The notes under the pieces were generated by a model that was not told the origin of the DNA, searched no databases, and was given only the letters and a program-made list of their open reading frames with translations. Below, piece after piece: positions 1 to 55,856 of a stretch of 55,856 nt of DNA (positions within the stretch are counted from its first letter, which is position 1; every line of letters starts with the position of its first letter). Made by a program: the position numbers and the translations under genes. The stretch is from Clostridia bacterium (GTDB taxonomy: Bacteria; Bacillota; Clostridia; Oscillospirales; CAG-272), in contig JAFTOI010000036.1 of the NCBI GenBank assembly GCA_017463865.1, forward strand, positions 1 to 55,856, written 5' to 3'.

Positions 1-174
1 CGGCTCTGTGACGCGCCGGTGGCGGCGTCGGACGGCGGCGAGCTGTGCGACTGGGCGGCGGCGCTGGGGGTGCCGGGGTTTGTGGTGTACTGCGGCGAGA
101 GCGGCGCGGTGTTCGATCTGTACGCGGGCGTGCGGGAGATGCTGTTCCTCGCGCCGACGCTGGCGGGGAAATAA
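1..174 (+). CDS. C-terminal fragment of an unknown protein, possibly M14 carboxypeptidase-like
   Basis: The reading frame is open from base 1 to a TAA at 172-174, so only the last 57 residues of a gene that begins upstream are present. The fragment reads as a GC-rich, real coding frame with the pattern GVPGFVVYCGESGAVFDLY near the end. That pattern loosely recalls the end of M14 zinc carboxypeptidases, where a 'PGFTIEVG' strand is followed by a helix, but no catalytic residue is inside the window, so the function is not assigned. It is followed at once by a strong hairpin terminator shared with the convergent gene at 214-786. Confidence 0.5.
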   Translation, partial: RLCDAPVAASDGGELCDWAAALGVPGFVVYCGESGAVFDLYAGVREMLFLAPTLAGK

Positions 175-178
175 AAAG

Positions 179-210
179 ACAGGGGAACCGCTTGTGCGGT
201 TCCCCTGTTT
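179..210. terminator. Bidirectional rho-independent terminator
   Basis: A perfect 13-bp stem (179-191 with 196-208) closes a TTGT loop. The A-run at 173-177 on one side and the T-rich end on the other let it serve both the truncated gene to the left and the minus-strand gene to the right. Confidence 0.85.
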
Positions 211-213
211 GGG

Positions 214-786
214 TCAGGCTAAATGACGGATAGAATCGAGCACATAGTTGAACTGCTCCATCACCTCGGAGTCGGACTGCTCGCTGACTTTGTGGAGCGC
301 CTCGATCGCCTTCAGCTTCAGCTCGTTCGTGCGGGGTGTGAGGTCGAGGTACATCCGCTCGTAGAGCTGCAGCAGCTGCTGGTTGGTCGTTTCGCGGGCT
401 TTGACGACCTCGGCGATGGCCTGGGCCTTTTCGGCGCCGCTGACGTCGCCCGGGGCTTTGGCGTCACCCATTGAGTTGAGGGCTGCGATGGCTTCGGCGA
501 TGTGGGCGTTGTCGGCCGCGATGTTCTCGATGCGGGCGAGGACGTAGTCGAGGGTCAGCTTTTTCTCGGGTGCGGGTTCTGCGGTGGGTTCGGTCTGCTC
601 GATGTATGTGTTCTGTTCGGTCATGGTTGGTTCCTCCAAATTTTCATTCGGCGGACACGCGAGGCAGATGGTATTCTCATTGATGAAGCGTGCCCGGCCG
701 TGTTTGACAAGACCTTTAGCCCGTTTGGGGTAGGTCGCTTCATATTCGTTGCCTTTTTCATCGACCACGCGGACGTTTTTGGGCAT
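214..786 (-). CDS. Hypothetical protein with a second, internal translation start
   Basis: A 190-residue protein of no known function. The chosen ATG (784-786) follows an AGGGGGAG ribosome binding site. Residues 1 to about 53 form a small basic domain with the pattern TYPKRAKGLVKHGRARF and a CLACPP motif; I recall similar N-termini in uncharacterised Oscillospirales proteins. The rest (about 55-190) is predicted helical and acidic to mixed in charge. A second in-frame ATG at 622-624 is preceded by GGAGG with good spacing and would give a 136-residue form lacking the basic domain. Both starts look usable. A TTGACA/TATACT promoter lies at 859-888. Confidence 0.7.
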   Translation of the reverse strand: MPKNVRVVDEKGNEYEATYPKRAKGLVKHGRARFINENTICLACPPNENLEEPTMTEQNTYIEQTEPTAEPAPEKKLTLDYVLARIENIAADNAHIAEAIAALNSMGDAKAPGDVSGAEKAQAIAEVVKARETTNQQLLQLYERMYLDLTPRTNELKLKAIEALHKVSEQSDSEVMEQFNYVLDSIRHLA

Positions 787-858
787 GGGTGTCTCCCCCT
801 CGTGTGATCTGGCGGCGTGCGTTTTTTGTGATGGGTGGCTTCCCCGGCCGCTGGGTTT

Positions 859-888
859 AGTATAGCATACTGTGGGGCCAGGTGTCAA
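859..888 (-). promoter_or_regulatory. SigA-type promoter for the 214-786 gene
   Basis: On the minus strand, TTGACA (883-888) and TATACT (859-864) are 18 bases apart, with a TG just before the -10 box (TATGC then TATACT). Confidence 0.75.
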
Positions 889-910
889 GGGATTTTTCGG
901 TTTTCGTGGG

Positions 911-997
911 ACTTTTCGCCCTCCCGGGCGAGGAGGGGGCGAGGACCATCTCAGACGCCGAAGTTCCGCGCCCCCTCCACCCCCACTCTCCTTGGCT
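911..997 (+). repeat. Two-hairpin dispersed repeat, copy A
   Basis: The copy has a small hairpin (CGCCC-TCCC-GGGCG, 917-930), then a longer stem (933-941 with 969-977, extended by GGA/TCC) around a conserved loop reading CCATCTCAGACGCCGAAG, then a tail CCCACTCTCCTTGGCT. Loop, tail and the leading CTTTTCG are shared with copies at 8614-8699 and 8781-8862, while the stem bases differ yet remain paired. It is intergenic, between the promoters of divergent genes. Confidence 0.8.
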
Positions 998-1035
998 AAC
1001 GGCGGATGTCAAGCCAAATTTTCCGCAAATAGCGA

Positions 1036-1064
1036 TTGCTTTCCTTTTGGTTTTGTGGTATACT
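1036..1064 (+). promoter_or_regulatory. SigA promoter of the DUF951-yfhO-ruvAB operon
   Basis: TTGCTT (1036-1041) and TATACT (1059-1064) are 17 bases apart. No other convincing promoter or terminator lies before 6193, so this one may drive all five genes. Confidence 0.75.
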
Positions 1065-1096
1065 ATAGGGAGATATACCCAAAAGGAGGAGATCGT

Positions 1097-1324
1097 ATGG
1101 AAATTCCGCGTCTGCGGCCGGGTGATGTACTGGAGCTGAAGAAGCCGCATCCCTGCGGGACGAAGCAGTTCCGCGTCGTGCGGGTGGGCAGCGAGGTTCG
1201 CATCGTCTGCTGTGCCTGCGGGCGGGATCTGGTGCTCGACCGTCCCAAGCTGGAGCGGGCCATCAGAAAGATCATCCCCGCCGAGGAAAATGCCAAAACT
1301 GAGGAAAGGAACGATACCCCATGA
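1097..1324 (+). CDS. DUF951 family small protein
   Basis: A 75-residue protein matching the DUF951 family: an N-terminal PGDVLELKKPHPCG stretch, then FRVVRVGSEVRIVC and a CCACGRDLVLDR segment. The cysteines around CxxC suggest a small metal-binding fold. Family function is unknown; it is widespread in Firmicutes, often near ribosomal or chromosome-maintenance genes. It is slightly longer than the usual 60-70 residues because of an acidic C-terminal tail. The start follows AAAGGAGGAGATCGT. Its stop overlaps the yfhO start by four bases (ATGA), which indicates translational coupling. Confidence 0.85.
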   Translation: MEIPRLRPGDVLELKKPHPCGTKQFRVVRVGSEVRIVCCACGRDLVLDRPKLERAIRKIIPAEENAKTEERNDTP

Positions 1325-4140
1325 CCAACGATAAACTGCTCGACAAGGCCGCGCCGCCCGAGAAGAAGCGCTTCTCCCTGCGCGACGCCTGGCGCAACAA
1401 CGACTACATGTATCTGACCCTCGCCTTCTTTATCCCCTTCGCCATCATGTATATGATCTACCTCGCGATGGAGATCCACCCCTTCGGCGACGGGTCGGTG
1501 CTGGTGCTTGACCTCAACGGGCAATACGTCTACTTCTTTGAGGCACTGCGCAACTTCGTCTACGGCGATGCCGATCTGCTCTACTCGTTCGCACGTTCAC
1601 TCGGCGGTGAGTTCATGGGCATTTACGCCTACTACATCGCCTCGCCTTTCTCCTACCTCGTCGCTCTCTTCCCGCAGGAGCGGATCCTTGAGGCGCTGCT
1701 CTGCATCTTCCTCTTGAAGACCGGCTGCTGCGGCTTCTCGTTCGGCTACTACCTCCACCGCACGTCGGCCAAGCTGAACAAGACCGCCATCGTCACCTTC
1801 TCGATCCTCTACGCCCTCTCGGCCTACGCTGTTGTGCAGCAGCACAACACCATGTGGATCGACGCGCTGATCTGGCTGCCGATGATTACGCTCGGCATCG
1901 AGCAGCTGATCAAATTCGGCCGCTTCAAGCTGTTTGTCGTGTCGCTGGCGCTGACGGTGCTGAGCAACTTCTATATCGGCTACATGTGCTGCATCTACGT
2001 TGCGATCTACTTCTTCTACTATTACTACGCCAACAACGAGGATGACCGCAACAATCCCTGCGGCGAGAACCGTCATTTCGTCAAGTCGCTCGGCCGCGTC
2101 GGCGCTTTCTCGGCGCTGGCGCTGGGCATCGCGATGGTCATCATCCTGACCGCCTACTATGCGCTGACCTTCGGCAAGACCACCTTCTCAAATCCGACCT
2201 ACTCCCTCTCGCAGCAGTTCGATTTCTTTGACCTGCTGACCAAGTTCTTCCCCGGCTCCTACGACACCGTCCGCCCCGAGGGCCTGCCCTTCGTCTACTG
2301 CGGTCTGCTGACCCTTATCCTTGTGCCCCTTTACTTCATGAGCCGCCGCTTCACGGTGCGCGAGAAAGTCATGGCCGGCGTGGTCATCGCCATCTTCATC
2401 ATCAGCTTCAACGCCTCGACCATTGACCTGGTCTGGCACGGCTTCCAGCGCCCCAACTGGCTCAACTACCGCTACAGCTTCATGCTCTGCTTCTTCCTGC
2501 TGGTGCTGGCCTACCGCGCGTATCTGCACATGGAGGACAACGCCCCCCGAACCATTGTGGCCATCGTCGCTTTTCTCGCCCTCTTCGTTGTCATCGCGCA
2601 GAAGCTGGGGGTCGAGAATATGTCCGACTTTGAGTCGATCTGGTTCTCGCTCTTCTGCCTCGGGCTGTATCTTGTTGTGCTCTGCATGTCGCTCAAATCG
2701 GACTATAAAGAAAACACGGCGCTGATCCTGACCATTCTCGTCTGTCTGGAGGTCTTCTGTGCCGGTCTGACCAACGTCGTCGCGCTGGACGATGACGTCT
2801 ACTACTCCAAGTACAGCTCCTATGTCGACTACATGGCCAAGATGCGGCCCATCGTCGAGACGGTGCAGGAGAACGACACCTCGTTCTACCGCATGGAGAA
2901 GACCGAGCACCGCAAGACCAACGATAACATGGCGCTGAACATCCGCGGCTTGTCCAACTCGACCTCGACGCTCAACGCTGAGACCATCCAGTTTCTGGCG
3001 CGCATGGGCTACTCCTCCCGTTCGCACTGGACAAAATATCTGGGCGGCACGCCGGTCAACGACTCTCTGCTCGGCCTGAAGTATATCATCGCGGCTGAGG
3101 ATCTCTCCGACTATTACACCGCCGCCTACACCGAGGGCGACTACACGGCCTACCTCAATCCCTACGCGCTCTCTCTTGCCTATGCCGTCGACAGCGGGAT
3201 CGGCGAGCTTGACTTTGAAGATTACGCCAATCCTTTCGAGCGGCTCAATGATCTCGTCGGCACCATACTGGGCGAGGAGACGACCCTGTTCACCCCCATT
3301 GAGAAGGGGGCGAGCGACAGCGACAACTGCGATGTTTCCTACATCGCGGGCCACGTCAAGTATCTGCCCTCGAATGCAAATAAAGAAGCCAACGTCTACT
3401 ACACCTTCACCGCCCCCTCTGATGATGAGGTCTACTTCTACCTGCCCAGTGAGTATCCCCGTGAGGTCGGCCTGAAGGTCAACGGCACCAGCTTCGACGG
3501 CTTCTACGGCAATGAGACCTCCCGCATCGTGTCGCTGGGCAAGTTTGAGCCGGGTGAGCAGGTGCGGGTCACGCTGACCATCAAGCAGGATGACCTGTAT
3601 GTGCTTGACAAGGGCACCTTCTTCTACTCCATCGACATGGACGCGCTCGCCGACGCATTCGGGCGTCTGGCCGAGGGCAACTACCACATCGACGCCGAGT
3701 ATGAGGAATCCCACTTCACCGGCACCATCACCACCACCGCCGAGCGCTCGACGGTGCAGACGACCATCCCCTACGACGAAGGCTGGGAGATCTATGTGGA
3801 CGGCGAGCGGGTCGAGATCTACAAGACCCTCGACGCCCTCATCGCCTTCGAAACCGAGCCCGGCACGCACACCCTTGAGCTGAAATATGCCCCCAAGGCC
3901 TTCACCTACGGCATGACCTGCACCATCATCTCAACCATTCTCTTCATTATCCTCTGCATCCTCGAGCCCCACTGGCGCAAGCGGCACCCCATGGTGCCGG
4001 TCAGCGCGGGCAAAGCAGCCGGGGATGAACAGCTCACCCTCGAGCAGATCGCGGCCGAGCTGAACGCCGTCTCGCCGCCCATCAATCCGCTGCCCGGGGA
4101 AGCCCCCGACACAACCGAACCCGACCAACCGAAGGAGTAA
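1321..4140 (+). CDS. yfhO: YfhO family membrane protein (putative GT-C glycosyltransferase)
   Basis: A 939-residue polytopic membrane protein. Residues about 30-490 hold many hydrophobic segments in the GT-C arrangement, including a first-loop DLNGQYVYFFEALRN region typical of YfhO. A large extracytoplasmic domain (about 490-880) follows, then a last membrane segment (about 885-905) and a proline-rich cytoplasmic tail. Known relatives transfer sugars from lipid carriers, for example onto lipoteichoic acid; the substrate here cannot be told. It is second in an operon, coupled to DUF951 by ATGA overlap, and carries the ruvA ribosome binding site (AAGGAG) inside its last codons. Confidence 0.85.
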   Translation: MTNDKLLDKAAPPEKKRFSLRDAWRNNDYMYLTLAFFIPFAIMYMIYLAMEIHPFGDGSVLVLDLNGQYVYFFEALRNFVYGDADLLYSFARSLGGEFMGIYAYYIASPFSYLVALFPQERILEALLCIFLLKTGCCGFSFGYYLHRTSAKLNKTAIVTFSILYALSAYAVVQQHNTMWIDALIWLPMITLGIEQLIKFGRFKLFVVSLALTVLSNFYIGYMCCIYVAIYFFYYYYANNEDDRNNPCGENRHFVKSLGRVGAFSALALGIAMVIILTAYYALTFGKTTFSNPTYSLSQQFDFFDLLTKFFPGSYDTVRPEGLPFVYCGLLTLILVPLYFMSRRFTVREKVMAGVVIAIFIISFNASTIDLVWHGFQRPNWLNYRYSFMLCFFLLVLAYRAYLHMEDNAPRTIVAIVAFLALFVVIAQKLGVENMSDFESIWFSLFCLGLYLVVLCMSLKSDYKENTALILTILVCLEVFCAGLTNVVALDDDVYYSKYSSYVDYMAKMRPIVETVQENDTSFYRMEKTEHRKTNDNMALNIRGLSNSTSTLNAETIQFLARMGYSSRSHWTKYLGGTPVNDSLLGLKYIIAAEDLSDYYTAAYTEGDYTAYLNPYALSLAYAVDSGIGELDFEDYANPFERLNDLVGTILGEETTLFTPIEKGASDSDNCDVSYIAGHVKYLPSNANKEANVYYTFTAPSDDEVYFYLPSEYPREVGLKVNGTSFDGFYGNETSRIVSLGKFEPGEQVRVTLTIKQDDLYVLDKGTFFYSIDMDALADAFGRLAEGNYHIDAEYEESHFTGTITTTAERSTVQTTIPYDEGWEIYVDGERVEIYKTLDALIAFETEPGTHTLELKYAPKAFTYGMTCTIISTILFIILCILEPHWRKRHPMVPVSAGKAAGDEQLTLEQIAAELNAVSPPINPLPGEAPDTTEPDQPKE

Positions 4141-4142
4141 CC

Positions 4143-4760
4143 ATGTTCTACTATATCTCAGGCGGCCTCGCCCTGCTCGAGCCGAACTGCGCCGTCATCG
4201 ACGCCGGCGGCGTCGGCTACCGTATGACCATCAGCCAGACCACCTACGCCGCCCTGCCCCGCCCGGCGCAGCCGATGCCGCAGGCCAAGCTGTTTACCTA
4301 TCTCGCCGTCCGCGAGGACGCGGTCGACCTGTTCGGCTTTGCCACCGCTGAGGAGCTGTCGGCCTTCAAGCTGCTCATCTCGGTCTCGGGCGTCGGCCCG
4401 AAGGCTGCCATCTCGATCCTGTCGCTGCTGACGCCGGAAAAGTTCGCGCTGGCGGTGTGCAGTGAGGACACCAAGGCCCTCTCCAAGGCCGCCGGCGTCG
4501 GTGCGAAGACAGCGGCGCGCATTGTGCTCGAGCTGAAGGACAAGCTCCTGCGCGAGGCAAAGGAGGACAACACCACCGCCGCGGCGCTCGAGACCATCAA
4601 GCCCGGTGCGTCGACCAACCGCCTCACCGAGGCGCAGGAGGCGCTGATCGTGCTCGGCTACACCCGCGGCGAGGCGCTGACCGCCCTGCGCGCCATCGAC
4701 ACCGCGAACATGGAGCTGGAGGATATCATCCGCGCCGCGCTGAAGAAGCTGATGAAGTAA
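4143..4760 (+). CDS. ruvA: Holliday junction branch migration protein RuvA
   Basis: RuvA binds four-way DNA junctions as a tetramer and loads RuvB for branch migration in recombinational repair. The 205 residues have the family length and order: an N-terminal OB fold (MFYYISGGLALLEPNCAVID, then GVGYRM), two helix-hairpin-helix motifs (VSGVGPKAA and AAGVGAKTA) and a C-terminal domain with LGYTRGEALTAL that contacts RuvB. The start lies two bases after the yfhO stop. ruvB follows 18 bases downstream, the normal bacterial order. Confidence 0.96.
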   Translation: MFYYISGGLALLEPNCAVIDAGGVGYRMTISQTTYAALPRPAQPMPQAKLFTYLAVREDAVDLFGFATAEELSAFKLLISVSGVGPKAAISILSLLTPEKFALAVCSEDTKALSKAAGVGAKTAARIVLELKDKLLREAKEDNTTAAALETIKPGASTNRLTEAQEALIVLGYTRGEALTALRAIDTANMELEDIIRAALKKLMK

Positions 4761-4778
4761 TACAAATCCGGAGGAAAC

Positions 4779-5855
4779 ATGAACGAAACCGAATTTGATT
4801 TTGAAAACCGCATCATTTCCACCGAATATCACGCCTCCGACGCCGAGGTCGAGCTGTCGCTGCGGCCGCGGTCGCTGGACGAGTACATCGGGCAGTCGAA
4901 GGCGAAGGAAAATCTGAAGATCTATATCGACGCCGCCCGCATGCGCGGGGAGTCGCTCGATCATGTCCTGCTCTATGGCCCGCCGGGACTGGGCAAGACG
5001 ACGCTGTCGAACATCATCGCGGCGGAGATGGGGGTCAACATCCACATCACCTCCGGCCCCTCCATTGAGAAAAAAGGCGACCTTGCGGCACTGCTGACCA
5101 ACCTCAGCGAGGGCGATGTTCTCTTCATCGACGAGATCCACCGCATGTCCCGCTCGATTGAGGAGATCCTCTACCCCGCCATGGAGGACTATGTTCTCGA
5201 CCTTATTCTCGGCAACGGCCCGTCGGCGCGGAGCATCCGCATTGATCTGCCCCGCTTCACCCTCATCGGCGCGACCACCCGTGCCGGGCAGCTGACCACG
5301 CCGCTGCGCGACCGCTTCGGCGTCCTGCTCAAGCTGGAGCTGTACACCGTCGACGAGCTGGCCACCATCGTCCGGCGCAGTGCGGGTATTCTCGGCATGA
5401 CCATCACCGAGGACGGCGCGAAGGAGCTTGCCTCCCGCTCGCGCGGCACCCCGCGTATCGCCAACCGCCTGCTCAAGCGCGTGCGCGACTTCGCGCAGGT
5501 CGCCGGCAAGGAAGAGATCGATCAGGAGATCACCGCCTATGCGCTGGGCAAGCTGGAGATCGACGAGCTGGGGCTGGATAACATCGACCGGCGGATGCTC
5601 GAGACCATTATCAAGTTCTACAACGGCGGCCCGGTGGGGCTTGAGACGCTCGCCGCGACGGTGGGCGAGGAGGCCATCACCCTCGAGGATGTGTACGAGC
5701 CGTACCTGATGCAGATCGGATTTCTGAGCCGCACCCCGCGCGGGCGGTGCGTGACGGCGCCGGCGTATCATCATCTCGGTCTGCCCGCACCCACACCGAC
5801 ACAGGCCGCACCGACGCCCGGTGAGCAGCTAGCACTGTTCGGGGATGAGGAATGA
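4779..5855 (+). CDS. ruvB: Holliday junction branch migration DNA helicase RuvB
   Basis: The AAA+ motor (EC 3.6.4.12) that pumps DNA through RuvA-bound junctions. It shows Walker A ([10 protein letters not shown]), Walker B (LFIDEIHRM), sensor 1 (GATTRAG) and the arginine-finger region, and ends in a winged-helix domain. At 358 residues it is longer than the typical 330-345 because of a proline/alanine-rich C-terminal tail ending in [14 protein letters not shown] closely matches the sliding-clamp binding consensus QL(S/D)LF. Start follows CCGGAGGAAAC. The stop overlaps the next small gene. Confidence 0.96.
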
Positions 5856-6193
5856 TGAGCATTTGGAAAAAGCATAAGAACGCCTTCATCGGCATCGCGT
5901 TTTTTGTACTGCTCTTGGCGCTGCTCATATGTCTTTTCGCCGATGTCTGGCACATTGATTCGCCCGATGGAAAATATCGTGTATTCGGCTATCTGATAGA
6001 CCAAGGCGGTTGGGGATATTCCGGCCGCTTCTATCTGAAAGGGAATCGACCATTTGCCAAATGGTATTTGCTTGGTTATGGCCCATGCATCTGTGAATGG
6101 CTGACAAATGATTCCTTTTCCATTTACGAGTATATGGAAGATACCAATCAATACGGAGAAACTGTATACGATGTAAAAGATTTTGTCCAGTGA
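5852..6193 (+). CDS. Hypothetical single-pass membrane protein
   Basis: A 113-residue protein with a basic N-terminus ([10 protein letters not shown]), one hydrophobic segment at about residues 11-32 and an extracytoplasmic domain rich in Tyr, Trp and Gly ([20 protein letters not shown]). I do not recognise a family. It starts inside the ruvB stop (ATGATGA; the second ATG at 5855 is also possible) and so appears co-translated with ruvB, but its base composition is much more AT-rich than ruvAB. That suggests a later insertion behind the operon. A clear terminator follows at 6197. Confidence 0.6.
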
Positions 6194-6196
6194 GAC

Positions 6197-6232
6197 ATGC
6201 GCAAACCTGACAAGGTTTGCGCATTTCCTTTT
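6197..6232 (+). terminator. Rho-independent terminator of the ruvAB operon
   Basis: A 12-bp perfect stem (6197-6208 with 6213-6224), loop GACA, followed by TTCCTTTT. Confidence 0.85.
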
Positions 6233-6268
6233 CCCACCGCGGCATTTTCGCAAAATTCCCGCCACATC

Positions 6269-6297
6269 TTGCAATTGCTGCGCAGATATGCTACAAT
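6269..6297 (+). promoter_or_regulatory. Promoter of the FAD oxidoreductase gene
   Basis: TTGCAA (6269-6274) and TACAAT (6292-6297) are 17 bases apart, with an extended -10 TG at 6289-6290. Confidence 0.75.
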
Positions 6298-6331
6298 AGA
6301 GCCAACAAAATCCATCACAGGAGGCACACCC

Positions 6332-7621
6332 ATGCGAACTTACACCACTTCCCTCCCCCTCCTCGGCAGCTACGACGTTGCCGTCATCGGCGGCGGTCCG
6401 GCCGGTGTCTGTGCGGCCATTGCAGCGGCGCGCGGCGGTGCGAAGGTCGCGCTGGCTGAGCGAACCGGTATGCTGGGCGGCATGGCCACGGCGGGGCTGG
6501 TCGGTCCTTTCATGACCTGCTACGACCGCGACGGCAAGTTCCCGGTCGTCGGCGGCATCTTTGACGAGATCGTCGACCGCACGGTCGCCGCCGGCGGCGC
6601 GCTGCACCCGGCGGGCATTCCGGACACGTCGAAGTATTCGTCCCACATTACCAAATACCACAACCACACTACCCCCTTCGACTCGGCTATCCTGCAGACC
6701 GTTCTCGATGACATGGTGCTGGAGGCCGGGATTGAGCTCTTCCTCTACACCCAATTCGTCGACTGCCAGTGCGAGGGCGAGACCATCACCGCCGCCGTTG
6801 TTGCCACGCCGGGTGGGCTGGCCGCCATCGAGGCAAAGCAGTTTATCGACTGCTCGGGCAACGCGGATGTGGCAGAAAAGGCCGGCGTGCCGACCTGGAT
6901 CGGGCACGAGGAATCGGGCGTTCCCCAGCCGGCAACGCTCTTCTTCGAGATCGACAACATCGACGACGAAAAGTACCTCTGCCGCGGCGGGCACAAGGCT
7001 TATCTGAAACCCGAGGCGGGCTGCTATAAGGTCAACGATCAGCGCGTGTTCGGCGTCATCGCCTCTGACGTGCGCAGTGTCACCGCCGGCCACATCGAGG
7101 GCCGCAAGAAGGCCATCGAAACCTTTACCGATATGCGCGCCACCATGCCCGGCTTCGAGAACGCCCGCATGACGCAGGTCGCGTCGGTGCTGGGCATCCG
7201 CGAGGGACGGCACATCAAGGGGCGCTACATGCTGACCGTCAAGGACGTCTGCGAGAATCCTTACTTTGCCGATGCCATCATGACCTTCGGCTACGGCATG
7301 GACGTCCACAGCCGCGACGGCAAGATGAAGGGCGGCTTCCACGGGGAGAGCGCCGACTGGTACACCATCCCCTTCCGCTGCCTGGTGCCGCTGGGGTGCG
7401 GCAATCTGCTGGTGGCCGGCAAGACCATCTGCGCCGAGTCGCAGGCGGCCGGCTCCTTCCGCGTCATGCCGGGCTGCATGGCACTGGGCGAGGCCGCCGG
7501 CACGGCGGCGGCGATATCGCTCCGGCTCGGCTGTCAGCCGGGCGATGTTCCGATCACCGACCTGCAGGAAACGCTCAAGGCGAACGGCGCGATCATTCTC
7601 GATCCGCGCGAGCAGGGGTAA
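6332..7621 (+). CDS. FAD-dependent oxidoreductase (FAD_oxidored family)
   Basis: A 429-residue flavoprotein. The N-terminal Rossmann motif (VAVIGGGPAGVCAAIAAARGG) with the following GGMATAGLVGPFM segment places it in the PF12831-type FAD oxidoreductases. A second FAD contact region near residues 380-410 (GKTICAESQAAGSFRVMPGC, then GEAAGTAAAI) is also intact. Members act on unknown small molecules, often sugars or heterocycles; the substrate cannot be inferred. The start is set by AGGAGGCACACCC before ATG. It stands alone between its own promoter and terminator; the next gene encodes a GntR regulator, a possible but unproven partner. Confidence 0.8.
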   Translation: MRTYTTSLPLLGSYDVAVIGGGPAGVCAAIAAARGGAKVALAERTGMLGGMATAGLVGPFMTCYDRDGKFPVVGGIFDEIVDRTVAAGGALHPAGIPDTSKYSSHITKYHNHTTPFDSAILQTVLDDMVLEAGIELFLYTQFVDCQCEGETITAAVVATPGGLAAIEAKQFIDCSGNADVAEKAGVPTWIGHEESGVPQPATLFFEIDNIDDEKYLCRGGHKAYLKPEAGCYKVNDQRVFGVIASDVRSVTAGHIEGRKKAIETFTDMRATMPGFENARMTQVASVLGIREGRHIKGRYMLTVKDVCENPYFADAIMTFGYGMDVHSRDGKMKGGFHGESADWYTIPFRCLVPLGCGNLLVAGKTICAESQAAGSFRVMPGCMALGEAAGTAAAISLRLGCQPGDVPITDLQETLKANGAIILDPREQG

Positions 7622-7646
7622 ACTGAACACAGCTTAAGGAAACCAG

Positions 7647-7690
7647 AAAAGTCTGTCATTCTGCGCAGTGAAGCATGACAGACTTTTTTC
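7647..7690 (+). terminator. Rho-independent terminator after the FAD oxidoreductase
   Basis: The stem AAAAGTCTGTCAT pairs with ATGACAGACTTTT across a 15-base loop, followed by a T-run. Confidence 0.8.
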
Positions 7691-7751
7691 GTTTGCCTGC
7701 CCGCTTCAAACGTATCGAAAATTTCGCACAAAGATATCTTTTTTCCCCCTC

Positions 7752-7780
7752 TTGACACCATGACGGGATTATGTTATACT
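7752..7780 (+). promoter_or_regulatory. Near-consensus SigA promoter of the GntR gene
   Basis: TTGACA (7752-7757) and TATACT (7775-7780) are 17 bases apart. Confidence 0.85.
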
Positions 7781-7813
7781 AATAAAAATGACGTTTGAAA
7801 AGGAGTTTCCGCC

Positions 7814-8536
7814 ATGAAAAAATCCACCGCCGCATACCTCGTTGTTTACGAAGCGATCAAGGCCCGCATCATTGACGAGTCGTACCCGGTCGACAGCTTG
7901 CTCCCGCCCGAGCCGGTGCTTGAAAAGCTGTTCGGCGTCAGCCGCACGACAGTGCGCCGCGCGGTGGAGATGCTCTCCCGGGAGGGTTATGTCAACGCCA
8001 AGCAGGGCATCGGCACGGTGGTGCTCGACTACAAGACGATGCAGAACCTCAACACCATCTCCTCCTTCACCGAGACGCTGAGCCAGAGCGGGCACGACGT
8101 CTCCCTGCGTGCCATCGACATCGGCATCCGCAACGCCGCCGACGAGCCCGACATGGCCACCCTGTTCAGCCTCAGCGACGACGCGCGCCTCGCGCGCATC
8201 ATGCGCGTCGCCTGCACCGACGGCACGCCCATCGCCATCATCCGCAACTATCTCCCCTACGAGATGGTCAACGGCATCGAGGGCTACGCCTCGAAGATCC
8301 AGTCGCTCTATGCCCTTTTGCGCGAGCAGTATTTCATCAACATCGAGATGGCCCGCGACCGCATCACCGCCCGCGCTGCCGACGCCGCCGAGGCTGTGCA
8401 GCTCGACGTCCCGGTCGGGTTCCCGCTGCTCTGCGTCAAGCGCATCGCCTATGTGCGCAACAAGCCCGCCTGCTGCGATATCCTCGCGATCCGGAGCGAT
8501 ATGTATGGGTATAATGTAAGCTTGTACGAGAGTTGA
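7814..8536 (+). CDS. GntR family transcriptional regulator (HutC/UTRA type)
   Basis: A 240-residue DNA-binding regulator. Residues 1-75 form the GntR winged helix, with VYEAIKARIIDESYPVDSLLPPE and the recognition helix FGVSRTTVRRAVEMLSREGYV. Residues about 85-238 match a UTRA effector domain (SFTETLSQSGHDVS near its start, MRVACTDGTPIAIIRNYLP in the middle). HutC-type members sense sugars, amino sugars or histidine-pathway compounds. Start follows AAAAGGAGTTTCCGCC. No palindromic operator was obvious at its own promoter. Its nearest neighbour is the FAD oxidoreductase, which could be its target. Confidence 0.88.
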   Translation: MKKSTAAYLVVYEAIKARIIDESYPVDSLLPPEPVLEKLFGVSRTTVRRAVEMLSREGYVNAKQGIGTVVLDYKTMQNLNTISSFTETLSQSGHDVSLRAIDIGIRNAADEPDMATLFSLSDDARLARIMRVACTDGTPIAIIRNYLPYEMVNGIEGYASKIQSLYALLREQYFINIEMARDRITARAADAAEAVQLDVPVGFPLLCVKRIAYVRNKPACCDILAIRSDMYGYNVSLYES

Positions 8537-8613
8537 TCGAGTGAAAAAGGAGGAGCATTGCTCCCAATGTCATGAACTTAAGAAATTCACCATAACAATT
8601 CTGCTGTGCGAGG

Positions 8614-8699
8614 CTTTTCGCGCTCCCGCGCGACCAGAGGGCGGGAACCATCTCAAACGCCGAAGGTTCCCGCCCTCTGGACTCCCACTCTCCTTGGCT
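8614..8699 (+). repeat. Two-hairpin dispersed repeat, copy B
   Basis: Small hairpin CGCGC-TCCC-GCGCG (8619-8632), then a perfect 16-bp stem (8634-8649 with 8665-8680) around the loop ATCTCAAACGCCGAA, then the tail ACTCCCACTCTCCTTGGCT. Confidence 0.8.
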
Positions 8700-8731
8700 A
8701 CGCCGAAGTTCCTGCGTAACACAAAGAAAAT

Positions 8732-8763
8732 GCCCCGAAACGTATGTTTCGGGGCTGATTTTT
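8732..8763 (+). terminator. Terminator-like hairpin at the centre of the composite repeat
   Basis: GCCCCGAAAC (8732-8741) pairs with GTTTCGGGGC (8746-8755) and is followed by TGATTTTT. It may terminate the GntR transcript. Confidence 0.7.
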
Positions 8764-8780
8764 GCTATGGCCGGCGCGCC

Positions 8781-8862
8781 AGCCAAGGAGATGGGGGTGG
8801 CGGGGGAAGGAACTTCGGCGTCTGAGATGGTCCTTCCCCCGCCTCGCGCGGGAGCGCGAAAA
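8781..8862 (-). repeat. Two-hairpin dispersed repeat, copy C
   Basis: Inverted relative to copies A and B. The stem 8799-8811 pairs with 8831-8843 (13 bp), the small hairpin CGCGC-GGGA-GCGCG is at 8845-8858, and the tail AGCCAAGGAG begins at 8781. Confidence 0.8.
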
Positions 8863-8931
8863 GGTTTGCGCGAAACAATACTGCTGTTACCAAACCTTAA
8901 GTTCATGACATTGCATTGCTCCTCCTTTGGT

Positions 8932-9891
8932 TTATTGTGAGTTAACCAACTGCGCCAATAATGTATCCAGCCTTTTGGTCAGGTGCGTTGCGTTGTACAG
9001 GAAAACAGGCATGACCGCCTCGATTTTGTCTACGTTTTGGCATCCGCGATAAAACCAGCTTCTGCGGGTGCCGTCGCCGATCAGATCATACTCAATCTCA
9101 ACGATTCCATAACGAGGCAGATAGGTAATCTGCACCTCCAAACGAAAACGGCTATCCAAATACCCAACCATACGATATCCGGTTTCTTTTGTCGTGCTGT
9201 ATTTTTTCTTTCTAAAATACTTTTTAGGAAAGTAGGTCTCGGACAGCGCCTTTATATAATCTTCGACCGAATCTAACTGCAGCAGCGATACTTTATCCAC
9301 AAGCGGAAAAGGATATGTTCCATGCTTAATCTGCTCATCGATCAATTTCAGCTCAGTCAATACATCGGACGTTTTTGCGGTATCAAAATTCGGATAGCTC
9401 CGAGCTTCTTGCATAATCGCAGGCATGGCACAGTCAGCATAATCATGAATCAGATAAAACAGAAAATGCAAAAAAGCAGCAAGATCGGGATTTTTCGGAC
9501 TGAGTATTTTATTATAAAATCGCCCGTTCAAGCTGACACTTAAATAAATCTGCCACTTTTCAACCACACGATTATAATCGTCAATATCAATACGAAACGC
9601 AACCGGTATCTCCTGAATAACCCGTGTAAATATGTACGACACACATTTTTTGTCAGTCACCTTCATTTCCGCCTCGAGCATTACCCCGATCTCGGCAGCG
9701 CAGTCATGGATAAACTCGACAGCATTCATACACAATTTATCCAGTACCGTTCTCCATGCATGGGGCAAGGCGTTGACATCGACATTCTGCATTTCGCTGA
9801 CTTGATGAAAATAACCGTCTATGCCATTACCGATACAGGTATACATCGTTTCCTGTATTTTGGGTTCTTTTGAGACAATGTAATCGAACAT
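8932..9891 (-). CDS. Hypothetical protein, AT-rich gene
   Basis: A 319-residue soluble protein of unknown function. No signal peptide, membrane segment or recognised motif is visible. It has a central helical region with NPDLAAFLHFLFYLIHDYADC and a C-terminal half that looks beta-rich (FRLEVQITYLPRYGIVEIEYDLIG). The start ATG (9889-9891) follows GAGAGGTGAGAAT. Base composition is far more AT-rich than that of the neighbours, and its 3' end abuts the composite inverted repeat at 8546-8930. Both suggest acquisition. It lies downstream of the DUF1385 gene on the same strand, separated by a hairpin. Confidence 0.6.
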   Translation of the reverse strand: MFDYIVSKEPKIQETMYTCIGNGIDGYFHQVSEMQNVDVNALPHAWRTVLDKLCMNAVEFIHDCAAEIGVMLEAEMKVTDKKCVSYIFTRVIQEIPVAFRIDIDDYNRVVEKWQIYLSVSLNGRFYNKILSPKNPDLAAFLHFLFYLIHDYADCAMPAIMQEARSYPNFDTAKTSDVLTELKLIDEQIKHGTYPFPLVDKVSLLQLDSVEDYIKALSETYFPKKYFRKKKYSTTKETGYRMVGYLDSRFRLEVQITYLPRYGIVEIEYDLIGDGTRRSWFYRGCQNVDKIEAVMPVFLYNATHLTKRLDTLLAQLVNSQ

Positions 9892-9907
9892 ATTCTCACC
9901 TCTCACG

Positions 9908-9934
9908 AAGAAGCCGCTCACTGAGCGGCTTCTT
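9908..9934. terminator. Hairpin between DUF1385 and the AT-rich gene
   Basis: A 12-bp stem (9908-9919 with 9923-9934) with a 3-base loop. The T-run is better on the plus strand; on the minus strand it would attenuate transcription from the DUF1385 gene. Confidence 0.65.
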
Positions 9935-9961
9935 TTGTGTCAGTTTTTCCTCGATGGCGAA

Positions 9962-10921
9962 TCACCAATTCGCCTGCTTCTCATCCTCGGGAAGCACCTC
10001 CTTGAAGGCGGTGATGGCGCACTCGATCATGTCGTCGGTGGGCTCGAGGACGGTGATGTGCTGCATCCAGACGCCGGGCTTCGAGATGAAGCGGGTGAAG
10101 GCGTTATCGTGGCGGCCGGCGAGCTTGATGAGCTCATAGCCGATGCCCATGACGATGGGCAGGGTCAACAGCTTGATGGCTGAGCGCAGCAGGGGGTGGA
10201 TATCGGGGCTGATGAACATCGACACGAAGATGCCGACGATCAGCATCAGCACCATGAAGGAAGTGCCGCAGCGGGGGTGGAAGCGGCCCTGTTTACGCAC
10301 ATTTTCGACGGTCAGCGGCAGGCCATGCTCGTAGCAGAAGATGGTCTTATGCTCGGCACCGTGGTATTGGAAGGTGCGGCGGATGTCCTTCATCAGGGTC
10401 ACCAGCATCATGTAGGCGAGGAAGATGGCGATGCGCAGAACACCCTCAAAGAGGCTGCGCAGGAAGCGGTTACCGGCGAGGCCGGGTATAGCCTTCTCGA
10501 CCCAGCTGTAGATTTGGACGGGCAGGTACATGAAGAGGAAGAGAGCGAGCACGACGCCGAGGACGGCCGAAACGACCATCAGCGCGTTCATGGCAAAGGC
10601 GCTGATGCCCTTCTGTTCCTTGCCGTCCTTGGCGGGCTCCTCGTCCTCGAGGCCGGCGATCTCGGCCGAGCGCATCAGGCACTTATAGCCCGAGCGCATC
10701 GAGTCGATAAAGTTGAAGACGCCGCGGATGATGGGCAGCTTGAAGACCTTCGATTTGAAGGACGAGGTGGTCTCCCAGGTCTCGAGGACAATCTCGCCCT
10801 CGGGGTTGCGGACGGCCATGGCCGACTTCTGCGGGCCGCGCATCATGATGCCCTCGATGAGGGCCTGACCGCCGATCGAGGTCTTGCGGGCGGGGCAGGA
10901 TGTATTTTCTGTGTTTGGCAA
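9962..10921 (-). CDS. DUF1385 domain membrane protein (YqhQ-like)
   Basis: A 319-residue membrane protein of the DUF1385 family. Signature parts are IGGQALIEGIMMRGPQ near the N-terminus and HGAEHKTIFCYEHG with GRFHPRCGTSFMVLM in the second half. Hydrophobic segments lie at about residues 105-130, 150-180, 205-235 and 245-270. The His/Cys-rich motif suggests metal binding, but family function is unknown. The start is taken as TTG (10919-10921), because GGAGGAATTACG precedes it with ideal spacing and no ATG lies between that site and the ALIEG motif region. A TATAAT box lies at 10965-10970. Confidence 0.82.
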   Translation of the reverse strand: MPNTENTSCPARKTSIGGQALIEGIMMRGPQKSAMAVRNPEGEIVLETWETTSSFKSKVFKLPIIRGVFNFIDSMRSGYKCLMRSAEIAGLEDEEPAKDGKEQKGISAFAMNALMVVSAVLGVVLALFLFMYLPVQIYSWVEKAIPGLAGNRFLRSLFEGVLRIAIFLAYMMLVTLMKDIRRTFQYHGAEHKTIFCYEHGLPLTVENVRKQGRFHPRCGTSFMVLMLIVGIFVSMFISPDIHPLLRSAIKLLTLPIVMGIGYELIKLAGRHDNAFTRFISKPGVWMQHITVLEPTDDMIECAITAFKEVLPEDEKQANW

Positions 10922-10964
10922 CGTAATTCCTCCATTCTGCGGCAATTGCCGCTCAATCCTTATT

Positions 10965-10993
10965 ATTATACCTTGGCAATGTGAACACAATAT
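10965..10993 (-). promoter_or_regulatory. Probable promoter of the DUF1385 gene
   Basis: A perfect TATAAT on the minus strand (10965-10970) with a weak -35 (ATATTG) 17 bases upstream. Confidence 0.5.
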
Positions 10994-11070
10994 GAATGCA
11001 CCGCGGATTTGCACAAAATTCGCGGTGATTTTTTTGCGGTGAAATTTTCGCGTTGTCCCCGTCTTTGCCC

Positions 11071-11099
11071 TTTACAAATCGGCGGATTCGTGGTACAAT
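11071..11099 (+). promoter_or_regulatory. Promoter of the DUF1846 gene
   Basis: TTTACA (11071-11076) and TACAAT (11094-11099), 17 bases apart. Confidence 0.75.
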
Positions 11100-11143
11100 A
11101 GATGTGTTATGTTTGTTCGACAAATTGAAATGAGGTGCGATCC

Positions 11144-12631
11144 ATGAAAATCGGATTTGACAACCAGACCTATATCAAAACTCAGTCGGCCAAGATCCTC
11201 GAGCGGGTGAAGCTGTTCGACAACAAGCTCTACATCGAGTTCGGCGGCAAGCTCTTCGACGATCTGCACGCTGCGCGCGTTCTGCCCGGCTTTGCGCCCG
11301 ACGCCAAGATCAATCTGCTCCGCGAGATGCGCGACCAGACCGAGATCATCATCATCATCAACGCCGCCGACATCGAGCGCAAGAAGATCCGCGCCGATTT
11401 CGGCATCACCTATGACATGGACGTTCTGCGTCTGATGGACAACCTTCGCTCGCTGGGCATTTACGTCAGCTCGGTGGTCATCACGCAGTACACCGGTCAG
11501 ACCGGCGCTGACATCTTCCGCAAGAAACTGGAGATGCGCGGTGAGCGGGTTTACATCCACCGCTCGATCAAAGGCTATCCCAACGATGTGGATACCATCG
11601 TCAGCGAGCAGGGGTATGGGGCAAACGACTACATCGAGACCACCCGTCCACTTGTCGTTGTCACCGCGCCCGGCCCGGGCTCGGGCAAACTGGCGACCTG
11701 TCTGTCGCAGCTTTACCACGAGTACAAGCGGGGCGTGAAGGCAGGCTACGCGAAGTTCGAGACCTTCCCGATCTGGAACCTGCCGCTCAAGCACCCGGTC
11801 AACATTGCCTACGAGGCGGCCACCGCCGACCTGCGCGACGTGAACATGATCGACCCCTACCACCTCGACGCATACGGCGTCGCTACCGTCAACTACAACC
11901 GCGACGTCGAGGCCTTCCCCGTCGTGCAGACCATCCTCGAGCGCATCACCGGCAAGAGCGATCTCTATCGCTCGCCGACTGACATGGGCGTGAACATGGT
12001 GGGCAACTGCATCATCGACGACGAGGTCTGCCGCGAGGCGGCCAAGCAGGAGATCCTGCGGCGCTACTACAAGGCGTGGTGCGACTACAAGAACGGCGTG
12101 ACCGACATTGAGACGGCGCACCGGGTCGAGCTGCTGATGAAGAATGTGGGCATCACGGCGACCGACCGCCGTGTGGTCGTTCCGGCACGGGAGAAGGCCG
12201 AGCAGGTCGGCTGCCCGGTGTTCGCCATCGAGCTGCCCGACGGCCGGATCGTGACCGGCAAGGAGATCAGCCTGATGAGCGCGCCCGCGACGGCGCTGAT
12301 CAACTCGGTGAAGGTGCTCTCGGGCATCGCCGACGAGATCTTCCTGCTCTCGCCGGTGGTTATCGAGCCGATCCAGCGGATGAAGGAGCAGATGCTGGGC
12401 GACCGCGTGCTGCGGCTGGGCCTCGAGGAGGTGCTGATCGCGCTGAGCATCTGCGCGGCAACCAACCCGATGGTCGAGCTGGCCGTCTCGAAGCTGCCCG
12501 AGCTGCGGGGCTGCGAGGCGCATTCCTCGACCATGCTGACCGCCGCCGACGAGCGCGTCCTGCGCAAGCTCGGCCTGAACTTCACCTGCGAACCGGTCTT
12601 CCAGGGCAAGGATCTGTTTGCACATGATTGA
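11144..12631 (+). CDS. DUF1846 family protein
   Basis: A 495-residue cytosolic protein that matches DUF1846 along its length: MKIGFDNQTYIKTQSAKILE at the start, the DAARVLPGF-like region, a central VVTAPGPGSGKLATCLSQLYHE P-loop-like segment and a C-terminal half ending in VFQGKDLFAHD. Members have known structures but no settled function; the GPGSGK motif suggests nucleotide binding. Start follows GAGGTGCGATCC. The gene is followed 34 bases later by a leucine-rich-repeat protein on the same strand, probably in one transcript. Confidence 0.88.
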   Translation: MKIGFDNQTYIKTQSAKILERVKLFDNKLYIEFGGKLFDDLHAARVLPGFAPDAKINLLREMRDQTEIIIIINAADIERKKIRADFGITYDMDVLRLMDNLRSLGIYVSSVVITQYTGQTGADIFRKKLEMRGERVYIHRSIKGYPNDVDTIVSEQGYGANDYIETTRPLVVVTAPGPGSGKLATCLSQLYHEYKRGVKAGYAKFETFPIWNLPLKHPVNIAYEAATADLRDVNMIDPYHLDAYGVATVNYNRDVEAFPVVQTILERITGKSDLYRSPTDMGVNMVGNCIIDDEVCREAAKQEILRRYYKAWCDYKNGVTDIETAHRVELLMKNVGITATDRRVVVPAREKAEQVGCPVFAIELPDGRIVTGKEISLMSAPATALINSVKVLSGIADEIFLLSPVVIEPIQRMKEQMLGDRVLRLGLEEVLIALSICAATNPMVELAVSKLPELRGCEAHSSTMLTAADERVLRKLGLNFTCEPVFQGKDLFAHD

Positions 12632-12665
12632 ACCGAACCGTTTTTCCGAAGCAAAGGAGGGGCAC

Positions 12666-13463
12666 ATGCTCTTTCAATACACACGGATCCCGATGGGGAT
12701 CGAGATCACCGGGTTTGCGCCCGGAGAAAAGGCAAAGCAGCTGGTGCTGCCCGAGGAAATCGACGGGATCCCCGTTGTCTCAGTGGGCGAGGAAGCCTTT
12801 CAGGGCTGCGGGTTTGAGTCGGTTGATGCGCCGTCGGTGCGTCGGGTAATGCCCTGCGCTTTCCGCGACTGCCGCAATCTGCGCCGCGTGTCGCTGCCGC
12901 AGGCGACCGAGGTGCTGGGCTTCGCGCTGGCCGGCTGCGGGGCGCTGGAGGAATTCGAGCTGCCCATGGTGCGTTTGCTCGGCCCCGGCGTTTTTGAGGC
13001 GACCGGGCTGCGCGAGGCGACCTTCGGTTCGCTTGCGCAGGTGGGGGCATACTGCTTCTCGAAGTGCCGCAAGCTGAAGTCGCTGGTCTTCGAGGACGGC
13101 TGCACGATCACGGCCATCCCGCGCAATCTGGTGGCCGACTGCAACGCGCTGACGACGCTGGTCTACCCGACCGAGCGGGTCTGCTCGATCGGCAAGCACG
13201 CCTTCCGCGCCACGCGGCTGGAGGAGATCGACCTCTCCTCGCCCGCGATCACGCGGCTTGACTGGAACGTCGCGTACGACTGCCGCCGCCTGGCGACCTT
13301 CCGTTTCCCGCCGCACATTTCGTATGAGACCGAGAAGCATGATTTCTTCTCGCTGCAGGACTTCTCGCAGTCGCCGCAGGTGAAGATCCATCTGCCCATC
13401 GAGGCGAAGGGCGTCTACCTCAAGGGCGTCAAGGATGAGCAGATCGTCTATTATGGGGAATAA
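12666..13463 (+). CDS. BspA-type leucine-rich repeat protein
   Basis: A 265-residue protein built mostly from BspA/LRR_5 repeats (GEEAFQGCGFESVDAPSVRRV, CAFRDCRNLRRVSLPQ and IGKHAFRATRLEEIDLSS style units). No signal peptide or membrane anchor is visible, so it is probably cytoplasmic, unlike the surface BspA proteins of gut bacteria. A role in protein binding is likely; the partner is unknown. Start chosen at the ATG after AAAGGAGGGGCAC; an upstream in-frame ATG at 12618 lacks such a site and overlaps the DUF1846 stop. A strong terminator follows. Confidence 0.78.
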   Translation: MLFQYTRIPMGIEITGFAPGEKAKQLVLPEEIDGIPVVSVGEEAFQGCGFESVDAPSVRRVMPCAFRDCRNLRRVSLPQATEVLGFALAGCGALEEFELPMVRLLGPGVFEATGLREATFGSLAQVGAYCFSKCRKLKSLVFEDGCTITAIPRNLVADCNALTTLVYPTERVCSIGKHAFRATRLEEIDLSSPAITRLDWNVAYDCRRLATFRFPPHISYETEKHDFFSLQDFSQSPQVKIHLPIEAKGVYLKGVKDEQIVYYGE

Positions 13464-13466
13464 GCG

Positions 13467-13503
13467 AAAGACCTTTGTGCCGAATGGCACAAAGGTCTTT
13501 TTT
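13467..13503. terminator. Bidirectional rho-independent terminator
   Basis: A 15-bp stem (13467-13481 with 13486-13500), loop GAAT, then T-run. It is shared by the plus-strand LRR gene and the minus-strand acetyltransferase gene. Confidence 0.88.
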
Positions 13504-14072
13504 CATTGAAATTCGTTCCGCAGGACGGCGCAGACGCCGATGTCGCGGTAGATGCCCTTGATGCGCATGGCGCCGCGGCGGGTGCCCTCATAGGTCATAC
13601 CGACCTTCTCCATCACGCGGCGGGAGCGGTCGTTGCCGATGATGTAGTGCGCCTCAATGCGGTGAAGGTTCAGCTCACGGAAGCCGAAGTGCACCACGGC
13701 GTGCAGCGCTTCGGGGATAATGCCCTGCCCCCAATAATCGGGGTGCAGGACATAGCCGACCTGCGCGCTGTTGTGGGCAAAGTCGAAGGAAGTAAAGCCG
13801 CAGGTGCCGATCAGCCGGCCGCTCTCCGCGAGGGTCACGCCCCAGTCGTAGAAGTCGCCCACGCGATAGCGGGAGGCGAGGTACTGCAGATACTCGACCG
13901 TATAGGCGCGGTCGGGGTGGGGGGCCCAGGTCAAATACTTGGTCACATCCATTCGGTGGGCGTAGGCAAACATGTCGTCGGCGTCGTCCACCCGCATGCG
14001 GCGGAGCAGGAGACGCTCGGTCTCCAGCTCCGGCAGGTGCGAAAAGATGCGATAGACTGTCTCTCGTTTCAT
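13503..14072 (-). CDS. GNAT family N-acetyltransferase (RimJ/RimL-like)
   Basis: A 189-residue acetyltransferase of the Acetyltransf_3 group. ELETERLLLRRMRVDDADDMF at the N-terminus is the typical opening strand and helix. HNSAQVGYVLHPDYWGQGI followed by PEALHAVVHFGF holds the acetyl-CoA binding (Q/R)xxGxG/A-like loop, and NLHRIEAHYIIGNDRSRRVMEKVGM is the conserved C-terminal part. Targets may be ribosomal protein N-termini, other amines or antibiotics. It starts 13 bases after hflC and is probably the last gene of the hflK-hflC transcript. Confidence 0.85.
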   Translation of the reverse strand: MKRETVYRIFSHLPELETERLLLRRMRVDDADDMFAYAHRMDVTKYLTWAPHPDRAYTVEYLQYLASRYRVGDFYDWGVTLAESGRLIGTCGFTSFDFAHNSAQVGYVLHPDYWGQGIIPEALHAVVHFGFRELNLHRIEAHYIIGNDRSRRVMEKVGMTYEGTRRGAMRIKGIYRDIGVCAVLRNEFQ

Positions 14073-14085
14073 GCTTCCGGGCGGC

Positions 14086-14973
14086 TTAGCTCTGCGGGTC
14101 GATGAGCATCTTCACCAGCTCGGCGTCGGCCCCGAGAACGACCGTCTTGTCGGCGCCCGAGAGCGAAGCCCGCAGGGCGTCGAGGGCCAGCGTGAACTGA
14201 TAGAAGCTCTTTTTATCGTCGGTGTTGAAGGCCTCGGCCAGCATGCGCATGTATTCGGCCTCGCCCTCGGCCTCGAGCTTGGCGGCGGAGGCCTGTGCGT
14301 CCGAAATAATGATGTTGACCTGCTTGTCGACGTCGTTGGTGATGATCGACGCCTCATATTCGCCGTCGGCCTTGTACTTTTCGGCGATCTGGTTGCGCTC
14401 GGAGATCATGCGCGAGTAGACGGCCTGCTCGTTGTCGGCGGGGAGGTCGAGGCGCTTGATCTTGACGTCGACCACACGGATACCGTACTGCGCGGTGACT
14501 TCGGCGACGCTCTGGGTGATGGTATCGTAGATCTTATTGCGCTCGCCGCCGTCCTCCTGATTGATGATGGAGGTCTGGGGCAGCGTGCCCATGACGTTCT
14601 TGAGGGTGGTGTAGGTCGCGGCGTCGAGACGGCGCTCAGCCTCACCGGTGGTGCCGACCGACTTGAAGAAGGTCAGCGGGTCGCTGATCTCCCAGATGAC
14701 GTAGCTGTCGACCGTCATGTTCTTCTTGTCCGAGGTCAGCACCTCGGAGGGATTGATGTCGTAAAGCTGAACGTCGCGGGGAAAGAAGCGGATGGTGTCA
14801 ATGAAGGGGATCTTGAAATGCAGGCCGGCGGTGTCGATGGTATCCACGATCTTGGACAGGCGGACGACGCAGGCGTACTCATTCTCGGCGACGGTGTACA
14901 TTGAGCCGAAGAGGCAAATGACAGTGAGAAGCACGATAAGCGTGACGACGATTTTTACGGTGAGCTTTTTCAT
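14086..14973 (-). CDS. hflC: SPFH/band 7 membrane protein HflC
   Basis: A 295-residue protein with one N-terminal membrane segment (KKLTVKIVVTLIVLLTVICL) and a prohibitin-like SPFH domain (AENEYACVVRLSKIVDTIDTAGLHFKIPF). The C-terminal half is a charged coiled coil with AEGEAEYMRMLAEAFN. HflC and HflK form large cage-like complexes in the membrane that modulate the FtsH protease; no ftsH is in this window. Its ATG overlaps the hflK stop (ATGA), so the two are translationally coupled. Confidence 0.9.
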   Translation of the reverse strand: MKKLTVKIVVTLIVLLTVICLFGSMYTVAENEYACVVRLSKIVDTIDTAGLHFKIPFIDTIRFFPRDVQLYDINPSEVLTSDKKNMTVDSYVIWEISDPLTFFKSVGTTGEAERRLDAATYTTLKNVMGTLPQTSIINQEDGGERNKIYDTITQSVAEVTAQYGIRVVDVKIKRLDLPADNEQAVYSRMISERNQIAEKYKADGEYEASIITNDVDKQVNIIISDAQASAAKLEAEGEAEYMRMLAEAFNTDDKKSFYQFTLALDALRASLSGADKTVVLGADAELVKMLIDPQS

Positions 14974-15977
14974 TTTGCACTTCCCTCCTCTGCGGTAGTA
15001 TTTGCGGCAGTTGTACCGGAAACGAAGCTCTCGAGGGGCAGCAGCTTCTGCGTGCCGCCCTCGGCGGCGTCGACGTAGAGCTTAACGCCGGGCAGGACTT
15101 CGGAAATCATTTCATAGTACATACGCGTACGGGTGATCTCGGGATTGAGGGCGTACTCGGCGTACATGGCCTCGAACATGGCGATCTGCTTGGTCGCCTC
15201 GTTGATGCGGTTGCGCTTGACGTACTCGGCGTTCTGGATCAGCTTGTCAGCCTGTGCCTTGGCCTCGGGCAGCTTGGAGTTCTGGTAGGCGCGGGCCTCA
15301 TTGATGACCGTTTCAGCCAGCTGCATGGCCGTCTCGACGTTCTTGAAGGCTTCGATGACCGATGCGTTCGGGGGCTCGCTGTCCTGGATCTTGACGTCGG
15401 TCAGCATGAGACCGATGTCGTACTGCTCAAGCTCGGCAGTGACCAGCTCCTTGATCTGGGTCTGGATCTCAGTCTTGCCGGTGGTCAGAACCTTGTCGAC
15501 CTCGGTCGAGCCGATGACGTTGCGGATCTGGCTTTGGACAAGGTTGGTGAGGATCCCATCGGGATCAGCCGAAGCGAACAAGTACTTCTCGGGATCGGAG
15601 ATCTTGTACTCGACGAAGAAGTCCACGTTCACGATGTTGAAGTCGCCGGTGATCATCTTCGACTCCGACTCAATGAAATCGCCCGACTCGGGGCGGTAGC
15701 CGAGGTAGATCTTCTGGAAGACATTGACGTCGACCTTATGTACCTGCTGGATCAGCGGGATCTTGAAGTGCATACCGGCGCCGGTGACATTGGTCACCTT
15801 GCCGAAGGTCGTAACGACGGCCTCCTGCTTGTCGTCGACCGTGTACCAGCAGCCGCCGACGATGGCCAGCGCGACGATAAACACGACGACGGTCACCGCC
15901 AGCTTTGCGAGGCGTGCGGGATCGAGCCGCTTCTTTGGGGGCTTTGTTTTGTCCGCATACGGAGGTGTATTGTTCAT
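14970..15977 (-). CDS. hflK: SPFH/band 7 membrane protein HflK
   Basis: A 335-residue partner of HflC. It has a short cytoplasmic N-terminus rich in Pro and Lys, a membrane segment (LAVTVVVFIVALAIVGGCW) and the SPFH domain (VDDKQEAVVTTFGKVTNVTGAGMHFKIPLIQ). A coiled-coil tail follows. It lacks the Gly-rich N-terminal region of proteobacterial HflK. Start chosen at ATG 15975-15977, preceded by AAAGGTGGTAAACAT. It is first in an hflK-hflC-acetyltransferase operon read away from asnB. Confidence 0.88.
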   Translation of the reverse strand: MNNTPPYADKTKPPKKRLDPARLAKLAVTVVVFIVALAIVGGCWYTVDDKQEAVVTTFGKVTNVTGAGMHFKIPLIQQVHKVDVNVFQKIYLGYRPESGDFIESESKMITGDFNIVNVDFFVEYKISDPEKYLFASADPDGILTNLVQSQIRNVIGSTEVDKVLTTGKTEIQTQIKELVTAELEQYDIGLMLTDVKIQDSEPPNASVIEAFKNVETAMQLAETVINEARAYQNSKLPEAKAQADKLIQNAEYVKRNRINEATKQIAMFEAMYAEYALNPEITRTRMYYEMISEVLPGVKLYVDAAEGGTQKLLPLESFVSGTTAANTTAEEGSAK

Positions 15978-16007
15978 ATGTTTACCACCTTTCTGTGTGA
16001 TGGCATA

Positions 16008-16036
16008 ATGATACCACAAATTTCTGCACTTTGCAA
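16008..16036 (-). promoter_or_regulatory. Promoter of hflK
   Basis: On the minus strand TTGCAA (16031-16036) and TATCAT (16008-16013), 17 bases apart. Confidence 0.65.
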
Positions 16037-16131
16037 GAGCGGCCTTGGGCAATTTCAGCCGATGGCGGCCGGGTTTGGCGCAGTTTTGTAAAAAAAGTGC
16101 CATTCCTCTTTATTTTTCCGGCTGAATGTGG

Positions 16132-16137
16132 TATAAT
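16132..16137 (+). promoter_or_regulatory. -10 box of the asnB promoter
   Basis: A perfect TATAAT, preceded by TGTGG. The expected -35 region (16109-16114, TTTATT) is weak. It is the only promoter-like signal upstream of asnB. Confidence 0.55.
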
Positions 16138-16186
16138 GATAAACTGGTACAGGTATGCAAACCTGTCAGAATGGAGACAGAAAATA

Positions 16187-18037
16187 ATGTGTGGTTTTGT
16201 CGGCTTCAGCGGCGTTCGCGACCGCAGACAGCAGATCATTGAACATATGATGGCGCGGATCGTCCACCGCGGCCCGGACATGGGTGACTCTTTTCTGGAC
16301 GACGACATGGCACTGGGCTTCCGGCGGCTGAGCATCATCGACCTATCCCCCGCCGGCTGCCAGCCGATGCAGAACGAAGACGGCTCGGTGGTCATCGTCT
16401 TCAACGGCGAGATCTACAATTTCATGGAGCTGCGCGGGGAGCTGGTCGCGGCGGGACACACCTTCCGCACGAACACCGACACAGAGGTGCTCGTCCACGG
16501 CTACGAGCAGTTCGGCGGCGACGCGCTGGTGCGCCGCCTGCGCGGGATGTTCGCCTTTGTGATCTGGGATCGCCGGGCGAAGCGTCTCTTCGGCGCCCGC
16601 GACCATTTCGGCATCAAGCCCTTTTATTACGGCAAGCTGCCGGGAGGCAATCTGATCTTCGGCTCGGAGATCAAGAGCTTTCTCGAGCATCCCGATTTCG
16701 TCCCCTCCGTCAACCGCGACGCCCTGCGGCCCTATTTGACCTTCCAGTATTCGTCGGGCACCGACACCTTCTTTGAAGGCGTGTACAAGCTGCCACCCGC
16801 GCACAGCTTTGTGTGGGAGCCGGGCGGCGAGATGCGCATCGAGCGGTACTGGGACATCGACTTCGCGGCAAAGAAAGGCACGCTCGACGAGTACGTCGAG
16901 CAGCTGGACAAGTGCATCCACGAGTCGGTGGCGGCACACCGCATCAGCGACGTGCCGGTCGGTTCCTTCCTCTCGGGCGGTGTCGATTCGAGCTACATCA
17001 CGGCGACGCTAATGCCCGATGACACATTCTCGGTCGGCTTCGCCGTCGACCGCTTCAACGAGACCGACGAGGCGGCAGAGCTGTCGAAGCGCCTTGGGGT
17101 GAAGAATTTCAAGAAAATGCTGACCGCCGAGGAGTGCTTTGCCGCCTTCCCGACCATCCAATATCACATGGACGAGCCGCAGTCGAATCCGTCGTCGGTG
17201 CCGCTCTACTTCCTCGCCCAGCTGGCGCGGGAGCATGTCACCGTGGTGCTGTCGGGCGAGGGCGCGGACGAGATTTTCGCCGGCTACGAGTGGTACGACG
17301 AGACGCCCATGATGCGCAAATACAAGAAGCTGCCCAGGTTCATCCGCCGTGCGGCCGGCTCTGTGGCAAAGCGGCTGCCCTACTTCCGTGGGCATGATTT
17401 CCTCATCAAGGCGACCGGCCGCCCCGAGGACTGGTTCATCGGGCAGGCGCTGGTCTTCCCTGAGAAGGAGGCGCTGGCTGTTCTGCGCGATGACTGCCGG
17501 GGCGGCAGGACGCCGGGTGAGGTCTGCGCGCCGATCTATGCGAAGGTCAAGGGCAAGGATGAGGTGACCAAGAAGCAGTACCTCGACCTCTGTCTGTGGC
17601 TGCCGGGCGACATTCTGCTCAAGGCCGACAAGATGAGCATGGCGCACTCGCTCGAGCTGCGCGTGCCCTTCCTCGACCGCGAGGTAATGGCGCTGGCGCA
17701 GACGATTCCGACCAAGTACCGCATCAACCCGAGCGGCACGAAGTACGTCCTGCGCAAGGCAGCCAACCGGACACTGCCCGACGAATGGGCGACCCGCCCG
17801 AAGAAGGGATTCCCGGTGCCGATCCGCTTCTGGCTGCGCGAGGAGCGCTGGTACAAGTTAGTGCGCGAGGCCTTCACCGCCGATTACGCGGGCGAATTCT
17901 TCAACGTGGATGCGCTCTGTGCCCTGCTCGACGATCATTACGCGGGCAAGGCGAACAACGGCCGCAAGATCTGGACGGTCTACACCTTCCTCGTGTGGTA
18001 CAAGTGCTTTTTCGTGGATTTCAAGCGAATGGGGTAA
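16187..18037 (+). CDS. asnB: Glutamine-dependent asparagine synthase (AsnB/AsnH-like)
   Basis: A 616-residue class II amidotransferase. Cys2 of MCGFVGFSG is the glutaminase nucleophile; residues 1-200 form the Ntn domain (IVHRGPDMG, RLSIIDLSP and NGEIYNF are its usual motifs). The synthetase domain carries the PP-loop SFLSGGVDSSYI and GEGADEIFAGYEW. It normally makes asparagine from aspartate, glutamine and ATP. In lactococci a homologue, AsnH, instead amidates D-Asp in peptidoglycan. The next genes here encode a D-Asp ligase-like enzyme and a racemase, so that role is possible. Start fixed by the required Met-Cys; GGAG lies 11 bases upstream. Confidence 0.9.
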   Translation: MCGFVGFSGVRDRRQQIIEHMMARIVHRGPDMGDSFLDDDMALGFRRLSIIDLSPAGCQPMQNEDGSVVIVFNGEIYNFMELRGELVAAGHTFRTNTDTEVLVHGYEQFGGDALVRRLRGMFAFVIWDRRAKRLFGARDHFGIKPFYYGKLPGGNLIFGSEIKSFLEHPDFVPSVNRDALRPYLTFQYSSGTDTFFEGVYKLPPAHSFVWEPGGEMRIERYWDIDFAAKKGTLDEYVEQLDKCIHESVAAHRISDVPVGSFLSGGVDSSYITATLMPDDTFSVGFAVDRFNETDEAAELSKRLGVKNFKKMLTAEECFAAFPTIQYHMDEPQSNPSSVPLYFLAQLAREHVTVVLSGEGADEIFAGYEWYDETPMMRKYKKLPRFIRRAAGSVAKRLPYFRGHDFLIKATGRPEDWFIGQALVFPEKEALAVLRDDCRGGRTPGEVCAPIYAKVKGKDEVTKKQYLDLCLWLPGDILLKADKMSMAHSLELRVPFLDREVMALAQTIPTKYRINPSGTKYVLRKAANRTLPDEWATRPKKGFPVPIRFWLREERWYKLVREAFTADYAGEFFNVDALCALLDDHYAGKANNGRKIWTVYTFLVWYKCFFVDFKRMG

Positions 18038-18041
18038 GACC

Positions 18042-18098
18042 TTGGGGCGCCGCCCCAAACCCCGCTTAAGGGACTTTTTCGAGAAAAAGTCCCTTAAG
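18042..18098 (+). repeat. Double-hairpin intergenic element
   Basis: A GC hairpin (TTGGGGC 18042-18048 with GCCCCAA 18052-18058) is followed by a perfect 15-bp stem (18065-18079 with 18084-18098) closed by CGAG. No T-run follows, so it is not a classical terminator. Similar elements are, from memory, frequent between genes in Ruminococcaceae. It sits between asnB and the ATP-grasp ligase. Confidence 0.7.
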
Positions 18099-18171
18099 AA
18101 TCTTCAAAAAGCTTTCCAACTTGTGTCTGGATTTTGGTTTGTGTAAATATGATAGAGAAAAGGACATAGAT

Positions 18172-19395
18172 ATGAAGGACATCAATCTCATTCCCGTCCT
18201 GCTCGGGGCGGATCTCAACTGTTATTCGCTGGCCCGCGCCTTTTACGAGGCGGCCGGTGTCAAGGCGCAGGCTTTCGGGCGCTATCCGCTGGGGCAGACG
18301 CAATATTCGCGTTTCCTCAACTTCACGGCGGTGCCGAATCTGGATAATCCCGACATTATGGTGCAGGTGCTGATCGAGTTCGCGCAGAAGCATCCCGACG
18401 AGCCGCTGGTCGCGATGGGCTGCACCGACGATTATGCGTCACTGCTCATCTCTTGCAAGGCCCAGCTCGAGCCTTACTACATCATCCCCTATATCGACGC
18501 GCCCCTGCGCGACCGGCTGGTCAGCAAGGCTGATTTCTACGCGCTCTGCGATGAGTATGACATTCCCTACCCCAAGACGAAGGTATTCACCGCCGATTTC
18601 TCGCCGGCGTGGCTCCAGCCCGAGGCGCTGGGCTTTGGCTATCCGCTGATCGTCAAGCCGTCGTCGAGTATTGAGTATTGGAAGCATCCCTTTGACGGCA
18701 TGCAGAAGGTTTATGTGGCCGAGTCGCCCGAGCGCGCCGAAGCCATCATCCGCGAGATCTACGCCTCGGGCTACACCGAGCGGATGATCGTACAGGACAT
18801 GATCCCGGGTGAGGACTCCTACATGCATGTGCTGACCGCCTATGCAGATAAGGACAGCAAGGTAAAGATGACCTGTCTCGGCCATGTCATGCTCGAGGAG
18901 CACACCCCGAAAGGACGCGGCAACCACGCCGCCATCATGATCGAGCAGAACAAGGCGCTGACCGACCGCGTCCGCGCCCTGCTGGAGGATCTGGGCTACC
19001 GCGGCTTTGCGAATTTTGACATCAAGTACGACGAGCGCGACGGCTCGCTGCGCTTCTTCGAGATCAATCTGCGCCAGGGGCGCAGCAACCACTACATCAC
19101 CGCGTCGGGGATGAACATCGCGGAGCTGGTTATCCGCGACTACTTCACCGACGAGCCGCTGAAGAATATTGACTGCGCGAACGAGCATCTCTGGCACTGC
19201 GTGCCGTGGGGTGTAGTCAAGCGCTATGTCAAGGACGATGCTGTCCGTGCGAAGGCGGCGGCTCTGCGCCGCGCCGGCAAGTCGACCTCGGCGCTCTGGT
19301 GCGCGGCCGATCTGCGGGGCAATCCAAAGCGCTTCGCGTGGGTGGTGCGCCATCTGCTCGGCCACTACGCGAAGTACAAAAAATACTGCAAATAA
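18172..19395 (+). CDS. ATP-grasp ligase, probable D-aspartate ligase for the peptidoglycan cross-bridge
   Basis: A 407-residue ATP-grasp enzyme. The N-terminus (IPVLLGADLNCYSLARAFYE) closely recalls Aslfm, the Enterococcus faecium D-aspartate ligase, which joins the beta-carboxyl of D-Asp to the epsilon-amine of the stem-peptide lysine. The ATP-grasp core includes PLIVKPSSSIEYW and the Mg-binding FEINLRQGRSNHY near residues 300-312. The next gene is an aspartate/glutamate racemase four bases away, then murE, and asnB lies upstream, as expected for a D-Asp/D-iso-Asn bridge pathway. Start follows AAAAGGACATAGAT. Another amino-acid ligase activity cannot be excluded. Confidence 0.75.
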   Translation: MKDINLIPVLLGADLNCYSLARAFYEAAGVKAQAFGRYPLGQTQYSRFLNFTAVPNLDNPDIMVQVLIEFAQKHPDEPLVAMGCTDDYASLLISCKAQLEPYYIIPYIDAPLRDRLVSKADFYALCDEYDIPYPKTKVFTADFSPAWLQPEALGFGYPLIVKPSSSIEYWKHPFDGMQKVYVAESPERAEAIIREIYASGYTERMIVQDMIPGEDSYMHVLTAYADKDSKVKMTCLGHVMLEEHTPKGRGNHAAIMIEQNKALTDRVRALLEDLGYRGFANFDIKYDERDGSLRFFEINLRQGRSNHYITASGMNIAELVIRDYFTDEPLKNIDCANEHLWHCVPWGVVKRYVKDDAVRAKAAALRRAGKSTSALWCAADLRGNPKRFAWVVRHLLGHYAKYKKYCK

Positions 19396-19399
19396 GGAG

Positions 19400-20143
19400 G
19401 TGGCGGCTACGGCTGCGACCAAGAAATTAGGGATCCTCGGGGGCCTGGGGCCGATGTCATCGGTCTATTTCTACGAAATGCTGACCCGACACACCGACGC
19501 CCGCTGCGACCAGGATCACATCGACCTTGTGCTCTCGAGCGGCGCGACAACACCCGACCGCACCGCCTTCATCCTCGGGCAGTCGCCCGACTCTCCCCTG
19601 CCCCGCATGGTGGCCGACGCCGAGTCGCTGATCGCCGCCGGGGCTGAGCTGATCGCCATCCCCTGCAACACGGCGCACTACTTCTATGACGCACTGGCCG
19701 AGTCGATCACCGTGCCGGTGATCAACATCCTCTACGAGACGGTCACGACGCTGGCCGACCTCGGGGTGCGCAAGATCGGCGTCCTGGCGACGGCCGGTAC
19801 CGTCGCGTCGGGGGCATACCAGCACATGTGTCGGCGGGTCGGCCTCGACTGCGCTGTGCCCGACATTGACGGGCAGGCGGCGATCCAGCGCATCATCTAT
19901 GACGACATCAAGCAGGGCAAACGCCCCGACATGGCGGCCTTCGCCGACGTGGCGGCCCGTCTGCTCGACGCCGGCTGTGAGCGGCTGGTGCTGGGCTGCA
20001 CCGAGCTGTCGCTGCTGAAGCGCGACGAGGGCCTTTCCGCTCCCTACTTCGACTCGCTTGAGGCGCTGGCCTACCGCTCGATCCTCGCCTGCGGCAAGCG
20101 GCCGGTGGGCTTCGATGACGACTTTCCGGAGGTGAACGCATGA
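19400..20143 (+). CDS. Aspartate/glutamate racemase family protein
   Basis: A PLP-independent racemase of about 247 residues. Both catalytic cysteines are present, in AIPCNTAHYFYDAL and LVLGCTELSLL, and the GILGGLGPMSS start is typical of aspartate racemase. It would supply D-Asp to the ligase encoded just upstream. The start is odd. The GTG at 19400 lies inside the ribosome binding site AAGGAGGTG with no spacer, while the codon at ideal spacing is ACG (19409-19411). The first in-frame ATG is too late because it would remove the conserved GGLGP motif. The stop overlaps the murE start by four bases. Confidence 0.82.
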   Translation: MAATAATKKLGILGGLGPMSSVYFYEMLTRHTDARCDQDHIDLVLSSGATTPDRTAFILGQSPDSPLPRMVADAESLIAAGAELIAIPCNTAHYFYDALAESITVPVINILYETVTTLADLGVRKIGVLATAGTVASGAYQHMCRRVGLDCAVPDIDGQAAIQRIIYDDIKQGKRPDMAAFADVAARLLDAGCERLVLGCTELSLLKRDEGLSAPYFDSLEALAYRSILACGKRPVGFDDDFPEVNA

Positions 20144-21642
20144 TTACCCTGTCCGACCTTCTCGCCCCCCTCTCGCCCGACTGGCTGGCCGAGCCCCTCT
20201 CGCTGACCGACGAGGTGCTGGCCCGCCCCATCGAGCTGCTGTCCACCGACACCCGCAAGCTGGTGGGGGATGATTCGCTCTTTGTCTGCATCAAGGGGGC
20301 CGTCTTCGACGGCCATGCCTACGCGCGCCGCGCCTATGATGCCGGCTGCCGCGTCTTTGTGGCCGAGGCTGTGCTCGATCTGCCCCCCGACGCCATTGTC
20401 ATCCGCGTCACCGACAGCCGCGTGGCGCTGGCCCGCATGTCGGCGGCTTTCTACCGCTATCCCGCCCGCGAGCTGACCGTCATCGGCATCACAGGCACCA
20501 AGGGCAAGACCACCACCGCCCTGCTCATCCGCCACATTCTCGAGCAAAACGGCATCTCTGCCGGCTACATCGGCTCGAACGGCGTCCAGTTTGCCGGGAA
20601 ATTCTATCCCACCGCCAACACCACGCCCGAGAGCTGTGACCTGCACGCCTATCTGCGCCAGATGGCCGACGCGGGGGTGAAGTATGTCGCCCTCGAGGTC
20701 TCGTCGCAGGCGCTCTACCTCAACCGCGTGCACGGACTCGATTTTCCCATCTCGATCTTCACCAACCTCTCCCCCGACCACATCGGCGGCGTCGAGCACC
20801 CCACCTTCGAGCACTACTGCGCCTGCAAACGCGCCCTCTTCGCCGACCACAGCACCGGATGTGTCATCGCCAATCTGGATGATCCCGCCACGCCCGGTAT
20901 GATTGCTGGCTGTGACCGCATTGTCGGCGTCTCAGTCGAGGGCGAAGCTGATCTCGCGGCACGGGACATCGCCCTTTTCCGCTGGGGCAGTCGGCTCGGG
21001 GTCGAGTTCGTCTGCCGTCATTGCGGCAAGGAAGCAGCCTTTGCCCTTCCCCTGCCCGGCGAATACAACGTCCACAACGCCCTCTGCGCGGCGGCAGTCG
21101 GCCTCGAAGCAGGCCTCACCCTGCCCCAGATCGCGGCGGCGATGGCAACTGTCGCCATCAAAGGCCGCTGCGAGGCCGTCGAGGTACTGTCCGACGTGAC
21201 CTTCCTCATCGACTACGCCCACAACGGCGTCAGCCTGCGGGCGGCGCTCGAGACACTACGCTGCTATGATCCCGCGCGGCTAATCTGCCTCTTCGGCTCG
21301 GTCGGCGGGCGCACGCAGCTGCGCCGCCCCGAGCTGGGCGCGGTCGCGAACGAGCTGTGCGACCTGGCGATCCTGACCTCGGATAACCCCGATTTCGAGG
21401 ATCCCGAGGCCGTCATCGCCGACATCGCGGCGGCCTTCACCCCCGACGGCTGCCCCTACCTGATCCAGCCCGACCGCGCCGAGGCCATCCGCCTCGCCGT
21501 CAGCCAGGCCAGCCCGGGCGACATCGTCCTGTTGGCCGGCAAGGGGCACGAGGATTATCAGCTGATCCGCGGCGAAAAGGTGCCGTTTGACGAGCGCGCA
21601 GTCCTCCACGAATGTGCAGCGCGCCTGCGTACACGGCTGTGA
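20140..21642 (+). CDS. murE: Mur ligase MurE, UDP-MurNAc-tripeptide synthetase with lysine-type motifs
   Basis: A 500-residue Mur ligase: N-terminal UDP-binding domain (STDTRKLVGDDSLFV), P-loop VIGITGTKGKTTTA, ALEVSSQAL, carbamylated-Lys region YCACKRALF, and C-terminal domain with KGRCEAVEV and FLIDYAHN. It adds the third amino acid to UDP-MurNAc-Ala-Glu. Diaminopimelate-adding enzymes carry DNPR at the specificity loop; here the loop reads DNPDFEDP. The segment DHIGGVEHPTFEHY also fits lysine-adding enzymes rather than the usual DHLDYHGTxxxY. The gene overlaps the racemase stop (ATGA) and ends the proposed cross-bridge operon. Whether it is the cell's only MurE is unknown. Confidence 0.88.
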   Translation: MITLSDLLAPLSPDWLAEPLSLTDEVLARPIELLSTDTRKLVGDDSLFVCIKGAVFDGHAYARRAYDAGCRVFVAEAVLDLPPDAIVIRVTDSRVALARMSAAFYRYPARELTVIGITGTKGKTTTALLIRHILEQNGISAGYIGSNGVQFAGKFYPTANTTPESCDLHAYLRQMADAGVKYVALEVSSQALYLNRVHGLDFPISIFTNLSPDHIGGVEHPTFEHYCACKRALFADHSTGCVIANLDDPATPGMIAGCDRIVGVSVEGEADLAARDIALFRWGSRLGVEFVCRHCGKEAAFALPLPGEYNVHNALCAAAVGLEAGLTLPQIAAAMATVAIKGRCEAVEVLSDVTFLIDYAHNGVSLRAALETLRCYDPARLICLFGSVGGRTQLRRPELGAVANELCDLAILTSDNPDFEDPEAVIADIAAAFTPDGCPYLIQPDRAEAIRLAVSQASPGDIVLLAGKGHEDYQLIRGEKVPFDERAVLHECAARLRTRL

Positions 21643-21704
21643 GGGGCCGATTTATCAATTATGGTATATTGTTTAACCGTTTAACGCCAAAATTGGAGAT
21701 TGTC

Positions 21705-21733
21705 TTGCAATTTTTGATGGAATCAGGCATAAT
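21705..21733 (+). promoter_or_regulatory. Promoter of the MazG-like gene
   Basis: TTGCAA (21705-21710) and CATAAT (21728-21733), 17 bases apart, within an AT-rich stretch. Confidence 0.65.
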
Positions 21734-21789
21734 AAAGGGCAAAGAAATAACATGCCAACCAATACAGAAAGCCTACAGAGGTGTTAATC

Positions 21790-22107
21790 ATGGAAGGAAA
21801 AACGACAGTTAAATATTTGCAGAGTTATATCAAGCAAAAAGATTATCATCCCGATTTACTTAAAGATTATTTTCTAAAATTAGCTGAAGAAGTCGGCGAG
21901 CTTTCCCGCGCAATGCGCAAAGGACTTAAAGCACCGAATCCCAACGAGATCAAAGAAACAATTGATGAAGAATTATGGGATGTGATTTACTACACACTGG
22001 CGATTGCCAATCTATTTGATATTGATCTGGAGCAAGTGATTAAGGCAAAAGAAGAGATGAATCAAACCAGATATCCGTCATCTGTTGTATTTGAGGAAAA
22101 CCGATAA
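21790..22107 (+). CDS. MazG-like nucleotide pyrophosphohydrolase
   Basis: A 105-residue all-helical protein with the MazG/dUTPase-like metal motif: KLAEEVGELSRAM supplies ExxxE and DEELWDVIYYTL supplies ExxD. Such enzymes hydrolyse (d)NTPs to monophosphates and pyrophosphate, cleaning up damaged or non-canonical nucleotides. The start follows AGAGGTGTTAATC. The gene and its 150-base upstream region are markedly AT-rich between two GC-rich genes, so it may have been acquired. fucI starts 25 bases downstream and could be read through. Confidence 0.8.
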   Translation: MEGKTTVKYLQSYIKQKDYHPDLLKDYFLKLAEEVGELSRAMRKGLKAPNPNEIKETIDEELWDVIYYTLAIANLFDIDLEQVIKAKEEMNQTRYPSSVVFEENR

Positions 22108-22132
22108 ATAACAAAACACAGGAGGCATCCCC

Positions 22133-23938
22133 ATGGCAAAAAGCAGACTGATCGGCGACTATCCCGTCATCGGCATCCGTCCGACCATCGACGGTCGGCG
22201 CGGCGCGCTGAAGGTGCGCGAGTCGCTGGAAGACCAAACCATGAACATGGCCCGCGCGGCCGCCAAGCTGTTCACCGAAAATCTTCGCTACTCCAACGGC
22301 GAGCCGGTCAAGGTAGTCATCGCCGATACGACTATCGGCCGCGTGGCCGAAAGCGCGGCCTGCGCCGACAAATTCAAGAAGGCCGGCGTTGACATCACGC
22401 TGACCGTCACCCCCTGCTGGTGCTACGGCTCCGAGACGATGGACATGGATCCGAACACCATCAAGGCCGTCTGGGGCTTCAACGGCACCGAGCGTCCCGG
22501 CGCGGTCTACCTCGCGTCGGTGCTGGCCTCCCACGCACAGAAGGGCCTGCCGGCCTTCGGCATCTACGGCCATGACGTGCAGGACATGGACGACACCTCC
22601 ATTCCGGCTGACGTCGAGGAAAAGCTGCTCCGCTTCGGCCGCGCGGCTGTCGCCGCGGCCACCATGCGCGGCAAGTCCTATCTGCAGATCGGCTCGATCT
22701 GCATGGGCATCGGCGGCTCGATCATCGACTCGAAGTTCCTTGAGGAGTATTTCGGCATGCGCGTCGAGTCGGTCGACGAGGTTGAGATCATCCGCCGCAT
22801 GACCGAGGGCATCTACGACGAGGCCGAGTACCAACGCGCGCTGGCCTGGACGAAGGCCAAATGCCGCGAGGGCTTCGACAAGAACCCGGCTGAGCTGCAG
22901 AAATCCCGCGCGGTCAAGGACGAGCAGTGGGAGTTCGTGGTCAAGATGATGGTCATCATCAAGGATCTGATGAACGGCAACCCCAACCTGCCCGAGGCCC
23001 GTGAGGAGGAGATGGTCGGCCACAACGCCATCGCCGCCGGCTTCCAGGGTCAGCGTCAGTGGACCGACTTCTACCCCAACGCCGACTTTGCCGAGGCGCT
23101 GCTCAACACCTCCTTCGACTGGTCGGGCGTGCGTGAACCGTACATCCTCGCCACCGAGAACGACGTCCTCAACGGCATGGGCATGCTCTTCATGAAGCTG
23201 CTCACCAACCGTGCCCAGATCTTCGCCGATGTCCGCACCTACTGGAGCCCCGAGGCTGTCAAGCGCGCCACCGGCGGCTACGAAATCGAGGGCAAGGCCG
23301 CCGAGGCCGGCGGCTTCATCCACCTCATCAACTCGGGCGCGGCCTGCCTTGACGCCTGCGGCGCGGTCACAGATGCGGACGGCAACGCCGTGATGAAGCA
23401 ATGGTTCGAGATGACCGATGCTGACTGCGACAAGATCCTCGCCAAGACCGAATGGGCACCGGCCGACCTCGGCTATTTCCGTGGCGGCGGCTACTCCTCC
23501 CGCTTCGTGACCGAGGCAGAGATGCCGGTCACCATGATCCGCCTCAACCTCGTCGACGGTCTCGGCCCGATGCTGCAGATTGCCGAGGGCTGGACGGTCA
23601 AGCTGCCCGCAGCCGTCACTGACACCCTCTGGAAGCGCACAGACTACACCTGGCCCTGCACCTGGTTTGCCCCTCGCACGACCGGCCAGGGCGCCTTCAA
23701 GACGGCCTACGACGTCATGAACAACTGGGGTGCCAACCACGGCGCGATCAGCTACGGCCACATCGGCGCCGATCTGATCACCCTCTGCTCGATGCTCCGC
23801 ATTCCGGTCGCGATGCACAACGTGCCGGAGGAAAAGATCTTCCGCCCGGCCGTCTGGAACGCCTTCGGCATGGACAAGGAGGGCGCCGACTATCGTGCCT
23901 GCGCCACCTACGGCCCGCAGTTCAAGAAAACGAGATAA
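22133..23938 (+). CDS. fucI: L-fucose isomerase
   Basis: FucI (EC 5.3.1.25) converts L-fucose to L-fuculose in the cytoplasm, and often D-arabinose to D-ribulose. The 601 residues align end to end with the E. coli enzyme: [70 protein letters not shown], and metal-site regions [10 protein letters not shown] and TENDVLNGM. No fucose kinase, aldolase or transporter is nearby, so the rest of the pathway must be elsewhere. Start follows CAGGAGGCATCCCC. Fucose use fits a gut habitat with host or plant glycans. Confidence 0.96.
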
Positions 23939-23951
23939 CGACAGCGAAAAA

Positions 23952-23986
23952 CTCCGCTCGGGAGACATCCCGAGCGGAGCTTTTGT
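23952..23986. terminator. Bidirectional terminator between fucI and the HTH gene
   Basis: A 12-bp stem (23952-23963 with 23968-23979), loop GACA, then CTTTTGTT. Confidence 0.85.
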
Positions 23987-25146
23987 TATTCGCCTCTCTC
24001 AAAGGCGCTGGCTTCTGCAACAATCGCATTGAAGCGGTCCGTTTCCCGGATCGGGTCAAAGCGATCCCATTCAAGCGAGGAAGTGATCGCGCCCTCCCGC
24101 GGGAAAGGCACATCATACCGCATTTCAACACCGCAGAAATACGGCAGCCCGCTTTCGGTGACCACGTTCCAGTTCTGCGCAGACCGCTGAAGCTGTCTGA
24201 GCCATTTTTCCAGCCAGTCCATCGCCTCATCCGGTCGCCCGAGATCCATGCAAGTCGCCGCAAGCCAGCCATAACTTGGCTTAGTGTCAATCGGGGTCTC
24301 ATCCTCACGATCGCCGACTACGATCTTGTACAGGTCGGGATAAAGACGGTAGCAGGCATAAGCCTCCTCATATTTCTTCTGCTTCCGATAAAGATAGCCG
24401 AGCAGACTCAACTCGTGGTTAAGATAGGACAGCGCTTTGCTGATATTTCTGCCGTACTGGTCGATCGCTTCCTCTCTTCGCCCCATGTCCTCGAGCACGA
24501 TCGCAAGAAGACTGCCGCGTTCGTAGTTTGTGTAGAATGCGGGCAGCTTCTTCGCGTGCTCTTCCGCCTTGGCGTAATCGCCCATGATCCGATACACGCT
24601 GACCAGACAGCGATTGGCGTCGTTCAGATATTGGCTGTCGGTGCAGTGTCTGAGAATGACATTCGCCTGACGGATACACTCGTTCTGCCACATGTTCTGC
24701 TCAGCTTCTCTGTCCCCGATCTCATCGGCAGAGCGTTCGTCCCTGTAGGTCCACAGCAGAAACACAATGCTCCAGATGGAGTGAACGAGCAGCCTGCAGT
24801 CGTTCGGGTAGGTCTTCAGCATCTCCTGCGCCGCCTGACAGCAATCCAGCCAATGGGCATATTCGCTGACACCGCTCGGTTTACTGCTTCGTTTCCGCTC
24901 CATTTCACGGATGAATTGTTCGACTTCCTCATCCCCATTGATGCCGTTTGTCCCGAACAGAATATCCACCGACACGCCGAACACATTTGCCAGCGGCACG
25001 ATCTGGGAAATGTCAGGAAGTCCCGTTTCGTTCTCCCAACGGCTGACTGCCTGCGCTGTAATATTCAGCTGTTCCGCAAGTTCTTCCTGGGTAAGATTCC
25101 GTTCCTTTCGCAGCTTTCGGATGATCTGTCCAATCGCCATTGCCAT
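23986..25146 (-). CDS. XRE-family regulator with helical-repeat sensor domain (paralogue 1)
   Basis: A 386-residue regulator. Residues about 5-65 are an HTH_3 domain ([20 protein letters not shown], then ITAQAVSRWENETGLPDISQI). The remaining 320 residues look like TPR-like helical repeats (YRIMGDYAKAEEHAKKL, LEDMGRREEAIDQYGRNI, YRKQKKYEEAYACYRLY). This layout recalls peptide-sensing RRNPP regulators, but no partner pre-peptide gene is visible nearby. The start ATG 25144-25146 follows AAAGGAG with nine bases between; a second Met lies two codons later. Two further proteins of the same layout are at 41482-42726 and 42832-43923. Confidence 0.8.
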   Translation of the reverse strand: MAMAIGQIIRKLRKERNLTQEELAEQLNITAQAVSRWENETGLPDISQIVPLANVFGVSVDILFGTNGINGDEEVEQFIREMERKRSSKPSGVSEYAHWLDCCQAAQEMLKTYPNDCRLLVHSIWSIVFLLWTYRDERSADEIGDREAEQNMWQNECIRQANVILRHCTDSQYLNDANRCLVSVYRIMGDYAKAEEHAKKLPAFYTNYERGSLLAIVLEDMGRREEAIDQYGRNISKALSYLNHELSLLGYLYRKQKKYEEAYACYRLYPDLYKIVVGDREDETPIDTKPSYGWLAATCMDLGRPDEAMDWLEKWLRQLQRSAQNWNVVTESGLPYFCGVEMRYDVPFPREGAITSSLEWDRFDPIRETDRFNAIVAEASAFERGE

Positions 25147-25190
25147 AAAATTACACTCCTTTGAACATGTATTCCGGTACCGTTGAGCAT

Positions 25191-25219
25191 AGTATACCAG
25201 AAGTTCTGCGAAATGTAAA
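25191..25219 (-). promoter_or_regulatory. Promoter of HTH paralogue 1
   Basis: Minus-strand TTTACA (25214-25219) and TATACT (25191-25196), 17 bases apart. Confidence 0.7.
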
Positions 25220-25270
25220 GCGATGCAAATCTGAGGTGAACACAACGGTACGTTGGGTCAACTCCAAAAG

Positions 25271-25300
25271 AAAAGCTCTGCGTTGAACGCAGAGCTTTTT
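25271..25300. terminator. Terminator of mrp
   Basis: A 12-bp stem AAAAGCTCTGCG/CGCAGAGCTTTT (25271-25282 with 25288-25299) with loop TTGAA. It can act in both directions. Confidence 0.8.
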
Positions 25301-25308
25301 CTGAGCGC

Positions 25309-26142
25309 TTACAGGCTCTCGACCTTGTCGGCCGCCTTGGCCAGATAGTCGTTCTCCATCAGCTCGATCATGCCGCGGTCAACCAGCGCAGAAATGCGGG
25401 TATCGAGTGGGATGCGGGCGAGGAGATCGTAGCCGAACTTCTCGGCGATCTGGTCGATGTGGCTCTCGCCGAAGACCTTGATCTCGCGGTCGCAGTCGGG
25501 GCACTTGACGTAGCTCATGTTCTCGACCAGGCCGAGGACAGGGATGTCCATCATGTTGGCCATATTCGCCATCTTGGAGACGATCATCGAGACCAGCTCC
25601 TGCGGCGAGCTGACGATGATGATACCGTCGAGCTTGATGGTCTGGAAGATGGTCAGCGGGACGTCACCGGTGCCGGGCGGGCAGTCGATGATGAGGTAGT
25701 CGACGTCGTCATAGATGACATCGGTCCAGAACTGCTTGACGGTGCCAGCGATGACCGGGCCGCGCCAGACGACGGGCTTGGTCTCGTCGTCGAGCAGGAG
25801 GTTGACCGAGATCACGTCGATGCCGGTCTTGGTCTTGGGCGGGATGAGGCCGCTCTCGTCGCCCTCAACGGGGGAGATTGCGGAATAGAGGCCGAAGGCC
25901 TTCGGGATCGACGGGCCGGTGATGTCGGCGTCGAGGATCGCAACATGGTTGCCGCGGCGCTGCAGCTCGACGGCCAGCATGGTGCTGACCAGCGACTTGC
26001 CAACACCGCCCTTGCCGCTGACCACGCCGATCACATGCTTGATCGAGCTCTTCGGGTTTGGTGCTTCATGAAGATCGGTCTTCTCGCGCGACGAGCAGTT
26101 CGCCGAGCAAGTCGAACAGTTGTGGGTGCATTCTTCTGCCAT
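25309..26142 (-). CDS. mrp: Mrp/NBP35-type P-loop ATPase, iron-sulfur carrier
   Basis: A 277-residue ATPase that holds and transfers iron-sulfur clusters to target proteins. It has the deviant Walker A (VVSGKGGVGKSLVSTML), the DADITGPSIP switch and LIIDCPPGTGDVPL. A CxxC (VKCPDC) in the C-terminal half is the family's bridging cluster site. The N-terminus carries four cysteines (CTHNCSTCSANC), the extra motif seen in NBP35-like members. Start follows AAAGGAAGTGTAACC. It stands alone with its own promoter and terminator, divergent from the paralogue pair at 26284-27337. Confidence 0.92.
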   Translation of the reverse strand: MAEECTHNCSTCSANCSSREKTDLHEAPNPKSSIKHVIGVVSGKGGVGKSLVSTMLAVELQRRGNHVAILDADITGPSIPKAFGLYSAISPVEGDESGLIPPKTKTGIDVISVNLLLDDETKPVVWRGPVIAGTVKQFWTDVIYDDVDYLIIDCPPGTGDVPLTIFQTIKLDGIIIVSSPQELVSMIVSKMANMANMMDIPVLGLVENMSYVKCPDCDREIKVFGESHIDQIAEKFGYDLLARIPLDTRISALVDRGMIELMENDYLAKAADKVESL

Positions 26143-26176
26143 GGTTACACTTCCTTTTGCAATAGTCATTTATAAT

Positions 26177-26205
26177 AGTATACGCCAAAACCGCACGAAT
26201 TGCAA
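26177..26205 (-). promoter_or_regulatory. Promoter of mrp
   Basis: Minus-strand TTGCAA (26200-26205) and TATACT (26177-26182), 17 bases apart. Confidence 0.75.
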
Positions 26206-26232
26206 GGGGTTTGGGGAAAATTGTGCGAATTG

Positions 26233-26261
26233 TTGACATATCCGGCACGGTGCGGTATAAT
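26233..26261 (+). promoter_or_regulatory. Consensus SigA promoter of the paralogue pair
   Basis: Perfect TTGACA (26233-26238) and perfect TATAAT (26256-26261), 17 bases apart. It is among the strongest promoters in the window. Confidence 0.9.
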
Positions 26262-26283
26262 AGCGGTAGATGGAGGTGATCGT

Positions 26284-26817
26284 ATGTTGATTTTACAGCC
26301 GACCGGATTATATTTTCTGGGCGACAGCCTTGAGCGGCAAAAACAGGATCTTTGCCTGCACGGGCACATCCTTTTCCGGATCGGCAAAGATACGCTGGGC
26401 TACGGCGACTACTGTGTCAGCGCGGCTGCAATGCGCTTTCTACGCACGCTGACTGAAAATCATTATGTTTCGGAAAGCGACCAGCTGCTTCCCTGCTGCG
26501 GCCATAATATGTTCGCCTCACCTGACAAAATGTCGGTCGATATCGGCAGTTGTCCTGACGGGGATGACTTCGATATACTGCATGAGAACGGCGGGATCAC
26601 CGTCATTTGCCACGATTGGGGTACATATCACCTTGATTATGCAGAATACTGTGACACAGTACTTGGCTTTTGTGCAGCAGTAGAGCAGTTCTACCGCGAT
26701 AATCCGCGAGATTTGGCCGACACTGATGCAGCAGAACATGATGCATTTGAGGCGTATTGGAATGAATGGAATCGCAGAATGGCGGCAGCAAAAGCGGCCA
26801 ATCAAGAACGGAGGTGA
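26284..26817 (+). CDS. Unknown protein, first of a tandem paralogue pair
   Basis: A 177-residue soluble protein that I do not recognise. Conserved with the next gene are YFLGDSLER at the start, DLCLHGHILFRI, CVSAAAMRFLRTL, LLPCCGHNMF, a Cys-containing GSCPDGDDFDILHE, the YHLDYAEYCDTVLGF helix, AVEQFY and a C-terminal DAFEAYWNEW. The conserved His-Gly-His, Cys-Cys-Gly-His and Asp residues could bind metal or be structural. It starts after TGGAGGTGATCGT and is transcribed from a consensus promoter together with its copy, four bases downstream. Its composition is more AT-rich than that of its paralogue. An immunity-protein role is one guess without direct support. Confidence 0.7.
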   Translation: MLILQPTGLYFLGDSLERQKQDLCLHGHILFRIGKDTLGYGDYCVSAAAMRFLRTLTENHYVSESDQLLPCCGHNMFASPDKMSVDIGSCPDGDDFDILHENGGITVICHDWGTYHLDYAEYCDTVLGFCAAVEQFYRDNPRDLADTDAAEHDAFEAYWNEWNRRMAAAKAANQERR

Positions 26818-26821
26818 TTAC

Positions 26822-27337
26822 ATGGCTAAGCTGACCGGCAGCAATTTTCATTGGCTGGGCGACAACGATGCCCAGCGGCACGGTGATCTCTGCGCCCACG
26901 GGCATGTGCGGCTCGAATTCGACGGCGGCGTCATCGAGGATGACTGTACCATTTCAGCGTCGGCGCTGCAATTTTTGCGGACACTGCAGGAGGATCACGT
27001 CGCCATCTACGATGACGAGCAGATGATGCCCTGCTGTGGGCATTTCATGGTTCCGTCGGATGACAAGACCAGCGTGTATATCTCGGGCTGCCCCTACGGC
27101 ACCGATTTTGATGTGCGGCACGAGGCCGGCGCGGTGGTCATCGGCACGAGGGAGGCAGAGTATCACCTTGATCCGGGCGAATACCGCGCGGCGGTACTGG
27201 CTTTCGCCGAGCAGGTGGAAGCCTTCTACCGTGCAAGTCCGCCGCGCAGCTTGGATGAGCGCGATCAATTCTCGCGGGACGGCTACGAGGCGTTCTGGTG
27301 CGAGTGGCGGCGGTTGAAACAGGCTGCAACGCGATAG
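26822..27337 (+). CDS. Unknown protein, second of a tandem paralogue pair
   Basis: A 171-residue protein aligning along its whole length with the preceding gene: HWLGDNDAQRHGDLCAHGHVRL, CTISASALQFLRTLQEDH, MMPCCGHFMV, ISGCPYGTDFDVRHE, YHLDPGEYRAAVLAFAEQVEAFY and YEAFWCEWRRL. The paired conservation of HGH, CCGH and GTDFDV/GDDFDI across an otherwise diverged pair marks them as functional sites. It is more GC-rich than the first copy. Start is four bases after the first gene's stop, with GGAGGTGATTAC as ribosome binding site. Confidence 0.7.
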   Translation: MAKLTGSNFHWLGDNDAQRHGDLCAHGHVRLEFDGGVIEDDCTISASALQFLRTLQEDHVAIYDDEQMMPCCGHFMVPSDDKTSVYISGCPYGTDFDVRHEAGAVVIGTREAEYHLDPGEYRAAVLAFAEQVEAFYRASPPRSLDERDQFSRDGYEAFWCEWRRLKQAATR

Positions 27338-27346
27338 AAAACTCGA

Positions 27347-27372
27347 CACGGCGGGGATACTTCCCTGCCGTG
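27347..27372. terminator. Weak bidirectional terminator hairpin
   Basis: An 11-bp stem with one G-T pair (27347-27357 with 27362-27372) between convergent genes; only short T-tracts flank it. Confidence 0.6.
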
Positions 27373-27374
27373 CT

Positions 27375-28217
27375 TCATTCCCGCCACAGCTTCGCCCCGT
27401 CGCTGTGATACACCAGCGTCCCTTCCCGATCCGTCCGCCCGATCGCGATCCCGCGCGCGGTCAGCGCGTCGATGACGCGGCGGGCGGGGTGGCCGTAGGT
27501 GTTGGCTTTGCCGCAGGAGATGGCGGCAAATCGGGGCTGCACGGCGTCGAGCAGGGCGTCGGTGGTGGAGGTGTCCGCGCCGTGGTGGCCGAGCTTGAGG
27601 AGATCGACGTGCAGGTCGGCGTGGGCGGCGAGCAGCGCCGCCTCCGCTTCCACTTCGGCGTCTCCCATGAAGAGCGTCGACGTCGCGCCGTAGTCGATAC
27701 GGGTCACGATGCTGGCGTTGTTGGCGTCGTTGTAAGCCGCAGATGGCGCGAGCAGAGTGACCGCCGCCCCGCCGAGCGCGAAGCGCTCTCCCGCCTTTCC
27801 GACGCGCACCGCCGCGCCTGAGCGGGCGGCGCCTTCGAGGAGCCGGGTGAAGCTCGATTCCTCGCTTGTCGCGGGCGAGAGGTAGATCGTGCCGACGGCA
27901 AATCGCTCGAGCAGGAGGTCACCGCCGCCGATGTGATCCTCGTCGGGGTGGGTGAAGATGACCGTGTCGATCTGCTTGAGCCCAAGCGCGGTCAGGGCTG
28001 CGCACAGCTCCTCCTCAGCGGCATTGGGGCCGGCGTCGATCAGCAGGCTGGCCTCGGCGGTGCGGATCAGCGCCGCGTCCCCCTGCCCTACGTCGAGGAT
28101 GCGCACCTCCAGCCCCTCGACGGGGCGCGGCCCACATCCGGTGAGGAGAAACAGGGCGATCATGCAAAACGCCGCCCCGCAGAATGCGAGACGGCGCTTA
28201 TTTGGGGTGAAAAACAT
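27375..28217 (-). CDS. Exported lipoprotein with ComEC-like metallo-beta-lactamase domain
   Basis: A 280-residue protein: basic N-terminus, hydrophobic segment and lipobox (LLTGC, Cys28), then a metallo-beta-lactamase domain of the ComEC C-terminal type (LEVRILDVGQGDAALIRT, IFTHPDEDHIGG, LLKLGHHGADTST, ISCGKANTYGHP). In ComEC this domain is thought to degrade the non-transforming DNA strand or wall polymers outside the cell; here it is free-standing and lipid-anchored. Start taken at ATG 28215-28217, five bases after the putP stop, so it probably depends on translational coupling. A GTG at 28239-28241 would add eight residues and overlap putP. Confidence 0.8.
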   Translation of the reverse strand: MFFTPNKRRLAFCGAAFCMIALFLLTGCGPRPVEGLEVRILDVGQGDAALIRTAEASLLIDAGPNAAEEELCAALTALGLKQIDTVIFTHPDEDHIGGGDLLLERFAVGTIYLSPATSEESSFTRLLEGAARSGAAVRVGKAGERFALGGAAVTLLAPSAAYNDANNASIVTRIDYGATSTLFMGDAEVEAEAALLAAHADLHVDLLKLGHHGADTSTTDALLDAVQPRFAAISCGKANTYGHPARRVIDALTARGIAIGRTDREGTLVYHSDGAKLWRE

Positions 28218-28221
28218 CGAC

Positions 28222-29784
28222 TTATGCGCCGGTGCGTGCACGCTCGAAATCGGCTTCGATCTCGGCAGAAGGCTTTGCGGTCAGGAGCGACACGACGACG
28301 ATCGCAACGCAGGACAGCACAAAGGCCGGGAAGAGCTCATAGATGGCGAAGATACCGCCGAGGGGCTTGATAAGCAGATTCCAAACAAAGACCATAATAC
28401 CGCCGGTCAGCATGCCGGCGATGGCGCCTGCCTGGTTGATGCGCTTCCAGAAGAGCGAAAAGATCATCAGCGGACCGAAGGTGGCGCCGAAGCCCGCCCA
28501 TGCGAAGGACACGACCTGGAAGATGACGCTGTTCTCATCGAGCGCAATCAGAATACCGATCAGCGAAATGGCGATCAGCACGCCGCGGGTGACCCACATG
28601 ACCTGCTTGTCGCTGGCCTTCTTGTTGATCAGGCCCTGATAGATGTTCTTCGAGACGGCGGAAGCCGCGATGAGGAGGTAAGAGTCGGAGGACGAGATGG
28701 TCGCGGCGAGGATACCGGCCATGACGATACCGGCCAGCAGTGCGGGCAGCATGCCCTGGGAGAGAATAACGAAGACATTCTCAGCGCCGCTCTTGGTCAG
28801 CAGTGCGGCCTCGGTGGGATAGAGGGCACGGCCGATGACGCCGACGATGACAGCGGCGAAGAGCGAGATGACAACCCAGACGGTCGCGATACGGCGGGAG
28901 AAGGGGAGCTCCTTCTCGTCGCGGATGGCCATGAAGCGGAGCAGGACCTGCGGCATGCCGAAGTAGCCGAGACCCCAAGCCATGCAGGAAACGATGGACA
29001 TGATGCCATAGGGCATCGCAGCGCCGAACTGAGGCGCACCATTCACGACCTGCTGAACGCCGTCAACCGTTTCGGGCGTTGCGGTGGCGAAGAAGGTCCA
29101 GAAACCGTCGATGGACTTGGCGTTCTCGATGACCGCGCCGATCCCGCCTGCGTTGATCGTACCGGCGATCAGCACAACCGACAGCGCGCCGATCATGACG
29201 ATGGCCTGCATGAAGTCGGAAGCACTCTCGGCGAGGAAGCCGCCGAGGAAGGTGTAGAGGATGACGAAGAGTGCGCCGAGGATCATCATAGCCTGATAGT
29301 TCGCGTCAAACAGCCCCGCAAAGAGCTTGCCGCAGGTGACGAAGCAGGAGGCGGCATAGACTGTGAAGAAGATCAGGATGAAGAGAGCGGCAATGGTCAT
29401 GATGACCTTTTTCTTCTCGCGGAAGCGGGCGGAGAAGAAATCCGGCAGGGTGATGGCATCGCCGGCCACCACCGAATAGCGGCGCAGGCGGCGGGCAACG
29501 ACGAGCCAGTTGATGTAGGTACCGACCGCGAGGCCGATAGCGGTCCAAGCGGCGTCGGCGATGCCGCACCAATAGGCAACGCCGGGCAGGCCCATCAGCA
29601 GCCAGCCGGACATATCGGAGGCCTCGGCACTCATGGCCGTGACCCAGGGGCCGAGCGAACGGCCGCCGAGGAAATAATCGTTTGAGCTCTTGTTCGCGCG
29701 TTTGGCGAAGAAGATGCCGATCCCGATGACACAGCACATATACAGCACCATCGCGATTAGGGTTTGGATCTGATCGGAATTCAT
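28222..29784 (-). CDS. putP: Sodium/proline symporter
   Basis: A 520-residue member of the sodium/solute symporter (SSS) family with about 13 membrane segments. The early segment RANKSSNDYFLGGRSLGPWVTAMSAEASDMSGWL is characteristic of PutP, including the region that binds sodium and proline; MAGILAATISSSDSYLL is the conserved later helix. It imports L-proline with sodium for nutrition or osmoprotection. Start follows AAGGAGGATTCCA. A TATAAT box on the minus strand lies at 29858-29863 with a poor -35. The ComEC-like lipoprotein gene follows directly in the same transcript. Confidence 0.92.
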   Translation of the reverse strand: MNSDQIQTLIAMVLYMCCVIGIGIFFAKRANKSSNDYFLGGRSLGPWVTAMSAEASDMSGWLLMGLPGVAYWCGIADAAWTAIGLAVGTYINWLVVARRLRRYSVVAGDAITLPDFFSARFREKKKVIMTIAALFILIFFTVYAASCFVTCGKLFAGLFDANYQAMMILGALFVILYTFLGGFLAESASDFMQAIVMIGALSVVLIAGTINAGGIGAVIENAKSIDGFWTFFATATPETVDGVQQVVNGAPQFGAAMPYGIMSIVSCMAWGLGYFGMPQVLLRFMAIRDEKELPFSRRIATVWVVISLFAAVIVGVIGRALYPTEAALLTKSGAENVFVILSQGMLPALLAGIVMAGILAATISSSDSYLLIAASAVSKNIYQGLINKKASDKQVMWVTRGVLIAISLIGILIALDENSVIFQVVSFAWAGFGATFGPLMIFSLFWKRINQAGAIAGMLTGGIMVFVWNLLIKPLGGIFAIYELFPAFVLSCVAIVVVSLLTAKPSAEIEADFERARTGA

Positions 29785-29887
29785 TGGAATCCTCCTTGTA
29801 GTCTTCCGCCACAGGGCCGCGGAGGGTATCGCTTTACTACGGCGAAGTAATAAAGTTATTATACCATAAGCGCACATAAAATGGAAG

Positions 29888-29927
29888 AGGATTTTGCAAA
29901 AAAATGAAGATTTTTTTGCAAAATCCT
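29888..29927. terminator. Long AT-rich hairpin between the acetyltransferase gene and putP
   Basis: A perfect 17-bp stem (29888-29904 with 29911-29927) with a 6-base loop TGAAGA. It includes runs of seven A and seven T. It likely terminates the PHP-mini-ORF-acetyltransferase transcript and isolates the putP promoter. Confidence 0.75.
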
Positions 29928-29961
29928 GTCCAAATCTTGATTTTATGCAGTATTTTGGCGA

Positions 29962-30450
29962 TCACTCTGCAAATTTGCTCATGCGCAGCTCAACATTTGG
30001 GGTGCCGATGACCACCTGCTTCTCTTCCCCGTCGAGCGCAAAGCCGGCGCGTTCATAGAAGCAGATCGCCCGCTCGTTGCCGCGCAGCACCCATAGGATG
30101 ATGTGGCGGCAGTCCCGCAGCTGGGCTAGGGCCGTCTCCATCAATGCTCGTCCGACGCCCTGCCCCTGGTACTCGCGCAGGACGTAGATGGAGTAGATTT
30201 CGCCATTGTCGCCGCCCTCCCGGTCGGCGCCGCAGCCGACGAAGCCGACTACCCGCTCTCCGTCCTTGGCCACCCACAGATTCTGCGGATAGCGGCGGGC
30301 GATGCTCTCGCATTTAGCGAGGGTCATGACGTTGTCAAGGTAGTTCTGGTCAATCAGGCCGGTGTAGGTCTCCTGCCAGGATTTCCAGTGGACGTAGGCC
30401 TTGCCGAGCATGTCGGCTTCGGTAGTCATGGGGGTGATAGTAATGCTCAT
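29962..30450 (-). CDS. GNAT family N-acetyltransferase
   Basis: A 162-residue single-domain acetyltransferase. The core motif A is EIYSIYVLREYQGQGVGRALM, with the acetyl-CoA loop QGQGVG. The C-terminal part ILWVLRGNERAICFYERAGF is typical of the YitH/RimI-like branch. The N-terminus WKSWQETYTGLI also matches many such Firmicutes proteins. Substrate unknown. It overlaps the preceding mini-gene by four bases (ATGA), placing it third in an operon with a PHP protein. Confidence 0.88.
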   Translation of the reverse strand: MSITITPMTTEADMLGKAYVHWKSWQETYTGLIDQNYLDNVMTLAKCESIARRYPQNLWVAKDGERVVGFVGCGADREGGDNGEIYSIYVLREYQGQGVGRALMETALAQLRDCRHIILWVLRGNERAICFYERAGFALDGEEKQVVIGTPNVELRMSKFAE

Positions 30451-30548
30451 GCGCGCGCCCCCTCACGCCCCCACACGATCTCGCCGATGGTGTCGGCAAC
30501 GTGGGTGCGCTCGGCGTCGTAGGTCTGGTTGATGATCTGGTTTCGCAT
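30447..30548 (-). CDS. 33-residue mini-gene coupled to both neighbours
   Basis: A very short frame encoding MRNQIINQTYDAERTHVAD and 14 more residues. It starts three bases after the PHP gene stop, with GGAGTG just upstream, and its stop overlaps the acetyltransferase start (ATGA). The tight coupling on both sides suggests it is translated. The opening NQIINQTYDAER resembles, in my memory, the start of DUF3737 proteins, so it may be the remnant of one; alternatively it only serves to couple translation. Confidence 0.45.
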   Translation of the reverse strand: MRNQIINQTYDAERTHVADTIGEIVWGREGARA

Positions 30549-30551
30549 GGT

Positions 30552-31562
30552 TCACTCCGATTTTGCAAGCTCGGCGGGATAGTAGGCGTTTGAGAAGGCG
30601 CGGAAGCCGCGCTCGTCCCGCACCTCGATGCGGAAATAGCGCCCGAACTTCGCGGGGACATAGTCGAAGACCGCCTCGGTGAAGGTCTCGGTGCGCGAGA
30701 AGCGGGCGGGGGCATAGCGGCCCTCGGTGAGCAGGTGGATCCCGGCGGCGGGCGAGGTCTTGACGATGATCTTATCGTTCTCGATGACGAGGCTGTGGAT
30801 CTCCGGTCCCTCCGAGACGTAGCAATGTCCCGCCTCGTAAGCCGAAATCAGCGCGTCATAGGTCAGCGCGGGCGCCTTGAGCATCGTCCAGGCCTTGCCG
30901 CTGTTCTCGACGCGGTGATTGTCATCGCCCGCAGTGGGCACAAGGTTCTTCCCTGCCCGCAGCATCCGACTGTAGTGGAAGCCCTGGTTATCCCCCAGCA
31001 TCTGACAGCCGCCGTTGATGACCTCGATCGAATGGAGATGCTCCAGCGGCAAATAATCAGCCGGCCCCTGCAGCGACCATTCGGGGTGATTGTAGTTGAT
31101 CAGAAAGCCCCCCGCGCTGACGCCTTCAAGATACCAGTTGATCCATTCGGTGTCATAAACCGTGGTCTCGATGGTGTCTGAATAGACGGCGCGGTTGTCC
31201 ATCCACCAGCGTGCATTGCCGGGGCAGGAGGGATTGTTCTTGAAGAAGCGGGGCATGGTCAGGTTATCCTGCGACCGTGCGATCATGTTGAAGTGGTAGA
31301 CCGGCATGAAGTAGGCGGTGTGCCCGTCAAGGTCGCGCTTGACGGCGATCTCATAGCCATGCAGGGCGATAAATTCGTCGTCGCAGAGATCCTTGTGGCC
31401 GATCAATACCTCGTGGTCGGTGTAGCAGACGGCGCTGTAGCCGGCGGCCTTGTACCAGGCCTTAACCTCCTCGGGCGAGCGGGTGCCGTCCGAGATGTTG
31501 GTGTGGCAGTGCATGTTGGCTTTGTAAAAATTCCCCGCCTCGGGGATCAGTTCGATGTTCAT
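30552..31562 (-). CDS. PHP domain metal-dependent hydrolase
   Basis: A 336-residue PHP-fold protein. Metal-binding motifs are KANMHCHTNISDG near residue 15-25, CYTDHEVLIGH, and the late GDDNH at about residue 230. Members of this stand-alone group are predicted phosphoesterases or other metal-dependent hydrolases; the substrate is unknown. The C-terminal 90 residues look like a beta-rich accessory domain (FRIEVRDERGFRAFSNAYY). A paralogue of the same layout is at 44330-45301. Start follows AAAGGAGAACAGCC. It begins an operon with the mini-gene and an acetyltransferase; no clear promoter was found in the short upstream gap, which holds a terminator. Confidence 0.83.
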   Translation of the reverse strand: MNIELIPEAGNFYKANMHCHTNISDGTRSPEEVKAWYKAAGYSAVCYTDHEVLIGHKDLCDDEFIALHGYEIAVKRDLDGHTAYFMPVYHFNMIARSQDNLTMPRFFKNNPSCPGNARWWMDNRAVYSDTIETTVYDTEWINWYLEGVSAGGFLINYNHPEWSLQGPADYLPLEHLHSIEVINGGCQMLGDNQGFHYSRMLRAGKNLVPTAGDDNHRVENSGKAWTMLKAPALTYDALISAYEAGHCYVSEGPEIHSLVIENDKIIVKTSPAAGIHLLTEGRYAPARFSRTETFTEAVFDYVPAKFGRYFRIEVRDERGFRAFSNAYYPAELAKSE

Positions 31563-31586
31563 GGCTGTTCTCCTTTGGGAAAATAA

Positions 31587-31616
31587 AGGGGAGAGGGCTT
31601 TCGGCCTCTCCCCTGT
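31587..31616. terminator. Terminator after the lipoprotein gene
   Basis: A 10-bp stem AGGGGAGAGG/CCTCTCCCCT (31587-31596 with 31605-31614). On the minus strand it is followed by TTTATTTTCC. Confidence 0.75.
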
Positions 31617-31629
31617 CGTACATTCGTGA

Positions 31630-32235
31630 TTATGATGCATGTGCAGAAATCGTGATTGCGTCAGGGAATAATACTTCGACATCGCAAAAAATAACCTTCA
31701 CGGTGTAGACCCCCTCAACCGGTGCACCCATGTAGAAATGATGCTTATCTTCCACCCGTTCGCCTTCTCCCAGGGTGAGCAATACTGTTCCCTCAATCGG
31801 CGATAACACTGTGACGGTTGGTGCATACACCACTGAACCATCCGACAGGGTTTGATACAGCGTAACCTCTAAATGATGCGTTTGGCGCGAAGCGCTGGTT
31901 TCATATTGCAACGCCGGGCCATGATTGACCATCACGGATTCGATGGTGAAGGGTACATTCGGCGCAAATACTCGCTGCTCTGCCTGAATTTCAAAAGCAA
32001 ATTCGGCATTATCCCCACCAACGCCGGACAAAGCAAGTGCGTCTGATATCTCCTCGCCGGAATCGGTTGTAGGTACAGTTGATTCGACCGTAGCCGTTGT
32101 TTGCGCACTTGGCGCGATTGTTTCAAACAGATGCTGCCCTGCATTAGCTTGTTCCGTGCAGTCGCCACAGCTGACAAGATGCGGCAACGCAAGCACAAAT
32201 AGAAGTACGCACACAAATCTGCAGCGAAACATCAT
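31630..32235 (-). CDS. Hypothetical lipoprotein
   Basis: About 201 residues with a lipoprotein signal peptide (hydrophobic VCVLLFVLALPHLVSC, lipidated Cys23), a Thr/Ser/Ala-rich linker (about 30-60) and a beta-rich C-terminal domain (FAFEIQAEQRVFAPNVPF, HLEVTLYQTLSDGSVVY, EGVYTVKVIFCDVEVLF) that suggests an immunoglobulin-like fold. No family recognised. More AT-rich than nagB. The start region reads TTGATGATG seven bases after the nagB stop, with no good ribosome binding site, so coupling to nagB is likely; ATG 32233-32235 is taken. Confidence 0.65.
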   Translation of the reverse strand: MMFRCRFVCVLLFVLALPHLVSCGDCTEQANAGQHLFETIAPSAQTTATVESTVPTTDSGEEISDALALSGVGGDNAEFAFEIQAEQRVFAPNVPFTIESVMVNHGPALQYETSASRQTHHLEVTLYQTLSDGSVVYAPTVTVLSPIEGTVLLTLGEGERVEDKHHFYMGAPVEGVYTVKVIFCDVEVLFPDAITISAHAS

Positions 32236-32241
32236 CAATTC

Positions 32242-32967
32242 TTACTCGCCCATGGCCGCCTTGTCGGCGATCAGGATGACATCAGGATGCAGATTAAGCA
32301 TGGTGGCGGGGCAGTTCGTGTCGAGCTTGCCCTCGAGCATGCGGGCAACAGCCTCAGCCTTCTCCTTGCCGCTAGCCATCACGATGACGCGGCGGGCCTT
32401 GAAGATCGAGCCAATGCCCATGGTCATGGCCTGCTTCGGCACGTCGTCGATTGAGGCGAAGTTGCGGGAGTTGGCCTCGATGGTGGAGGGAGTCAGGTCG
32501 GTGCAGTGGGTGTAGGGATCGAGCTCGGCGCCCGGCTCGTTGAAGCCGATGTGGCCGTTGCGGCCGATGCCCAGCACCTGCAGATCGATGCCGCCCATCG
32601 AGTCGATCAGCGCCTCGTAGCGCTTGCCCTCAGCGACGGTATCAGCAGCGAGGCCGTTGGGGACGTTGGTGTTGGCCTTGTCGATGTCGACCTTGTCAAA
32701 GAGGTGGTAGTTCATGAAGTAGCGGTAGGACTGGTCGTTGTCGGGGGCGAGCGGATAATACTCGTCGAGGTTGACGGTGCGGACGGCAGCGAAGCTGAGC
32801 TTGCCGGCCTGGTTGTCCTTGACCAGCTCGGCGTACATGCCCTCGGGGGTGGAGCCGGTGGCGAGACCCAGCACGCAGTTGGGCTTGAGGATGATCTCAG
32901 CGGCGACGATGTCGGCCGCGCGGCGGGACATTTCTGCGTAGTCGGAGCAAACGATGGTGCGAATCAT
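32242..32967 (-). CDS. nagB: Glucosamine-6-phosphate deaminase
   Basis: NagB (EC 3.5.99.6) converts glucosamine-6-phosphate to fructose-6-phosphate and ammonia, the last step of amino-sugar use. The 241 residues have the family length with LGLATGSTPEGMY, TVNLDEYYPLAPDNDQSY, the catalytic GIGRNGHIGFNEPG and MGIGSIFKARRVIVMASG. It lies 33 bases after a sugar phosphate isomerase gene in one operon; nagA is not in the window. Confidence 0.96.
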   Translation of the reverse strand: MIRTIVCSDYAEMSRRAADIVAAEIILKPNCVLGLATGSTPEGMYAELVKDNQAGKLSFAAVRTVNLDEYYPLAPDNDQSYRYFMNYHLFDKVDIDKANTNVPNGLAADTVAEGKRYEALIDSMGGIDLQVLGIGRNGHIGFNEPGAELDPYTHCTDLTPSTIEANSRNFASIDDVPKQAMTMGIGSIFKARRVIVMASGKEKAEAVARMLEGKLDTNCPATMLNLHPDVILIADKAAMGE

Positions 32968-33000
32968 AATATGAAATCCTTTCTTTTCAACAGAAGTAAA

Positions 33001-33849
33001 TTACAGAACAGCGATCTTGCCCTCGAGGAAGCGTGCGGCCTCGGCGATGTCCTTCGCCGGATCGTCGCCGACCTCGCGCTCGATGGTGAGGAAGCCCTTG
33101 TAGCCGATCTCATCCAGGGCCTTGAGGTAGTTGTCAAAGTCGACACCGCCCTTGCCCAGCGGCAGCTCGACGAAAGCCTTGCCGGCCTGGATGGCGTCCT
33201 CGATGCCCTCGTAGAGGCCGGCCACGTCGCAGCCCTTGAGCTTGACGCCGTCCTTGGCGTGGGTGTGGACGATGTACTTCTTCAGCGTGTAGACGGCCTT
33301 GACCGGGTCGTCGCCGGTAACCATGACAAAGTTGGCGGGGTCGAGGTTGACAGCCACGCCGGTGGAGCCCAGCGAATCAAGGAAGGCACAGAGGGTGTCG
33401 GCCGGCTCGGGGCCGGTCTCGATGGCGAAGTGCGCACCGAGGCTATCGGCGTAGGCGGCCAGCTCAGCGCAGGCGGCCTGCATGATGGCGTAGGTCTCGC
33501 TGTTCTTGTCGGCGGGGACAACACCGATGTGGGTGGTGACCACGTCTGTCTCGAGATCCTTGGCCAGGTCAAGGATGCGCTTGGATTTTTCGATCAGAGC
33601 GGGATTGAGCTCGGGGTGGGTGAAGCCCTTACCAAGGTCGCCGCAGAGGGCAGAGAAGACCAGCCCCTGCGATTTGACGAAGTCAAGCAGCTCGCGGCGG
33701 GCGGCGGGCGTCAGATTCTCCGGTGCGTAATCGCCGCGTGTGGCGTACATCTGCAGGCCCTTGGCGCCGATGCCGGCGGCACGGCGGATCGCCTCATGCA
33801 TCTCGCAGCGGAAGGAGTCGACCATTACACCAATCGGAAACTGATACAT
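33001..33849 (-). CDS. Sugar phosphate isomerase/epimerase (xylose isomerase-like TIM barrel)
   Basis: A 282-residue AP_endonuc_2 / IolE-type TIM barrel. Conserved parts are VMVDSFRCEMHEAIRRAAGIGAKGLQM at the start, VVTTHIGVVP, a Glu-containing FAIETGPEP, NLDPANF, HTHAKDGV and LTIEREVG; the Glu, Asp and His residues at strand ends form the metal site. It probably isomerises or epimerises a sugar or sugar phosphate. Co-transcription with nagB suggests an amino-sugar link. The first of two such enzymes in the window. The promoter at 33902-33930 is followed by a 13-base palindrome, a likely operator. Confidence 0.85.
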   Translation of the reverse strand: MYQFPIGVMVDSFRCEMHEAIRRAAGIGAKGLQMYATRGDYAPENLTPAARRELLDFVKSQGLVFSALCGDLGKGFTHPELNPALIEKSKRILDLAKDLETDVVTTHIGVVPADKNSETYAIMQAACAELAAYADSLGAHFAIETGPEPADTLCAFLDSLGSTGVAVNLDPANFVMVTGDDPVKAVYTLKKYIVHTHAKDGVKLKGCDVAGLYEGIEDAIQAGKAFVELPLGKGGVDFDNYLKALDEIGYKGFLTIEREVGDDPAKDIAEAARFLEGKIAVL

Positions 33850-33879
33850 ATGTAGAATTCCTTTCTGTCACTGAAATTG

Positions 33880-33892
33880 ACGGTCAGACCGT
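33880..33892. promoter_or_regulatory. Palindromic operator candidate, isomerase-nagB operon
   Basis: ACGGTC-A-GACCGT is a perfect palindrome located just downstream of the -10 box, where a repressor would block transcription. Confidence 0.55.
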
Positions 33893-33901
33893 TCTGGGTA
33901 C

Positions 33902-33930
33902 AGTATACTTGATTTTCGGATTTTTTGCAA
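33902..33930 (-). promoter_or_regulatory. Promoter of the isomerase-nagB-lipoprotein operon
   Basis: Minus-strand TTGCAA (33925-33930) and TATACT (33902-33907), 17 bases apart. Confidence 0.75.
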
Positions 33931-33962
33931 GCCTTTGGGGAAAATTTGCTTGAAAATTTCCA

Positions 33963-33994
33963 GAAAAAGCCCCTCACCGTCCGGTGAGGGGCTT
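33963..33994 (-). terminator. Terminator of the rpiR-cmk-plsC-ispH/S1 operon
   Basis: A 12-bp stem (33967-33978 with 33983-33994), loop GTCC; on the minus strand it is followed by TTTTT. Confidence 0.85.
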
Positions 33995-34007
33995 GGTGGG
34001 GCGAAAC

Positions 34008-36035
34008 TTACGCCTGAGCGTCGTCGGAGTAGACGATCTCGTCAGCGCCGGCGGCAACGTCTGCCTCGGCCTGCGCGTCCTCAAGCAGAGCGCGGATGGA
34101 CAGGCTGACGGTCTTCTTCTCCTCGTTGATGGCAGTGATCTTGACATCGACCTCCTGGCCAAGCTCGAGCACATCCTGCGGCTTTGCGATCTTGGTCTGG
34201 GCGATCTGGGAGATGTGGATCAGGCCGTCGACACCCTCGATGATCTGCGCGAAAGCGCCGAAGGGCATCATGTTGACAACCTTAACGGTGATGATATCGT
34301 CAACCGCATAATTAGAGAGGAAAATGTTCCAGGGGTTGGTCTCGGCAGTCTTGTAGCCGAGCGAGATGCGCTTCTTTTCAGGGTCGAAGTCCTTGACGTA
34401 AACGGTCAGGGTCTCGCCGATGGAAACGACATCAGCGGGGGTCTTGATGCGGGCCCAGGACAGCTCGGAGGTATGTACCATACCGTCGACGCCGCCGAGG
34501 TCGACGAATGCACCGTAGCTGGTCATGCTCTTGACCACGCCGGTGTACTGCTTGCCGACTTCGATCTCAGCCCAGAAAGCGGCCTCGCGTGCCTTGCGCT
34601 CCTCGCGCAGAACAGCGCGCATTGAACCGTAAGCGCGGTGCTGGCGATCCTTGATCTCGATGATCTTGAAGCGAACGGTCTGGCCAACGAGGGTGGACAG
34701 ATCGCCGTCCTTCGGGATACCGGTGTGTGCGCCGGGGATGAAGACGCGGATTGCGCTGGTGAGGGCGATGACGCCGCCCTTGACAGCCTCAACGACCTTG
34801 CCCTCAAGGACAGTGTCATTGGCCTGTGCGTCGACGATGATCTGCCAGTTCTTGTTGGCGTCAACGCGCTTCTTGGACAGGGTAGCAACGCCGTCGAGAT
34901 CGCTGACGCGGATAACGAAAGCCTCGATCTCGTCGCCAACCTTGTAGGTCTCGGTCAGCTTTACAGAAGGATCGTCGGTGATCTGGTCAGCGACGATGAT
35001 GCCGGTGACCTTGGCGCCGAGGTCAAGCTGGATCTCGCTGTTCGTAACCGAGGTTACGATGCCTTTGACGGTGTCTCCTGTATTTAAAGTTTTGAGTGAT
35101 TCTTCGAGCATTTGTGCAAAATTTTCGCTCATGGTTTTATATACCTCCTCTATAATACCGCCGGGCGTCGATGCGCCCGCGGCTATTCCCAGCCGGATAA
35201 ATGGCGGAACTGGTTCAGTGTGGTGCAGGTCATCCGCAGTTTCAATGAAGCGGGTGTCCGCGCAGTTGGTACGGCAAATATCGTAGAGTTTGGCTGTGTT
35301 CGAGCTGTTTTTGCTGCCGATGACGATCATGCAGTCGCAGTCGGCGGACAGCTTCGCGGCCTCCTTCTGGCGAATTTCCGTAACACTACATATTGTATCA
35401 AAAATAATCGGATTTGTACAGTGGTTTTCGAGAAGTTTGATTGATTTTTTCCATTCCGACAGTTTTTGGGTCGTTTGCGCGGCAATTGCAACCTGCTTTT
35501 TGTGCAAATCACCCAAGTCGTTTCGTCGAATTGCCGATTCGAGCTCATCCGCGCCGGCAAAGACGCGGCCTTCGCCCGCGACATAGCTCATAATGCCCAC
35601 CACCTCGGGATGCTCGGCGGCGCCGATGAGCAGGAAAAGCTTATCGGCGCCCGAGTTTTCGGCCGCAATGCGGTGCACCTTTTTGACATAGGGACAGGTG
35701 CAGTCCTCCACACGGAAGTGCGGGTTGGCGGCGGCAAGGGCGTTCAGCCCGGCCTCGATCTGCCGCTCAATGCCGTGTGCGCGGATGAGCACCGTGACGG
35801 GATGGTCGGCATCAGCCCCGGCGGCCACGGCCGCCGCTTCATCGGCATCGACGACGCGGACACCGCGTGCCTCCATCGCCTCCTGATAGGTGCGGTTGTG
35901 GATCAGCTGGCCGAGGGTGCAGATGCGCGCGCCCGGCGCGGCTTCATCGAGCAGCGCCTCGAGCCGGTCGGTGGCACGCTTGACACCGAAGCAGAAGCCG
36001 GCGTTTTTGGCAATGGTAATCTGGGACTCAAGCAT
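34008..36035 (-). CDS. ispH: Bifunctional HMBPP reductase (IspH) / ribosomal protein S1-like protein
   Basis: A 675-residue fusion. Residues about 1-285 are IspH/LytB (EC 1.17.7.4), the last enzyme of the MEP isoprenoid pathway, with three cluster cysteines in NAGFCFGVKRA, EDCTCPYVKKVH and NCADTRFIET and the LIRAHGIE, GSKNSSNT motifs. From about 305 to 650 there are four S1 RNA-binding repeats (for example GIVTSVTNSEIQLDLG, GVVKSMTSYGAFVDLGGVDGMVH, KVVNMMPFGAFAQIIEGVDGLIH). This fusion is known across Clostridia. The start overlaps the plsC stop by eight bases and uses a GGAGGAGAG site inside plsC. Confidence 0.95.
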   Translation of the reverse strand: MLESQITIAKNAGFCFGVKRATDRLEALLDEAAPGARICTLGQLIHNRTYQEAMEARGVRVVDADEAAAVAAGADADHPVTVLIRAHGIERQIEAGLNALAAANPHFRVEDCTCPYVKKVHRIAAENSGADKLFLLIGAAEHPEVVGIMSYVAGEGRVFAGADELESAIRRNDLGDLHKKQVAIAAQTTQKLSEWKKSIKLLENHCTNPIIFDTICSVTEIRQKEAAKLSADCDCMIVIGSKNSSNTAKLYDICRTNCADTRFIETADDLHHTEPVPPFIRLGIAAGASTPGGIIEEVYKTMSENFAQMLEESLKTLNTGDTVKGIVTSVTNSEIQLDLGAKVTGIIVADQITDDPSVKLTETYKVGDEIEAFVIRVSDLDGVATLSKKRVDANKNWQIIVDAQANDTVLEGKVVEAVKGGVIALTSAIRVFIPGAHTGIPKDGDLSTLVGQTVRFKIIEIKDRQHRAYGSMRAVLREERKAREAAFWAEIEVGKQYTGVVKSMTSYGAFVDLGGVDGMVHTSELSWARIKTPADVVSIGETLTVYVKDFDPEKKRISLGYKTAETNPWNIFLSNYAVDDIITVKVVNMMPFGAFAQIIEGVDGLIHISQIAQTKIAKPQDVLELGQEVDVKITAINEEKKTVSLSIRALLEDAQAEADVAAGADEIVYSDDAQA

Positions 36036-36663
36036 CGGTAACGCTCTCCTCCAGCTGGCAGATCTGCTCGAAGACCTCCTGCGCCGCGCGGGAGAACTCG
36101 CCCGAGGCATGGTCATCGATGCCAAGTGCATCGACCGTAATCGGCTTGCCGATGATCAGCTGGGTACGGTGGAAAATCGAGAATGCGTGGTTCTTTGTTT
36201 TGATGCAGATGGGAAGGATCGGCGCGCCGGAACGGGCGGCGATCATGATCGCGCCGTTCTTGGGCTTGGTCTCGCGCAGCGGGACGCCGCGGAAGCGGTG
36301 GCCCTGGATGAAGATACCGACGCTCTCCCCCGACTGCAACAGCTCGATGGCGCGGCGGATGGCGCCGACATCGGCGCCGCCGCGATTGACCGGGAAGGCA
36401 CCGAGTGCCTTGATGAGGACCGAAAGGATCGGGATCTTGAAAAGCTCCTTCTTGGCCATGTAGTGCACCTGCGTGCGGCCCGCGCCGCAGACCATGATCG
36501 GGTCAAGCGCGCTGACATGGTTGGAGCAGTAGATGTAGCCCCCCTCAGTCGGGAGGTTTTCGGTGCCCACAATCTTGACGCGGAAAAGTCGGAGCACCGT
36601 GCGGGCGACCAGCCTGTGGGCGACGATATAAAATTTGTTGGAATTTTTCTTCTTTTCGGCCAT
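36028..36663 (-). CDS. plsC: 1-acyl-sn-glycerol-3-phosphate acyltransferase
   Basis: PlsC (EC 2.3.1.51) makes phosphatidic acid from lysophosphatidic acid at the membrane. The 211-residue protein has the catalytic NHVSALDP (HX4D form), the substrate motif FPVNRGGADVGAI, the GIFIQGHRFRG block (glycine- and hydrophobic-rich, with R in place of the more usual PEGTRS) and APILPICIKT. The changed third motif (QGHRFRG) is a visible deviation. It lies three bases after cmk and overlaps ispH, all in one operon. Confidence 0.9.
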   Translation of the reverse strand: MAEKKKNSNKFYIVAHRLVARTVLRLFRVKIVGTENLPTEGGYIYCSNHVSALDPIMVCGAGRTQVHYMAKKELFKIPILSVLIKALGAFPVNRGGADVGAIRRAIELLQSGESVGIFIQGHRFRGVPLRETKPKNGAIMIAARSGAPILPICIKTKNHAFSIFHRTQLIIGKPITVDALGIDDHASGEFSRAAQEVFEQICQLEESVTDA

Positions 36664-36666
36664 GAC

Positions 36667-37356
36667 TCAACCTCGCGGCGGAAGGATGCCGGTCTTGCCG
36701 GCAACCACGCCAAGTACGAACGCAACGCTCTGCTCGAGGTCAAGGCCAGTGTTGTCGAAAATCAGGGCGTCGGGGGCGGCGGCAGTGGGCGCGATGTCGC
36801 GGCCCGCGTCGCGGGCGTCGCGCTCGTTCATCTCGGCGAGGACTTCCTCGAGGGTGGTCTCGATGCCCTTTGCCGTCAGCTCGCGCCAGCGGCGCTCGGC
36901 GCGGCACTCGGGGGAGGCGGTGACGAAGATCTTCACCTCGGCGTCGGGCAGGATGACAGTGCCGATGTCGCGGCCGTCCATGACGGTGCTGTTCTCGCGG
37001 GCGATCTGGCGCTGGGTCTCGAGCAGGAAGGCGCGGACAGGCGGATGCACCGACACCGACGAGGCATAGTGCGACATCTCGGGGGTGCGGATGGCGTCGC
37101 CGACCCGCTCGCCGTTGAGATAGACCTGCTGGCCGTCGTCCTCGTACTTGATCTCAAGGCTGATCCCGGGCAGCAGTGCCTCGACTGCGGCGCAGTCGGC
37201 GGGATCAACATTCTGGCGGCGGACATAGAGGCCGATGGTGCGGTAGAGCGCGCCGGTGTCGACATAGACGATGCCCAGCCGGGCAGCGACCGCGCGGGCG
37301 ATGGTGCTCTTCCCCGCCCCGCCGGGGCCGTCAAGGGCAATGTTAAGCGTTTTCAT
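36667..37356 (-). CDS. cmk: Cytidylate kinase
   Basis: Cmk (EC 2.7.4.25) phosphorylates CMP and dCMP. The 229-residue protein has the P-loop IALDGPGGAGKSTIARAVAA, YVDTGALYRTIGLY, the CMP-binding insert (about residues 65-130 with MSHYASSVSVHPPVR), VMDGRDIGTVILPDAEVKIF and the lid arginines in SPECRAERRWREL. The gene order cmk-plsC-ispH/S1 is a common Clostridia arrangement. Confidence 0.96.
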   Translation of the reverse strand: MKTLNIALDGPGGAGKSTIARAVAARLGIVYVDTGALYRTIGLYVRRQNVDPADCAAVEALLPGISLEIKYEDDGQQVYLNGERVGDAIRTPEMSHYASSVSVHPPVRAFLLETQRQIARENSTVMDGRDIGTVILPDAEVKIFVTASPECRAERRWRELTAKGIETTLEEVLAEMNERDARDAGRDIAPTAAAPDALIFDNTGLDLEQSVAFVLGVVAGKTGILPPRG

Positions 37357-37372
37357 GGGCAGATCCTTTCGT

Positions 37373-38623
37373 TCAGCATCCCCACGCGGCGTGCTCGCCG
37401 GCGAGCACTGCGGTGGAGAAGGCGATTTGCAGATTATAGCCGCCGGTGTAGGCGTCGAGATCGAGCAGCTCGCCGGCGAAATAGAGGCCGGGCGCGAGCT
37501 TCGAGGCCATGCTGCCGGGGTCGATCTCCTTCAGCGTGACGCCGCCCGAGGTGATGATGGCCTCGTCGATGGGCCGGAAGCCGCGAAGCGGGATGGTCAG
37601 CCCTTTGAGCAGTGCGCCGAGGGCCAGCCGCTCCTCGCGGGTGATGAGATTGACCTTCTTGCGCGGGTCGATGCCCGAGCGCTCGACGATGACCGGGATC
37701 AGCTTCTGGGGAAGCAGATCGCCGACGGCGTTGAGGAAGTCGCGGTTGGCGTACTTGGCGAAGTCGGAGAGCAGCCGCGCGTCGAGCTGCTTGTCGGTCA
37801 GCGCCGGCTTGAGGTCGATAACGGCGGTGTACTTGCCGGGCGCGATGTCCTGAATGTGAGCCGAGGCCGAGAGGATCATCGGGCCGGTCAGGCCGAAGTG
37901 GGTGAACATCATCTCGCCGAAGTCGTCGTAGACATTCTTCCCGGACTGCGCCGAAATGATGCGCAGGGCGACATTTTTCAGCGACAGCCCCTGCAAACGG
38001 CGGCAGGTGGGATCATCAGCGGTGATGGGCACGAGCGAGGGCTTGAGCGGCGTGACGGTATGCCCCGCCGCACGGGCGAAGCGGTAGCCGTCGCCGTCCG
38101 AGCCGGTGCCGGGATAAGACATGCCGCCGGTGCAGAGAATGACGGCATCATAGGCGTGGTCGCCGGCGGCTGTCTTTACGCCGGTAACCGCGCCGTCGAT
38201 CATCGTCAGGCCGGTGACGCGGGCGTGGACGGTCTTCACCCCAGCACGGCGGGCGTCGGCGACGAGGGCATCGACGATGTCGGTCGCATGATCGGACACG
38301 GGAAAGACGCGGCGGCCCCGCTCAACCTTCAGCGGCACCCCCAGCGCCTCAAAATGCGCCATGGTATCCTCGGGCGCAAAGCGCGCGAGGGCGGCGTACA
38401 GGAAGCGCGCGTTGCGCGGCACGGCCTCCATGAATTCGGCCGTGGTGCAGGCGTTGGTGACGTTGCAGCGCCCCTTGCCGGTGATGCGCAGCTTGCGGCC
38501 GGGGCGGTCGTTGCGCTCGTATAAAGTCACTTCTGCCCCGTTCCGGGCGGCGGTGGCGGCGGCCATCAGACCGGCCGCACCTGCACCGACCACGGCGACG
38601 CGGCGGGAATCGAGATCAGCCAT
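37373..38623 (-). CDS. HI0933/YhiN family NAD(P)/FAD-dependent flavoprotein
   Basis: A 416-residue flavoprotein. The N-terminus has the dinucleotide-binding RVAVVGAGAAGLMAAATAARNGAEVTLYERN, then RKLRITGKGRCNVTN, the signature of the HI0933 (BaiN-like) family. YDAVILCTGGMSYPGTGSDG and the C-terminal ELLDLDAYTGGYNLQIAFSTA are also conserved. Some members act on bile acid derivatives, but most, especially those beside cmk as here, have no known substrate. It overlaps the rpiR-type gene by eight bases and lies 16 bases before cmk. Confidence 0.9.
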   Translation of the reverse strand: MADLDSRRVAVVGAGAAGLMAAATAARNGAEVTLYERNDRPGRKLRITGKGRCNVTNACTTAEFMEAVPRNARFLYAALARFAPEDTMAHFEALGVPLKVERGRRVFPVSDHATDIVDALVADARRAGVKTVHARVTGLTMIDGAVTGVKTAAGDHAYDAVILCTGGMSYPGTGSDGDGYRFARAAGHTVTPLKPSLVPITADDPTCRRLQGLSLKNVALRIISAQSGKNVYDDFGEMMFTHFGLTGPMILSASAHIQDIAPGKYTAVIDLKPALTDKQLDARLLSDFAKYANRDFLNAVGDLLPQKLIPVIVERSGIDPRKKVNLITREERLALGALLKGLTIPLRGFRPIDEAIITSGGVTLKEIDPGSMASKLAPGLYFAGELLDLDAYTGGYNLQIAFSTAVLAGEHAAWGC

Positions 38624-39482
38624 GGGCTTTGTCGTAGACGTCGTACTCGTCCCAGATGTTCTCGAGACGGCGGAAGAGGACGTCGAGCTCCTCCTGCTTT
38701 TTCATCGAAACGGCGGCGATCATGGCATTGATGAGGCTGAGCGGCGCGACAAGAGAGTCGACGAAGGAGACCATGTCGCTCTGCGCGGTCAGCAGCTGGT
38801 CGGCATACTGCGCGATGGGGGAGAGGGGGCTGTCGGTGATGGCGATGATGTTCGCGCCGGCCTCCCGGGCGTACTCAACGGCATTGATGGTGCGCTTGGA
38901 GTAGCGGGGGAAGCTGAGTGCGATCATGACGTCGCCCGGGCCGATGCGCATGATGCGCTCGAACATTTCGCTGCCCGAGGTGGTCTGGACAAACTGGACA
39001 TTGTCAAAGATCATCTGGAAATTCTGGCTCAGGAAAGAGGCCAGCGAGGCCGAGGAGCGCACGCCGATGATGTAGATGCGGTGGGCGGAAAGGATCTTGT
39101 CGATGGCAGTGTGGAAGGCTTCGCGGTCGACGAGATCGAGGGTGTGGCGGATGCGCTCGGCGTCGGAGTTGAGCACCTTCTCGAGCATGTCGCCTTCCCC
39201 GATGAGGTTGTTGGCAACCTCGATGCGCTGGAAGGAGGTGAGCTTGGTGCGGATGAGATCCTGCAGCGAGCGCTGCAGCTCGGGATAACCGTCAAAGCCC
39301 AGCTCAATGGCAAAGCGGACGACGGTCGACTCGGAGACGCCGACCAGGCTCCCCAACTTGGACGCAGTCATATACGCTGCCTTCTCGTAATGCGCGAGGA
39401 TATAGTTTGCGATCTGCTTCTGCCCCTTGGAAAGCTCGGGCATGCGCTCGCGGATGATGGTCAGCAAATCCTGTTTTGCCAT
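38616..39482 (-). CDS. MurR/RpiR family transcriptional regulator
   Basis: A 288-residue regulator with an N-terminal HTH_6 domain (residues about 1-75: RERMPELSKGQKQIANYIL, TASKLGSLVGVSESTVVRFAIELGFDG) and a C-terminal SIS sugar-phosphate domain (IYIIGVRSSASLASFLSQNF, GDVMIALSFPRYSKRTINAVEYAREAGA, IIAITDSPLSPIA). RpiR proteins sense phosphosugars. It begins the flavoprotein-cmk-plsC-ispH/S1 operon, an unusual place for a sugar regulator; it might act elsewhere, such as on the nagB operon. Start follows GAGGTGCGATAC. Confidence 0.9.
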   Translation of the reverse strand: MAKQDLLTIIRERMPELSKGQKQIANYILAHYEKAAYMTASKLGSLVGVSESTVVRFAIELGFDGYPELQRSLQDLIRTKLTSFQRIEVANNLIGEGDMLEKVLNSDAERIRHTLDLVDREAFHTAIDKILSAHRIYIIGVRSSASLASFLSQNFQMIFDNVQFVQTTSGSEMFERIMRIGPGDVMIALSFPRYSKRTINAVEYAREAGANIIAITDSPLSPIAQYADQLLTAQSDMVSFVDSLVAPLSLINAMIAAVSMKKQEELDVLFRRLENIWDEYDVYDKAHG

Positions 39483-39540
39483 GTATCGCACCTCTTTGTC
39501 CTTTTCGATCCTTGCTTTTCTGCAAAAGCAAACCTTATAT

Positions 39541-39569
39541 ATTATACGCCATTTCGCCCGAAAAGTCAA
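39541..39569 (-). promoter_or_regulatory. Promoter of the rpiR-to-ispH/S1 operon
   Basis: Minus-strand TTGACT (39564-39569) and TATAAT (39541-39546), 17 bases apart. Confidence 0.88.
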
Positions 39570-39648
39570 GCGTGCGCGCGATATTTTCCGAAGAAGAAAA
39601 ACTGCCTGAGCCGTCTCCCTGGCACAGTTGTATCCGGGCACGCGGAAA

Positions 39649-39680
39649 GCTCCTGCCGCAGATCCTTCTGCAGCAGGAGC
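39649..39680 (-). terminator. Terminator of the metallo-beta-lactamase-fold gene
   Basis: A 13-bp stem with one mismatch (39649-39661 with 39668-39680), followed on the minus strand by TTTCC. Confidence 0.7.
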
Positions 39681-39701
39681 CCCTCTGACCACTGCTATTT
39701 T

Positions 39702-41342
39702 TCAATATTGCAGCACATTCCGCCCCGCGCGTCCAACGGTTATGGTGATAACCCCATCGAGATAGGAGACACCCACTTCATTGAGCGGATCGGCATAAAC
39801 CGCGCAGAGCCTGCCCTCCTCCTGGCTGTCCGACATTCTCACATATCCGTCACGCTTGAGCGAATTGCAGTAATACGCGAAATCCTCCTCCGCCGCGCCG
39901 CTTATCGTCAGCACATAGGTCTTATCCTCGGGGTTCATCACGAGCGTCTCGGTCTCCTCGCCTTTTCCGTAATATCTGGGGGCGTTTCCGTAGCCTTCGC
40001 GAAGCTGATCGGCTGTCAGATAATGTTGGGGATTTCTTCTGCACGCATAGCATACCGCATCTGCATGCTTGACGTCAAATTTGGGGGTGAAGTGCGCGAT
40101 TTCATCGGCAGGCATACCGTGATACAGCGTCATGACCGGGCCGTTCTGCGACATCATGAAGTTATACTTCACCCTGTTGTAATCGAAATGATTCGTAAAG
40201 TGCCCGATTAGCCCGCGGCTCACCAGCGTCTCTGTGTAATTGGGCCAGATCGCCGCCGTCGCGCCGGTGTTGTGATACAGCTCTTCATCTCCGCCATTGT
40301 ATGCGTGGTGGGCCAGAACGACCGCGTCGCATTTCAGCGTCTCACCGTATATTTTTCTGAGGATCTTTGCCTCGGCGTCGACCGCGTCGCCCAGCGCCAG
40401 CAGCTTTCCGTTCGGCATGGTCAGCAGATAAACGACAGACGACATATTCGTGTCAAACATCTGCTTTTGCACAATATTTTCGGTCGTCATCAGCACCTCG
40501 ATCTGCACGCCGGGATAGGCAAAGGTCTGCCCCGCGTGCGCGATGGCAAATCTGCCCTCCGGCATTTTCTCCCGCATCAGCCGGTGGATATCGTTGCTGC
40601 GCGCCGTCATATTCTCTCCCTCGCGGTTCGGGATGCCTTCCATGTAATTCTTACCCATATAGGTCGCTTCGCCGGGAAAATGATGAACAACGCGCTGAAC
40701 CTCGACCGCATCTCCGTACTTTTCGAGGATGCCGATAAACCCACCGACATGGTCGCTGTGCGCATGACTGAACAGCCAGGCCGCAATGACGGGCTTGCCG
40801 CCGCGGACATTCTGCTGGCACAGCGTATCGTACACGCGATCCGCATCACGGTGAAGCCCGCTGTCGATCACGAGAAATCTTCCGTCAGCCAGCCGCACGA
40901 CCAGCGTCAGGATGTTGACCATGCTTACCTGAACGGTGGTGATCGCCTCATATTCCCCGCATCGGTCGGGGAGCGTGGAATTTCTCACGCTGTCGACCGC
41001 GATTGCCACATAGGAAATATCCTGAACCACATACTTGTCCACATCCCGGTAGCGAATATAAGACACATTGACAATGCTGTGTCCGTTGGTATACGCTGCA
41101 AATGCATTTCCGTTTGCGGTTTTGGCGGAGTCGCGCACATAGCCCTCCCGCTCCAGCTTGCGGCAATAGTCAGCAAAGTCCTTTTCCCCTGCGCCGTGCT
41201 CGTAAACGCAGTACGACTTGTACGCATCCAAGGCGTATACCAGCTCCTCAGTGCCCGCTCCGTCATACGCAGGGGCATAGCCGTACAAATCGGAATCGTG
41301 TTCCTTCATCAGCGCATACGCCAGACAGTTTTCAACCTTCAT
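39702..41342 (-). CDS. Metallo-beta-lactamase-fold hydrolase flanked by two copies of a small domain
   Basis: A 546-residue cytoplasmic protein. The central part (about 125-430) is a metallo-beta-lactamase fold with FSHAHSDHVGG (HxHxDH), a metal-bridging Asp in LALGDAVDAEA and LAHHAYNGG. On either side is a related module of about 80 residues: the N-terminal one with DFADYCRKLEREGYVRDS then FAAYTNGHSIVNVSYI, the C-terminal one with DFAYYCNSLKRDGYVRMS then CAVYADPLNEVGVSYL. The duplication is unusual and its function unknown. Start taken at ATG 41340-41342; an in-frame GTG at 41360 is possible. Confidence 0.78.
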   Translation of the reverse strand: MKVENCLAYALMKEHDSDLYGYAPAYDGAGTEELVYALDAYKSYCVYEHGAGEKDFADYCRKLEREGYVRDSAKTANGNAFAAYTNGHSIVNVSYIRYRDVDKYVVQDISYVAIAVDSVRNSTLPDRCGEYEAITTVQVSMVNILTLVVRLADGRFLVIDSGLHRDADRVYDTLCQQNVRGGKPVIAAWLFSHAHSDHVGGFIGILEKYGDAVEVQRVVHHFPGEATYMGKNYMEGIPNREGENMTARSNDIHRLMREKMPEGRFAIAHAGQTFAYPGVQIEVLMTTENIVQKQMFDTNMSSVVYLLTMPNGKLLALGDAVDAEAKILRKIYGETLKCDAVVLAHHAYNGGDEELYHNTGATAAIWPNYTETLVSRGLIGHFTNHFDYNRVKYNFMMSQNGPVMTLYHGMPADEIAHFTPKFDVKHADAVCYACRRNPQHYLTADQLREGYGNAPRYYGKGEETETLVMNPEDKTYVLTISGAAEEDFAYYCNSLKRDGYVRMSDSQEEGRLCAVYADPLNEVGVSYLDGVITITVGRAGRNVLQY

Positions 41343-41414
41343 CGTTAAAATCACTTCCACCTATTCGATCATTATGTCAAAGCCTCCGGCCCAGACAGCT
41401 TTGATTCGAATAGA

Positions 41415-41443
41415 GTATATCATTTTATCCCCCGAAAATCAAC
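41415..41443 (-). promoter_or_regulatory. Promoter of the metallo-beta-lactamase-fold gene
   Basis: Minus-strand TTGATT (41438-41443) and TATACT (41415-41420), 17 bases apart. Confidence 0.72.
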
Positions 41444-41481
41444 CCCTTCAGGCAAAAAAACAGAAGAAGCACGGCACACCG

Positions 41482-42726
41482 TCAGCGCGCCTCCGGCTTG
41501 CGCTTCACCAGCGCCCCGATGCGGGCGACGCAGTCAGCATAGCGTGTGTCGTCACGGATGGGATCTAGCCACGCCGGGTCGTATCCGTTCCACGGGCGGT
41601 CGGACGTGAGGAAGCGGTACTGATCCACCGGGCCGATGCCAATGCTCCAGCCGAAGGGCACGAGCTGATGCTGGATGAAAAGATGCTCCTCCTCAAGCTC
41701 GTCGAAGAAGCGGTGCTCGGTACGGCAGACGATGCGGTCGAGCGCCGGGCAGGAGGAACGCAGCTCGGTGCCGTCGGGGAGAGCCATGGCGCGCTCCATC
41801 AGCGCCACGGTGTCCTCAAGCACCGTGAATGCCCCCTCCCGATCGCCCGTCGCCGCGCGGGCGGCGGCGTACTGCATCCCCAGCTCAGTCAGCGACACGC
41901 ACCACAGGTCGACCTCGCCATTACCCGAGATGGGGTGCGCCGAATCGGGCGTGACGCGGCGGATGTTGTGGATGAGGGTGATGCAGGTCTCGGTCATCCA
42001 CAGCAGATGCTCGGCAGAGGGCGCCTTGGTGTGGTCGCGCCAGGTCGCCTCGTCGAAGAGCTCGAGCAGCAGGGTCATCATCAGCTTGTGCTGGCGGAAA
42101 TCCTCCAGCTTATCCCATTCGCGGCGGTATTTGTAGCGCCGGGCGCGGAGGTGATCCTCCGACAGGTCGATATCGGTGGCATTGTCGGTGATGAACGCCT
42201 CGACATGCGCGTCATCCTCGATGGCGGCCAGCGTCTCGATCATGCTGCTCTTGATCCATTTGTTGGTGCAGTCACGCAGGAGATAGGCGCCGAAGCCGCG
42301 CAGCTCCGCCATGACGGAGGCATCCTTCCACGCGGTGCCGCCGGTGATGTCCCGGAAGAGGCGGTAGTAATCGGTGCTCATGCCCTCTCGGTTCATCATG
42401 TCGGGGTAGTCGCGGCGGAGGGTGCGGAGGTCGGTGATGATCGCCTCCGGGTCGGGCGATTTTACGCGCAGTGCAGCGCCCAGCCGCTCGAGCAGTGCGC
42501 GGAAGGCTTTGACAGTCTCCTCCTCGGCCATGCCGAGCAGAGCGTCGAGCGTCACCGAGAAGGTGCGCGCCAGCACGGGCAGCAGCTCGATGTCGGGGTA
42601 GGTGCCGCCATTCTCCCAGCGGCTGACCGTCTGAAAGGAGACGCCCAGCCGCTCGGCCAGCTCCTCCTGCGTCAGGTCGAGCACGCGGCGGTATTTGCGG
42701 ATGTTGTCGCCAATGATGAGTTTCAT
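41482..42726 (-). CDS. XRE-family regulator with large C-terminal domain (paralogue 2)
   Basis: A 414-residue protein. Residues about 5-65 form an HTH_3 domain ([43 protein letters not shown]). The C-terminal 340 residues are helical and lack obvious catalytic motifs; they may act as a sensor. The overall size, the HTH sequence and the RWENxxxxPDI stretch match the other two HTH proteins in the window. Start ATG 42724-42726 follows GAGGATAAC. It has its own promoter with two adjoining palindromes between the -10 box and the start. Confidence 0.78.
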
Positions 42727-42741
42727 GTTATCCTCATTTCT

Positions 42742-42764
42742 CCGTGGCCACGGGGTAATTTACC
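42742..42764. promoter_or_regulatory. Two adjoining palindromes upstream of HTH paralogue 2
   Basis: CCGTGGCCACGG (42742-42753) directly abuts GGTAATTTACC (42754-42764). Both lie between the -10 box and the start codon, a typical place for autorepression. Confidence 0.5.
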
Positions 42765-42773
42765 GGTGTCTAT

Positions 42774-42802
42774 AGTATACCGCACGGCACAGAAAAACGC
42801 AA
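42774..42802 (-). promoter_or_regulatory. Promoter of HTH paralogue 2
   Basis: Minus-strand TTGCGT (42797-42802) and TATACT (42774-42779), 17 bases apart. Confidence 0.7.
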
Positions 42803-42831
42803 TAACGCATATTGAGAGAATTATTCTTAGT

Positions 42832-43923
42832 TCACGAGAGTTTTTCGGCATGTGCACGCAGTGTCTCTTCGATCTGTCGGAAGCGCACATCCTCGCGGAT
42901 GAAATCGTAGCCCTTCCAGCCAAGGCCGGTCAGGCGGTTATTGCAGGCGTTGCCCTTGTAGTTTTTCGTGCTTGCGCCCGGATTGGTGGACAGCCGATCG
43001 ACCAGCAGCGCAGTGTACGGCTTGACGTCTTGGTTCGCTTCCACCGCCCGAACAGCATATCTCGCGCAGTTCTCCAGCGCCGCCAGCGCCCCGTCGGCGT
43101 TTTTCAGCTCGGCATACTGAATGGCGATGATGGTATAGCGATAGGAGATATCGTGGGCATAAAACCCGACGTTGCCATCCGAGAAAAGATGCAGCCAGAA
43201 GCCGATAATGGCCTCGTTCAGCCGGATGCGCTCCTCGCGGGAATATTCTCCCTGGGTACTCATCCGCCCGATGGCCAGCGTCGCCAGCTGGATCAGCGCG
43301 ACCAGATATTCCTGCGTAGCCTTCACCCCCTCTTCCCCATCCAGCACAGAGGAAACAAGGTCATCCCGCGTCGTGTACATACTGCCCCCCATTTTCGCAT
43401 AGCGGAGGGCGTTCTCCCGGTCGCCGATCGAGTCATAGGTATAGCACAGCCGCTGGATCGCATCCTCGCGCAGCTCGGTATCCTTCGATTCGTCGAGGAT
43501 CCGCTCACCGAGGGCGATGATCCGCTCAGCCTCTTCGGGCGGGCAAGGGTGGTGCGCCCGACGGTTGATGGCGTTCATCAGCCCCGCCATCACGCGGCAG
43601 TCGGTGGGCATCTCGGCGTAGGCCGCCTCCCACAGGGCAAGATTTTTCTCGTTCTCGCCGGCGTTTTTGAGCCGATGGCTCTCCGTCTGCCAGGCCTTCA
43701 CCGTCTCGTCGATCCGCGCCTGGCCGACGTTCAGCAGATCGTCGATCGTCACCCCGAAATAGAGCGCGATCGCCGGCAGCAGCGAGATGTCGGGCAGCCC
43801 CTCGCCGCGCTCCCATTTCGAGACAGCCTGCGCCGAGATGCCGAGGTGGTCGGCCAACTGCTCCTGGGTGACATTCTTCTTCCTGCGATACTCGCGCAGA
43901 GTCGCTTGCAGGTCAATGTTCAT
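42832..43923 (-). CDS. XRE-family regulator with large C-terminal domain (paralogue 3)
   Basis: A 363-residue protein: HTH_3 domain at about residues 5-65 (REYRRKKNVTQEQLADHLG, ISAQAVSKWERGEGLPDISLLP) and a helical C-terminal region with tetratricopeptide-like features (YDSIGDRENALRYAKMG, ALENCARYAVRAV). Nearest in style to paralogue 1 at 23986-25146. Start follows AAGGAGGAACAAAC. The promoter at 43970-43998 is followed by a 14-base perfect palindrome, so it probably controls itself. It is followed on the same strand by paralogue 2. Confidence 0.78.
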   Translation of the reverse strand: MNIDLQATLREYRRKKNVTQEQLADHLGISAQAVSKWERGEGLPDISLLPAIALYFGVTIDDLLNVGQARIDETVKAWQTESHRLKNAGENEKNLALWEAAYAEMPTDCRVMAGLMNAINRRAHHPCPPEEAERIIALGERILDESKDTELREDAIQRLCYTYDSIGDRENALRYAKMGGSMYTTRDDLVSSVLDGEEGVKATQEYLVALIQLATLAIGRMSTQGEYSREERIRLNEAIIGFWLHLFSDGNVGFYAHDISYRYTIIAIQYAELKNADGALAALENCARYAVRAVEANQDVKPYTALLVDRLSTNPGASTKNYKGNACNNRLTGLGWKGYDFIREDVRFRQIEETLRAHAEKLS

Positions 43924-43947
43924 GTTTGTTCCTCCTTAAAGATGAAG

Positions 43948-43961
43948 GATAAGCGCTTATC
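43948..43961. promoter_or_regulatory. Perfect 14-base palindrome, operator candidate for HTH paralogue 3
   Basis: GATAAGCGCTTATC lies nine bases downstream of the -10 box and before the ribosome binding site. Confidence 0.6.
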
Positions 43962-43969
43962 TTGGCTAT

Positions 43970-43998
43970 AGTATAGCAGATTTTCCCCGCCGCCGCAA
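43970..43998 (-). promoter_or_regulatory. Promoter of HTH paralogue 3
   Basis: Minus-strand TTGCGG (43993-43998) and TATACT (43970-43975), 17 bases apart. Confidence 0.7.
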
Positions 43999-44084
43999 GA
44001 ACCGCACTGTTGGTTTTCGGTTGGATTTTTCAACGGGTGGTTTAGTTTTGAATGAACCTATTTTTATACAACGTAAAATTGATT

Positions 44085-44189
44085 CTGTAGGGGCTGCCCT
44101 ATGTGGCCGCCCGCAACGAAACGACGACAAACCGTTTTATCTGGAATAATTTGTTTGGAACGGGCGGCCACATAGGGCCGCCCCCACAG
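44085..44189. mobile_element. MITE-like inverted-repeat element
   Basis: Two 29-base arms (44085-44113 and 44161-44189) are inverted copies with two mismatches and enclose 47 AT-rich bases. The arms contain GCCCTATGTGGCCGCCCG. A direct repeat GATT sits immediately outside each arm (44081-44084 and 44190-44193), as expected of a target-site duplication. No coding frame is inside. From memory, similar 'gggcggccacatagggccgcc' repeats are abundant in gut Clostridia. Confidence 0.75.
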
Positions 44190-44270
44190 GATTATTATTC
44201 GGTAACAAATAAATTTTGTATATTTCTTACCAAATAATTACCGCTGCCGCGCCGAAATAACCGCCAAATC

Positions 44271-44299
44271 TTGACAAGCGCTTCGTTTTGGCGTATAAT
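44271..44299 (+). promoter_or_regulatory. Consensus SigA promoter of PHP gene 2
   Basis: Perfect TTGACA (44271-44276) and perfect TATAAT (44294-44299), 17 bases apart. Confidence 0.9.
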
Positions 44300-44329
44300 C
44301 AAACCATCGCCAACGAAAGGATGCACACT

Positions 44330-45301
44330 ATGATCCGCTATCTTCTCCCCCGCGAGGGCCGCTTCTACCGCGCTAACCTCCACAGCCACAGTACCGACTC
44401 GGACGGGCACTTCACCCCCGAGGAGCTGGTCGAGGGCTACCGCGCGCACGGCTACTCAATCCTCGCCATCTCCGATCACAACAAATTCATCGACCGCTCG
44501 GCCCTCTGCCGCGACGATTTCCTCGTGCTCAACAGCTACGAGTTCAATCACGCCCCCTACGCGCTGCGCGGCCGCTCGGTACATATGGGGCTGATCGCCC
44601 GCTCGCCCGCCATCACCGAGGCGCCCGAGCTTCTCAACTTTGCCTCGGTTCCCGAGAGCACATCCGACGCCGCCTTCACCGCCGCCATCAACGAAAATGT
44701 CCGCCGCGCCAGCGAAGCCGGCTTCATGCCCATCTACAACCACATGCGCTGGTCGCTCGAGAACGAGGCCGACCTCCTCGGCTACGAGGGGTTCTGGGGC
44801 ATGGAGATCTTCAACTACTTCAGCGAGGTGCTGGGCATCGAGGAGTTCAATCTCCCCGCCTACCTCGCCAAGCTACGCCGCGGCGAGAAGATGTGGGCGA
44901 TCATGGCGGATGACAACCACAATTTCGCCGGCGAGCGCGCCGCGCGCATGGGGCTAACCTCCCCGTGGGATCTCTCCTTCGGCGGCTTCATCGACATCAA
45001 GGCGCCTGATCTGGGGTATGAGACCATCATCGCCGCCCTCGACCGGGGCGACTTCTACAGCTCGATGGGGCCAACCTTTGAGGCGCTGTACATCGAGGAC
45101 GGCGTCCTGCACGTCCGCTGCTCACCGGTACGCAGCATCGCCATCTCGACCATGAACCGCAACGGCAACCAGTCGCGCGGCCACCGCAGTATCACCATCA
45201 CCGAGGCAGCATTCGAGCTGCGCGAGGATGTCGGCTTCGTGGTGGTCAACCTCACCGACGAGCACGGCCTGCACGCCGTTTCGCAGCCTTATTGGCTCTG
45301 A
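44330..45301 (+). CDS. PHP domain metal-dependent hydrolase, paralogue of 30552-31562
   Basis: A 323-residue PHP-fold protein. Metal motifs are RANLHSHSTDSDG (residues about 14-26), AISDHNKFID and MADDNHNF. Both PHP proteins share the opening 'P..G.FY.AN.H.H...SDG..(T/S)PEE' and a beta-rich C-terminal domain (here RSITITEAAFELREDVGFVVV). The substrate is unknown. It starts after GAAAGGATGCACACT, has a consensus promoter and is followed by an alpha/beta hydrolase gene eight bases downstream. Confidence 0.84.
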   Translation: MIRYLLPREGRFYRANLHSHSTDSDGHFTPEELVEGYRAHGYSILAISDHNKFIDRSALCRDDFLVLNSYEFNHAPYALRGRSVHMGLIARSPAITEAPELLNFASVPESTSDAAFTAAINENVRRASEAGFMPIYNHMRWSLENEADLLGYEGFWGMEIFNYFSEVLGIEEFNLPAYLAKLRRGEKMWAIMADDNHNFAGERAARMGLTSPWDLSFGGFIDIKAPDLGYETIIAALDRGDFYSSMGPTFEALYIEDGVLHVRCSPVRSIAISTMNRNGNQSRGHRSITITEAAFELREDVGFVVVNLTDEHGLHAVSQPYWL

Positions 45302-45309
45302 GGTGTGCT

Positions 45310-46248
45310 ATGATCTGGGTTTTATCGGCCCTCCTGCTCCTCGTGGCCGCCGTGCTGATCGCCACGCGCTGGGCGTTCAACCGGGCATTCGCCCCGCCCA
45401 AGGGGCTTGATCCCCTCGCCCTGCCTAAGGGGGAGCAATACGAGCGCGGCCGCGACCGCATGGAGGCGCTGATCGCCGAGATGGCCGCCATCCCCTACGA
45501 GGGCGTCACGATCAAAGCGCGGGACGGCGTCAAACTCTTCGCGCGCTACTACCACGTCCGCGACGGCGCGCCGCTGCAGATCCAGATGCACGGCTACCAC
45601 GGCAGCGCGGTGCGCGATTTCTGCGGCGGCAACAAGCTGGCCCGCGAGGCCGGGCACAACACGCTGGTGGTCGATCAGCGCGCACAGGGGAAGAGCGGCG
45701 GCCGCGCCATCACCTTCGGCGTGCGCGAGCGCCTTGACTGCCTCGACTGGATCGCCTATGCAAATGCACGCTGGAACTGCCCACCCATCGTCCTCTCGGG
45801 CGTCTCGATGGGGGCGGCGACCGTGCTGATGGCGGCGGGGCTCGACCTGCCCGCCAATGTGCGCGCCGTCGTGGCTGACTGCCCCTATTCCTCGCCCGAG
45901 GCCATCATCGCCAAGGTCTGCGGCGAGATGGGCCTGCCGCCGAAGCTGGCCATGCCGTTTGTGCGGCTGGGCGGCCTGCTCTGGGGCGGCTTCGACATCC
46001 GCACCGCCGCGCCGGTCGATGCGGTGATGACCGCCAAGGTGCCAATGCTGCTCATCCACGGCGAGGACGACCGCTTCGTCCCCTGCGAAATGAGCCGCGA
46101 GATCGCCGGCCGCGCCGGCAATCACATCCGCCTCGAGACCTTCCCGGGCGCCGGGCATGGGCTCAGCTTCATCGAGGATTTCCCGCGGTACCGCGCGGCG
46201 GTGGAGCAGTTTCTCGCCGACTGCGGCGTGGAAATGGTGACAAAATAA
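45310..46248 (+). CDS. Membrane-anchored alpha/beta hydrolase
   Basis: A 312-residue protein with an N-terminal membrane anchor (IWVLSALLLLVAAVLIATRW) and a serine hydrolase domain. The nucleophile elbow is SGVSMGAA, the acid is in LLIHGEDDRF and the histidine in GAGHGLSF, giving an intact Ser-Asp-His triad. LQIQMHGYHGS is the oxyanion region. It resembles the YqkD/S33-like hydrolases of Firmicutes, often of unknown substrate. Start follows GAGGTGTGCT. It is probably co-transcribed with the PHP gene. Confidence 0.85.
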   Translation: MIWVLSALLLLVAAVLIATRWAFNRAFAPPKGLDPLALPKGEQYERGRDRMEALIAEMAAIPYEGVTIKARDGVKLFARYYHVRDGAPLQIQMHGYHGSAVRDFCGGNKLAREAGHNTLVVDQRAQGKSGGRAITFGVRERLDCLDWIAYANARWNCPPIVLSGVSMGAATVLMAAGLDLPANVRAVVADCPYSSPEAIIAKVCGEMGLPPKLAMPFVRLGGLLWGGFDIRTAAPVDAVMTAKVPMLLIHGEDDRFVPCEMSREIAGRAGNHIRLETFPGAGHGLSFIEDFPRYRAAVEQFLADCGVEMVTK

Positions 46249-46252
46249 AGAA

Positions 46253-46286
46253 AGCCGACAGGACACATGTCCTGTCGGCTCTTTTC
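46253..46286. terminator. Bidirectional terminator
   Basis: A perfect 12-bp stem (46253-46264 with 46269-46280), loop ACAT, then CTTTTCG. It lies between convergent genes. Confidence 0.87.
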
Positions 46287-46292
46287 GTTCGC

Positions 46293-47024
46293 TCAATCCT
46301 GCGCATCGAGCGTGCGCAGATACTTGATGCAGCGGCCGACCTCCTCGGCGCCGGTCGGGTCGCAGCCCTCGCTCTCGACGACCATGCCGAAGCCCAGCTC
46401 GATCGCCTTCTTGCGGACGGCGGCGACGGGTGCGGTGCCCTCGCCCAGCGCCAGTCCCTTGGTCTTGGTACCGTCCTTGAGGTGAATGTAGCGGATACGG
46501 TCACGCAGGCGGGTGATGGTCTCGACCGGGTCGAGGCCGGCGACGTACGCCCAGTAGGTGTCGATCTGGAACTCGACCTGGGTGCGCTTTTCGAGCTCGG
46601 TGTGGGTCAGGATGCCCCAGCTATTGAGCTCAAACTCGCGGGCGTGGTTGTGATAGCCCAGCGCGATGCCCTCAGCAGCCAGCTTGGGCTGAACGTCGTT
46701 GAGCAGGTCGATGAATTCATCCAGTTTCTCGGGGGTGCTGAGATCGGCGCCGGGGATGATGATGTTCGGGTTGCCGATGGTCTTGTGGTAGCGAATGGTC
46801 TCGGCGAGGTTGTCGGGGGTCAGCTCCTTCCAGCCGGTGTGGGTGGAGCTGACGGTGAGGTGATAGCGGTCGAGCATGTTGGCGACGTCCTCGGCGCTGT
46901 GGCCGAAGAAGCCGGCGGGCTCGACCGAGGTGTAGCCCAGCTCGGCGACGATGCGCAGTGCGCCCTCGAAGTCGTCCTTGGTGATGTCGCGGAGGCTGTA
47001 GAGTTGGATACCGTAGTTTGCCAT
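46293..47024 (-). CDS. Sugar phosphate isomerase/epimerase
   Basis: A 243-residue xylose isomerase-like TIM barrel (GIQLYSLRDITKDDFEGAL at the start, then GYTSVEPAGFFG, GYHNHAREF, FQIDTYWAYVAGLDP, YIHLKDGT and VVESEG). The Glu, His and Asp residues of the metal site are present. It is shorter than and only distantly similar to the enzyme at 33001-33849. It lies 18 bases downstream of the moxR operon membrane protein, on the same strand, so it is probably in that transcript although its function seems unrelated. Start follows AAAAGGAGAAACCACC. Confidence 0.85.
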   Translation of the reverse strand: MANYGIQLYSLRDITKDDFEGALRIVAELGYTSVEPAGFFGHSAEDVANMLDRYHLTVSSTHTGWKELTPDNLAETIRYHKTIGNPNIIIPGADLSTPEKLDEFIDLLNDVQPKLAAEGIALGYHNHAREFELNSWGILTHTELEKRTQVEFQIDTYWAYVAGLDPVETITRLRDRIRYIHLKDGTKTKGLALGEGTAPVAAVRKKAIELGFGMVVESEGCDPTGAEEVGRCIKYLRTLDAQD

Positions 47025-47042
47025 GGTGGTTTCTCCTTTTTG

Positions 47043-48491
47043 TTAGCTAAAGTATTCCTGCAAAATCCTGCAGGTCAGCTCGAGCGCGCGGGTCACATCC
47101 GCGGGGTCGGGAGAGCGCTCGGCGTAGTTGATGGTCTCATAGACGGCGGTGATCTCATGCAGCTCGTCGTGGCGGCCGCGGGCGCGCACTTTTTGCTCGA
47201 TGCGGCGGGGGGTATCGGCGCGGAGCAGCGGGAAGACGGGCTGGGCGCGCAGGACGGCGGCGAGGACGGCGTAGGCATAGGTCAGCTTGGCTTCATCGGT
47301 GGGGTAAGCGTTCAGCTGGCTGCGGAAATCGCGCCAGCCCATGCGGGAAACGCTTTTGCCGATGGTCGGCTCGGCCGGCTTGAGTTTCTTGCGGACGTCG
47401 CGGTAGCTGACCTCGACGCCCTCATCGTGGGCGCGGTAGTAGATGCGGGTCGACGCGCCGAAGAGCCAGTCGATGAAGGCCGAGAAGCGCAGCCAGAGCG
47501 CGTGCAGCCAGCGGCGGACCAGGGCATTGTGCCGCAGGGCGAACCAGAGGATGACGAAGATGATGCCCAGTACGAAGAGGAGCATCAGCAGGTAGTTGAG
47601 CATCGGGCTTTCGTCCCCCTGCACCAGATACCGGCGGAGCATGCCCATGACCTCCTCGGTCGATTCGTACTGATACTGGCTGCCCGCGCTCCCCTCGTCG
47701 GCAAACATGCCGCGCAGGAGCATGAAGAGCAGCATGCGCCCGACCATCATGCCGCCGCCGACGATGATGGTCAGCACGGCGCAGACGCCGAGGAAGATCA
47801 GCCCCAGCCACAGGACGGCGGTGACGCCGCCCATACGGGTTTCGCGCGGGACGTCGGGCAGCGAGAGCGTGTTCAGCTCCCGCTCGAGGGCAATCTGGTT
47901 GAGCAGCAGCGCGGCGCAGACGGCGAAAACAAAGAGGCTGAAGGCCGAGATACCGCCGCCGCCCAGCATAAAGCCGATGAGGAAGAGGGCAACATAGGTC
48001 ATGCAGGCCCGCATCGACAGGACACGGGTGTAGGGATAGAGCCGGGTCGCACTGCCGATCAGCATCAGCACGGCGGCAGCGGCCCCTGCGGTGCTGGGAA
48101 AGACCGAAAACTGGTCGTACAGGTAGTCGGTGCTGTTGGCGGCGACAAAATAAAGATAGCGGTCGACAAGCCTTGGCAGCAGGAAGAGTACCAGCGTGGC
48201 CGCCCCCCAAACCGGGAGCGCGAGGCCGATGTGGTAATATTTGTGCTTTTTCTCATAGCCGCCGCCCTCCTTGGGGCGGCTGTAGCGCAGGAGGCGGCAG
48301 ATCAGCTCCTGCAGGCCCCAGCCGGCGGCAAAAAAGAGGATCGTCCCGGCGATGCGCACAAAGGCATTCGCGTGCGGCATATTGGCGAAGAGCATGGTCG
48401 CAAAGGGCGCCGCGACCATGCAGACTGCCATCATGGCGGCAAAGTCCATCCAGCTGGCGCCGGTGGGGTGGAGGCGATTGTTTTTTTCCAT
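47043..48491 (-). CDS. Multi-pass membrane protein with DUF4129-like C-terminus
   Basis: A 482-residue protein with about nine hydrophobic segments up to residue 325 and a cytoplasmic or exposed helical C-terminal part (LTYAYAVLAAVLRAQPVFPLLRADTPRRIEQKV, then ELHEITAVYETINYAER) that resembles the DUF4129 tail found in transglutaminase-type partners of MoxR-DUF58 systems. No transglutaminase Cys-His-Asp core is visible. Third gene of the moxR-DUF58 operon. Start ATG 48489-48491 follows AAGGAGGCCGCC. Confidence 0.72.
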   Translation of the reverse strand: MEKNNRLHPTGASWMDFAAMMAVCMVAAPFATMLFANMPHANAFVRIAGTILFFAAGWGLQELICRLLRYSRPKEGGGYEKKHKYYHIGLALPVWGAATLVLFLLPRLVDRYLYFVAANSTDYLYDQFSVFPSTAGAAAAVLMLIGSATRLYPYTRVLSMRACMTYVALFLIGFMLGGGGISAFSLFVFAVCAALLLNQIALERELNTLSLPDVPRETRMGGVTAVLWLGLIFLGVCAVLTIIVGGGMMVGRMLLFMLLRGMFADEGSAGSQYQYESTEEVMGMLRRYLVQGDESPMLNYLLMLLFVLGIIFVILWFALRHNALVRRWLHALWLRFSAFIDWLFGASTRIYYRAHDEGVEVSYRDVRKKLKPAEPTIGKSVSRMGWRDFRSQLNAYPTDEAKLTYAYAVLAAVLRAQPVFPLLRADTPRRIEQKVRARGRHDELHEITAVYETINYAERSPDPADVTRALELTCRILQEYFS

Positions 48492-48501
48492 GGCGGCCTC
48501 C

Positions 48502-49704
48502 TTAAATTTTGTAGTACACTTCAACGTCGGGGGGGATGTTCATGACGTTGTTGTGGGCGGTCGTGACGTAGAAGATCAGCGAGATCCCCTTTGCGCGCAG
48601 CAGCTCGTGTACCTGCAGCATCTGCTGGTCGATATAGGCGGTGACCAAGATCAGGCTGCCCTCCTCGGCGTAGGCATGGGGATGCTCGACGATATGCGCC
48701 AGCAGCTGATCGACATTGACCGAATAGCGCATCGGCAGGGCGGCCAGCACGCGCAGGGCGGTCAGGGTGTCGCGGCGGCCCTCATAGACCGGCGTCATCA
48801 GCACCTTCGCGCCGACGCCTTCCTCGTCGACCGGGACGGACTCGGGAAATCCCTCAGGCGAGGTATTGACGATCAGCCGCATGGGCAGGTTGGCGGCGGC
48901 GACCCGGTCGAGGATCGACGCGCAGACGGTGATGCACTGCTCAATGGCGGCGGGGTTGGACGGGATCTCAGGGTCTCGCTCGGCACCGCGCGACTGCATG
49001 TTGAGGATGAGGTTGAAGCGCTCGCGCAGGGTGCGTTCCTCGATGTTGACAAGCAGGCTGCCGTGGGCGGCGGTCTGCTTCCAGTTGATGCGGTTCATCG
49101 GGTCGTTCGGTGTATACTCCCGCGCGCCGCAGATGCGGAGCGGGTCGGAGATGGTGCAATGGTTGCGCACAACGTCGCCCGAGAGGTAGCGCGACACGGT
49201 GAAATTGCCCTCGAGGTCGATGGCGCTGGGCAGCACGACGAGGGTCGCGGTCTCGCCGTTCTCGGCGGCGGCGTCGACACGGCGGGAGTTTGTCGCGACG
49301 CCCAGCACATCCGCCGAGACCAGCAGCAGACTATCGAGGTGATAAATGCCCCGCGTCAGACAGCGGACGCGCCAGCGGCGGCTGATCTCGCTGCTGCCGG
49401 GCAGTGCGAAGATAGACTGCAGATGCTGCACCTGCCGTGTCGTGCGGCGGCCGGTCTTCTCGTCGGTGTCGTAGAGGATGAAGGCGAGGCCGTCGGGCAG
49501 GTCATCCTCGACCTTGAGATAGGGCAGCGGGAGGCGCTTGGTATTGCGGACCTGCTCAAAAAGGTAGACATCCTCGCCGACGAAGGCCTCGGTCGCGCTG
49601 AGCCTGGTCTCGCACTTAAGCTCCTCAAAGCTGCGCTTGCGGTAAAGCCGCGCCTGCCAGACAAGGACGAAGAAGATCGCGGCAAATATAGCGATGAAGA
49701 ACAT
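48502..49704 (-). CDS. DUF58 domain protein
   Basis: A 400-residue membrane-anchored protein with one or two N-terminal hydrophobic segments (MFFIAIFAAIFFVLVWQARL), a beta-rich extracytoplasmic stretch (about 30-180) and the DUF58 domain with CGAREYTPNDPMNRINWKQTAAHGSLLV, its hallmark. DUF58 proteins resemble von Willebrand factor A domains and work with MoxR ATPases in assembling or maturing protein complexes. Located six bases after moxR. Confidence 0.9.
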   Translation of the reverse strand: MFFIAIFAAIFFVLVWQARLYRKRSFEELKCETRLSATEAFVGEDVYLFEQVRNTKRLPLPYLKVEDDLPDGLAFILYDTDEKTGRRTTRQVQHLQSIFALPGSSEISRRWRVRCLTRGIYHLDSLLLVSADVLGVATNSRRVDAAAENGETATLVVLPSAIDLEGNFTVSRYLSGDVVRNHCTISDPLRICGAREYTPNDPMNRINWKQTAAHGSLLVNIEERTLRERFNLILNMQSRGAERDPEIPSNPAAIEQCITVCASILDRVAAANLPMRLIVNTSPEGFPESVPVDEEGVGAKVLMTPVYEGRRDTLTALRVLAALPMRYSVNVDQLLAHIVEHPHAYAEEGSLILVTAYIDQQMLQVHELLRAKGISLIFYVTTAHNNVMNIPPDVEVYYKI

Positions 49705-49710
49705 AGGCGC

Positions 49711-50658
49711 TCATTCGATGGGCGCGGGCACCGTGTCGAGGATCAGCTCGACGATGCTCTCGCCGGTGTCGGTGAGGCGGATGGCATTCTGCGAACGCGA
49801 GATGATGCGGTGCGCCATCACCGGGACGGCGACGCTCTTCACATCATCGGGCAGGACGAAGTCGCGCCCCTCGATGGCGGCATAGGCCTGCGCGGCGTTC
49901 ATCAGTGCCAGCGCGCCGCGCGGGCTGACGCCCAGACGCACGCGGGCGTTGGCGCGGCTCTCGGCGACGAGATCGAGGACGTAGCCCTTGACCTTATCGC
50001 TGACGACGACCTGCCGCACTGCGGCGGCGGCTTCGGTGATCTCAGCCTTCGTGCAGACCGCGCCGAGTGAAGCCAGCGGCGAGACGGCGCCGTGGCCATC
50101 GAGCATGGCGCGCTCGCTCTCGCGCTCGGGATAGCCGAGCGACAGGCGCATCAGGAAGCGGTCAATCTGCGCCTCGGGCAGCGGGAAGGTTCCCTGCGAC
50201 TCAAGGGGGTTCTGGGTCGCGACGACAAAGAAGGGGGACTCGAGCGGGTAGGTCACGCCGTCGACGGTGACCTGCCGCTCGCCCATGCACTCGAGCAGCG
50301 CCGACTGGGTGCGCGGGGTTGCGCGATTGAGCTCGTCGGCGATGACGATGTTCGAGAAAATGGGGCCGGGACGGAAGGTGAAGGTCTGAGAGCGGGGATC
50401 GTAGACATTGATGCCGGTGATGTCGTTCGGCAGAAGGTCAGGCGTGAACTGGATACGCTTGGCCTCGGCCGAGATCGAGCGCGCCAGCGCCCGGGCCAGC
50501 GTCGTTTTGCCGGTGCCGGGGATGTCGTCGAGCAGGACATGCCCGCCGGCCAGCAGTGCGGTCAGCATCAGCCGGATCTGCTTCTCTTTGCCGAAGATCA
50601 CCTGCTCGATATTTTGCTCCACCCGCGCCGCCAGGGGCGCGATCATCTGAATTTGCAT
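49711..50658 (-). CDS. MoxR family AAA+ ATPase
   Basis: A 315-residue ATPase with Walker A (LLDDIPGTGKTTLARALA), Walker B (NIVIADELNRATPRTQSALLE), sensor motifs (FVVATQNPLESQGTFPLPEAQ) and the C-terminal helical lid. MoxR proteins are chaperone-like and are typically encoded beside DUF58 and membrane proteins, as here. First gene of a four-gene operon with a near-perfect promoter. Start follows CGGAGGAAAGGCTT. Confidence 0.92.
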   Translation of the reverse strand: MQIQMIAPLAARVEQNIEQVIFGKEKQIRLMLTALLAGGHVLLDDIPGTGKTTLARALARSISAEAKRIQFTPDLLPNDITGINVYDPRSQTFTFRPGPIFSNIVIADELNRATPRTQSALLECMGERQVTVDGVTYPLESPFFVVATQNPLESQGTFPLPEAQIDRFLMRLSLGYPERESERAMLDGHGAVSPLASLGAVCTKAEITEAAAAVRQVVVSDKVKGYVLDLVAESRANARVRLGVSPRGALALMNAAQAYAAIEGRDFVLPDDVKSVAVPVMAHRIISRSQNAIRLTDTGESIVELILDTVPAPIE

Positions 50659-50693
50659 AAGCCTTTCCTCCGGTTCATCGTTTGGTTACCATC

Positions 50694-50722
50694 AGTATAA
50701 CACACGGTCATATGATTGTCAA
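50694..50722 (-). promoter_or_regulatory. SigA promoter of the moxR operon
   Basis: Minus-strand TTGACA (50717-50722) and TATACT (50694-50699), 17 bases apart. Confidence 0.87.
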
Positions 50723-50805
50723 GTTTTTTTGTGATCCGAGCCAAAATTCCCTCACCCGCCGCCGGAGCGCTCATACACTGATAAAAAACGCCATGGAGGT
50801 ATGCT

Positions 50806-51312
50806 ATGCACCCCGACGCCTATACCGTATCCCTTCCCTACCCCACCGCCCGCCCCTGCCGCGCTGATCTGCGGCTGGCCCAGCGGCTCTTTCCGATGTA
50901 CACCGGCTGCTCCGGCGAGCTGGCGGCCATCTCGGGCTATCTCTACGCCGCACTGCGCACCGAGGAATGTCAGCCTGAGCTGGGCAAGGTCTTCGACGAC
51001 CTCGCCCGCACCGAGATGCACCACTTCCGCCTGCTCGGCCGCCTGCTGCGCGACCTGGGCGCCGATCCCTTCATCCGCGCCCGCATCGACAGCTGCCGCC
51101 TCACCACCGAACCGCCCACCGCCTGCGCCGCCTCCGGCTCCCGCGCAGCCCGCCGCCTCTTCGAGCAAAGCCTGAAAGCCGAGCAGACCGCGGCCGACAA
51201 CTACCGCTTCTTAATGAACCAGACCGATGACCGCGCCGTGCACGATCTGCTGCACCGCATCATGCTCGACGAGGAAGCCCATGTGCGGCTGTTCGAAAAT
51301 ATGCTGAAATAA
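50806..51312 (+). CDS. Ferritin-like di-iron domain protein
   Basis: A 168-residue four-helix-bundle protein. Helix 1 has GELAAISGYLYAAL with the first metal Glu; helix 2 LARTEMHHFRLLGRLL and helix 4 IMLDEEAHVRLFENML provide ExxH motifs, and helix 3 (SLKAEQTAADNYRFLM) gives a further Glu. The layout is that of rubrerythrin/CotJC-like proteins, but no rubredoxin cysteines are present. A role in iron storage, oxidative stress or spore coat is possible. The stretch at about 85-110 contains two lone Cys residues. Start follows GGAGGTATGCT. Confidence 0.78.
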   Translation: MHPDAYTVSLPYPTARPCRADLRLAQRLFPMYTGCSGELAAISGYLYAALRTEECQPELGKVFDDLARTEMHHFRLLGRLLRDLGADPFIRARIDSCRLTTEPPTACAASGSRAARRLFEQSLKAEQTAADNYRFLMNQTDDRAVHDLLHRIMLDEEAHVRLFENMLK

Positions 51313-51352
51313 CAAAGGAGTGCCGCGCCAATTTGCGCGGCACTCCTTTGTT
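51313..51352. terminator. Bidirectional terminator
   Basis: A perfect 16-bp stem (51313-51328 with 51335-51350) with a 6-base loop, between convergent genes. Confidence 0.87.
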
Positions 51353-52563
51353 CAGTTAAAGCTGCCATCCCAGACGGGCATGTCGGTCAGATACCGCCCC
51401 TCGACCGCCGGGACATAGTAGGCACCGTAAGTTTTGAGGCCGTCCTCCTGCTCCATCCCGGGCAGCTCGACGTAAAAGCGGTAGTAGGGCATCGCGTAAG
51501 CGTCCCGCGCGCCGGCGCGATAGCCCAACTCGACGCCGGCGATGTACACCTCGCCGGGCATGACCTCGGGCACCGTCGTGATATAGTTCCCGTTCAGAAG
51601 AAGCGCTTTTGCCTCCTCGGCTGAGATGATGGGGTAATCCCCCACCTTCTCCGACAGATCGGTGCGATAGATGCGCGCCAGCCTCAGTCTGCCCTCGTCG
51701 TCGGGGTAGAAAAGCACCGTCTGCAGATACCGGCTGACCAGCTGCTCGGTCAGGCCCCCCTTCCCCTCGTAGAACTCGATCTGATAGCCCTGCCGGCGGT
51801 AGATGTCGTAGTCGCCGCCGGTGAGGTTGATCTGCGGGTCGTCCATGCCTATCAGCGCAGCGTAGGTCTGGCAGAAATATTCGGCGACGCGCAGCATGCT
51901 GTCATACGGCACGTGGTGGCCGAACTTGTACCCCTCCGGCAGGGTCACCGGCTGCTTGAAGCAGATGGTCGCCGTCATGTCGGTGCTAACCTCGACCTTG
52001 TATTGCGCATCCTCGAGGATAACGGCGGTCGCGTCGAAATAGCCCTCGGGCGGCGTGCTGCCGACCTTGGCAAACTTCGCAAGGATCGCCTCCCGCTCGG
52101 CCGCATCGGGCGCATTGTCGGTGACGGTCAGGCTTTCCGTGTCCATCCCAAGCCGCCCCGCGACCTCGAGCAGCCATTCCCGCATCGCCGTCGGATCTGC
52201 ATCCGACACCCGACCATAGTTGTCATAAGTCAGCGTGTTCCGGTAGACCGGCAGTGTCTTCAGCTTCTCCGCGCCGTCCAGCGTGGCGGCACCGGAAAGC
52301 TCGCCGAAATTGAAGGCCATGTAGCCCTCGAAGCCCATACTGCCCTGCATCGTGTCGCCGATGGTCAGCATTGGCAGCGTCTCCGTCGGCTGGGCATGCC
52401 GGGCTATCCCGACCCCAACCAGCACGACGCAGGCCAGACAGGCCGCCATCGCCCCCCACCTCAGCCAGCCGCGCTTTGTGCGGCTGCCCGCCAGCGGTGC
52501 GGCATCGGCGATGTACGCCTCGCTGACCTCTCCCAGACTGCGCAGGATCCGTTCACTTTTCAT
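51352..52563 (-). CDS. Putative anti-sigma factor, membrane-anchored
   Basis: A 403-residue protein with a cytoplasmic N-terminus of about 30 residues (MKSERILRSLGEVSEAYIAD), one membrane segment (WGAMAACLACVVLVGVGIA) and a large extracytoplasmic domain of unknown fold. Its ATG overlaps the stop of the sigma factor gene (ATGA), the usual layout for sigma/anti-sigma pairs in Clostridia. The N-terminus would bind and hold the sigma factor; the outer domain would sense envelope signals. No zinc-binding HxxxCxxC motif is seen. Assignment rests mainly on gene position and topology. Confidence 0.7.
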   Translation of the reverse strand: MKSERILRSLGEVSEAYIADAAPLAGSRTKRGWLRWGAMAACLACVVLVGVGIARHAQPTETLPMLTIGDTMQGSMGFEGYMAFNFGELSGAATLDGAEKLKTLPVYRNTLTYDNYGRVSDADPTAMREWLLEVAGRLGMDTESLTVTDNAPDAAEREAILAKFAKVGSTPPEGYFDATAVILEDAQYKVEVSTDMTATICFKQPVTLPEGYKFGHHVPYDSMLRVAEYFCQTYAALIGMDDPQINLTGGDYDIYRRQGYQIEFYEGKGGLTEQLVSRYLQTVLFYPDDEGRLRLARIYRTDLSEKVGDYPIISAEEAKALLLNGNYITTVPEVMPGEVYIAGVELGYRAGARDAYAMPYYRFYVELPGMEQEDGLKTYGAYYVPAVEGRYLTDMPVWDGSFN

Positions 52564-53120
52564 AGGTTGATCCCCTCCTTCTCCAAGCATTGTTTCAGTT
52601 CGTTCCTTGCCCGCAGCAGCACCATCTTGACCTTGCTCTCGCCGATGCCGAAATCGGCCGCAATCGTCTTGATCGGCGACAGATACCAATACCGCCGCAG
52701 GAAAATGCGTCTCGCTTCGACCGACAGGCCGCCGAGGAAGCGCTCAAGCGCGGCAGTCAGCGCCAGATCGTCGGCGATCTGCGCCGTGTCATCGGCCGCC
52801 GGAACACATTCCTCCAGCTCATCGAGCGCCAGCACCACTTGCCCCATCCCCCGCTTTTCGGCCGCCACCAGCTTCCACCGATCCAGCGCCAGATTGCGCG
52901 TGATCTTGCCGAGAAAGGTCGCCAGCCGCTCCGGCCACTGCGGCGGGATCGCCGCCCACGCCCGCAGGTAGGTGTCGTTGACGCACTCCTCGCTGTCCTC
53001 GTCGCTGTGCAGAATGTTATAGGCGATGGTGTGGCAGTATCTGCCGTATTTTTTTGCCGTCTCCGCGATGGCATCCTCCGCCCGCGCACGGTAGAGCGCC
53101 AGAATCTCCTTGTCCTCCAT
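52560..53120 (-). CDS. ECF-type RNA polymerase sigma factor
   Basis: A 186-residue sigma-70 family factor with region 2 (AIAETAKKYGRYCHTIAYNIL, then DSEECVNDTYLRAWAAIPPQ and KITRNLALDRWK) and region 4 (LSVEARRIFLRRYWYLSPIKTIAADFGIGESKVKMVLLRARNELKQ). It directs polymerase to a small stress regulon, often including its own promoter. Start follows AAAGGAGGATCCGC. A 12-base palindrome lies 19 bases upstream. It is coupled to the putative anti-sigma gene. Confidence 0.9.
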   Translation of the reverse strand: MEDKEILALYRARAEDAIAETAKKYGRYCHTIAYNILHSDEDSEECVNDTYLRAWAAIPPQWPERLATFLGKITRNLALDRWKLVAAEKRGMGQVVLALDELEECVPAADDTAQIADDLALTAALERFLGGLSVEARRIFLRRYWYLSPIKTIAADFGIGESKVKMVLLRARNELKQCLEKEGINL

Positions 53121-53138
53121 GCGGATCCTCCTTTCTTT

Positions 53139-53150
53139 GAGAGGCCTCTC
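53139..53150. promoter_or_regulatory. Perfect palindrome upstream of the sigma factor gene
   Basis: GAGAGGCCTCTC lies between the probable promoter region and the ribosome binding site; it may be an operator or an RNA hairpin. Confidence 0.4.
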
Positions 53151-53204
53151 ACCCCTATACACGACAAAATGCCGCTCCGCGTCACAGATCGGCTGAAAAT
53201 TTCA

Positions 53205-53236
53205 CCAAAAAGGCACAGCCCGGCGGGCTGTGCCTT
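53205..53236 (-). terminator. Terminator of the glycoside hydrolase gene
   Basis: A 12-bp stem (53210-53221 with 53225-53236) with a 3-base loop; on the minus strand it ends in TTTTT. Confidence 0.82.
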
Positions 53237-53241
53237 CTCGC

Positions 53242-55560
53242 TTATTTCAGTTCTTCGATCGACTCGATCTTGGCACGTCGGCTTGGGTGCGTGTCGCGGG
53301 GCGAAACGAAGAAGATCGAGCGCCCCGGCTCGAGCTTGAGGCGGGTCTTGGTGTAAACAGTGTTCTTGTAATTGACGTAAGAGATCTTCAGCGGTGCGAT
53401 CTCGCCGGTGTGCGGATCCCACACCTCGAGCGCCTCCGCGCCGCGCAGCAGGATCGGCCGGTTGTAGGTGCGGTCGGTCGTGTTGGCGAAGTAGAAGATG
53501 TCGTAGTCGTCGCGATGCTTGTGGATGTGCGACAGCATGCCCTTGCCAGGGATGAATTTGTCCAGGCCGTAGCGCACGAACTCGGGATAGGGCAGGCTCA
53601 GCGCGCCGGTGCATTCGAGGTGGATCATGCCCGGCATCAGCACGTCATAAGGCAGCCCAAGCGACTTGATAGTCTCGTCGATCAGCGCCCCCGGCACCAT
53701 ATCGGTGCCGTCCAGCGCCGTCTGCCCAGCCGTGAGATGGTATGCCTCGCCGCCCGCCGCATTTTCGTTGTAGTCGAACTGCCGCAGCACCGTCCCGTCC
53801 AGGACATCGGCGCCGAAGATTTCCCGCACCAGACGCTGTACCTCACGGTCATTCTCGCCCGACGCATCAAACTCAAAGGCATAGTGCGGCAGCTCGCCGG
53901 TGGCGATGATCTTGCCGCCCGACGCGAAAAATTCGGCCAGCATGCGCATATTGTCCAGGCTGACCATCATCGCCGACGGCAGGATCACCACCCGGAAGGC
54001 CTCGGTCGTCTGCCCGTTGTCGAGATGGAGCACGCCATTCTCGACCCGGCATTTGTCTCGCATGGTCTCGGGGTGCAGCAGGGTCAGGTCATGCCCGGCG
54101 TAGATGGAGATGCTGTTGATCAGCGACATGTAATCGGCATTGGTCGGCGTGCTCGGGTACTCAAAGCCCCGCGAGGGCGCCTGGTAGAAGTAGACCTGCG
54201 CGTGCAGCGAATAGATGGGATACAGCATGGCAATATCCGCCATGTGCTGTCCCCCCTGCAGCAGCGCCTGCGTGCGGGAAATGAAACTGAAGAACTCACG
54301 GCGCGCAGTCATGATATCGTCAGGATTCGTATTGTTCGAGCGCGCACCATGGATCAGCATCGCGTTCGCGCCGTGCGAGAACGCATTGCACGCCTCGCAG
54401 TAGATGGTATCGGCCGGATAGGCCGGATAATCACGGTAGATCTCGCAGCTCACCTCGGGCTGGCCGTAATTGTAAGCTGCCCCCGCCGCCAGCTTGACCG
54501 AGTTTGCACCGTACAGATAAGCCTTCTCCAGCAGTGCGCCGGGCGCATAGCGCCCATTCAGCAGTGCATCTCCGCTCAGCGCCGAGCAGGCCGGCAGCTT
54601 CGGCTCAGCCAGCTGACCGCGCAGCTTGACACCGAGGCGGGCGGCAAAATCGGCATAGGCGCGCAGCATGCCGTCAGCAAACATCTGCGCCCGGCAGTCG
54701 AGCAGCATGGCCTTGTAGTGCTCGGTATGCTCACCGATGTAGGTGAAGAGCGCGGGATAGATCGGCGCCGGGTCAAAGCCGAAGCGCGCGAGGAAAACAT
54801 CGTTGAACGCAGGATCCCAGTTGCGGTGATTGGGTGCCCAGAAGGCAAGATCGCGGTAGGCGATCGCTCGGAATCCGTCACCGCGCAGGGGCTCCAGCAG
54901 ATCAGCGAAGGTCTCGTAGGTCTGCTCAAGGTAGTCCATCGCCGCGTCGTAGCTGAGCGGATTGACCCGCAGCTCACCCTCGCCGTTTTCGTCCACACAG
55001 CCGGCGCAGACATACTGCACGATCTTCCAGTTCCCGTCCGGCGCAGTCCAGCGCAGCACGCGGCCGTCAATGTGACCGCGCAGATCAATGACCGTGCCGG
55101 TCGCCTCTTCCAGCGCAACGACCGACATCAGCGCGTCGCCGCGCAGCAGCAGCTGCACCGTCTCGGCCGGCGAGCACATGTACTCGACCGGCAGAAGCGC
55201 CTTAGCTACACCGTCATCATCGTCGGCAAGCGCCTCCTGCGCAGAAAGATACGCCCGCTCATACGCAGGCTCAAACAGGAAGGTGACCTCCAGCCCGGCT
55301 TCACGAATAAGAGGCAGGATCGCCGCGTAACGCGCGTGCACGCCGCTCATCAAGCGCAGCCCGTCATCAAACGAAGCCTCAGCGCCGTCAGTCATCAAAG
55401 GGATCACGCCGCCCACCCCCAGCTCAGCCAAGCGCTGCAGGCGCTTGGGCAGACGCTCAAGGTCAGTCAGCAGCTCGGACAGAAGCACCGAATCCGGCCG
55501 ATACGCAGGAGCGGGATCACGAAAAATATCTTCTAACGTAAACGGTTTATTCTCTACCAT
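53242..55560 (-). CDS. Large glycoside hydrolase, GH106-like
   Basis: A 772-residue cytoplasmic protein without a signal peptide. Parts resemble GH106 alpha-L-rhamnosidases and related beta-galactosidase-type hydrolases: LRGHIDGRVLRWTAPDGNWKIVQYV, a long barrel-like region with NDVFLARFGFDP and HGANAMLIHGARSNNTNPDD, SIYAGHDLTLLHPETM, and FRVVILPSAMMVSLDNMRMLAEFFASGGKIIATG. It is shorter than classical GH106 enzymes and lacks the usual opening motif, so family and substrate are uncertain. Intracellular action implies that oligosaccharides are imported first. Start follows AAAGGATTCAAC; a TTGACA/TACCAT promoter precedes it. It stands alone just past an rRNA operon. Confidence 0.68.
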   Translation of the reverse strand: MVENKPFTLEDIFRDPAPAYRPDSVLLSELLTDLERLPKRLQRLAELGVGGVIPLMTDGAEASFDDGLRLMSGVHARYAAILPLIREAGLEVTFLFEPAYERAYLSAQEALADDDDGVAKALLPVEYMCSPAETVQLLLRGDALMSVVALEEATGTVIDLRGHIDGRVLRWTAPDGNWKIVQYVCAGCVDENGEGELRVNPLSYDAAMDYLEQTYETFADLLEPLRGDGFRAIAYRDLAFWAPNHRNWDPAFNDVFLARFGFDPAPIYPALFTYIGEHTEHYKAMLLDCRAQMFADGMLRAYADFAARLGVKLRGQLAEPKLPACSALSGDALLNGRYAPGALLEKAYLYGANSVKLAAGAAYNYGQPEVSCEIYRDYPAYPADTIYCEACNAFSHGANAMLIHGARSNNTNPDDIMTARREFFSFISRTQALLQGGQHMADIAMLYPIYSLHAQVYFYQAPSRGFEYPSTPTNADYMSLINSISIYAGHDLTLLHPETMRDKCRVENGVLHLDNGQTTEAFRVVILPSAMMVSLDNMRMLAEFFASGGKIIATGELPHYAFEFDASGENDREVQRLVREIFGADVLDGTVLRQFDYNENAAGGEAYHLTAGQTALDGTDMVPGALIDETIKSLGLPYDVLMPGMIHLECTGALSLPYPEFVRYGLDKFIPGKGMLSHIHKHRDDYDIFYFANTTDRTYNRPILLRGAEALEVWDPHTGEIAPLKISYVNYKNTVYTKTRLKLEPGRSIFFVSPRDTHPSRRAKIESIEELK

Positions 55561-55633
55561 GTTGAATCCTTTCCACTGTCCACCACAGGGACATGGCGGG
55601 CTGTGTAAATTCCTCTGTTTCCAAGGTAGCGAT

Positions 55634-55662
55634 ATGGTATCATATTTTGCGCGGTTTGTCAA
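55634..55662 (-). promoter_or_regulatory. Promoter of the glycoside hydrolase gene
   Basis: Minus-strand TTGACA (55657-55662) and TACCAT (55634-55639), 17 bases apart. Confidence 0.65.
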
Positions 55663-55670
55663 GCGAAATG

Positions 55671-55710
55671 ACGAAAAAAAGAGACAATGTGTTTTTCACA
55701 TTGTCTCTTT
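55671..55710 (-). terminator. rRNA operon terminator
   Basis: A perfect 14-bp stem (55678-55691 with 55697-55710), loop of five, followed on the minus strand by TTTT. It lies about 80 bases after the 23S 3' end. Confidence 0.87.
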
Positions 55711-55791
55711 TGCACACCAATGTACATTGAAAACCGAACAAAGTTGAAACGTCAAACCAGCGATACTCAAACGCTCGGACTGCTTTCGCAG

Positions 55792-55856
55792 TTCAAGCCC
55801 TCGGTCTATTAGGATCGGTCAGCTAAACATGTTGCCATGCGTACACCTCCGACCTA
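55792..55856 (-). rRNA. rrl: 23S ribosomal RNA, 3' end fragment
   Basis: On the minus strand the last 65 bases match the conserved 3' end of 23S rRNA: GGAGGTGTACGCATGG, then AGCTGACCGATCCTAATAG and ACCGAGGGCTTGAAC. The gene continues beyond the right edge of the window. The exact 3' end is estimated to within a few bases. No 5S rRNA lies between this end and the terminator at 55710. Confidence 0.88.

Follow-up and report, generated by a model that had tools for sequence, protein, structure and literature searches.

Among described systems, the closest to the locus analyzed here are the AslA-RacD-AsnH enzymes of Lactococcus lactis and lactobacilli, Aslfm of Enterococcus faecium, and the two-wall scheme of Bacillus (Lysinibacillus) sphaericus, in which, as Linnett and Tipper are said to have found, the vegetative wall contains Lys-D-Asp and the spore cortex DAP. 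An aslA-racD operon and amidation by AsnH have been described in L. lactis (PMC4155827). The window, that is, the whole 55,856-nucleotide stretch of Clostridia DNA that was analyzed, likewise groups genes for an ATP-grasp ligase, an aspartate-type racemase, and an asparagine synthetase-like protein; however, it adds a second, non-arginine murE, and most relatives with the cassette also have an arginine-type MurE. All four reading frames are open and lie on the + strand (Table 1). The preliminary description had recognized this four-gene set with its last three members almost touching, and we confirmed it: the ligase and racemase genes are 4 bases apart, the racemase and murE genes overlap by 4 bases, and a 134-base interval containing a hairpin separates asnB from the ligase gene.

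Table 1. Features of the asnB-ligase-racemase-murE2 locus (positions in the window)
Feature	Position	Strand	Remarks
asnB	16187..18037	+	616 aa asparagine synthetase-like amidotransferase; candidate D-Asp bridge amidase
Perfect 16-bp hairpin, terminator- or attenuator-like	18065..18098	+	Between asnB and the ligase gene; arms 18065-18080 and 18083-18098
ATP-grasp ligase, putative AslA/Aslfm-like D-Asp bridge ligase	18172..19395	+	407 aa
Aspartate/glutamate racemase family protein	19400..20143	+	247 aa; GTG start
murE2, putative non-arginine UDP-MurNAc-tripeptide synthetase	20140..21642	+	500 aa
Asp418 codon of MurE2	21391..21393	+	Aligned with Arg416 of E. coli MurE (crystal numbering)

We consider it probable that the MurE2 cassette makes the vegetative peptidoglycan precursor, with a D-Asp bridge on a Lys or Orn stem, and that the cell retains the arginine-type (DAP-type) MurE, whose gene lies elsewhere, for its spore wall. 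MurE2 would add, as the third stem residue, a diamino acid lacking the second carboxylate of DAP (Lys most likely, Orn possible). The racemase would supply D-Asp, the ATP-grasp ligase would join it to the side-chain amine of the third residue as the cross-bridge, and the asnB product would probably amidate that bridge.

The ligase passed no NCBIfam or Pfam cut-off in our family scan and, searched alone, matched no PDB sequence at E 0.1; a profile search of the PDB returned only carbamoyl-phosphate synthetase and VanA (E 1e-4 to 2e-3). The predicted structure has an ATP-grasp fold (mean pLDDT, 93.6). The protein is 33-38% identical to three lactobacillar relatives and 45-46% identical to proteins of Lysinibacillus, Ureibacillus, and Paenisporosarcina. 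The relatives in L. curvatus, L. crispatus, Lysinibacillus, Ureibacillus, Paenisporosarcina, and Metalysinibacillus adjoin a racemase or asnB gene, as do most of those in lactobacilli, Lysinibacillus, and Ureibacillus. Lysinibacillus walls have been described as A4alpha Lys-Asp (PMC10434897). Assignment to the D-Asp bridge ligases, as proposed earlier, is thus well supported by sequence and gene context, and the protein does not group with an unrelated ATP-grasp family; D-Asp is the presumed substrate. The likeness to AslA and Aslfm is drawn through lactobacillar and Bacilli relatives. PylC of the pyrrolysine pathway shares the ATP-grasp fold and is among the top Foldseek matches of the predicted ligase, at 14-15% identity; one PylC entry holds L-lysine-Ne-D-ornithine, in which a D-amino acid is carried on a lysine side chain.

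The asnB product passes TIGR01536 (516.5 bits; cut-off, 267.1), carries Cys2 and an SGGVDSS motif, and is 47% identical to the product of the asnB immediately 5' of the L. crispatus ligase gene; it is this context that suggests a bridge amidase like AsnH. Its proposed membership in the module held in part: asnB is a recurrent neighbor of the ligase gene, but the conserved hairpin (RNA fold z -5.03) sets it apart from the other three genes, and asnB may form a separate transcript. In the hairpin consensus from four genomes of the genus, including that of the window, five main-stem pairs show two-sided changes. It is possible, though rather unlikely, that the enzyme acts outside the bridge pathway, by amidating a DAP stem or merely making asparagine. 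The asnB1 of L. plantarum, which adjoins murE, amidates DAP (PMC4155827), the hairpin separates asnB from the ligase here, and asnB is absent upstream at 32 of the 68 loci with room for it. However, asnB adjoins the ligase gene in L. crispatus and Metalysinibacillus even though their cassettes contain no murE.

The window murE product passes TIGR01085 (396.3 bits; cut-off, 257.3) as well as NF001126, a model named for DAP ligase. It has the same fold as the canonical DAP enzyme of E. coli and matches it at the positions of Arg389, Asn414, and Gly464 (retained in 12 of 12 sampled MurE2 sequences). In contrast to that enzyme, it has the motif DNPD in place of DNPR, with Asp where Arg416 aligns, and belongs to a separate clade with its own cassette. 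The Arg416-aligned position was replaced in all 63 MurE2 rows (Asp in 48, Gly in 9, Asn in 5, and Ala in 1), and MurE2 grouped by itself in two trees (31 of 33 labeled rows with a support of 98; 28 rows with 100/99). Without the DNPR arginine, the window MurE2 is not a DAP-type enzyme by this mark, and it is not of the lysine-type lineage of S. aureus, as 4c12 ranked only ninth among its solved matches (215.2 versus 271.9 bits for the best). The gene, earlier taken for an ordinary murE, thus had to be reclassified. We used profiles, motifs, and tree position to assign types; identity with the window protein was dropped as a label, since an arginine-type MurE (genome G057) reaches 45%.

Most relatives with the cassette additionally encode an arginine-type MurE; Romboutsia maritimum, Terrisporobacter mayombei, and Claveliimonas bilis are cultured relatives that combine the cassette with two MurE enzymes. 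Lysinibacillus antri resembles the B. sphaericus scheme in having a ligase-racemase pair and two MurE enzymes, one with DNPR and one of the lysine type (4c12 closest, 451.7 bits versus 301.4 for the next). The motif of the latter is DDPR, so the presence of this arginine is not enough to fix the substrate. The L. antri lysine-type MurE belongs to the S. aureus lineage and is not encoded beside the ligase, whereas in Clostridia the ligase gene adjoins MurE2 or MurE3, which are of other lineages.

Our survey of the window's family, in which up to eight MurE candidates were scored per draft genome, showed that the arginine-type MurE was absent from 7 of 183 usable genomes. These were exactly the genomes lacking both SpoIVA and SpoVA, and the remaining 176 had an arginine-type MurE and at least one of the two markers; SpoVA was searched in 30 genomes. 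The seven fell into four genera, as tallied by genus without a species tree, and genera g20 and g57 included both states. As a further link to sporulation, a SpoVD-like gene precedes the arginine-type murE in G002 and G007. In six of the seven, each at least 90% complete, MurE2 was the only MurE found; the seventh (G082) had a MurE3-like enzyme as its sole MurE and lacked the ligase. Genomes G009 and G166 had MurE2 but neither a sporulation marker nor a ligase match. SpoIVA was rejected as the sole marker because 12 of the 19 genomes without it (of 185) have SpoVA. The reversed assignment, with MurE2 serving spores, was ruled out, since six genomes without either marker have MurE2 as their sole MurE.

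Of the 176 arginine-type assignments, 149 came from a listed row, 9 from individual reading, and 18 from the best E value only. The last set includes four genomes with MurE2 (G106, G107, G219, and G224), whose values of 1e-149 to 1e-151 compare with a best of 6e-140 in a genome with MurE2 alone. The G083 copy is arginine-type by its DNPR motif and its place outside the MurE2 clade, despite 533 bits on the MurE2 profile. Split or partial copies (G112, G121, G102, and G164) and copies with an internal stop (G131 and G176) were counted as present. Two genomes with SpoIVA were left out of the 183: G000, which is 67% complete and yielded no arginine-type MurE, and G146, which yielded no MurE.

These data also bear on a simpler reading: MurE2 would be a second copy that still takes DAP, D-Asp would be attached to DAP-containing stems, and the two MurE enzymes would contribute to one wall. 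In its favor, the ligase, racemase, and asnB occur with a single arginine-type MurE in Ruthenibacterium (loci L123 and L127), locus L135, and G057, as does the ligase in four genomes of the window's family (G091, G100, G175, and G177). Moreover, the arginine-type murE of G002 and G007 lies in an ordinary division and wall cluster rather than a spore-only locus, and MurE2 passes NF001126. However, the Arg416 position is altered throughout MurE2, and a redundant duplicate would leave unexplained why the arginine type is lost only together with the sporulation markers. We regard this reading as improbable. It seems fairly likely that a large group of gut Clostridia uses different stem peptides for growth and for spores, each made by a dedicated MurE, that the DAP MurE has become a de facto sporulation gene, lost with sporulation in four genera, and that two separate non-arginine lineages, MurE2 and MurE3, have each been combined with the D-Asp ligase.

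As the preliminary description had stated, the racemase carries both catalytic cysteines (motifs PCNTAH and GCTE). It also passes TIGR00035 (192 bits; cut-off, 93.1), which, with the motifs, places it in the aspartate racemase family by sequence, and its closest solved relative is the aspartate racemase 1jfl. It likewise scores above the cut-off of the cysteate racemase model NF052483 (198.5 versus 190 bits), as do the racemases of Subdoligranulum, G057, G002, and G054, and D-Glu bridges occur in other Gram-positives. A bridge of D-Glu or D-cysteate on an unchanged stem is nevertheless quite doubtful: the L. curvatus racemase adjoining its ligase scores 185 on NF052483, so this model separates poorly, and the nearest ligases with a known wall type belong to Lys-Asp walls.

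A review (PMC4015370) notes that it is not known why lysine is used in some species and DAP in others. The pattern seen here suggests a testable answer: spores may need DAP, leaving the growing wall free to change. The vegetative walls of many gut Clostridia, assumed to be directly linked through DAP, may therefore be bridged by D-Asp and poor in DAP, and this would alter their recognition by DAP sensors such as NOD1 and by wall-degrading enzymes. A DNP[DGN] MurE adjoining an AslA-like ligase could serve as a genomic marker for predicting wall type. Our literature search found no relevant report on the wall chemistry of cassette-bearing Clostridia and no description of a D-Asp ligase paired with a second MurE; the Romboutsia ilealis genome paper (PMC5598433) contains no peptidoglycan term.

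We surveyed 80 kept loci of named genomes, out of at least 559 confirmed relatives. The racemase gene lies next to the ligase gene in 53 of the 69 loci with more than 3.2 kb downstream (54 if L199, with overlapping genes, is included), a murE-like gene lies within 2.5 kb downstream in 56 of the 69 (57 if L139, again with an overlap, is included), and asnB lies upstream in 36 of the 68 loci with more than 2.5 kb upstream. The gene order is thus conserved beyond chance, and the module is not isolated, as the same or a similar cassette occurs in Oscillospiraceae, Lachnospiraceae, and Peptostreptococcaceae. The 16 sampled ligases adjoining MurE2 formed one clade, and 10 of 12 adjoining MurE3 formed another. 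The Fisher value for the MurE2/ligase count (8e-13) assumes independent genomes, an assumption that does not hold here. No ligase match was found in 46 of the 111 MurE2 genomes, with MurE2 located at the end of a contig in some cases; the cassette parts are thus separable, but that the cassette makes a muropeptide-like or secreted side product while the arginine-type MurE builds the whole wall is highly improbable, since MurE2 must serve the wall in the six genomes where it is the sole MurE. Outside Clostridia, racemase and asnB neighbors of the ligase recur in lactobacilli and in Lysinibacillus-type Bacilli.

The preliminary description had proposed that asnB, an ATP-grasp ligase, a racemase and murE (here MurE2) form a D-Asp bridge module. 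All four genes were found at their reported positions, and the tight coupling of the last three was confirmed, with a gap of 4 bases between ligase and racemase and an overlap of 4 between racemase and murE. Two hairpins, including a perfect 16-bp one, lie in the 134 bases between the end of asnB and the ligase start; the second is common to four genomes of the genus, with five main-stem pairs kept through changes on both sides, and may therefore end or attenuate the asnB transcript. Since this conserved hairpin and the interval set asnB apart, the gene may have its own or an attenuated transcript. The flanking genes look unrelated to walls.

Features of the window and short ORFs of related loci
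Feature	Position	Strand	Remark
HflK/HflC-like pair	14086-16103	-	upstream flank; named by eye only
asnB	16187-18037	+	read from window
two hairpins	18044-18098		asnB-ligase interval
ATP-grasp ligase	18172-19395	+	read from window
racemase	19400-20143	+	read from window
murE (MurE2)	20140-21642	+	read from window
fucose isomerase-like gene	22133-23938	+	downstream flank; named by eye only
short ORF, locus L102	4787-5143		5' of racemase-murE2; no ligase match
short ORF, locus L108	10430-10822		5' of racemase-murE2; no ligase match
short ORF, locus L101	6578-6985		5' of racemase-murE2; no ligase match

In a family-model scan, no curated model named the ligase; its predicted structure is an ATP-grasp fold (pLDDT 93.6), and the top structure matches include PylC, one entry of which holds a D-amino acid joined to the side chain of lysine. 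A plasmid-record search matched three lactobacillar relatives: one in L. crispatus (38% identity), immediately preceded by asnB, one in L. curvatus (37%), immediately preceded by a racemase gene, and one in L. fermentum (33%) with neither gene as upstream neighbour. Among the best 80 of at least 559 confirmed relatives in named genomes, those of Lysinibacillus, Ureibacillus, Paenisporosarcina and Metalysinibacillus (45-46%) are followed by a racemase, with no murE in the stretch examined. PMC10434897 gives A4alpha Lys-Asp as the wall type of most examined Lysinibacillus, and PMC4155827 places aslA and racD of L. lactis in one operon, the bridge being amidated by AsnH. Ligase family and gene context support the proposed module well, and we take the ligase as a putative D-Asp bridge ligase; bridge residue and third stem residue are both inferred from the genes, the bridge residue being probably D-Asp.

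The second, non-arginine MurE is a more interesting fact than the module itself. Most cassette-bearing relatives examined have two MurEs, one with DNPR, DNSR or similar, usually with a GCGGDRD motif (arginine-type), and one in the cassette with DNPD, DNPN or DNPG. The place of E. coli Arg416 is held by Asp (48), Gly (9), Asn (5) or Ala (1) in 63 MurE2 rows, and the positions matching Arg389, Asn414 and Gly464 are unchanged in all 12 sampled; the four residues are numbered as in the crystal structure of E. coli MurE. In the only two genomes inspected (G002 and G007), the arginine-type murE is preceded by a gene for a SpoVD-like transpeptidase (531-535 bits on TIGR02214, under the cut-off of 688) and followed by murF or a murF-like gene.

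In a tree of 114 MurEs, including 33 of 66 MurE2 rows, 31 MurE2 rows formed one clade (support 98), and a second tree agreed (100/99). Loci L116 and L197, initially sorted as MurE2, fell in another clade, MurE3 (AEDPG motif), and were set aside together with a third such row, L220; the arginine-type MurEs were not a single clade. The ligase tree mirrors the MurE tree: among 45 ligases, all 16 beside MurE2 fell within a 22-member clade whose remaining six members belong to no group, and 10 of the 12 adjoining MurE3 fell in another.

The ligases of Ruthenibacterium, Subdoligranulum and Slackia (L123, L127, L135, L025, L182, L197) form one clade with no adjoining MurE2, and perhaps act on another stem. 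In Drancourtella, Claveliimonas and Mordavella (L164, L177, L178), a single cluster holds both kinds of murE: downstream of ligase-racemase comes a MurE3-type gene, with an arginine-type one immediately after it. A contig labelled Patescibacteria (L199) carries asnB-ligase-racemase, through either transfer or a binning error.

We surveyed 185 genomes of the window's family, each of them, apart from that of the window itself, at least 90% complete; the MurE2 profile gave a row of at least 500 bits in 107 and a partial or weaker one in four. Arginine-type MurE was called by profile search and reading of 12 doubtful genomes, and 183 genomes were counted, the window's own and G146 being set aside. 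It was present in 176 (164 with SpoIVA, 12 with SpoVA only), 18 of these calls, four of them in MurE2 genomes, resting on genome-table score alone. The seven in which no arginine-type MurE was found (G082, G085, G023, G132, G028, G009 and G166; four genera) had MurE2 as the sole MurE found, except G082, where it was MurE3-like. SpoIVA was absent from 19 of the 185, all seven included, and SpoVA, searched in these 19 and 11 others, was absent from exactly the seven. Seven of 183 genomes lack all three genes: the arginine-type counterpart of MurE2 is missing exactly where the sporulation markers are missing, and genera g20 and g57 contain both states. Both SpoIVA and SpoVA occur in the window's genome. 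No arginine-type MurE was found in this sub-90% complete assembly, but all four congeners have one. Most simply read, growth would rely on MurE2 or MurE3, and the DAP-type MurE would be retained for the spore.

Several observations count against these readings. A ligase match was absent from 46 of the 111 MurE2 genomes in the survey. In G005, G027 and G035, an ORF of 118-135 aa precedes the racemase; by eye, that of G027 is clearly like a ligase start, the others only vaguely. A single MurE, of arginine type, accompanies ligase, racemase and asnB in Ruthenibacterium (L123, L127), L135 and G057, and SpoVA was present in the three of these four genomes searched for it; of the 85 ligase genomes within the family, four (G091, G100, G175, G177) likewise have only one MurE, which is arginine-type. 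In the tabulated loci, the short ORFs (118-135 aa) give the same picture: that of L102 looks like just the beginning of the ligase, and those of L108 and L101 do so only vaguely. The lysine-type MurE of Lysinibacillus has DDPR, so the arginine alone is not decisive. The window's racemase clears the cut-off of the cysteate racemase model, and that of L. curvatus falls just under it.

From the work of Linnett and Tipper, Bacillus (Lysinibacillus) sphaericus reportedly has a Lys-D-Asp wall during growth and DAP in its cortex. Of the two MurEs of Lysinibacillus antri, one is by far most similar to the lysine enzyme of S. aureus (4c12, 451.7 bits; next best, 301.4) and the other is of DNPRSED type, a pair consistent with the two-wall precedent of B. 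sphaericus.
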